Assembly (NCBI GenBank): GCA_013360495.1
Contig: JABWBM010000017.1
Location: 1-32,210, forward strand
DNA from: Planctomycetaceae bacterium
GTDB lineage: Bacteria > Planctomycetota > UBA8742 > UBA2392 > JABWBM01
Length of the DNA stretch: 32,210 nucleotides
Direction: 5' to 3'
Both the position numbers and the translations under genes were made by a program. Of the stretch, positions 1-32,210 are shown in pieces. The notes under the pieces are model-generated. The model worked only from the letters and a program-made list of their open reading frames with translations. It was not told the DNA's origin and did no database searches. Each line of letters opens with the position of its first letter. Within the stretch, counting starts at the first letter, position 1.

Positions 1-594
1 GCCGAGGAAGATGCCGACAGCGAAGCAGAGCATGGCGATGCGCGTGTTGTGCTGAAAAAGGAAGGCTGAAAATACCGCGTGTTCATCCGAACTGTCGCCT
101 CGGCCCGAACGCAGCGATTCCTCAAGAAATTCCTTGCTCGCCGAGGGGTTGCGTCCGCCTGCCAGTTCCGCATCGACGAAGAGGTAATAGGTCGATGGTT
201 CATGCAACACCGCGAGCATGCCGATGGCGGCTGCGCCGAGCGTGATGGCGAGCGCCAGCAGGTGATACTTCGCGTAGCGCCGGATCAGGTCGGGCATGCC
301 GAACACCAGCCCCCGCAATACCGTCTTCGGGCGCGGAGCCGAGGCGCGATGGGCCGCGAAATGCGCGGTAGCCACCGCTTGCTCAAGGTACTCCACCTGT
401 CGCCGGTCGGGCGAGAAGGCGCGCACACGGGCGAGTTCGGTGGCGCCCCGCCGGTAGGCGGCGCTGAAAATCTCGGCCTCGTCCTGATTGCGCGGGCGGG
501 CGAAGATGGCGGAGAGGCGCGAGCCTTCCTGCGCGAGCCAGGCCCAGCGGCTTGCCTGCGCGCGTTTTCGGACTTTGGTTTTGCTCTTCGCCAT
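1..594 (-). CDS. SpoIIM-family (DUF95) membrane protein, C-terminus cut by window edge
   Basis: The frame is open from an ATG at 594 to the window edge, giving 198 residues with no stop. The N-terminus is basic (MAKSKTKVRKRAQASRWAW). It is followed by the pattern usual at the start of stage II sporulation M family proteins: W..L...........E...F...YR....LA.ARA, seen here as SAAYRRGATELARVRAF. A hydrophobic segment follows (YHLLALAITLGAAAIGMLAVL), then a loop with NPSASKEFLEESLRSG, then FLFQHNTRIAMLCFAVGIFLG, typical of the family's first membrane core (family knowledge). Despite the name, the family is common in non-sporulating bacteria, often next to RDD proteins, and its job there is unclear. 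The gene is divergent from the RDD gene, with a large inverted repeat between them. Confidence 0.8.
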   Translation of the reverse strand, partial: MAKSKTKVRKRAQASRWAWLAQEGSRLSAIFARPRNQDEAEIFSAAYRRGATELARVRAFSPDRRQVEYLEQAVATAHFAAHRASAPRPKTVLRGLVFGMPDLIRRYAKYHLLALAITLGAAAIGMLAVLHEPSTYYLFVDAELAGGRNPSASKEFLEESLRSGRGDSSDEHAVFSAFLFQHNTRIAMLCFAVGIFLG

Positions 595-606
595 GGCGGG
601 AGATTC

Positions 607-694
607 TAACCGCGGAGGCACAGAGAACACGGAGAAAGATTGCGTCTTGGGGGTTAAAAATTCTTTCTCTGTGATCTCTGTGTCTCCGTGGTTA
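607..694. repeat. Imperfect 33-bp inverted repeat, purine-rich 'CACAGAG' type
   Basis: The left arm (607-639) and the reverse complement of the right arm (662-694) agree at 29 of 33 positions, with a 22-nt spacer. Each arm is built from CACRGAGRR-like units (for example CACAGAGAACACGGAGAAAG in the left arm). It fills the gap between two divergent genes, ending 10 nt before the RDD start. I recall similar intergenic repeats in unrelated environmental bacteria; this could not be searched here. Confidence 0.85.
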
Positions 695-704
695 ATATTG
701 CTTC

Positions 705-1604
705 ATGGCCGCAGCGCAGAGTATCTTTTCCGAAGCCACCCGCCCCGTTGAGGACGTCGAGCGCGTCAGCGGTCTCCAATACACCCATCCCATCATGCTG
801 CCCGAGGACGTGCAGGCCGGGTTCGAGGTGGCCAGTCCGCCGTTGCGCGCGTTAGCCCTGCTGCTCGACCTGATCTTTTCGGCCATCACGACCTACGTCG
901 TCGTGCTCTGTTTCATGCTCGCATTGGGTTTCACGGGCGGTTGGGGTTTGGCGCTTATGATCATTCTCGTGGCGCTGATCATGGTTGGGTATTTTTTCGT
1001 GTTCGAGGGATTTTTCGCGGGGAAAACGCCGGGCAAGCAGATCATGGGCCTGCGCGTGATTTCGGAAACCGGCGAGGAGTTGACGCCGCGTCAGGGCCTT
1101 GTGCGTTCGCTCATCCGCCTAGTGGAACTGGGTCCGGTTCCCGTGCTCTGGTTAGTGCTCTTTGACAACCAGGAGCAACTCGCGTCGTTATTGCCGCTCC
1201 TCCTGCTCTGGATTGTTGTGTTCGTCGACAAGCGCCACCGCAGGCTCGGCGATATGGTGGCCGGCACGCTCGTCGTGCGCCAGCGGCAATCGTGGTTCAA
1301 CGACGAAGGCAATCCTGTGCCCGGCTATTTCGATCTCAAGGAACACATGTTCCCGATCACCTCGCGGGAGCTTGCCCGGCTCTCCGCCGGAGATTACGTG
1401 CGGCTTGAGGACTTCGCGCGGCGCATCCGCGCCATCCGCCCGCCCATGCGCGAGCAGGTGGCGATGGTGGCCGCCTACGCGCTTGCGAAGAAGATCGGCT
1501 ATAGCCGCGCGGTCTACCCGAAGCAGGCGGAGCGCTTCCTGTTCGAGGTTCATGCCGCCATCAAGGAGCAATTGCGGCAGTTGTACCCCGATCTCTACGT
1601 TTAA
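705..1604 (+). CDS. RDD-family membrane protein
   Basis: This 299-aa protein has the RDD layout. Near residue 45 lies the first R...D signature (SPPLRALALLLDLIF), which begins TM1. TM2 follows at about 80-105 (ALMIILVALIMVGYFFVFEG), then the conserved GKTPGKQIMGLRVISETG loop at about 107-124. A third hydrophobic stretch (SLLPLLLLWIVVFVD) is followed by the closing motif KRHRRLGDMVAGTLVV. A soluble tail of about 90 residues, charged and probably cytoplasmic, is extra to the core family. Pairing with a SpoIIM-family gene is a recurrent arrangement in bacteria; the molecular role is unproven. The first ATG was used; no strong Shine-Dalgarno sequence is visible because the inverted repeat comes right up to the start. 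An ATG at 795 (MLPEDVQAG) is an alternative. Confidence 0.88.
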   Translation: MAAAQSIFSEATRPVEDVERVSGLQYTHPIMLPEDVQAGFEVASPPLRALALLLDLIFSAITTYVVVLCFMLALGFTGGWGLALMIILVALIMVGYFFVFEGFFAGKTPGKQIMGLRVISETGEELTPRQGLVRSLIRLVELGPVPVLWLVLFDNQEQLASLLPLLLLWIVVFVDKRHRRLGDMVAGTLVVRQRQSWFNDEGNPVPGYFDLKEHMFPITSRELARLSAGDYVRLEDFARRIRAIRPPMREQVAMVAAYALAKKIGYSRAVYPKQAERFLFEVHAAIKEQLRQLYPDLYV

Positions 1605-1694
1605 CCCTCAAATCCCCTGTTGGCATTTCATATGCGCGCGCTATTGTGCCGCGGGGCCCGTTTTACGCGGGCTTCGCGGTGCCGGAAGCATGCT

Positions 1695-3077
1695 ATGTCC
1701 GTCGAGGTCGCCAACCTTCTGCAGCCTGAAATCGCGGAGATGCTGCGCGCGGGAAATATGGCGGAATTGCGCTCGGCGTGTTCCGAACTTCACGCCGCCG
1801 ACCTTGAAGCGGTGATCGCGCTCTTTGACCGCCACGATCAGGTGAGGTTGTTCGAGGCTCTCGATCCCACGCAGCAGCCGGATGTATTCGGCTATTTCCC
1901 CTTCGAATTGCAACAGGCGCTGCTCGAGAGCCTCTCGGTCAACACGCGCACGTCTGTGCTTAACGGTCTTTCGCCCGACGACCGCGCGAAGCTCTTCGAC
2001 GCCTTGGATGACGGCTTGCGTACCAAGCTCCTTTCCGAACTGAGCATCAAGGAGCGCCAGGCAACGCTGGCGGTGCTCGATAGCGACGAACACACTGCCG
2101 GCCGCTTGATGACGCCCGAGTATCTTTGGGTCAATGCCGGGGACACCGTCGAAAGCGCCTTCGAAAAGGTGCGCCGGGAATCGGAACATGTTGAGACGAT
2201 CTACGTCGTCTATGTCGTGCAAAACGGAGGCACACTCGTCGGCACGGTGTCGCTGCGCGAACTCTTGCGCGCCCGTCCGGCAGATCTGATCCGTCAGCAC
2301 ATGACCGAAGATCCGGTCCACGTCACCGTCGACACCCATCAAGAAGAGGCGGCTACAGTGATGAAGCGCTACGATCTGATCGCGCTTCCCGTGGTGGACG
2401 AGAGCCGGAAACTCGTCGGCATCGTGACCTTCGACGATATTCATGACGTGGTGGATCAGCAGGCGTCGGAAGACATCCTGCGTATGCACGGTATCGCGAC
2501 ACAGTCGGACTCCTATTTCGACGCGAGTATCGGCAAGAAACTCCGCCAGCGTATCGTCGTGCTGGTGTCGCTCGCGGGCGTGAGTTTCGTTTCAGTGCTG
2601 GTGCAGCGCGAATACAACCACCTCGTCGCGCAGGTCAGCATCCTCGCCGTCTACCTCTCCATGCTGATGGGCAGCAGCGGGAACTGCGGGACACAGGTGT
2701 CCGGCATCATCATCCGCGCGCAAACGCTCACGCTCGAAGGCAAGAAACTGACAGCCGTCGTCAGCAAGGAAATCGCCGTCGGCGCGCTGATGGCGGCCGT
2801 GATGGCGAGCGTCGCATCGGGGCTGGTGTTGATTTTTGGCGCGGACGAGCGCGCCCTTGGCGGCCACCCCATCGGCCACTTCGCGCTGATCGTCGGGATC
2901 GCCATGTTCGTGGCGTTGACGGTGATCAACGTGCTCGGCGGGATCATGCCTCTGGTCATGAAGCGTTTCGGCCTTGACCCGGCCATTACGGCTGGGCCAT
3001 TCATTACGACTATGGCCGATATCATGACGGTGTTGATCTACTTCAACATAGCGCTCTTGATGCTGAAACTGCTATGA
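1695..3077 (+). CDS. mgtE: Magnesium transporter MgtE
   Basis: This 460-aa protein matches the full length of the MgtE Mg2+ channel family. The N-terminal superhelical domain (about 1-135) has typical repeats such as ALFDRHDQVRLFEALDPTQQ. A CBS pair follows at about 140-260 (LMTPEYLWVNAGDTVESAF; MTEDPVHVTVDTHQEEA; LIALPVVDESRKLVGIVTFD), which in this family senses cytosolic Mg2+. The membrane domain starts near 280. It includes SSGNCGTQVSGIIIRAQ at about 323-340, a variant of the GGNAGTQ motif, and PAITAGPFITTMADIMTVL, carrying the conserved pore Asp. The start at 1695 (MSVEVANLL) was chosen over the upstream ATG at 1620 because the extra residues are unlike the family. It is convergent with the sigma-fusion gene. 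Confidence 0.93.
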   Translation: MSVEVANLLQPEIAEMLRAGNMAELRSACSELHAADLEAVIALFDRHDQVRLFEALDPTQQPDVFGYFPFELQQALLESLSVNTRTSVLNGLSPDDRAKLFDALDDGLRTKLLSELSIKERQATLAVLDSDEHTAGRLMTPEYLWVNAGDTVESAFEKVRRESEHVETIYVVYVVQNGGTLVGTVSLRELLRARPADLIRQHMTEDPVHVTVDTHQEEAATVMKRYDLIALPVVDESRKLVGIVTFDDIHDVVDQQASEDILRMHGIATQSDSYFDASIGKKLRQRIVVLVSLAGVSFVSVLVQREYNHLVAQVSILAVYLSMLMGSSGNCGTQVSGIIIRAQTLTLEGKKLTAVVSKEIAVGALMAAVMASVASGLVLIFGADERALGGHPIGHFALIVGIAMFVALTVINVLGGIMPLVMKRFGLDPAITAGPFITTMADIMTVLIYFNIALLMLKLL

Positions 3078-3082
3078 ATCTT

Positions 3083-3178
3083 GTAGCGTCACGGCTACCC
3101 GGATCCGCCGAAGCGCTCTTGCCTTCGCGAAGCCGCTTCGGCGAAGCAAGGTCGCCGAGGCGAGTGCCGTGACGTCTT
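3083..3178 (+). repeat. Hairpin repeat E1 (long form) of the GTAGCG...CGTC family
   Basis: The element begins GTAGCGTCACGGC and ends GCCGTGACGTCTT; the ends form an 8-bp inverted repeat (GTCACGGC/GCCGTGAC). Its inner part contains a second perfect inverted repeat (GCCGAAGCG at 3107-3115, CGCTTCGGC at 3134-3142). It shares CTACCCGG next to its left end and GCCGAGGCGAG near its right end with E3 at 6341-6395 on the opposite strand. Confidence 0.8.
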
Positions 3179-3204
3179 GTCACAAAGTCAACGTTGGGTC
3201 GAAA

Positions 3205-3230
3205 ACGTCACGCCGTAGGCGTGACGCTAC
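3205..3230 (-). repeat. Hairpin repeat E2, tail-to-tail with E1
   Basis: A perfect 8-bp stem (3207-3214 with 3218-3225; GTCACGCC/GGCGTGAC) and 3-nt loop, followed on the plus strand by GCTAC. Read on the minus strand it begins GTAGCGTCACGCC like E1. It faces E1 across about 25 nt, giving a REPIN-like doublet. Confidence 0.8.
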
Positions 3231-3244
3231 GGCCTTAATCGCAC

Positions 3245-3303
3245 TGCATTGCGCGTGCGCGGGGCGTTACGCCCTTCGGCATCCTCTATGGGATAGCAAT
3301 GCA
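3245..3303 (+). terminator. Possible mgtE terminator (nested inverted repeat then AT-rich run)
   Basis: TGCATTGC (3245-3252) pairs with GCAATGCA (3296-3303). A small hairpin GGGCG-TTA-CGCCC lies inside at 3262-3274. The right arm is followed by ATTTATTT, only a partial U-tract. It sits between convergent genes. The long loop makes a classical intrinsic terminator uncertain. Confidence 0.3.
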
Positions 3304-3346
3304 ATTTATTTCGTCTCATCCGCTGCAAGTCATCTTGAGAAATGAC

Positions 3347-3362
3347 CTCACAGAAATGTGAG
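3347..3362. other. Small perfect hairpin in the convergent gap
   Basis: CTCACA-GAAA-TGTGAG is a perfect 6-bp stem with a GNRA-type loop on the plus strand. It lies 58 nt beyond the sigma-fusion stop and could stabilise or end that transcript, but no clear U-tract follows on the minus strand. Confidence 0.3.
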
Positions 3363-3419
3363 AAGGGCGGAGGCGAACGAGGCGTATCTATGGAGCGTTA
3401 CGTCGAGCGCAGCACCCTG

Positions 3420-5408
3420 CTATTTGTTCCTTCCAAAACTGTGAGTGTCCGGAAAATCCTTGAACATCAGAACGGTCACTTTGGCGGTATTTCGAATGAG
3501 ATCGCGTTGGGCGTTCGTCAGGTCCGGGAGGTTCATGAAGAGTTTCATGACCGCAAGCTGCTTGCGAGCGAGCGTTGAATATTCGTCGCGATCGAGGCTC
3601 AAACTTCCGACCGTGGCAGAACCTTTGGAATCCAGGCGAATGACCTTGGTCGCCGGCTCCAGCGTGTGGAACCAGTCGTCAAGGATGTGAGAAAATACTT
3701 CCGGTTTGATCGACGCAAGACCCCAATCGCGCGAGATCTTCCGCTCCAGTTCGCTCCGGAGTTGGTTCTGATGATGAGATGAAACATAATCGATGTGCAG
3801 GATGTTGATCGTGTCATAGGAACCGACCAGCGAAGCTTCTTCAGCTTCGGGATTGAAATCTTTGTATAAAGCCGTCTTTTGTTCCGGGGTCAGCATTGAC
3901 TTGACGTCGCCCCAGAAAGCCGTCTCGAGTTCTCTTTCATCGATGATTTTTTCGAGTTTCAGGGTCGAGTCGTTATATCCGAATTGCGCGCTTTCCCTGT
4001 CGCGATCGAACTGCATGCCGCGGTTCTCAATGTCAACTCGCTGACTTTCGGTCAACGGAACGCCCGCAGTGTTAAGAATATTGGCAACCATATTCGCCAT
4101 CACATAAGGATGCGACGTTACCGAGTCAGCCGATCCCAGATTCGACGGCAATTTTCCTTCGAACTGTTCCCAGAACATCGTATCGCTCGTCATGAGCGAG
4201 ACCAGCTTCCCCATGCTTTGATCGTCCGGCTCGATTCCCTTTTCATGCGCCTCGACCAGTTTGAGCATCAGTTCCGCGGTTTCGACTTTGTTTTTGGCGG
4301 CAGCTCTCCAGTTGACGTTCTCGAGCCCCGCATATTTCCAATTGGCGAACGCCACCGGATCTTTATCCATGCTCGCATTGGCTCTCTTCGAAGATGGCTC
4401 TTGCGCACCGATCGTTTCGGCATCGTCAGCGTTGTCCGGCTTGGCGATTCCCTGTGGATGCGTGGACAATCGCCGCTCAAACTCGGCGCTCCGCTCCTTC
4501 TCGGCCGCCAGGAGCGTTGCGAGATTATCGCGTTCCTTGCGCAAAACGGTCGCCTCGTTTTGCCCGTTCTCTTTCACCGTCGCGCTATCCGCGCGCGGCG
4601 CGTCCGCTCTTCCGGTTGCTTCCGTTGACGACGCGAGGCGGTCGTTCTTTTCAGCCATTTCCAAATACGCAACCGACCCGCCGAATCCGGCTATGACACC
4701 AGCCGCGACCAACCCGGCCGCTACCAACTTGTTTCCCATGATCAATCCTCCCGCTATCACTGTTCCTGAAACGCTCGCGCCCGCAGATACCGCGGTTTTG
4801 GCCATGCCGAGCCACGTTTGCGCCATGACGTCGAATCCGCCCGGGGGCGCCACAATGGGCAGCACAGTCAACTGACGCGAGATGTTCGTATTGTCCACTC
4901 CAAACCGTTGTCGAAGATTCGCAAGTCCCCGCCCCACCCGATGATTGAACGTCCCGAGCGGCACTCCCAGCGCCTTGGCCGCATCCCTGTAAGGCAGCGA
5001 CGACATCTGTGTCAGCACCACCGCGTCGCGTTCGTCCTCGTCCAGCGCGTCGAGCGCCTCGTGGAGCGCAGCATATTCCTCGGAGCATTCGAGCGATGAG
5101 TGTGGGTCAGACGCACACCCGTCCTGCACATTCATGGCTTGCTCCTCGCTGGCAGTTCGGCTGCGCTTGCGGCGCGCATTCTTTGCCGTATACGCCACCA
5201 CCGTGCCGAACCAGGGCCAGGGATCGTTTGCGGGAATCTTCGACGGCTTGAGCGCGGCCACCAAAAACGCCTGCTGCACCACGTCGGCAGCGTCGGCGCT
5301 GTTGCGCATCATGCCGTAGGCGAGCCGCCACGCCCGTTCAGAGCATTGCTTTACGCAGTGTTCGAGGGCCGCGTGAGCCGCCAGTACCCGTTGGTCGTTG
5401 TGTCCCAT
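3420..5408 (-). CDS. ECF-type sigma factor fused through a TM segment to an LTxxQ (CpxP/CnrX-like) domain
   Basis: 662 aa. Residues about 10-80 look like sigma-70 region 2 (AYGMMRNSADAADVVQQAFL) and about 115-165 like region 4 (EDERDAVVLTQMSSLPYRDAAKALGVPLGTF, partly quoted: AKALGVPLGTFNHRVGRGL). One or two hydrophobic segments follow at about 200-245 (KLVAAGLVAAGVIAGFGG), then a likely coiled coil (KERDNLATLLAAEKERSAEF). A helical C-terminal region of about 330 residues has three LTxxQ motifs: LTESQR (about 451), LTPEQK (about 506) and LTNAQR (about 630). LTxxQ marks the Spy/CpxP/CnrX-like periplasmic family. The start at 5408 was chosen over 5420 because GGAGAG lies 6 nt before it. Inference: a single-chain envelope sensor and sigma factor. 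No separate anti-sigma gene is adjacent. Confidence 0.8.
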   Translation of the reverse strand: MGHNDQRVLAAHAALEHCVKQCSERAWRLAYGMMRNSADAADVVQQAFLVAALKPSKIPANDPWPWFGTVVAYTAKNARRKRSRTASEEQAMNVQDGCASDPHSSLECSEEYAALHEALDALDEDERDAVVLTQMSSLPYRDAAKALGVPLGTFNHRVGRGLANLRQRFGVDNTNISRQLTVLPIVAPPGGFDVMAQTWLGMAKTAVSAGASVSGTVIAGGLIMGNKLVAAGLVAAGVIAGFGGSVAYLEMAEKNDRLASSTEATGRADAPRADSATVKENGQNEATVLRKERDNLATLLAAEKERSAEFERRLSTHPQGIAKPDNADDAETIGAQEPSSKRANASMDKDPVAFANWKYAGLENVNWRAAAKNKVETAELMLKLVEAHEKGIEPDDQSMGKLVSLMTSDTMFWEQFEGKLPSNLGSADSVTSHPYVMANMVANILNTAGVPLTESQRVDIENRGMQFDRDRESAQFGYNDSTLKLEKIIDERELETAFWGDVKSMLTPEQKTALYKDFNPEAEEASLVGSYDTINILHIDYVSSHHQNQLRSELERKISRDWGLASIKPEVFSHILDDWFHTLEPATKVIRLDSKGSATVGSLSLDRDEYSTLARKQLAVMKLFMNLPDLTNAQRDLIRNTAKVTVLMFKDFPDTHSFGRNK

Positions 5409-5496
5409 GGCTCTCTCCATGTACCTGTCGGATGCGGCAACTTTCTATCACAAAAAATTGGAAATTCAGCGGGATATTCAAAGTGGATATCGGAGG

Positions 5497-5515
5497 CGAG
5501 TCGCAGTGCGACGAG
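5497..5515 (+). repeat. 19-nt repeat, copy 1 (second copy at 6320-6338)
   Basis: 18 of 19 bases match the copy at 6320-6338; the common core is CGCAGTGCGACGAG. It lies in the divergent region upstream of the sigma-fusion gene. The rest of 5409-5722 (314 nt) holds no gene I can support: it has an AT-rich stretch near 5440-5490 likely to include the sigma-gene promoter, a TTCTCGAGAA palindrome at 5565-5574, and the repeat at 5642. Confidence 0.5.
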
Positions 5516-5641
5516 CGAGGTCGCGCGCCAAGAAAGATCCAGAGCGACAGAAAAGTTTAAGAATTTCTCGAGAATGCCCAAATTTTCACGGGGCCGTGGA
5601 TGCTTAAGGTGAGGAAAAATGATTTTCGGGCCCGGATTTCG

Positions 5642-5692
5642 GTGTACGGAGTCCGGGGTCGAAAAGACTTGCGGCATACTGACTCCGGACAC
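5642..5692. repeat. GGAGTCCGG-type repeat R2, copy 1
   Basis: The left arm GTGTACGGAGTC (5642-5653) pairs with GACTCCGGACAC (5681-5692) at 11 of 12 positions. Wording such as TACGGAGT and GGAGTCCGG recurs at 11490-11532. It lies just upstream of the ribosome binding site of the gene at 5723 and so probably within its leader. Confidence 0.6.
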
Positions 5693-5722
5693 CGGACTCA
5701 GCACAATTTCAGGAGCATCCCT

Positions 5723-6211
5723 ATGAACCTCGAAGAGTTGGAGCGATTCGAACAGGAAACCCTCGATTTTTTAGAGACGGAGGCCCGCGCGGTGATGGAG
5801 CGGCGCGCCCAAGACCGCACGAAACCCATGCACGCGGCGGATTTTGCGCTGATGAAGTATGCGCGTAAATGCGTTATCGAGCGCATCAAGCGGGCCGGAA
5901 AGAGCGGCAAGCAGGACGTGAACGCGGCGCATACTCCCGATCAAGCCGGGCATGCCAGGGAAATCCGTGAAGGCCGGAGCGCAATAGAAGAGGCAGTCGC
6001 TCGCTATAAATCCAGGGTGATGAACGGAGAGATCCTCGACGAAGAGGTCGTGGCAAGGCAGCGGGTGGTCATGGCGAACTACATGCGAATGGGCATGTCG
6101 CGGCTCGACGTTTTCAAGCGGCTTCAGGCCGATGGCTTCCCGATCAACGACAACCTCATACGCTACGTGACGGACATGGACGCCAAACCTGCCTGCGCCG
6201 GCGCGGGGTAG
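5723..6211 (+). CDS. Hypothetical charged helical protein
   Basis: 162 aa, not recognised. The ATG at 5723 is preceded by AGGAG at a good distance (CAGGAGCATCCCT), so the longer open frame from 5600 is not needed. The protein is soluble, charged and predicted mostly helical (MNLEELERFEQETLDFLETE; REIREGRSAIEEAVARYKSR). Its C-terminal third (MANYMRMGMSRLDVFKRLQA) may be a small helical bundle resembling DNA-binding or recombination helper domains, but no motif is diagnostic. There is no signal peptide or TM. It is divergent from the sigma-fusion gene, and the shared region of about 314 nt is repeat-rich. Co-regulation is possible but not shown. Confidence 0.6.
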   Translation: MNLEELERFEQETLDFLETEARAVMERRAQDRTKPMHAADFALMKYARKCVIERIKRAGKSGKQDVNAAHTPDQAGHAREIREGRSAIEEAVARYKSRVMNGEILDEEVVARQRVVMANYMRMGMSRLDVFKRLQADGFPINDNLIRYVTDMDAKPACAGAG

Positions 6212-6283
6212 GGCTTGAGCCGCGGGCGGGCCACGACGACAAGAGTTTTGAGCCGCGGATACGTGAGGCCGCGGAGCGAGGAT

Positions 6284-6302
6284 CGCGTGCAAAAAGCACG
6301 CG
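6284..6302. other. Perfect 7-bp GC hairpin
   Basis: CGCGTGC-AAAAA-GCACGCG lies 73 nt after the stop of the gene at 5723-6211 and between convergent genes. It may act as a transcript end structure for either strand, but there is no U-tract. The whole 6212-6422 gap is made of GC-rich repeat pieces. Confidence 0.4.
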
Positions 6303-6319
6303 ACAGCAGCGAAGCGGAG

Positions 6320-6338
6320 CGAGCCGCAGTGCGACGAG
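6320..6338 (+). repeat. 19-nt repeat, copy 2 (first copy at 5497-5515)
   Basis: It differs from copy 1 at one base. It lies directly beside repeat E3, suggesting that the gap was assembled from several repeat pieces. Confidence 0.5.
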
Positions 6339-6340
6339 GC

Positions 6341-6395
6341 AGGCCGCTCGCCTCGGCGAAGCCGCTACGGCGTAGCCGGGTAGCCATGGCGCTAC
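6341..6395 (-). repeat. Hairpin repeat E3 (partial, long form)
   Basis: Read on the minus strand it starts GTAGCGCCATGGCTACCCGG. This matches E1 (GTAGCGTCACGGCTACCCGG) except for two positions where the family alternates (GTCAC versus GCCAT). It continues to GCCGAGGCGAG as in E1, but its far end is degraded. Confidence 0.7.
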
Positions 6396-6422
6396 GCGTT
6401 TACCCCTTATTTGTTGCCGGCG

Positions 6423-7382
6423 CTATTTTTCCTGCTTGCCGAGCTTGGCATCGATGTTGAAGATCGTGGCATCGCGTTTGATCTTCAAATTGATCGTATC
6501 GTCGGCCGGACGGGCGGCGATCTTCTTCTGCGCCGCCGCGACAGAGGTTACGGCTTCGCCGTCAACTTCGAGAATGATATCGCCGGTTTTCAACCCGACC
6601 TTGCCGGCGGGGCTGCCCGGGTTGATTTCCGTAATGATCGCGCCGACGATTGTTCCGGACTCCATGTATTCCTTGAGCGATACGCCGAGATAGCCCGTCG
6701 GGCTGCCGGCGATGGTCGTCCCCGGCTGGTCGAGCATATCGGCGCATTTCAGGATGCGTTGGACGGACTCGGCATAGTCAACGATCAACACTGCATTGGC
6801 GCCAAAGGACACAGGAAGGACGGTGCCTGCATTGCGAGTCACCATATTCATGAGGACTGCCCTCGCGTGGACCGCGTCAACGTGCCGAAAATGTTTTGCG
6901 GTTGCCACGAAGGCAAGTGGGTTCATGGAAGCGAGCTCGTTTTCCTCAACGGGAATGGCGCCGGTTATACCGTCACTGGCAGGAGCGATTTCGTCGAAAG
7001 CGCCGCGCGAGAGCAAAGCGAGTTTATGCGTCGCAAGCGCCGTTCGTAAAAGACTCTCGACGCTCGTTTCAAGGCCGGTGGCGGGCGCGAAGAAGGATGT
7101 GGTCTTTCCTTTTAACATTTGGCCCTGCATTGCCACGGCTCGTCCCGTGCTCGTGCTATACACCGCCATGAGTTTTTCGAGAGAAACTTCAACGTAGTCC
7201 GTCATCTTGACGTTGGCGCCGCTCCATTCGAGGCGTCCTTCCGGCGTCCTCAATCGCTGTTCCAGCGGGTCGCTGTTTTGAGCGTGAACCCCCGTGACAT
7301 CGCGCCAGGCGAGCGCGGGCAGGAGTATCGCTGCCGCGCCAACGGCCGGCAGCGTGAGACGGACAAGATATTTCCGGTGCAT
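6423..7382 (-). CDS. Exported secretin-N-like/PDZ protein
   Basis: 319 aa. A signal or anchor segment (residues 8-26) is followed by an STN/N0-like unit at about 63-135 (VSLEKLMAVYSTSTGRAVAM) and an N1-like unit at about 152-218 (FRHVDAVHARAVLMNMVTRN ... VLIVDYAESVQRIL). These resemble the N-terminal domains of secretins such as GspD. A PDZ domain occupies about 229-312, with YLGVSL as carboxylate-binding loop and GSPAGKVGLKTGDIILEVDG. No protease or secretin barrel domain is present. The start at 7382 is preceded by AGGGAAG. PDZ in type II secretion is normally in GspC and N domains in GspD, so the combination suggests a secretion-related periplasmic adaptor (inference). No other secretion genes are nearby. 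Confidence 0.72.
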   Translation of the reverse strand: MHRKYLVRLTLPAVGAAAILLPALAWRDVTGVHAQNSDPLEQRLRTPEGRLEWSGANVKMTDYVEVSLEKLMAVYSTSTGRAVAMQGQMLKGKTTSFFAPATGLETSVESLLRTALATHKLALLSRGAFDEIAPASDGITGAIPVEENELASMNPLAFVATAKHFRHVDAVHARAVLMNMVTRNAGTVLPVSFGANAVLIVDYAESVQRILKCADMLDQPGTTIAGSPTGYLGVSLKEYMESGTIVGAIITEINPGSPAGKVGLKTGDIILEVDGEAVTSVAAAQKKIAARPADDTINLKIKRDATIFNIDAKLGKQEK

Positions 7383-7541
7383 AATCTTCCCTTTCCCAGC
7401 AAAGTGTTCTGAGTCCACCAACACGGAATTGCAGTCGAGAGAGTCTGACGCGCGTCTAAGCAGTTGAACGTCTGAGCTGCGGAGGGCGTTGGGGGAAATA
7501 CGAGACGAACAAAAGAAATCGATCGAACAGACAAGTGATCT

Positions 7542-7571
7542 TTGACGTTCCACTCCCATTGCCACTATGCC
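7542..7571 (+). promoter_or_regulatory. Possible sigma-70 promoter for the neuC-like gene
   Basis: TTGACG (7542-7547), an 18-nt spacer, then TATGCC (7566-7571). Transcription would start near 7578, leaving a leader of about 75 nt. An inverted repeat TGCCAC/GTGGCA (7560-7565, 7585-7590) overlaps the -10 and start region and could be an operator or leader hairpin. Confidence 0.35.
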
Positions 7572-7651
7572 TCGTGGCTCGCCTGTGGCATGATCCGCGC
7601 CTGTTCGCCTCGTGTTGTGGGTGGATTCAGCGCTGTGATGAGGAGAGCTTC

Positions 7652-8899
7652 GTGAAACGCCGCATCGCGGTCATCACCGGTACGCGCGCCGAGTACGGCT
7701 TGCTGCGCTCCACCATCAACGCATTGCAGAAGCACAACAACGTCGAGATGCAACTTGTCGTCACCGGCATGCACCTGCTCAAGCGCTATGGCTTCACTAT
7801 GAAACTCATCACCGATGACGGCGTCCCGATCGCCGCCGAGGTGCCGATCATGGAAGAGCGCGACGACGACCGCAAAGCCATGGCGACCACCGTTTCGCGC
7901 GGCATCAAAGAGATGTCGGCGGTGTTCCAGAAGCTTGATCCGGAAATCGTGTTGGTGCTCGGCGACCGCGTCGAAACCTTTGGCGCAGGCGTGGCAGCCG
8001 CCCTCACCGGGCGTGTGCTCGCCCATATCCATGGCGGCGACGTGACGCGAGGCGGCTACGACGAATCCATGCGCCACGCACTTACCAAATTCGCGCATAT
8101 CCATTTTCCGGCGACGCCGGGGGCGATGAAACGCATCCTGCAAATGGGCGAGGAACCCGCCCATGTGCATCTTACCGGCGCGCCTGGCGTGGACGAACTG
8201 CTCGGCGCCGATCGCGCGAGCAAGGACGAGATCGAAAAGCGCTATAAAGTGCAGACCGGCGGCTATGTCCTGCTGATCCAGCACCCCGTCAGCACGTCGC
8301 CTGAAAATACGCAGAAGCATATCGACACGACCCTGCAGGCGCTCGGCAAGATCGGCCGCCCCGTGATCGCCTTCTATCCCAACAACGACGCGGGAAGCGA
8401 GATGATCGTCGCCGCGCTCGAACGGGCAAAAACGGCGCTCCGAGGGTTCCAGTTGTTCCCGAGCCTGCAACGCCGCGATTACATCGGCCTCATGGAACAC
8501 GCCGGCGCCATGTGCGGCAACTCGTCGAGCGGCATCATCGAGGCCGGATACTTCGGCACGCCCGTCGTCAACATCGGCGAACGTCAGGAGGGGCGTGAGT
8601 GCGGCTCCAACGTCAAGCATGTACCCAACGACGTCGCGACCATCGAACTGACGCTGCGGCGTTGCTTCGAGGACAAGCGCTTCATCGAGCGCTGCAAGAA
8701 GGTGCAACCGCCCTACGGCGACGGCCACACGGGCGAAAAGATCGCGGAGATTCTTGCGACCTACAAACTTCCGCCCGACCTGATCCACAAGAAGTTTCAA
8801 GAGGTCAAGGAGCGCAAGCAAACACGCGTGATTACGAAGAAATTAACGAAGAAGCTTACGAAAAGGCTTACCAAGACGCTTACGACACGGGCGAAATAG
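7652..8899 (+). CDS. neuC: UDP-N-acetylglucosamine 2-epimerase, hydrolysing (NeuC-like)
   Basis: 415 aa of GT-B fold related to WecB/NeuC. Recognisable are the N-terminal TGTRAEYG (residues 9-16), GDRVET near 104, HIHGGD near 126 and GNSSSGIIE near 290, all typical of the NeuC (hydrolysing) branch, which converts UDP-GlcNAc to ManNAc and UDP for sialic or related nonulosonic acids. Start is a GTG at 7652 with GAGGAG upstream; the longer open frame from 7535 adds unrelated residues. No NeuB or NeuA gene is in the window, so the pathway is not confirmed here. The last 30 residues are an unusual Lys/Leu/Thr-rich tail made of four near-identical tetrapeptides, absent from ordinary family members of about 380 aa. 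The substrate could instead be another UDP-sugar. Confidence 0.88.
   Translation: MKRRIAVITGTRAEYGLLRSTINALQKHNNVEMQLVVTGMHLLKRYGFTMKLITDDGVPIAAEVPIMEERDDDRKAMATTVSRGIKEMSAVFQKLDPEIVLVLGDRVETFGAGVAAALTGRVLAHIHGGDVTRGGYDESMRHALTKFAHIHFPATPGAMKRILQMGEEPAHVHLTGAPGVDELLGADRASKDEIEKRYKVQTGGYVLLIQHPVSTSPENTQKHIDTTLQALGKIGRPVIAFYPNNDAGSEMIVAALERAKTALRGFQLFPSLQRRDYIGLMEHAGAMCGNSSSGIIEAGYFGTPVVNIGERQEGRECGSNVKHVPNDVATIELTLRRCFEDKRFIERCKKVQPPYGDGHTGEKIAEILATYKLPPDLIHKKFQEVKERKQTRVITKKLTKKLTKRLTKTLTTRAK
8837..8884 (+). repeat. Four tandem 12-nt units inside the neuC-like gene
   Basis: The units at 8837, 8849, 8861 and 8873 each encode K-K/R/T-L-T: KKLT, KKLT, KRLT, KTLT (residues 396-411). They vary at synonymous and non-synonymous sites. 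They form the extreme C-terminus of the enzyme. Confidence 0.85.
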
Positions 8900-8914
8900 G
8901 GGCGCGTTCCCCGA

Positions 8915-10165
8915 CTATTCACGCGAACCGAAAAGCAGCTTCAGCATCGCGCGGGCTTGTTCGTCCGCCGGATGGTCGGCGATGTATTCGTTGAGCGTCC
9001 TCAACGCGTCATCGGTACGGGCAAGCTTGTGCTGCAGCCGCGCGAGGAATAGCGCCGCGAGGTCGTAGCCGCGCGCGCGGGCGTGACGGTAATACACTTC
9101 GGCATCGGAGAGTGCCTCGGATTTTTCAAGGAGTGAACCAAGCAACCAATAGGCGTTAGCGTCGGCAGCCCCGGCTTCGATCAAAGATTTCAGCGCGGCT
9201 TCGGCTGCCGGAACATCGTTGGCGCGAAGGGCGATGCGGGCGGCGAGTCGAAGAATTTGAGCGCTGCGTTTGCCGGCGGGAATCGAATCGATCCATACCC
9301 GCGCCAAGGAAAGCGCTTCGGCGCGCTCGGCCACGGCGATGCAGAGCTCCGCGAAGCCGGGATTGGCGTCGAATATGCTAGCCCAATCCTGCCCGGTCGC
9401 GGCGACGCACGCCGCCAATGCCTCGCGAACATGACCTGCTTCAAGCTGCGCCGAGATGTGCCGCTGCTGCGCGACGATGTCCTTTGGCGCGAGCAGGGCG
9501 GCCGCCTCGATGGCGGCGAGCGAACGCTCGTCGTTCGATGTTTCGCGCGCGGCGAATGCGAGCGCATTCCACAATTGGCTCTCGGCAGGGGATTCGCGCA
9601 GCAACGCAAGAGCGGCGTCCTGCGCTTCGTCGAAGCGTTCTTGCTTGTTGAGCAGGCTGAGGTCAAGGCGGCGCAGCGCCATGTCGGCAGGGAAGCGCAG
9701 CATCCCCTGCTCGACGATCAAGGCCGAGAGGCGAAAATCGCCGGTCTCATAGGCAGCGCGCGCATAGGCCGATATCTCGCCCGCGTCCGCCGTGCGTATG
9801 TCGATGACGGGGGCAAGCAGCGCGAGCGCATCTTTCCAACGTTGCTCCGCGAGCGCGCAGTTGGCGAGGCCGAGCGTCGCCGGACGTAGTGTCGGGTCGA
9901 GGTTGAGGGCTGTCCGGTAGGCGTCTTGAGCCTGCGCGTGTTGTTCGAGGCGCATGCGCGCGTGGCCAAGTAATAATTGGCGATGGGCGTGATCGTCGCC
10001 CTTCCATTCGTTGAGCAAATCGACGGCCGCTTGAGCGCGGCCTTCGTCGAGCGCGGTTTGGACCTTTTCGAGCAACGCCGCTAATTCCTGCGCCGGCTGC
10101 TTGCTTTGCGCCACGATGAGTACTGGCAGCAGGAGAAGGGCGAATATGGTCAAGAGCCGTTTCAT
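8915..10165 (-). CDS. Exported TPR protein, last gene of the TonB operon
   Basis: 416 aa. A cleavable signal peptide (MKRLLTIFALLLLPVLIVAQ) is followed by TPR-like repeats throughout: AAVDLLNEWKGDDHAHRQLL, AQDAYRTALNLDPTLRPATL, DAEVYYRHARARGYDLAALF and ALRTLNEYIADHPADEQARA. Its start codon overlaps the tonB stop (ATGA), which favours translational coupling and fixes the start. A TPR gene directly after tonB is known from TtpC-type TonB systems of marine proteobacteria, where a periplasmic TPR protein assists transport. Inference: a periplasmic scaffold for this TonB machine. It converges with the neuC-like gene, with 15 nt between the stops. Confidence 0.82.
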   Translation of the reverse strand: MKRLLTIFALLLLPVLIVAQSKQPAQELAALLEKVQTALDEGRAQAAVDLLNEWKGDDHAHRQLLLGHARMRLEQHAQAQDAYRTALNLDPTLRPATLGLANCALAEQRWKDALALLAPVIDIRTADAGEISAYARAAYETGDFRLSALIVEQGMLRFPADMALRRLDLSLLNKQERFDEAQDAALALLRESPAESQLWNALAFAARETSNDERSLAAIEAAALLAPKDIVAQQRHISAQLEAGHVREALAACVAATGQDWASIFDANPGFAELCIAVAERAEALSLARVWIDSIPAGKRSAQILRLAARIALRANDVPAAEAALKSLIEAGAADANAYWLLGSLLEKSEALSDAEVYYRHARARGYDLAALFLARLQHKLARTDDALRTLNEYIADHPADEQARAMLKLLFGSRE

Positions 10166-10839
10166 TTGTTCCTGTCTCCCAGCGACCATTCCAGTTCGAC
10201 GATGCGTTCGGATTCCACCGGTACTCCATCCTGCTTCGCGGGCGTGGACACGCCATGTAGGCATGCTTCTTTGGCGGCCTCGTCAAACACACCTTCGGGC
10301 GAGCTATCGACGGTTTCGGCAAAAACGATCTTGCCGTCGACACCGACACGTATACGCACCAGCGACCGGCCTTCGATGCCGTCGCGTGTTGCGCCCTCGG
10401 GGTAAAAGTCACTCAGGTTTGGGATCACGAGCGGCCCGGCAGGCTCAATGCGCGGGGCAGCCGGTGGCTCAAAGGCTGGCAAGCGGCCCGGCGAGATCAA
10501 CGCGCTTCCCAATGACGGCGCAACCGTTTCTGCCAGTTCCGGCGTATAGGCAGGAAGGTGGAGGGCCTCTGCCTCGCCATGGTTAGGCAGTTCGAGCGCG
10601 GACGGCGCAGCGATCGAAACATTCTTTCCTTGCGACGTGGATGGCGATGGAGGCATTTCGGATTCGCTTGGATCCGTAGCCGTTTGCGCCATTCGAATAG
10701 ATGGTTTTGCCATCAACACCGCTGGCTCCGTTGCTTCTCCGGTCAACGAGACGATGAGCATCAGTAACATGAGATTGACGCCCGCGCTTGCGAGAAACGC
10801 GATACCGTACCGCACGAGTTTCGTTTTCCGCTCGTTCAT
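10162..10839 (-). CDS. tonB: TonB-family energy transducer
   Basis: 225 aa. There is one N-terminal TM (about 10-32, YGIAFLASAGVNLMLLMLIV), a Pro-rich periplasmic linker, and a C-terminal TonB domain: GIEGRSLVRIRVGVDGKIVF, then GVFDEAAKEACLHGVSTPAK. It would pass proton-motive energy from ExbB/ExbD to outer-membrane receptors. The start overlaps the exbD stop (ATGA at 10836-10839) and its own stop overlaps the TPR start in the same way. No TonB-dependent receptor is in the window, so the cargo is unknown. The usual His in the TonB TM helix is not evident, as in some short TonB2-type proteins. Confidence 0.85.
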   Translation of the reverse strand: MNERKTKLVRYGIAFLASAGVNLMLLMLIVSLTGEATEPAVLMAKPSIRMAQTATDPSESEMPPSPSTSQGKNVSIAAPSALELPNHGEAEALHLPAYTPELAETVAPSLGSALISPGRLPAFEPPAAPRIEPAGPLVIPNLSDFYPEGATRDGIEGRSLVRIRVGVDGKIVFAETVDSSPEGVFDEAAKEACLHGVSTPAKQDGVPVESERIVELEWSLGDRNK

Positions 10840-11246
10840 CGTTTGTTCGCCGCAATGCTGACGTCGTCCGCGCCAGCCGCAAAGCATGCGTCATACACCT
10901 TGAGCACGATTCCCATCTGCGCCTCGCGGTCGCCCTCGAGCAGCACGCGCTTCGCGCCAGAGCGCTCCAGCGCCGTCCGGATGGCAAAACTGTCATCCGC
11001 GTTGATACGCTGGCCGTCGAGGAAGACGTCGCCCTGTTTCGTGACCGCGATGCTCACGGCGCTATCGCTGAAAGGTTTCGAGCGGTCGCTGGCTGGCCGC
11101 TCGATCTCGACGCCACTATTACTCAAAAAGCTCGTGGTCACCGCGAAGAAGATCAACAAGATAAACACCATATCGATCAGCGGCGCCATATCCACGCCAG
11201 CGCCAGCATGTTCGCGGTCTTTGCCGAATATGCGCCTGCGTCTCAT
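10836..11246 (-). CDS. exbD: ExbD/TolR-family proton channel subunit
   Basis: 136 aa. After a short basic N-terminus comes the single TM with the family signature DMAPLIDMVFILLIFFAVTT. Asp25 is the conserved proton-handling residue. The periplasmic part has the ExbD fold pattern (VSIAVTKQGDVFLDGQRINA; VLLEGDREAQMGIVLKVYDA). The start overlaps the stop of the upstream exbB (ATGA at 11243-11246), so the coupled start at 11246 is preferred over the longer frame from 11288. Confidence 0.92.
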   Translation of the reverse strand: MRRRRIFGKDREHAGAGVDMAPLIDMVFILLIFFAVTTSFLSNSGVEIERPASDRSKPFSDSAVSIAVTKQGDVFLDGQRINADDSFAIRTALERSGAKRVLLEGDREAQMGIVLKVYDACFAAGADDVSIAANKR

Positions 11247-11719
11247 GCCGCCCCCCGAAGTTTCTTTGCGCGGCGCGAGAGCAGGCATTCGATCAAGAGC
11301 GCGGGGGCGGCGACAGTGAGGCCAAGTTGCGTTGTGATCAATGCCTCGCTCACGCCCGTTCCGATACGGCTAGCACTCGCCCCCGCGGAAGTCAGACCGT
11401 CGAAGGTAGCGATCATGCCGTTGACCGTTCCAAGCAGGCCGAGCAACGGCGCGACTGCGATCAACGCGCGGATCAGGTGGGGATGATAAGAGTGCGGGGT
11501 ACGGAGTGCGGAGTCCGGAGTCGGAGGTCGGGTTTGGAGCGCCATACGCCCCCGCAAGGCGTCTTGATCTTCTGATTGTGACGTCACGCGAGGGCGCGTG
11601 ACGCTACAAAGACTCACGGCGCGGTTGATGAGAAGCGCGTAGAGAATCAGGCCGACGGCGACAATGGCATAGGCGCAGATGCCTCCCTCGCGAAAAAGCT
11701 GGACGATGCCGTCAAGCAT
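11243..11719 (-). CDS. exbB: ExbB/MotA/TolQ-family channel subunit with repeat-derived loop
   Basis: 158 aa. TM1 is at about 13-32 (ICAYAIVAVGLILYALLINR). The conserved TolQ core follows at about 85-145: IAVAPLLGLLGTVNGMIATF, then GTGVSEALITTQLGLTVAAP. Residues 38-77, which should be the cytoplasmic loop between TM1 and TM2, are translated from three repeat elements (11490-11532, 11537-11565, 11580-11607). They give a low-complexity sequence (SVTRPRVTSQSEDQDALRGR). The frame is intact on both sides, and the start overlaps the upstream stop (8-nt overlap), so it is probably expressed. It is the second, short ExbB of a two-ExbB system. Whether the loop harms function cannot be judged from sequence. 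Confidence 0.88.
   Translation of the reverse strand: MLDGIVQLFREGGICAYAIVAVGLILYALLINRAVSLCSVTRPRVTSQSEDQDALRGRMALQTRPPTPDSALRTPHSYHPHLIRALIAVAPLLGLLGTVNGMIATFDGLTSAGASASRIGTGVSEALITTQLGLTVAAPALLIECLLSRRAKKLRGAA
11490..11532. repeat. GGAGTCCGG-type repeat R2, copy 2, within exbB
   Basis: Consecutive short units TACGGAGTGCGGAGTCCGG and GGAGTCGGAGGTCGGG resemble the intergenic copy at 5642-5692. It is translated as part of the ExbB loop. Confidence 0.55.
11537..11565 (+). repeat. Hairpin repeat E4 (degenerate) within exbB
   Basis: GAGCGCCATACG...CGCAAGGCGTCTT lines up with E6 (GTAGCGCCATGCG...CGCATGGCGTCTT), with most differences in the loop. Seven of nine stem pairs remain. It faces E5 tail-to-tail across 14 nt. 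Confidence 0.65.
11580..11607 (-). repeat. Hairpin repeat E5 within exbB
   Basis: On the minus strand it reads GTAGCGTCACGCG-CCCT-CGCGTGACGTC. This gives a perfect stem and the same ends as E2 and E6. It encodes SVTRPRVTS of ExbB. Confidence 0.8.
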
Positions 11720-12962
11720 GGGCCGATGCCTCCTGAGGCGATTGCGCCGAAGGCCCACGGGCCGCTTCGGCCATGGCTTCGAGCGTTGCTTCGCGCCGCT
11801 CAACCAAACGGCGGAACGCGGCGTGCAGCAATACCATGGGGATTGCCACCATCAGACCGAGCTGTGTCGTGATCAGTGCCACAGATATACCGCCCGAAAG
11901 GTTGCGCGCGTCGCCAGTCCCCTCGACGGAAATCACATCGAAGGTCGTGATCATGCCCGTTACCGTTCCGAGCAGGCCAAGCAGGGGCGCGATGGCCGCC
12001 ACGGCTGCGATCAATGTCATGGAACGCTCGAGACGTGGCTCAACAGCCAACAAGACGGATTCGATTTTCGATTCGCGGGCTTCGGCGCCCGCGATAGTGG
12101 AGCAACCGGCGAGGGCTTGTTCGGCGTAGGTTCGTATAGCAGGCCAACGGGTCACGAGCGTCGTAGCTCGCTCGATGCAAAGCAGCAGACCGAGCACGCC
12201 GAGGGCGAGGATCGGCCAACAGAAGAACCCGCCTGTCTCGATCCATTCCCAAAAGGATTGCTCCTTGGCCGCCGGCCTTCGGGCGAGCGAGCCGCTGATG
12301 TCGAAAGGAAGCGCGTCGATCTTGTCCGACGCCATAGCGGCCGCGAGCATGCCGTGGGCTTCGCGCGGGAACTCGCCGCTTACTTGCCACTTGCCGTCGC
12401 CAAGCGAAACGAGCAGCCCGCGCGTATCATCGGTAGCGCCGCAAGCGAGGTGGTATGCCTCTCCGATATGAAGTACAGGAACATTGATGGAGGCGCCCGT
12501 ACGCCCGAAAACGTGCTCGGCCGTCATTCGGGAGCTGCACGATCTTTTAACATGGTCAAGACGCGCATCGACACCGGAGAGAATGTCCGACTTGAACGCG
12601 GCGGCGTCGTCTGTCACGGCCAGCGCAATACCCGCGCAGGCGGAGAGCGCGCGCTCGAGCGCCGTGGCCTTTTGAATCACTGTCGATCGTTCGCGGCGCG
12701 CACGGTCAACGTCGGCCTGCAACGTGCGAAGTTTTTCATCCGTTGCAGCGTGCTCGTTACGGGCGACGGCAAGTTTGCCGTAGAGAGCGTTGATTTGCTG
12801 GTTGAGCTGCTTTTCCTCTTCGATGCGTTGCGAGCGAAACGTGGCGAGGTCGCGCTCGGCCCCGGCTCGTTTCGCGCGAGCAGATTCAAGGATGGCGTCG
12901 TCTGCGGCGAGCGTCGCCGCGAAGAGGATTTGCGCTGCAAGTAATAGTGTGCGGATCGTCAC
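11712..12962 (-). CDS. Long ExbB-type protein with periplasmic coiled-coil extension (TtpC-like)
   Basis: 416 aa. A signal peptide (TIRTLLLAAQILFAATLA) is followed by a coiled coil at about 24-110 (EEEKQLNQQINALYGKLAVA) and a region of about 130 residues with no motif I know. A MotA/TolQ/ExbB domain follows from about 240: TM1 WPILALGVLGLLLCIERA, then IAPLLGLLGTVTGMITTFDV and GGISVALITTQLGLMVAIPM. This long form with an N-terminal periplasmic domain corresponds to TtpC of TonB2 systems. It starts with GTG overlapping the upstream stop (GTGA at 12959-12962) and overlaps the next gene by 8 nt. The coiled coil may pair with the DUF3450 protein. Confidence 0.87.
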   Translation of the reverse strand: MTIRTLLLAAQILFAATLAADDAILESARAKRAGAERDLATFRSQRIEEEKQLNQQINALYGKLAVARNEHAATDEKLRTLQADVDRARRERSTVIQKATALERALSACAGIALAVTDDAAAFKSDILSGVDARLDHVKRSCSSRMTAEHVFGRTGASINVPVLHIGEAYHLACGATDDTRGLLVSLGDGKWQVSGEFPREAHGMLAAAMASDKIDALPFDISGSLARRPAAKEQSFWEWIETGGFFCWPILALGVLGLLLCIERATTLVTRWPAIRTYAEQALAGCSTIAGAEARESKIESVLLAVEPRLERSMTLIAAVAAIAPLLGLLGTVTGMITTFDVISVEGTGDARNLSGGISVALITTQLGLMVAIPMVLLHAAFRRLVERREATLEAMAEAARGPSAQSPQEASAHA

Positions 12963-13723
12963 GGGGTTTTCTCCCCCCGCGCGATCTCGAACTCCCGCAC
13001 CGGCAATATCACGAAACGTGGTTCGCGAAGTCCTTCCGCTATTTCGACGGCTTCACGGATGTTCCGGGCTTCCTGCTCATCTTTGGCGTGCTTCAAAACA
13101 AGAGTGCCCTGCTGCATGGCTGCAGAACCTGCCTCTTTGCCGTCGAGCGAAATCCACCACGCAGCAGCGCCCCCAAGGCGCAGGAGTTTGACCGCCCGCT
13201 CATGCTCGCCCAGCCGTCCGGTGACGACTTCCACGGCAAATTGCCCGGCGCGCCGCTCGGCTTCTCCCAAACGCTTGCCCGCAGACTCGAGAAGTGCGAT
13301 AGGTTCGGACTGTGTTGGTGATGGATCAGGGATCGTTCCCGGCGGTGTTTCGGCACTCAGAGTATTGAGACGGTCATCGATGACTTGAGCACACTCGCGC
13401 GCAAGTTCCGTGCGCTCATGCAGGCGCGCATCGCCGGGGTCGTTGGACGCCTCGCGGCGCAAGATTTCGAGCGTGGCTTCGCTATCTTTGCGTTCCTTAT
13501 TGAGCTTCGTGATTTCGTTTTCGAGCGTGGAGGCTAACAGTTCGAGGCGCTGCTTCTCGCGCTGCCATTCCGCCTCTTCCCGCGTGAGGCCGGAACGCGC
13601 GCGATTGGCGGCCTCCAGTTCCGTAAGCACCTGATCGGAGACAGGCGCAGAATCGCCGTTCGCGCCGGTCAGGATGGCCAGTGCGAGTGCAACAAGACCC
13701 GCGTTCGTAACGAACGTGCGCAT
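12959..13723 (-). CDS. DUF3450 periplasmic coiled-coil protein
   Basis: 254 aa. The signal peptide (MRTFVTNAGLVALALAILTG) is followed by a long coiled coil at about 27-120 (EWQREKQRLELLASTLENEI). The C-terminal part is compact, with RLGGAAAWWISLDGKEAGSA and REAVEIAEGLREPRFVILPV; both agree with DUF3450 proteins, which sit first in TtpC-type TonB operons. Start at 13723 was chosen for the signal peptide; the Shine-Dalgarno is weak. The 58 nt up to the Ig-like gene include TTGATT and TATGAT spaced by 15 nt, a poor promoter candidate, so read-through from the Ig-like gene is possible. Confidence 0.8.
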   Translation of the reverse strand: MRTFVTNAGLVALALAILTGANGDSAPVSDQVLTELEAANRARSGLTREEAEWQREKQRLELLASTLENEITKLNKERKDSEATLEILRREASNDPGDARLHERTELARECAQVIDDRLNTLSAETPPGTIPDPSPTQSEPIALLESAGKRLGEAERRAGQFAVEVVTGRLGEHERAVKLLRLGGAAAWWISLDGKEAGSAAMQQGTLVLKHAKDEQEARNIREAVEIAEGLREPRFVILPVREFEIARGEKTP

Positions 13724-13781
13724 ATCCGTCGGATCATACGTTCTATTGGCAGGAATCAACTGACGAGAAATGCCGGAAAGA

Positions 13782-15551
13782 TTATTGGACAGTCCGCCGC
13801 CTGCGGGAGGCGAGGGCAAGAACGAGGATCAACATCACCCATGCGGCTAAGGAATCGCTTCCATTCAGCGCGCACCCGCCAGCAGCTGCGCCCACGAGCG
13901 GCGCGGTATCGAATGGCTTTACGCTCGCGGGAGTTTCCGGTGCGCTCGATTCGCGTTCGAGCACGAGGAGCGAGAGCGCCGATGACGTTTGCTCGCCTGA
14001 GACCGTATCGGTCGCGGTGATCACCACAGTGTACTGTCCGCCGGCTTTGATCCATGCCGTTCCGATGATCCACGATCCTCCCGAGCCGCCATTGATGACT
14101 TCGAGCCCGGTGGGCAGGCCTTCAGCCGCAAAGTTGCATGGCGCGCCACTGCCGCCGCTGGCTTCGAGTTTCACCGGGGTATATTTCTCGTGTTCGCGGG
14201 CGGGCGGCAGGTAAGTGGTGAGGATATTGAGCGTGCCAGGCGTGTAAGGCCTTTCAACATTGAATGCAACGGATGTGGTTACGCTATGGCTGCCGTAGCT
14301 GTCGGATTCCTCAAGCGTGAGGGCGATGGCGTAGCCGCCCTCGGCGCCGGGGTAGGGTGTTCCCTCGATCACCCAGCCGACGGCGTGGTGACGGGCGACG
14401 GAGAGACCGCTGGGCAGGGGCGACGAACGCCAGTTCACCTCGCCGCTGAAACCATCCGCCAAGAGTGATTCACGATAAAACACGCCCACGGTCGCGGTTG
14501 GGAGCATTGCCATGTCTATGGTGAGCAGCGGGCCCGCGATTGCCAGTTCGAAGGCGTATGGAACGGTGACCGGGTCGGAGAGTTCGGAGGCGTAGGCGTT
14601 GATATTGACATCGATCCGCCAGTTCGAGCCTTCGGCTCCGCCGCAGTATGGAATACCGCTCAGAACGCCGTCTTCAGAGAGGCTCATGCCGGGAGGCAGG
14701 CCGCCAGTTGCCTGGAAGGTGAAGTATTCGAATTCATTCACCTCCATGTCGAGTTGTGTCGGCGGGTACTCGACGCCCTCTTCACCTTCGGGGAGCGTGG
14801 TGGTCAAGAGATTGAAGTCCGCGGCGAGGACGACAAATTCGAAAGACTCGACGACGCTGAAGCGATGGTTGGAAGATTGGTCATAATATTCGGTAATCTC
14901 GACATCGATCATGTACGGGGAGCCGGACGCTGTGCCGGTAGTTGGTGTTCCAAAGACGGCACCATCCGGCGACATCGTCATCCCATCCGGCAGGGCGGTT
15001 ATCGCCTCGAATGTGAAGGGGGCCCGCGGTTGCCTTGGAGCGACGCCGGCGCTGCCTGCTTCGAGCAGGGGAATCACGTTGGTATTGTACGCGTAGCCCT
15101 CGGTGGCAGTGGGAATGCGCGATGTTTCAAGACGTACGGTCTCATAGATATAGAAATTGACGTGGGCGTCTCCGGCGTTCCCGGCGGCGTCCGTGATTCC
15201 CAATTTGACAAAGTGTGTTCCGCGGTTTCTATCGGCATTGAAGTTGACATTGGTTTCGATTGCCGCTCCGTCTGGAATGTCAGCAACCAATACAAACTGG
15301 TCGGGGTCAGGGGTCGGCTCTACCCATACCCACGATGGCCAAGGACCATAGGTATGAAGTGTGTCTGCACCTTCATTTTCGTCTTCGAAGGCGTACGGTG
15401 CTGTGCCACCGTTGATGCGAAACGGCATCATACGAACTTGCGTTTCCATCGCGTGTAAAGAATCTCTCTCTATTGCGATGTTGAGACTTGCCGCCATGAC
15501 GCCCGACGCAAACAGCGCCGCCGCACCCATCAACCACGCTATCGTTCGCAT
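13782..15551 (-). CDS. Secreted Ig-like (He_PIG-type) surface protein with C-terminal sorting tail
   Basis: 589 aa. A signal peptide (MRTIAWLMGAAALFASGVMA) is followed by tandem putative-Ig units marked by LPxGxxx...G.xxGTP motifs: LPDGMTMSPDGAVFGTPT, LPPGMSLSEDGVLSGIPY, LPSGLSVARHHAVGWVIEGT and LPTGLEVINGGSGGSWIIGT. The C-terminus has GGCALN with Cys560, a hydrophobic stretch (AAWVMLILVLALAS) and RRRR. This resembles the Cys-containing rhombosortase-type tails (JDVT/MYXO-like), where the protein is cut near the Cys and anchored. No rhombosortase gene is in the window. The start at 15551 is set by GGAGAG upstream. It lies 58 nt upstream of the TonB operon on the same strand, so co-transcription and a shared role are possible. 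Confidence 0.82.
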   Translation of the reverse strand: MRTIAWLMGAAALFASGVMAASLNIAIERDSLHAMETQVRMMPFRINGGTAPYAFEDENEGADTLHTYGPWPSWVWVEPTPDPDQFVLVADIPDGAAIETNVNFNADRNRGTHFVKLGITDAAGNAGDAHVNFYIYETVRLETSRIPTATEGYAYNTNVIPLLEAGSAGVAPRQPRAPFTFEAITALPDGMTMSPDGAVFGTPTTGTASGSPYMIDVEITEYYDQSSNHRFSVVESFEFVVLAADFNLLTTTLPEGEEGVEYPPTQLDMEVNEFEYFTFQATGGLPPGMSLSEDGVLSGIPYCGGAEGSNWRIDVNINAYASELSDPVTVPYAFELAIAGPLLTIDMAMLPTATVGVFYRESLLADGFSGEVNWRSSPLPSGLSVARHHAVGWVIEGTPYPGAEGGYAIALTLEESDSYGSHSVTTSVAFNVERPYTPGTLNILTTYLPPAREHEKYTPVKLEASGGSGAPCNFAAEGLPTGLEVINGGSGGSWIIGTAWIKAGGQYTVVITATDTVSGEQTSSALSLLVLERESSAPETPASVKPFDTAPLVGAAAGGCALNGSDSLAAWVMLILVLALASRRRRTVQ

Positions 15552-15688
15552 ACCGTCTCTCCTCATAGTCGCACGAGGCCCGAGGGATTGCACAACACGC
15601 TTAAGGATACGGGAGCGCGACGCGATCGACGCGCGGGAAGAGCCTTTGCGAATATTTCGTTTTTTGAAATCTTGAAGCAGCGAAATGG

Positions 15689-15704
15689 TTTACAGATTTG
15701 TAAA
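15689..15704. promoter_or_regulatory. Perfect palindrome TTTACA-GATT-TGTAAA, possible operator
   Basis: It lies between the HTH-regulator stop and the Ig-like gene, 138 nt upstream of the Ig start. A related half-site (TTTGTAAA on the minus strand) lies in the leader of the HTH gene at about 17272-17279. Binding by that regulator is a guess. Confidence 0.35.
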
Positions 15705-15730
15705 TCCGCCCAATGGCTCGATAAGCAGGT

Positions 15731-17257
15731 TTAAGCCAAGTATTCACGGAAAATGGCAAAGCCTTTGGCGGCGTGGCGGTTAAAGAAGTCACGTCCTTGA
15801 GCGCAGAGAGTCCGCTCGTCCTTGGTCTTGGAACCGTCGAGCAATACGAGCACGTTGCGCCAGTGCTGGGCCGCAAACATCACGTGCGGCGTGAGGCGAG
15901 ATTCGGAAAGGCGTTGATGCAAGGCCGCTGCGCGTTCAAGCGCTTTGCGGGCCTGCTTCATATCGCCGCAACTGCGGTGCAGGTGGCACTGGCACACGAC
16001 GATCGAGAATGTCCGCGTTGGGTTGTCGGCGACGTCGACGTGACGTTGATCGAAGCGAGCCGCCGTCTTGCGGTCGCCCTCGAGCGCGGCATGCAGATCG
16101 TGGAGATATTCGACGATATACGACGCGCCGGCCTCGGCTCCTTCGCGTTCGATCTCTTTGTACGTATCGAGCGCTCGCGCGATGGTACGGGGGCTCTCGG
16201 TCCAGGCGGCAAGCAGATAGACGATTTGCATCTGCGTGGTGGAGATGAAGCTCAGCCTCGGCTCGGAAGCGCCTGCGTTCGACGCGAACAGTTCCCTGTC
16301 CGCGCCGATGACATCCTCCACGCTTTGAAGTCCGGTGAAGACGAGTGCTTGTTGCACCGTATGCCGGTGGCTGAAGCGGTCATCGGGCTCGAGGGAAGCG
16401 AAGGTGCGCGCAAACGTGTCTATAGCATCGAGCGCGTCGCCATCGCGCAATTCGAACACGCCGCGCACCATCTCGAGCGCCGTGCGGGCGCCGTCACCTT
16501 TTTCTCCCCTGTCGCCATGAAGATCGAGCAGTGCCTTGCACATACGCAGGGCGTCGCTATTGGCGCCGAGCGCGCTGATCGTCATCAGGGGCGACGCCGC
16601 CATGGACATGAGCGTCGTGTCGGAAAGCGTGCCGTCGGCGGCGCGCCTACGCAACACATCGCGCAGCAATTCGGCCGCCTTAGGCGTATCCTGACGGGCG
16701 ATTTCGAGGCGGGCGCGGGCAAGGCGGTAGCGCTCCTGCAGCGCAGGTTCATCGCACAGGCGCGCGGCCTGCTCGAGCCCCGGAATCAACGCTTCGCCGG
16801 TCTTCCTCTCCCCCGACGCGAGCGCTCCCTCAAACTGGCCGATCAGCGTCGTGAATATCGCCGCCGTCTTGTCATGCAGGTTGGCGCGCCGGGATTCGTA
16901 TTCGCCTAATGCGTTGCTCAATTCACGCAAAGTTTTTTGCCGCTCCTTGCCGGCCAGCGATCCGAGCCGGAGTTTCGTGACGGCGTTAATGGCGTTGACC
17001 AATTCGAGAAAACGCCCGGCAAGAACGGAAGTGTCGTGTCCGACATCGGACAAATACGGCGCGCCCTGCCCCGTCAGGAGCCATGCGGGGTTGACGCCGA
17101 AAGCTTCGACGAGCGCCTGGCAAAACTTTGCGGGCACGCGCGTACCCTTGAGGTAGTGATGAATATTGGTGGGAGAGACGCCCGTGCGGCGGGCGATTTC
17201 CGATTGCCCATGGCACTCGACGAGCGCGCGCAAGCGTTCGTGAAGGGCGTCAGCCAT
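15731..17257 (-). CDS. CI-like HTH regulator with helical-repeat C-terminal domain
   Basis: 508 aa. Residues about 1-65 form a CI/XRE-type HTH: QSEIARRTGVSPTNIHHYLK (18-37), then FGVNPAWLLTGQGAPYL, typical of phage-repressor-like domains. The remaining 440 residues are all-helical and TPR-like, with paired helices such as LQERYRLARARLEIARQDTP and MKQARKALERAAALHQRLSE. Such bodies in other regulators bind peptides or partner proteins; the ligand here is unknown. The start at 17257 leaves a leader after the promoter at 17295-17322. It has no LexA-like peptidase domain, so it is not a typical SOS-controlled repressor. It lies alone between two minus-strand units. Confidence 0.78.
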   Translation of the reverse strand: MADALHERLRALVECHGQSEIARRTGVSPTNIHHYLKGTRVPAKFCQALVEAFGVNPAWLLTGQGAPYLSDVGHDTSVLAGRFLELVNAINAVTKLRLGSLAGKERQKTLRELSNALGEYESRRANLHDKTAAIFTTLIGQFEGALASGERKTGEALIPGLEQAARLCDEPALQERYRLARARLEIARQDTPKAAELLRDVLRRRAADGTLSDTTLMSMAASPLMTISALGANSDALRMCKALLDLHGDRGEKGDGARTALEMVRGVFELRDGDALDAIDTFARTFASLEPDDRFSHRHTVQQALVFTGLQSVEDVIGADRELFASNAGASEPRLSFISTTQMQIVYLLAAWTESPRTIARALDTYKEIEREGAEAGASYIVEYLHDLHAALEGDRKTAARFDQRHVDVADNPTRTFSIVVCQCHLHRSCGDMKQARKALERAAALHQRLSESRLTPHVMFAAQHWRNVLVLLDGSKTKDERTLCAQGRDFFNRHAAKGFAIFREYLA

Positions 17258-17294
17258 AGACGGGATCTCCGCGTTTACAAAAACACAAAACACG

Positions 17295-17322
17295 ATTATG
17301 GCGAATTCGACATGAATTTCAA
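17295..17322 (-). promoter_or_regulatory. Sigma-70-like promoter for the HTH-regulator gene
   Basis: On the minus strand: TTGAAA (17322-17317), 16-nt spacer, CATAAT (17300-17295), about 38 nt before the start codon. The -35 overlaps an inverted repeat, TTTCAA-AA-TTGAAA on the plus strand at 17317-17330, a plausible autoregulatory operator. Confidence 0.5.
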
Positions 17323-17344
17323 AATTGAAAAATCAGCGCCCGAT

Positions 17345-19918
17345 CTATTTTCGGCGCGGGCCGAATTGGCCGCTGATGCTTAGGCCGAAATTCAAGTCTT
17401 CGAGAATGGCGTCGCGACGCACGGTGAAATTGATGGCGAAGGCGTCGAGGGTATGGCGCGCGAGCGTGAGAACCGTGTCGCGGAATTTCCCGGCGCGGAC
17501 ATCGTAATCCTGCCGCGCAGAAATGGCATAGTTATGGCTTAACAACGTCTCAAACGACGCGCCGATCACTTCGTGGCGGCTCTCCATCAACCGCCAATGG
17601 AGGTTGAGTGCGAGGTCTTCCCGCACGTTGACGCGGGCCGTTCCATAGATACGCCGCCATTCGAACTCGCGTGTGTCCCAAAATGTTCCGCTTTGCACGC
17701 GAACATAGGGGTGAGGCTTCGCGGCAGCGGAGATTTCGAGGTCGCCGAGGCGCTCGCCGCCGTTGTCGCGCGCACTGTTGGGGTAGACGGGCAGCGCTGC
17801 CAGCACGTCGAGCATGTCCTCGGTGCGCCATGTGTTGGTTCCCGGAATGCGCCTGCGAGTTTGAAAGCGGTTGCGCACGCTCATGGTCAGGCGTTGGGCG
17901 GGGTCAAGCGCTGAAACTTCGTCAGTCTGAAGGAAGTCGCTCGCGGACGCGCTGCTTGAGAACACGTTTTCCCAGCGGTTTTGAAGCGTGACGATATGAC
18001 GCAGCCCGTTGAGTCCGAGCAGTCCTCCCTTTTCCCCGGGCCAGGTGCGGACGAAGTTGGTCTGCCAATCGAGGTAACCGACAGTTTGGATGCGGGAAGC
18101 GATATCTTCTCCGACTTCCGCCGTCCCGAACGCGGGCGGCGCGAACCCGAGCAAAGGATCGTAGAGGGGGTTGTTGGCGGCCGTGACTTTCCTGTCGCTG
18201 GCGGTCACGCGCAGTCCAAAGCCGGGTTCGAGGCTGAACAGGCCGAAGTCCATCGGCCGGGAAAGCAAGAGCTTCGTATCGGCGCGCAGAAAGTCATAGT
18301 TGTTGAAGGGATGATCGTGATCAGCGGTCTGGATACGGTAATAACCGGCCGTGCCGTCGGCGCTCATCAACAAGCCGAGTGAGCGCGGCCCGACCGGCTC
18401 ACGCCATGTCATAAAACCTGCGACAGGAAGGCGCTCGACCTCATCAGTGAATGGGCGGATACGGGGCGACACGTCGATGAAGAACGAATGGCTAAGGAAA
18501 TCCTTCCGGCCGAAGATGAAGGTGCGCCGCGGGTAATTCTCCTTGAACTCGTCGCGTTCGAATTCCTCGATGAAGGCCGGGTCGCTGGCGTAATGGACAT
18601 TTCCCTCCAGTTGAAACGCCTCGGGAAAGCTCGCGCGGCCGTAGGCGAGGAAACGCCCTCGATCGGCGGAGCGCAGCGGAAAGTAGCCGAGGTCGCGCGC
18701 GACCTCGCGCCGGTCGCCATCGTCACGGATATGGTAGCCGTGCATCCAAAGAACGGCGTCATCGCCGAAGTCCCGTTCTCTACCGGTGAAGAGTTCCGCG
18801 CCGAGGCCAACGCCGCGCTCGCTGAACGTGTCAATCTGGGGCGAAAACTGGAAAGGCCGAAAGGTTGGCTGCGGGTCAAAGAAGAAGTCATAAGCGGTAA
18901 TCACATCGGTCTGGAAGCGAAAGGTTGAGCCGAAGGCATCGGAGTCGGAGAGGGTGAAGCGTGTGCGGGGAAACTCGCTGTCGAGGTCGTAGAGATAGTT
19001 GGTAATCGGCAACGTGAAGATGCGTGTGCCGTAGAGGTAGACTGACGGATCGTCGAGTGTGAGGGTGCGGCGAAAACGTGTCAACTCGATGCGGATACGG
19101 TCAGCGCCCATGGCGTAACTCGGCACGGCGAGGGAATTTCCCGTGACGCGCCCGTCCTCCAGTTCGACCACGGTTCTGCCCGAGCTGTCGGGAGTCAGCT
19201 CGAAAATTTTGAGTTTCTTTGCGCGCAGGAAGAGAAAACGCCTCTCTTCGATCCGGAATGGGTTGATCCCGTCGTCATCCTCCGTCGTCTCGTCAAGCAG
19301 GAGCGAACGCTCGCGCAGCACTTTCGGGTCGCTGTGGGCGTGGGGGCCATCGATCACGCCTCGCATGGAATAGGTCTTGAGCGCGCCTTTGGCGAGGTCG
19401 AGGTAGAGGCGGTCGGCCTGAATCGCGGTGTCCTCGCCATAGCGGAGCCAGATGCTTCCTTCGGCGTAGATTTCGATGGATTCGACGTTGTTCAAAAAAT
19501 CGTCGGCGAGATCGAGGACGTCGCCCTCGCGCTTCTCCCTCGGCGTCACCCAGATGACGGCCGAGTCGGCGAGCAGCAACAGCGATGCCGCCTTGTATTC
19601 GACGCGGATGGGCGAGGGGAAAACACCAGCGATCTTGCCGTCGGCGTCGCGGGCCAACTCCCATGCGGCGTCAACATCATCCGACCCCGTCAGTTCGATA
19701 ATCAGTTCGTCGCCCTGTTCTGTTGGCGGCGTTTCGCCCGATGGCTCCGTCGATTCGGCGGGTTGGGCGGCTTCTGCCGATGGCTCAGATTCCGCGGGCG
19801 GGGCGTCTTGCGCGGCGGCATGAACACAGCAGAGAATCAGCCAGAGAGCGGCGAGCGTTCCCGCCCTAATAGCGGGTGCTTTCTTCTTCCTGAACAAGCT
19901 GGTGATGAAGCTCCACAT
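17345..19918 (-). CDS. lptD: LptD-like outer-membrane LPS-assembly protein
   Basis: 857 aa. A signal peptide (AGTLAALWLILCCVHAAAQD) is followed by a Pro/Glu linker and an OstA/LptA-like N-terminal domain at about 90-300 (ADSAVIWVTPREKREGDVLD; IEIYAEGSIWLRYGEDTAIQ; FLFLRAKKLKIFELTP; RVTGNSLAVPSYAMGADRIR). A long beta-barrel region with alternating strands follows to the end (HIVTLQNRWENVFSSSA; ALNLHWRLMESRHEV), finishing ISGQFGPRRK. LptD inserts LPS into the outer leaflet. It is divergent enough that 'LptD-like' is safest; no LptE is adjacent, though the lipoprotein at 20820 could be compared. Its first 17 codons overlap the 3' end of rsgA; the next plausible start, a TTG at codon 8, would still overlap. 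Confidence 0.8.
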   Translation of the reverse strand: MWSFITSLFRKKKAPAIRAGTLAALWLILCCVHAAAQDAPPAESEPSAEAAQPAESTEPSGETPPTEQGDELIIELTGSDDVDAAWELARDADGKIAGVFPSPIRVEYKAASLLLLADSAVIWVTPREKREGDVLDLADDFLNNVESIEIYAEGSIWLRYGEDTAIQADRLYLDLAKGALKTYSMRGVIDGPHAHSDPKVLRERSLLLDETTEDDDGINPFRIEERRFLFLRAKKLKIFELTPDSSGRTVVELEDGRVTGNSLAVPSYAMGADRIRIELTRFRRTLTLDDPSVYLYGTRIFTLPITNYLYDLDSEFPRTRFTLSDSDAFGSTFRFQTDVITAYDFFFDPQPTFRPFQFSPQIDTFSERGVGLGAELFTGRERDFGDDAVLWMHGYHIRDDGDRREVARDLGYFPLRSADRGRFLAYGRASFPEAFQLEGNVHYASDPAFIEEFERDEFKENYPRRTFIFGRKDFLSHSFFIDVSPRIRPFTDEVERLPVAGFMTWREPVGPRSLGLLMSADGTAGYYRIQTADHDHPFNNYDFLRADTKLLLSRPMDFGLFSLEPGFGLRVTASDRKVTAANNPLYDPLLGFAPPAFGTAEVGEDIASRIQTVGYLDWQTNFVRTWPGEKGGLLGLNGLRHIVTLQNRWENVFSSSASASDFLQTDEVSALDPAQRLTMSVRNRFQTRRRIPGTNTWRTEDMLDVLAALPVYPNSARDNGGERLGDLEISAAAKPHPYVRVQSGTFWDTREFEWRRIYGTARVNVREDLALNLHWRLMESRHEVIGASFETLLSHNYAISARQDYDVRAGKFRDTVLTLARHTLDAFAINFTVRRDAILEDLNFGLSISGQFGPRRK

Positions 19919-20816
19919 AGCGTTCGTAACGTCCCCGGTCGATCTCGTTCCGCTCGCAAGCCGTCCGCACGGCGCACTCCGGTTGATGGGTGTGCGTGCA
20001 GCCCGGGTAGCGGCAGGCGGTACGATAGTTCGTAAAGTCGGGATACCACAGGCCTAACTCGTCCTTTGGAATATTCCATAGCCCAAATTCACGCACCCCC
20101 GGCGTGTCCACCACGTACCCGCCCCAGGGTAGCGGGAGGAGGCTGACACTCGTTGTCGTATGCTTTCCCGCTCCACTCTTGCGGACATCGCCGGTGCGGA
20201 GCGTCAGCGAGGGATCAAGCGCGTTGAGGCAGGTGGACTTGCCGACGCCCGACGGTCCCGCGAAGACGGTGGTGCGATCTTTGAGGACGTCACGCAATTC
20301 GTCGAGCCCCTCTTTGGTCTGCGCTGAAACGTAGACGATCTGCAATCCAAATCGCTCATAGGGCGCGACACGTTGTGCCGCGTCTTGCCGTGGGCACAGA
20401 TCGGTCTTATTGACCACAAGGATCGGAGTAAGTCCGGCCATACACGCCGCCACGTGCAGGCGATCCACAAGGCCGAGGTGCAGTTCGATATCGTTGGCGG
20501 CGACCATGATCGCCAGTTGGTCGACATTGGCGGCGACGGCTTGTTCGAGGCGCGTGTTATGCGCGGACGAGCGCGAGAGGCAGGTTTTGCGATCCTCGAT
20601 TTCGACGATCGTTCCGGCGGGGCCTTCGCCGTCTTCGAGACTGTGAGCCTCCTGTTCGAAGCGCACCCAATCGCCCACAGCCACGGGACTGCGGCTCGTG
20701 CGCTTGCCCTGCTTCATTTTTCCGGCGACGCGGCAGGCGTATTCGATCTTGTTGGAACTGACGACCGCGGTTTTTCCGTGAAGCCGAACCACTCGCCCGC
20801 GTTGGTCAGCTCCCAT
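19866..20816 (-). CDS. rsgA: Ribosome small-subunit GTPase RsgA
   Basis: 316 aa, circularly permuted GTPase. An N-terminal OB fold (about 1-85) is followed by the permuted G motifs: NKTD (136-139, G4), GPSGVGKS (187-194, G1) and DTPG (237-240, G3). The zinc site is CRYPGCTHTHQPEC (Cys268, Cys273, His275, Cys281), typical of RsgA/YjeQ, which acts in late 30S maturation. The start at 20816 lies 3 nt after the lipoprotein stop, so those two are probably coupled. Its 3' end overlaps the lptD-like start by 53 nt, which is unusual for unrelated functions. Confidence 0.95.
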   Translation of the reverse strand: MGADQRGRVVRLHGKTAVVSSNKIEYACRVAGKMKQGKRTSRSPVAVGDWVRFEQEAHSLEDGEGPAGTIVEIEDRKTCLSRSSAHNTRLEQAVAANVDQLAIMVAANDIELHLGLVDRLHVAACMAGLTPILVVNKTDLCPRQDAAQRVAPYERFGLQIVYVSAQTKEGLDELRDVLKDRTTVFAGPSGVGKSTCLNALDPSLTLRTGDVRKSGAGKHTTTSVSLLPLPWGGYVVDTPGVREFGLWNIPKDELGLWYPDFTNYRTACRYPGCTHTHQPECAVRTACERNEIDRGRYERYVELHHQLVQEEESTRY

Positions 20817-20819
20817 ACG

Positions 20820-21269
20820 CTAATTCCCGATGTTCCCGGCGCCGGCGTCTGCCGGATTGGTCGTGAGCGTCCAGAAGATTTTCCACTCGCCGCTTTCTTC
20901 GCGGACGGTCCATGTGCCGCGCTCACCGCCGATGGCGACGCCGTTGGCGTCGTAGATGAAAATTTGTCCTTCGTTGATCTTCTTATCCTCGCGGTACGAG
21001 GCGAGCTTCACTTCGGCGCGGGCGTCTTTGGCGAAGATTGTGGCAAGGGGGCCCTCGCAAAGCTTTTGGAGTTTCTCCTTATTGCGGAGTTTGCTCTGAG
21101 ACTCAGCCGTGAGCATGCCCCATGCGCTGTCGTAATCCTTGGCCTGCACGTGGCTCGAAAAAGAGACGAAGGTTGTAGCGGATGGCGGCGATTCGACGCA
21201 CCCTTGGATCAAAATCAAGACAACGGGTAGGGCCGTCGCGAAAATTAGCCGCCGAATTTTGAAAAACAC
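20820..21269 (-). CDS. Small lipoprotein, NTF2/DUF4878-like fold
   Basis: 149 aa. The lipobox LIQGC (Cys24) follows a basic-hydrophobic signal. The rest has the pattern of lipoproteins with a SnoaL/DUF4878-like domain: helix pair (FVSFSSHVQAKDYDSAWGML; LTAESQSKLRNKEKLQKLCE) and a strand-rich end with RGTWTVREESGEWKIFW. The start is GTG, with GGGGAG four nt upstream. It may form an operon with rsgA and the lptD-like gene; its role there is unknown. Confidence 0.75.
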   Translation of the reverse strand: MFFKIRRLIFATALPVVLILIQGCVESPPSATTFVSFSSHVQAKDYDSAWGMLTAESQSKLRNKEKLQKLCEGPLATIFAKDARAEVKLASYREDKKINEGQIFIYDANGVAIGGERGTWTVREESGEWKIFWTLTTNPADAGAGNIGN

Positions 21270-21415
21270 TCAACTCCCCTTCCCCGAAAAGCCGATTTTA
21301 CCCACTAAGGAATACTCTGTCCCGTTGAAGAAATGGCCCATGCGCCAGCGATTGTACGCATGGCCGTTCAACGCGTCAAAGACTGGCTTGTGAAGTCATG
21401 GCCGAGGAAGACCGC

Positions 21416-24400
21416 ATGAGAAAGCTCTCCTTGCTGAAATGCCTGTTGACGGCGCTCGTGCCGCTCGTCGCTTCAAGCGCCTTTGCCCAGCACGTGGCCG
21501 AGCGCTACCAGTTCGGGTTCGTAGCGCCCACGCGCGAGAAACGCGGCGGGAGCTGGGAGTATCATCGCGTCGACGCGGAAGGCGGAATTCTCGGCATCGA
21601 TCAACTTTTGGCCAGCGGTCCGGTCAAATCCCTTAGTCATTTCGGCATTGAGTACTCCTCGGACTTTGCCGTGGGAGTGGATTCGGGCGAGCATTACCGG
21701 TTCCACGGCAACAAACTCGAGCGTGCCGGCGTTATCGAGCTGGACGACGATCTTGGCGGAGGCCTCGCCATCGGCGCCGAGTGGAGCTACCGCTACCCCG
21801 CGCGCGAACGCATCAAAGCTATCGTCGAAGACCCCAATTCGATTATTCCCGTCGACTCCACCCAGCCCGAGTCATGGGACATCAAGGACCTCGCGCTTTA
21901 TGAGTTCGGCAAGGTGGCGCTCCCGTACATGCGCCCCTATCGCGCCATCGAGGCCGAAATTTCCGCCTCGACCCGCATAGCCTTCGAACGCCGCATCCTC
22001 GAGGGCGTGCTTGAACGCACGCCGGTGGATCTGCCTGAAGGAACCCTCAAAGACCCTAAGGGATTTACGGCGGAAGCGTTGGCAGCCCTGCAACTCGGCG
22101 CGCAAGCCAAGGCGAGCTTGAAGGCCGTCCACGACGACATGAAAGAGCGCGGCGTTGCCCACGCCAATCACCCGAAGCTGATCGCCTGGGTCGATTGGCT
22201 CAACGCCCGTTACGACGAACTGGAACAAGCCACTCGCGATGCCATGACCGCCGACGGCGGGCTGAGTCGCGGTATCCCCGTGCAGCCCGACCCGCGCAAG
22301 TGGGACAAGTTGTGGCCGGAGGCGGAGCAGCGGCTTTTCAAACTCGGCACGGCCTCGATCCGCGCCCTCGAAACCCTCGGCGCGACCCGTTACGACTATG
22401 CTCACAAAGCGGCGTGGCTGCTGAAAGAAATTCGCCGCGCGGAAGCGCAGCGCGTGATCGACGAAATGACCCTACTTGCCTACGACGGCAAGCTCAAGGA
22501 AGACCACTTCGATACCTACCTCAATGATTTCGTGATTCTCGTGATGTGCGGGGCTGAGATGGAATCCCTCACCAAGCTGCACCGCAATGCGGCCATCGCC
22601 AAAATCGCGGCGACGGAGAAGGTGATTCGCGACGAGGGCAACGCCATGGAAGCGGCCGGCGCCATCGTGCAGGCCTCCGTGATGAAGTACCTCTCGCCCT
22701 CCGATTCGGCAAAGGCGACCGAGGAACTTGCGCGCATCCGTAACGCGACGGGCGAAGCTGAATTCAAAGAGGCGTCGGAAGCCGCCATGCGCGCCTTGCT
22801 CGCCACCAGCAAGGACGGCCTCGGATACCTCGAGGTTCTGCACCGCATCGCGTCCGACAAGCACGCCAAGCTCAACTGGCTCTACGAGCTGATCCATCTG
22901 CGCGGCTCGACCGAGGAGTCCGACGGGCGCGAGTACGACTTTCAAAACGATGTCAACAACCGCGGTCTGAACCTCCGTATCGTGACCGATAACGAGCTCG
23001 AACCGGCCATCGCCCTCGAAGAGGGCGCCACCTATGAGATGAGCTTTTCGTACTACGCCGAAAACATGGATAGCCAGTACGCGTGGCTGCGTTTCGTGCC
23101 TCTCGACGACGAAGGCGACCCCCTCTACGCCGCTATGCCCCCGCTCCCGCCCGAATACGAACAAGGCGAGTGGGTGCCGTTCGAGTTCGCCCGCGATCCG
23201 GGAGGCAGCGAAATGCAAAGCAACCGGGTTATGGGAGACACCGGCGGCATCTGGAAGAACTTCAAGTTCACGTTGCGCGACATCCCGCCGGCAGTGGACG
23301 GTCTTTCTCTCGAGGTGCGCCTGAACAACGTGACGAGTCATGGAAAGTTCTACTTTAAGGACTTCAAGATCGCGCGCCTCGAGGATTTCTTTCAGGATGA
23401 TTTTGAGAGCGCCGAAGCGGGAGAAGTCCCCCCGCCGATGTGGGAGCGCACGCTCGACCCCGCGCGTGGGTTCCAGCCCTGGAGCAAGCTTTCGTACAAC
23501 ACCGTGGATTTCAGGAAGGGCGAGCGCAGCCTGCAGATCGAACCGAACGGCTTCAATGTCCGTCTGACGACGCGTAACTCCTTCCGCCTCGAAAGCGGCC
23601 ACGCCTACGTCTTCCGTGGCGGCCTCCACACAGAACAGATGGAGGGCATGCGCGCTTACTTCGAACTCATGCTCTATGACTTAGAGTACCGGCCGGTGAC
23701 GATCGACGGCTTGCTGACGACAGAAGGCAACAACGTCCTGCGCACACCCTACCGTGGCGATGCCGAGCGCAGCATCGGCTGGCGCAATGTCAAGGCGACA
23801 GATCTCTGGTACAACGAGCAGATCGATCTCGACGAATTCCGCGGCGACGACCTCAGGCTGACGGACGAAGGAAAAGGCGGGATCGCCGCACTGGACAAGC
23901 GTCCGCGAAAGGACATCGCTTTTGTCAAGGTCGCCGTCGTCGTCGAGGGCACCGAGCCGTCGTATCACGCGAAGGTACTGGTGGACGCGGTGGAATTGCG
24001 CGAATACCCCAAGGTGACATTGAAACTTGTGCAGAAGAATTATGACCCTGCGAAGTCCTTGTTGTCTGGCGGCCAAATGGACTACGAAAGAATCCTCCAA
24101 GGCCGGGGTATCCTTTACTTCCCTGAGGATCCGCCTGCGGGCCAAAAATATCACCTGTCAATCGAGCCCACTGTCGGAGGACTGGCAAGGAAGCGCGCTG
24201 GCTACCATTTCGAGGTCGTTCTTAAGGACTTTATGGGGCGCGAGGTGCTTGCCGCCGATACGCTTGGTGAGAAGGGACTTGGCGATATCGTCTATTCAGA
24301 TGATAAAGGCAACATCAGCGGAAGCGGCGTCGTCCCGAGAATCACGCTCGACAGGCTGCTGGAGGAGACCCGATCCGGCACACAATCCTTGAGCACCAAG

Positions 24401-26665
24401 TACGGCTACTTCGAGGTGCATTTCAAATTGCGCTACGTCGATGAAGCCGAACCCCTTGTCGACCGGCGCTTCAAGATCGGATTCATTCCGGAATCGTTGC
24501 TCAAGGAAGGCGCTACCGGAGAACTCGGCGTTGTGCTCGATCATGCATCGACCAAACAGCTTCGCGTTTTCGACACTCTCGACAAGCTCGGCATTGGCCG
24601 CATCGCCGTGCCGCTCTTCGCGGATGGGACCATGGTTGACGCGAAGAGCTATGCGAACCAGTCCTATGTGACCGAGTTCGACTATCTGCTGCGCGCTCTG
24701 CCCCGCGTTCACAAGACCGGCATCTTTGCCGACATCCCCGATGTCATCGATACGCTCTACCGTCAAGACGGCGCGAGCCCGGTGTATTCCGATACGTCGC
24801 GCGATGAATGGCGCGAGCTGATCACCGTCGCCCAGACGCACTGGCGCGACCGCTTCGACAGCTATCAGGCCGGAGCGGGCGGCGACATGAGCTACGTCGA
24901 TTTTTCCGGACGTCCGGCGCAGGCCCTCGACAATATCGGCGATGTCTCAAAGCAAAACGGCCATGAGTGGGCGCAACTCGAACTTCCCGTGCGGCTTCTC
25001 GCCGGGACGGAACAGCAAGGCGCTCTCGAAGCCATGACTCGCAGCTTCCATGACCAACGCTGGAAGGCTGCGCTCGCGGCGCAGGCCAAAGAGGTCAACG
25101 ACGCGCTTCAAAACGGTCTCAAGGTTGACGAACGCAAAGCTCTGGAAGACGCCAAACAGCCGCTCGTATTGCTCAAGAAGAACGAACGGGTCTCGTTCTT
25201 CCTGCCGGCTAACCTCACGGTGGAAGACGCCAAGACCGCGCTCAAGGATTACCTCGACCGTATGGCGCGTTTCGAAAACGTGCTGGGCGATGACGCCCCG
25301 TCATCGCTCGCCAATGCCCGGACATTGATCGGCGGCGGCACCGTTCCCTTCGCGTCGTTCGCGGGAGCGTACTCCAAACACGCGGACCATACGCTGGTGA
25401 TCGAGATCAAACGCGTGGACGAGGACGAAGACGTGGACTTCGGCATGCAGCTCACGGACCTTACCGAAAAGGTCGTGATGGCCAAGAGCCTTGGGTTTTC
25501 GCGCATCTTCGTGAATCGTCTGCGCAGTTCTTCAGAGGAACCCGACGGTCTGCTTTCGCGCGACAATTATGCGCTCCCCGCGTTCTATGCCTATCGCACG
25601 CTCAACGGCGCGCTCTCGGGCAAGCAGCATGTGCCCGGCCTCAAGCTCCCATTGCAGGGTGGATTGAAGCACGATTTCTTCCGTAGCCAGGATGGCAAAG
25701 AGCTGACTTTCATTGTGTTCCCTGGCGAGCAGGACACCACGGTTAAGCTTCCGTTCGGCAACGACGCCTTCCGCGTCGACCTGATGGGGAACAAGGTGCC
25801 TCTGCCTTCAGCCATGAAGGTGAACGCGATGGGCATCAAGTCCGAGTCCGGATCCATCGACGTGATGATTCCGGCAAAGCGGCTCGGCAGCGGTTCGATG
25901 CCGATCTTCATCACCGGTATCGATTCGCGCCTGATGAATACCACGCTGAGCGTCAAGCTCGACAACCCGGTGGTCGACGCCGAGGAGCGCGACAACTCCC
26001 GCGCGCTGCAGGTCACGAATACCTTCGACGTTCCCATCCGCGTCAATCTACAGATACCGCTTCAGGGCGCCAGCGACGCCATGGACGTCACCCGTGACGC
26101 CCGGTTCAAAGACACCAACGGCAAGGATATCGGCGACGACGCGAAAGCCTTCGACAAATTCGAGACCGTCGAATTGCAACCCGGCGAGACGAAGAGTTTC
26201 CAGTTCCAGATCCGGCCACGCTCCACCATGAAGACGGGTATGCGCGTGATCCCCGTGACGTTGCGGATCGAGGGCCGCGCGAACTACGAAGTCGAGCGCC
26301 GCGTCGAAGTGGACGTTCGTCCATCGGTCTTCGTCGCCAGTTCTTCCATAGCTCAAAGGGGCGCGGACGAACTCGTCGAGCTTTCCTTTAAAGTGCAGAG
26401 CAACAACGCGTCCGCGGAAGGCTTCAACATGTCGGTGACGTTGCCGGGGCTGGACGACTACCCGCGCGCGAAGGGTTTCAAGCTCCCGCCACAAGGATCG
26501 GCGGACGTCGTCGTTCCCGTGGGCCGGTTCAAGCTCTCGCAGCTCGATGGCCAGGTGGTCGGTGTGGCCATCCGCCAGTCGCCGGGCAGGCTCTTCTTCA
26601 ACGTCAATTATGTCATCAAACGCGATGAGATGACCGGCAAGCTGACACTCGTCGAGCAAAAGTAG
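21416..26665 (+). CDS. Large secreted multidomain protein with CBM-like and glycosidase-like regions
   Basis: 1749 aa. The start at 21416 is backed by GAGGAAG; a signal peptide follows (MRKLSLLKCLLTALVPLVAS, cut near AFAQ). Residues about 150-500 are helical. About 503-655 and 660-880 resemble CBM-like beta-sandwiches (YEMSFSYYAENMDSQYAWL; FRKGERSLQIEPNGFNVRL). About 1035-1430 looks like a (beta/alpha)8 glycosidase-type barrel (LGIGRIAVPLFADG; AKSLGFSRIFVNRL; DNYALPAFYAYRTLNGAL). It is followed by a small sandwich with DLMGNKVPLP and MPIFITGIDS, as after GH39-type barrels. Ig-like domains end the protein. Catalytic acids cannot be assigned, so activity is not claimed. The preceding genes are divergent; its stop abuts that of the next gene. 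Confidence 0.72.
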   Translation: MRKLSLLKCLLTALVPLVASSAFAQHVAERYQFGFVAPTREKRGGSWEYHRVDAEGGILGIDQLLASGPVKSLSHFGIEYSSDFAVGVDSGEHYRFHGNKLERAGVIELDDDLGGGLAIGAEWSYRYPARERIKAIVEDPNSIIPVDSTQPESWDIKDLALYEFGKVALPYMRPYRAIEAEISASTRIAFERRILEGVLERTPVDLPEGTLKDPKGFTAEALAALQLGAQAKASLKAVHDDMKERGVAHANHPKLIAWVDWLNARYDELEQATRDAMTADGGLSRGIPVQPDPRKWDKLWPEAEQRLFKLGTASIRALETLGATRYDYAHKAAWLLKEIRRAEAQRVIDEMTLLAYDGKLKEDHFDTYLNDFVILVMCGAEMESLTKLHRNAAIAKIAATEKVIRDEGNAMEAAGAIVQASVMKYLSPSDSAKATEELARIRNATGEAEFKEASEAAMRALLATSKDGLGYLEVLHRIASDKHAKLNWLYELIHLRGSTEESDGREYDFQNDVNNRGLNLRIVTDNELEPAIALEEGATYEMSFSYYAENMDSQYAWLRFVPLDDEGDPLYAAMPPLPPEYEQGEWVPFEFARDPGGSEMQSNRVMGDTGGIWKNFKFTLRDIPPAVDGLSLEVRLNNVTSHGKFYFKDFKIARLEDFFQDDFESAEAGEVPPPMWERTLDPARGFQPWSKLSYNTVDFRKGERSLQIEPNGFNVRLTTRNSFRLESGHAYVFRGGLHTEQMEGMRAYFELMLYDLEYRPVTIDGLLTTEGNNVLRTPYRGDAERSIGWRNVKATDLWYNEQIDLDEFRGDDLRLTDEGKGGIAALDKRPRKDIAFVKVAVVVEGTEPSYHAKVLVDAVELREYPKVTLKLVQKNYDPAKSLLSGGQMDYERILQGRGILYFPEDPPAGQKYHLSIEPTVGGLARKRAGYHFEVVLKDFMGREVLAADTLGEKGLGDIVYSDDKGNISGSGVVPRITLDRLLEETRSGTQSLSTKYGYFEVHFKLRYVDEAEPLVDRRFKIGFIPESLLKEGATGELGVVLDHASTKQLRVFDTLDKLGIGRIAVPLFADGTMVDAKSYANQSYVTEFDYLLRALPRVHKTGIFADIPDVIDTLYRQDGASPVYSDTSRDEWRELITVAQTHWRDRFDSYQAGAGGDMSYVDFSGRPAQALDNIGDVSKQNGHEWAQLELPVRLLAGTEQQGALEAMTRSFHDQRWKAALAAQAKEVNDALQNGLKVDERKALEDAKQPLVLLKKNERVSFFLPANLTVEDAKTALKDYLDRMARFENVLGDDAPSSLANARTLIGGGTVPFASFAGAYSKHADHTLVIEIKRVDEDEDVDFGMQLTDLTEKVVMAKSLGFSRIFVNRLRSSSEEPDGLLSRDNYALPAFYAYRTLNGALSGKQHVPGLKLPLQGGLKHDFFRSQDGKELTFIVFPGEQDTTVKLPFGNDAFRVDLMGNKVPLPSAMKVNAMGIKSESGSIDVMIPAKRLGSGSMPIFITGIDSRLMNTTLSVKLDNPVVDAEERDNSRALQVTNTFDVPIRVNLQIPLQGASDAMDVTRDARFKDTNGKDIGDDAKAFDKFETVELQPGETKSFQFQIRPRSTMKTGMRVIPVTLRIEGRANYEVERRVEVDVRPSVFVASSSIAQRGADELVELSFKVQSNNASAEGFNMSVTLPGLDDYPRAKGFKLPPQGSADVVVPVGRFKLSQLDGQVVGVAIRQSPGRLFFNVNYVIKRDEMTGKLTLVEQK

Positions 26666-27034
26666 TCACTTGCGGGGCGGCGTACCGTCGGGCGTCTTTT
26701 GCACCCGCGTCGATGCATCGTCGCTGACGCCCGGCGCCCGGACGGATTCACCGCTCGTGACCTGCGGGATTCGCCCCGACTCACCCCGCGCCACCATGCC
26801 GATCACATTGGCGGCCACAAGTTGGACGTGGCCGCATTCGTTGCAGGTGATAACCGCGCAGGGGATTCCGTGATCGATTTTCACTGTTCGGTCGGCGACG
26901 TCGTATGTTGGCATGGAGCAAAGTGACTTATTGATGCGCAGCGTCTTCTCGCCCTTGCAGATCGGACAGCCCCCGCCCATGTGGCGGCTCATCCAGCGCA
27001 CGATGATGGATATTTGATGGGCGTCGAGCGACAT
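26666..27034 (-). CDS. Small zinc-ribbon protein
   Basis: 122 aa. Two CxxC knuckles, CPIC (23-26) and CNEC (63-66), with VITCNECGHVQLVAANVIGM, resemble small Zn-ribbon proteins of unknown function. The C-terminal 40 residues are Ser/Thr/Pro-rich and disordered. The start at 27034 has GGAG 5 nt upstream. A 411-residue open frame extends upstream to 27901, but that extension lies antisense to the HEAT-like gene and has no domain. Its TGA lies directly next to the TAG of the 1749-aa gene. Confidence 0.7.
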   Translation of the reverse strand: MSLDAHQISIIVRWMSRHMGGGCPICKGEKTLRINKSLCSMPTYDVADRTVKIDHGIPCAVITCNECGHVQLVAANVIGMVARGESGRIPQVTSGESVRAPGVSDDASTRVQKTPDGTPPRK

Positions 27035-27130
27035 GGGTCTCCAGATTTCTGGCACAAAAAGTTGGATTATAACGGCGTTCCCGGCGCAGTCCACGACGAC
27101 AAGCCGGTCTTGGAGTGTTAACATACTGAC

Positions 27131-29341
27131 ATGCCGCGCCGCTCTCTTATGTTTTTGGCGCTGATCGCCGTCCTCGCCTGCCCGGGCGCGGCGTTTGCCC
27201 ATTCGATCGAGCGCAACACAAGTTTTATGCGTCTCGACCTCGACGCCGACGCGGTGCTTGCGGTGGAGGTGAAGCGCCCATTCAGCCTGAACAAAGGCGC
27301 GCTGCTTGAGGTGCTCGACGTTTTCCGCGCGCCCAAGGACATCGTCAAAGGCGCTGTTCTCGAAACCGCAGATCGCATACGGGGCGTGAACGACGGCACT
27401 TACGGGGAGGGTGTGTGCTTCGCCTTCCTCAAGCGTCATAACGGCGCATGGTACACGGTGATGGGCAATTACCTGAGCCACACGCGCAAGCGCGCCGATG
27501 TCGATGCCGATCATCAATACAATTTTCTCGGCAGTCTTGTCACTGCGAAGCAGATTCAGGACGCTCTCGACGCGCACAAAGAACTCGCGCCCGCTCACGC
27601 GCGTTTTGTCAAAGCTGGCGCGCAACCCGCCGATACGCCTCTTGCAGACGAGCGTCCGCCGGTCTACCGCCGCTGGCTCGCGAGCGGTAATCCCCTGCTT
27701 GGTGTGTCTGCGCTGGTGGACGCCTATGAAATCGCCGATGAAGCGAAACCGCTCTTCGGCGGGAATCCACGCCCACTGCCACAAGATTTCATCGACGAGC
27801 TTTCCGCCGTCGCTGTCGACGGCCTCAAGCATGACAACCAATGGGTGCAGTCGGCGGCGCTCGCCATCCTCGAGCGCGTCGGCGTGCCGCAGGACGCTCA
27901 TGACGCGCTATCGCGTATCGCGAGGCTCAAGCCCGGCGAGCACCTCACCATCGTGCGGCAGGAAACCTACCGCTACTTTGGCACCGTGCCGAAGCTTGCG
28001 GAGTCTGATTTGCAACTGTTGATGACGGGCCTGCTCGACCCGAGCCTTGCCGACCCGGTTAACGACTTCGCCGCCGAGGGCGTGCGGAACGCCGCCAAGC
28101 GTCCTGAAAATGTCCCGGCGCTGGTGGCGACGCTGAAGTTGATGTTCATGGAAAAGGACGCGGCGTCGCAGTTGGCGGCTGCCCGCGCCGCTCAAAGCAT
28201 CGGCACGGACGAGGCATATACGCTTCTCTTTGAAGCGTTGACAAGCGCGCGGACGCCGGCGATTCGAGACGAGTATGTCCGGCGGCTGGCTGGCTGGGCG
28301 AACAAGCTCAACCTCAACAATCTCTGTGCGCTCGTCGATCAAGACCGCGCCGAGAGCTATCTTGGCTCCGACGCAACGCTTGCCCTCGACTCTCTGATCG
28401 CCGTTGGAGGCGACGCGGCCAAAAGTTATGTCTCGAAGCTCAGCGTTGAACGCAAGGAAGACCCGCAGATTCTTGGAACAATGGCAGCGCTGGGAAGCCA
28501 AGCTTCGTTGGTGAGATTGCTTGAGTTGGTGGTCCGTGATGGCGAGATGCGAGCGATGGACTACGGCGTTATGGCATTGGAGCGTTTCCCAAAGACCACT
28601 GGGCTGGATGCAGCGACGCTTCAAGCGCTCTACACCACGCTCGACAAGGCGTCAAATACGGGATTTCGTCAGGAGTTGCTGGAAGTGTGGCTTCGCCGCA
28701 AAGACGAGTTTGAGCGTCAAGAGGATATTGGGCTCGTCATGGTGAAGGCACAGGCGACAGTGGAAGCTCTCGTGTTTCTCCGCGCGATAGATGGCGAAAT
28801 GCCATTGAACGCCCTTGAACGATGCATCACGGAAGGAGCGGCGGAGCGGCGCGCAACCGCGATCGAGTATGCCGAGCGCATCGGGTTGGTGGCACTGCTT
28901 CCCGCCATTCGCGCGGTCGAGGCGGGAGATGAATGGCTCCTCGCGTATCGCCGGGCGAGCGCGTTAGCGCATCTCGACAAGGACGATCGAGGCTCGGCGC
29001 TCGCCGCGTTCTTTCACAATGTTCCCCTCGGCCTCTACATCGAGACGCCCTTCGGCCGCTCGCCGCTCGAAGACAGTCTCAATCGGCCAGAATGCTTGCC
29101 GCTGATTCGCCGCCTGATAGAGGAGGGCATCGTCGCGCCGGAACGCGACCCTCTTGGCCGGGCATCTTCCGCCACACGATTGCTCTCGCGCCTTACCGGC
29201 CATTACGACGGCTACGCGGCTGCTCTCGGTCTCGACGCACGTGCGGTCGCGCGCGTGAAGAAGCGTTGGCAGGAATGGTATGACGTATCGAAGGACAAGC
29301 TCGTGTGGGACGCGAGCCTCGGCCGGTTCGACGCGAGGTAG
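27131..29341 (+). CDS. Exported HEAT-like repeat protein
   Basis: 736 aa. The signal peptide (MPRRSLMFLALIAVLACPGA, cut near AFA/HS) is followed by a small N-terminal region with FLKRHNGAWYTVMGNYLSH, then paired-helix HEAT-like repeats from about residue 210 to 620 (WVQSAALAILERVGVPQDAH; NVPALVATLKLMFMEKDAAS; ASLVRLLELVVRDGEMRAM). Likely a periplasmic scaffold; no catalytic motif is seen. No good Shine-Dalgarno is seen at 27131; an ATG at 27149 would shorten the signal. It is divergent from the zinc-ribbon gene and convergent with the kinase gene (28 nt between stops). Confidence 0.72.
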   Translation: MPRRSLMFLALIAVLACPGAAFAHSIERNTSFMRLDLDADAVLAVEVKRPFSLNKGALLEVLDVFRAPKDIVKGAVLETADRIRGVNDGTYGEGVCFAFLKRHNGAWYTVMGNYLSHTRKRADVDADHQYNFLGSLVTAKQIQDALDAHKELAPAHARFVKAGAQPADTPLADERPPVYRRWLASGNPLLGVSALVDAYEIADEAKPLFGGNPRPLPQDFIDELSAVAVDGLKHDNQWVQSAALAILERVGVPQDAHDALSRIARLKPGEHLTIVRQETYRYFGTVPKLAESDLQLLMTGLLDPSLADPVNDFAAEGVRNAAKRPENVPALVATLKLMFMEKDAASQLAAARAAQSIGTDEAYTLLFEALTSARTPAIRDEYVRRLAGWANKLNLNNLCALVDQDRAESYLGSDATLALDSLIAVGGDAAKSYVSKLSVERKEDPQILGTMAALGSQASLVRLLELVVRDGEMRAMDYGVMALERFPKTTGLDAATLQALYTTLDKASNTGFRQELLEVWLRRKDEFERQEDIGLVMVKAQATVEALVFLRAIDGEMPLNALERCITEGAAERRATAIEYAERIGLVALLPAIRAVEAGDEWLLAYRRASALAHLDKDDRGSALAAFFHNVPLGLYIETPFGRSPLEDSLNRPECLPLIRRLIEEGIVAPERDPLGRASSATRLLSRLTGHYDGYAAALGLDARAVARVKKRWQEWYDVSKDKLVWDASLGRFDAR

Positions 29342-29369
29342 AGCGTATCGCACTGGCGATGAAAGCGCT

Positions 29370-31778
29370 CTACTCCATAATCCAGCTTGCGCGCACGCCG
29401 GGGAAAACCACGCGCGCTTCGGTCTGGCCCTTGTCGTTGGAGGTGACAACCACCGTGATCGGTAATAGTTCGGGTTCGCGGAACATGTCCTGCTCTTCGC
29501 GGGCATAGGCAACGTAATTCATGAGGAGAACGGCGTGGCCCTCTGCCTGTGACTGGCGGGCGAGCGCTTCGCTGCGGATGCCGAGGCTTGGGATAGGAGG
29601 CTCGGTGTGGACCTTGACGTTTCGCGCGCGCAGCTCAGCAACGATTTTTTGATGTTCTACAACCGCGCTATCATCCCGGTCGAACATCAAGACAACGACT
29701 GGTACAGAAAGATTTTGGACCGTAGGTACAGGGTCGCGAGCCACAATATTCTTAATGTCATTTTGGATTCCGATTACACCCTGCGCTATACCTGTTGCTG
29801 ACGTACGCCCCGAGGATTGGGAAAAGTATGATTTTTCGACGACATATCTTTCTAATTTATTTACCAGAACGGAAGCTTCGCCATATTTGAGGTCTGCTTG
29901 GAAATGATGCCTGCTCGACCCACTGCCATGGCTTTCCGCGACGCGGAAAATGTCCTTCATCCCGCCCATGAAGAAGAGCCAGATGCCAAGGAAGATAATA
30001 AACACGGTGATGCCGCCGCCGATGGTGCCAGCGAGCGTGGCTGCGACAGAACGCTGTTTACCATGATGGATATTCACGGGATACTCCTTGTCAAAGGCAA
30101 CGGGCGTCAATGGTGGCGCATAGCGTGGCGGATGCGTCGCTGCGACGCTCGCTGGTATGGGGGCGCCGTTATCGACCGGTTCGCCTCCGGCGCGGAAGCT
30201 CGGTAACTCAGCCGGGCGCACGTCGGCAAGCTTGCCTTGGGAAACCGCCCAGCAGAGATAGTCGATGTCAGCGAGCATGGCGCGCGCGCTCGTGTAACGC
30301 TGATCCATCGGCGCCATGGCGCGGCTCACCACGAGCTGCACGGCCCGCGGCACGTTGCGCGAAAAGCGCGAGAGCGAGCCGGAACTCGGGATGTCGCCTT
30401 CAAAGAGGAAGAAGAGCACCGCGCCGATGGCGTAAATGTCGAACTTCGTTGCGTCCACGTCGCGCACGGCTTGACCCGCCATGGACATGCGCACCATATC
30501 CGGGTCGCGGAAATATTCGGTGCCGTGGGTGGTGAGTTGCTGCAACGACTCGAGCGGCGTCATCAGGCCGATGTCCACGAGGTGCAGGTACTCGCCATTG
30601 ATGATGAGATTGTCGGGCTTGATGTCCTTATGGATCACGCCGGCGTCGTGGTACTGCGCGATCAGTTGCAACAACTGATGCGACCAGCCGAGCGCGAGGC
30701 GTTGATATTCGACGTCCGGCGCCTGTTTCGTATCCAACTCGCCCACCACGTCGAGCACGCGCTTGGTCAGCGCGTCGCCACGGTAGTAGGGCATGACGTA
30801 ATAGAAGCTCTTCTTCCCGAGCTGGCTGTCGATAATCAGGCTGAGGCGTTTCGCCAGCTCGACGGCCTGCGATTCGCGCACCACGGCTTCGAGGCGCGAG
30901 CCATCGGCGAGGTCGAAGTGTTTAAGCACGAAGAGTTCTTCGGCCTTGCCGCCCGCCTTGCGCACAATGAAGACCCGTGCCGACGAGCCGCCGGAGGGAA
31001 GCTCATCGACCACATGATAGTGCTCGCGGAAATCGAGTGGCGTGTGCTCGACGTCGGCGTCCTGTTGGATGTAATGCTCGTAACGCGTGGAAAGCTCGTT
31101 CCAGCGACGGCCCATGTGCCGCACAACCTTGCCGAGGCCCCAGGGCCGCGAAATCTGATAAACGGTTTCGCCGAACGCCGTACCTGCAAGCTTCCAGTCA
31201 TTGGCGATGTCGAGCCACATGGCGTGGACGCGGTTTTGGGTTTGCTCCCATCGGTTCGCGGCTTGCGCCTGCAAAACGACCGACATGACAATGCCGTAGC
31301 AGGTCGTCACCAGCGCCACGATCGATCGGCCGAGAAACTGACACAGAGGAACGATGGCGAGAAAGAAGGCAATGATGCCCCAGATAGCGCAAAGAGGGAT
31401 GCCGATAATTAACAGCGCAACGTCACCGCCGCTCATAAGCGGGTCGCCGGGGCGAAGCTCCTTATGCTGCTTGGGGCGGCGCTCGAAGCGGGGGCGGACC
31501 GGCGGCTCGTTATGTGGCCGCGTCGGTTGGCCGGCGTTGCCGCTCTCGTGCATGCGGGTGGCGTGGCGATATTCGCGCTTCTCTTGGTGTGCCTTGGCTT
31601 TTTCTTGAGCTTCGAAGATCGCCTTATCGACTTCTTTAACAGCGTATTTCACGCTCTCGACGGCGCCGCGCACCGCGCCTTCGACGGCCTTCTCGACCTT
31701 TTTGCCGAGGGCTTCAGCGTCGATATTCACATCGACGTGGACGCGTTTGCTGCCGGAACGGTCGTTGCTGTCTTTCAT
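29370..31778 (-). CDS. Transmembrane Ser/Thr protein kinase with periplasmic C-terminal domain
   Basis: 802 aa. An amphipathic N-terminal segment (VDVNIDAEALGKKVEKAVEG) is followed by two TM segments near 120-180 (VALLIIGIPLCAIWGIIAFF; IVALVTTCYGIVMSVVLQAQ). The kinase domain runs about 255-540: GGSSARVF loop, catalytic Lys in ELFVLKHFD, YHDAGVIHKDIKPDNLI (HKD in place of HRD, about 380-382) and HLVDIGLM (DIG in place of DFG). The key residues are retained, so it may be active. A third TM (about 576-605, GGITVFIIFLGIWLFFMGG) leads to a periplasmic alpha/beta domain (VPVVVLMFDRDDSAVVEHQK). The start at 31778 has GGAAG 7 nt upstream. It lies downstream of the sigma-like gene, a pairing common in Planctomycetes-like genomes. 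Confidence 0.85.
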   Translation of the reverse strand: MKDSNDRSGSKRVHVDVNIDAEALGKKVEKAVEGAVRGAVESVKYAVKEVDKAIFEAQEKAKAHQEKREYRHATRMHESGNAGQPTRPHNEPPVRPRFERRPKQHKELRPGDPLMSGGDVALLIIGIPLCAIWGIIAFFLAIVPLCQFLGRSIVALVTTCYGIVMSVVLQAQAANRWEQTQNRVHAMWLDIANDWKLAGTAFGETVYQISRPWGLGKVVRHMGRRWNELSTRYEHYIQQDADVEHTPLDFREHYHVVDELPSGGSSARVFIVRKAGGKAEELFVLKHFDLADGSRLEAVVRESQAVELAKRLSLIIDSQLGKKSFYYVMPYYRGDALTKRVLDVVGELDTKQAPDVEYQRLALGWSHQLLQLIAQYHDAGVIHKDIKPDNLIINGEYLHLVDIGLMTPLESLQQLTTHGTEYFRDPDMVRMSMAGQAVRDVDATKFDIYAIGAVLFFLFEGDIPSSGSLSRFSRNVPRAVQLVVSRAMAPMDQRYTSARAMLADIDYLCWAVSQGKLADVRPAELPSFRAGGEPVDNGAPIPASVAATHPPRYAPPLTPVAFDKEYPVNIHHGKQRSVAATLAGTIGGGITVFIIFLGIWLFFMGGMKDIFRVAESHGSGSSRHHFQADLKYGEASVLVNKLERYVVEKSYFSQSSGRTSATGIAQGVIGIQNDIKNIVARDPVPTVQNLSVPVVVLMFDRDDSAVVEHQKIVAELRARNVKVHTEPPIPSLGIRSEALARQSQAEGHAVLLMNYVAYAREEQDMFREPELLPITVVVTSNDKGQTEARVVFPGVRASWIME

Positions 31779-31789
31779 GGGTATCTTCC

Positions 31790-31819
31790 GTAGCGCCATG
31801 CGAGGGCGCATGGCGTCTT
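31790..31819 (+). repeat. Hairpin repeat E6, next to the kinase Shine-Dalgarno
   Basis: GTAGCGCCATGCG-AGGG-CGCATGGCGTCTT forms a stem with the alternative pairs (GCCATGC/GCATGGC). It ends one base from the GGAAG Shine-Dalgarno (31785-31789) of the kinase gene, so it lies in the mRNA leader if the kinase is read from upstream. Confidence 0.8.
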
Positions 31820-31823
31820 TCAT

Positions 31824-31891
31824 GTCATTCCCGCGAAGGCGGGAATCCAGTCTTTTGTTTGTCTCTGGATTCCCGCCTTCGCGGGAATGAC
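31824..31891. repeat. Perfect 27-bp inverted repeat of ATTCCC-N8-GGGAAT units (dRS3/REPIN-like)
   Basis: The arms 31824-31850 and 31865-31891 are exact reverse complements separated by 14 nt. Each arm contains ATTCCCGC-GAAG-GCGGGAAT, itself a hairpin and a match to ATTCCC-N8-GGGAAT of Neisseria dRS3 elements. It begins 2 nt after the stop of the sigma-like gene on the minus strand. Confidence 0.92.
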
Positions 31892-31893
31892 GG

Positions 31894-32210
31894 CTACACC
31901 TTTCCCGTCACTGCCTGCGCGGTCTTGGTCATCACGCCGCGCGTTCCTTTACGTTCGGCGTCGGCCTGCGCGTAGACCTCACCCAACGCCGCGTCGAAAG
32001 CTTCGTCGTCAACCTTGTCGAGTCCCGCCCCGCCCGTCTGGCCTTCTTCCTCGGGCGTCCAGGAATACATCGCCACAGCCCGCGCAATCTCGCGCCTCGC
32101 TTCGTCGCGAACCTTCTTTAAGTAGCGCGAGACGCTCGCCTCGCTGATGCCGAGTTGCTCGGAGATGTCCTTACCATGCAAATTGTCACATATTTTCATG
32201 CGATAGCTCT
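31894..32210 (-). CDS. Sigma-like/HTH protein, N-terminus beyond window edge
   Basis: The frame is open to the window edge (105 residues seen). KDISEQLGISEASVSRYLKK is a clear HTH like sigma-70 region 4 or a related transcription factor, and SYRMKICDNLHG just before it fits the helix before such a motif. An acidic tail follows (WTPEEEGQTGGAGLDKVDDE). The ATG at 32199 could be an internal Met rather than the start. It is followed by the inverted repeat and the kinase gene. It may be an ECF sigma factor paired with the kinase; the missing N-terminus must show region 2 for that to hold. Confidence 0.6.
   Translation of the reverse strand, partial: SYRMKICDNLHGKDISEQLGISEASVSRYLKKVRDEARREIARAVAMYSWTPEEEGQTGGAGLDKVDDEAFDAALGEVYAQADAERKGTRGVMTKTAQAVTGKV

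Follow-up and report, generated by a model that had tools for sequence, protein, structure and literature searches.

A membrane-spanning ECF sigma factor gene of Planctomycetota with a predicted second product from an internal start

Many of the ECF sigma factors encoded by Planctomycetota lack an evident anti-sigma partner. In CnrYXH of Cupriavidus metallidurans, a system of three proteins, a periplasmic LTxxQ-type sensor controls the ECF sigma factor. Sigma factors with C-terminal transmembrane (TM) extensions have been described as well, among them IutY (ECF243) and the groups ECF48, ECF52 and ECF53 (PMC8999054). IutY is released by Prc and RseP, which provides a precedent for the release of a TM-fused sigma factor, and ECF57 sigma factors carry WD40 extensions (PMC8999054). 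A second line of precedent comes from two-polypeptide phage endolysins, in which a single gene with an in-frame internal start gives rise to a full-length and a C-terminal product that share one stop and can co-assemble, in one case at a ratio of 1:5 (PMC9430671).

Architecture and relatives of the sigma factor gene

The window, that is the whole analysed stretch of 32,210 nucleotides from a Planctomycetaceae bacterium, contains on its minus strand an open frame at 3420-5420 that corresponds to 666 aa when read from an upstream ATG at 5420; residue numbers throughout refer to this frame, and all features of the gene lie on the minus strand. As the ATG at 5408 is preceded by a better Shine-Dalgarno sequence (GGAGAGAG, 5411-5418, -6.4 kcal/mol) than the ATG at 5420 (-1.9 kcal/mol), it is the likelier start, giving a full-length gene at 3420-5408 that encodes 662 aa comprising an ECF sigma factor, a linker, a TM helix, a coiled coil and a helical domain. 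Pfam matches above cut-off place sigma-70 region 2 at residues 23-89 (5154-5354, PF04542, E 7.2e-7) and region 4_2 at residues 118-169 (4914-5069, PF08281, E 3.3e-10), in agreement with the two regions named in the preliminary description of this DNA, and AlphaFold models the sigma part with a pLDDT of about 90. Besides sigma-70 regions 2 and 4/4_2, the window protein gave no Pfam match above cut-off, neither to another sigma region nor to zf-HC2, FecR or any other anti-sigma domain. Judged by this domain content, regions 2 and 4 without region 3, the sigma part is of ECF type. Residues 22-34 (approximately 5319-5357) form a CxxxCxERAWRLA motif, whose second cysteine is invariant in 13 relatives and whose first is common; a ligand or structural role is possible.

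The sigma part is followed by a conserved juxtamembrane linker (residues 177-227, 4740-4892) with the consensus LPxxxPPGGxExAxxxWxxAA...GG, for which AlphaFold predicts helices at 177-185 and 196-216. This linker is common to paralogs with differing C-terminal modules, and with its PPGGxExAxxxWxxAA stretch it could be an intramolecular anti-sigma element. The main hydropathy peak (1.9) marks a TM helix at residues 233-251 (4668-4724), at about the place (220-245) where the preliminary description had expected one, and hydropathy indicates a single TM both in the window protein and in its relatives. The coiled coil proposed earlier probably corresponds to a long helix in the AlphaFold model at residues 289-320 (4461-4556). 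It is followed by a C-terminal helical sensor-like domain, here called family A1 (residues 356-655, 3456-4355), which reached a pTM of 0.72 and a mean pLDDT of 76 when modelled alone with AF2. Structure predictions covered the window sequence and the sequences of related loci, leaving aside the paralogs from genome searches.

A search of other genomes for the same architecture found it in a single frame in many separate genomes across Planctomycetota, which rules out a frameshift or sequencing join of two genes. The sigma factor, TM and C-terminal domain are thus encoded in one open frame, as had been proposed. No anti-sigma factor was found among the scanned neighbours, namely genes for MgtE, an RDD protein, a PDZ protein and a 162-aa protein without Pfam match, so that the suggested absence of a separate anti-sigma gene holds for these neighbours. 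The gene for the PDZ-domain protein (6426-7388, minus strand) adjoins a hypothetical gene (5723-6208) and lies about 1 kb from the sigma gene. Further away, minus-strand ORFs at 10162-12962 resemble a TonB/ExbB/ExbD cluster by eye.

Eight such genes are present in the 3.4 Mb genome, the window gene and seven others that agree with it in sigma part, linker and TM. The C-terminal domain of the window gene recurs on three of these paralogs (C203, C220, C164), WD40 repeats are found on C246 and C70, and a PDZ-like stretch ends two tandem genes on C243 (C246, C243 and C70 being the loci L031, L032 and L033). By sequence, this genome appears to carry a modular one-chain sensor family with interchangeable C-terminal modules of the window, WD40 and PDZ types. 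In other genomes, MORN repeats or a carboxypeptidase-regulatory-like domain follow the same sigma-linker-TM part, and a shorter subgroup of about 450-500 aa exists (L068, 5010-6431; L074, 5001-6461, with MORN_2 by Pfam; L183; L195; L197). Most members of the window's order have a single-frame ortholog of about 630 aa and, encoded separately, a TM-domain protein of about 430 aa that stands alone. Family A1, fused to a sigma part or standalone, was found in 59 of the 392 Planctomycetota genomes sampled (about 15 %), whereby a sensor-like domain that has no Pfam model is defined.

An internal Shine-Dalgarno sequence and start codon

Directly 5' of the TM, the gene contains an in-frame Shine-Dalgarno sequence and start codon, GGGAGGATTGATC-ATG (4737-4752), which the preliminary description had missed. 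The codons before the TM read GCG GGA GGA TTG ATC ATG GGA AAC AAG, whereby the Shine-Dalgarno-like GGGAGGA (4746-4752) codes in frame for Gly-Gly 224-225 and the predicted start ATG for Met228 (4737-4739). Initiation at this codon would yield a second product of 439 aa consisting of TM, coiled coil and sensor domain (3420-4739). Standalone homologs of 410-442 aa, close to this predicted length, also start at this very point, and their Shine-Dalgarno sequences are mostly similar in strength. Within the window gene, the internal Shine-Dalgarno energy of -10.3 kcal/mol indicates a stronger site than that of the full-length start (-6.4 kcal/mol).

The combination of a GGA-based Shine-Dalgarno sequence and an in-frame ATG, GTG or TTG before the TM recurs in dozens of Planctomycetota genes, including relatives with quite different C-terminal modules. 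L032 has Glu in place of the second Gly, yet its DNA reads AGGAGAA. A methionine universally conserved at the protein level was considered and rejected, as some members have Val or Leu at this position, which led to the recognition of GTG starts in L055 and L061 and of a TTG start in L049. The site is mostly absent from the shorter MORN-type subgroup and as such not universal.

Four tests support the notion that selection acts on this internal element. Codon conservation peaks at Gly224, which ranks first of the 231 columns in an alignment of 59 non-redundant genes (codon identity 0.70, with 0.34 expected; z 6.6). The codon kept there is GGA, used in 29 of 56 sequences; GGA accounts for less than 0.3 of all Gly codons in most of the genes tested and for 0.45 in the window gene. 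GGAG or AGGA lies upstream of 53 of 85 juxtamembrane Met codons, compared with 72 of 953 other Met codons (p 4e-32). Where GGAG occurs in the juxtamembrane zone, an in-frame start follows in 53 of 61 genes at a distance of 5, 8 or 11 nt, compared with 47 of 209 GGAG occurrences in the sigma part. Folding of the mRNA around the internal start is furthermore weaker than in synonymous shuffles (mean z +1.5, n=60), while control positions gave -0.35. A per-gene test of Shine-Dalgarno energy against synonymous shuffles was underpowered (window p 0.28, median p 0.24), for the window gene because Gly-Gly already favours pairing, and codon-level and mRNA-folding tests were used for this reason.

The presence of the site also varies with the neighbouring gene. 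We compared 42 distinct fused sigma-sensor genes, 36 without and 6 with an adjacent standalone sensor gene; in four loci the fused gene is directly followed by a standalone sensor paralog (L039, 2114-5328; L300, 1433-4593; L303, 1519-4694; L038, 3634-6893). An automatic scan found the site in 33/36 genes without an adjacent sensor gene and in 1/6 with one (Fisher p 4e-4). Because its zone was tied to one hydropathy peak, the scan overlooked L322, L310 and the ATG of L312; after these loci had been read by eye, the counts were 35/36 and 0/6 (p 1e-6). Owing to the kinship among the 42 genes, both p-values overstate independence, and the comparison was devised only once the first examples had been noticed. 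The one exception among the 36, L060, has kept GGAG and carries ATC instead of a start codon. As both states are found within each of the family groups f31, f62 and f18, the contrast does not reflect one split in the tree.

Several two-gene relatives carry the same module in another setting. In L319 (1523-4059), an ECF sigma gene shares one overlapping base with the gene for a 611-aa protein with zf-HC2 (E 2.6e-6), FecR (E 6.3e-7), a TM and the same sensor domain, which ties this domain to sigma control outside the fused form. Like the window gene, the L319 pair couples the sensor domain to an ECF sigma factor and places a Shine-Dalgarno sequence with start, AAGGAGATCAAA-ATG (AAGGAG with an in-frame ATG), before the TM-sensor module; it differs in that sigma and anti-sigma factor are two overlapping genes and that anti-sigma and FecR domains are present. 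Similar sites are found in L316, L317 and L311, suggesting at the sequence level that a ribosome-binding site of its own usually stays with the TM-sensor module, irrespective of the fusion partner. In L316 (1002-3214) and L317 (1670-4047), the ECF sigma gene overlaps the gene for a protein that has two TMs and this sensor domain, and among L316, L317 and L319 only the last has zf-HC2 and FecR. All three possess a second TM before the domain, so that the domain of the long form would sit inside the cell, which counts against the topology proposed below.

The C-terminal domain and its LTxxQ motifs

Three LTxxQ motifs had been reported for the C-terminal domain, of which the first two are conserved and the third is not. 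In LTESQ (residues 456-460, 4041-4055) and LTPEQ (510-514, 3879-3893), the L and Q of these L[TS]xxQ-type positions are invariant in 13 aligned relatives, 54-55 residues apart and located in predicted helices, while LTNAQ (634-638, 3507-3521) is not conserved in the alignment of relatives. Eight columns are invariant among 17 members of the family (W371, H437, P438, P455, Q460, E495, Q514, W583), with H437 as the single invariant His; a conserved His/Met metal-ligand pattern was not found among these members.

The kinship to CnrX and CpxP that had been derived from the motifs was not established by profile and structure comparisons with the Spy, CpxP and CnrX families. The window domain has no match to PF07813 (LTXXQ), and scanning its own genome with this model gave nothing at E 0.01. 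LTXXQ is the commonest weak Pfam match of the family, seen in 4 of 17 members with scores below the Pfam cut-off (best E 0.0056), and a profile alignment of the domain with an LTXXQ set reached a probability of 88, resting on the two motifs. A PDB profile search with the sensor domain returned no LTxxQ-family protein; its matches to the apoptosis protein ASC centre on one LTxEQ motif and were discarded as spurious. Foldseek with the AF2 model gave no match in the PDB at E <= 0.001 (best E 0.44; highest probability 0.72 for 5io8, at E 1.0), and CpxP, Spy and CnrX are absent among the 50 matches listed.

A true metal or misfolding sensor of the CnrX/CpxP type, which would make the gene a fused CnrXYH-like system, is doubtful in our view. 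The two conserved positions, the recurrent weak LTXXQ matches and the profile alignment speak in its favour, whereas the fold and PDB profile searches gave nothing significant, the motifs are about 73 and 76 residues apart in Spy and CpxP sequences, respectively, and the family keeps only one invariant His. This interpretation is compatible with a second product and bears on the nature of the sensor. We regard the domain as sensor-like by its placement, while its assignment to the CnrX or CpxP family is not established.

Proposed two-product model and comparison with known systems

Since a single chain joins the sigma factor to a TM and a domain that is probably extracytoplasmic, and no anti-sigma gene is seen among the scanned neighbours, membrane tethering of the sigma part, as already suggested in the preliminary description, is the natural reading. 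We propose, with a probability of roughly 60 %, that two products arise from the gene, a membrane-tethered ECF sigma factor among them, and that the sigma part becomes free or accessible once a signal acts on the outer domain; the organism is uncultured and known as a MAG, and the model is built on sequence. In the 662-aa product, the sigma factor would be cytoplasmic, with one TM and with the coiled coil and LTxxQ-like domain outside the membrane, while the second ribosome-binding site and in-frame start directly before the TM would yield the 439-aa TM-sensor alone. Coiled coil and sensor domain probably bring the two products together in an oligomer that would consist mostly of bare sensor subunits, with few that bear a sigma factor. 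The sigma factor would remain tethered until an envelope signal on the sensor domain frees or exposes it, perhaps by cleavage in or near the TM; genes for M50 (site-2) proteases are present in the genome. We also lean towards the view that a large modular ECF class of Planctomycetota consists of such two-product genes, with signalling through mixed membrane complexes in which the two ribosome-binding sites of a single gene would determine the subunit ratio.

It is unlikely, albeit worth weighing, that the full-length protein alone matters, as a sigma factor with a fused anti-sigma or sensor extension that is freed by regulated proteolysis as in IutY, with the internal Shine-Dalgarno sequence and start left as a relic of gene fusion. 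IutY (ECF243) and ECF48/52/53 are examples of sigma factors held by a TM extension, IutY is released by Prc and RseP (PMC8999054), and the M50 protease genes would fit such a route. A relic would be expected to decay, yet GGA and the start codon persist amid changing residues on either side, some members have GTG or TTG instead of the Met codon, and fused genes with a separate sensor gene alongside lack the site.

Two further explanations accept a function of the Shine-Dalgarno sequence while dispensing with initiation. A ribosome pause before the TM in aid of membrane targeting would agree with the location of the sequence directly 5' of the TM in all cases, but a pause requires no start codon, and an in-frame ATG, GTG or TTG follows in 53/61 GGAG genes. 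Low mRNA structure is moreover a signature of initiation, and fused genes with a neighbouring sensor gene share the need to insert a TM but do without the site, which makes pausing improbable as the sole role. Stimulation of programmed frameshifting as in dnaX or prfB, leading to a soluble sigma-only product, is still harder to credit. A stop in the +1 frame at the start codon (ATGA type) is indeed found in 28/60 genes, but any second codon starting with A would produce ATGA, the remaining genes have their stops at widely varying distances of up to 163 (+1) and 409 (-1) codons, and the sequences 3' of the Shine-Dalgarno element, with their differing MKK, MANK, MSSK and MTSK types, share no slippery sequence.

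If the two-product model is true, one ECF class has its regulator on the same chain, and that regulator's partner is made from within the gene itself. Functional in-frame internal starts in bacteria are known in few cases outside phages, and this would be another; the evolutionary swap of an internal start against a separate gene makes this function testable.

TM-extended sigma factors and in-frame internal starts are each already known, and a literature search with little subscription coverage found no description of their combination. IutY and ECF48/52/53 resemble the window protein in joining an ECF sigma factor, a TM and an extracytoplasmic part in one chain without a separate anti-sigma factor. 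They differ in carrying a recognisable anti-sigma domain (a fused anti-sigma factor or a zinc finger), for which the window protein gave no match, and in having a sensor domain unlike that of the window protein, and an internal start is not described for them in the section of PMC8999054 considered here. ECF57 (PMC8999054) resembles, in domain layout, those paralogs of the window genome in which WD40 repeats follow the sigma part and linker also seen in the window gene, whereas the window gene's own module is not WD40. With CnrYXH the locus shares the idea of a periplasmic LTxxQ-type sensor over an ECF sigma factor, but three proteins there stand against one chain here, which has no anti-sigma CnrY and whose sensor has no established kinship to CnrX. 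The two-polypeptide endolysins, finally, are phage enzymes and as such neither membrane-tethered regulators nor involved in transcription, and their likeness to the proposed model lies in the full-length and C-terminal products of a single gene.
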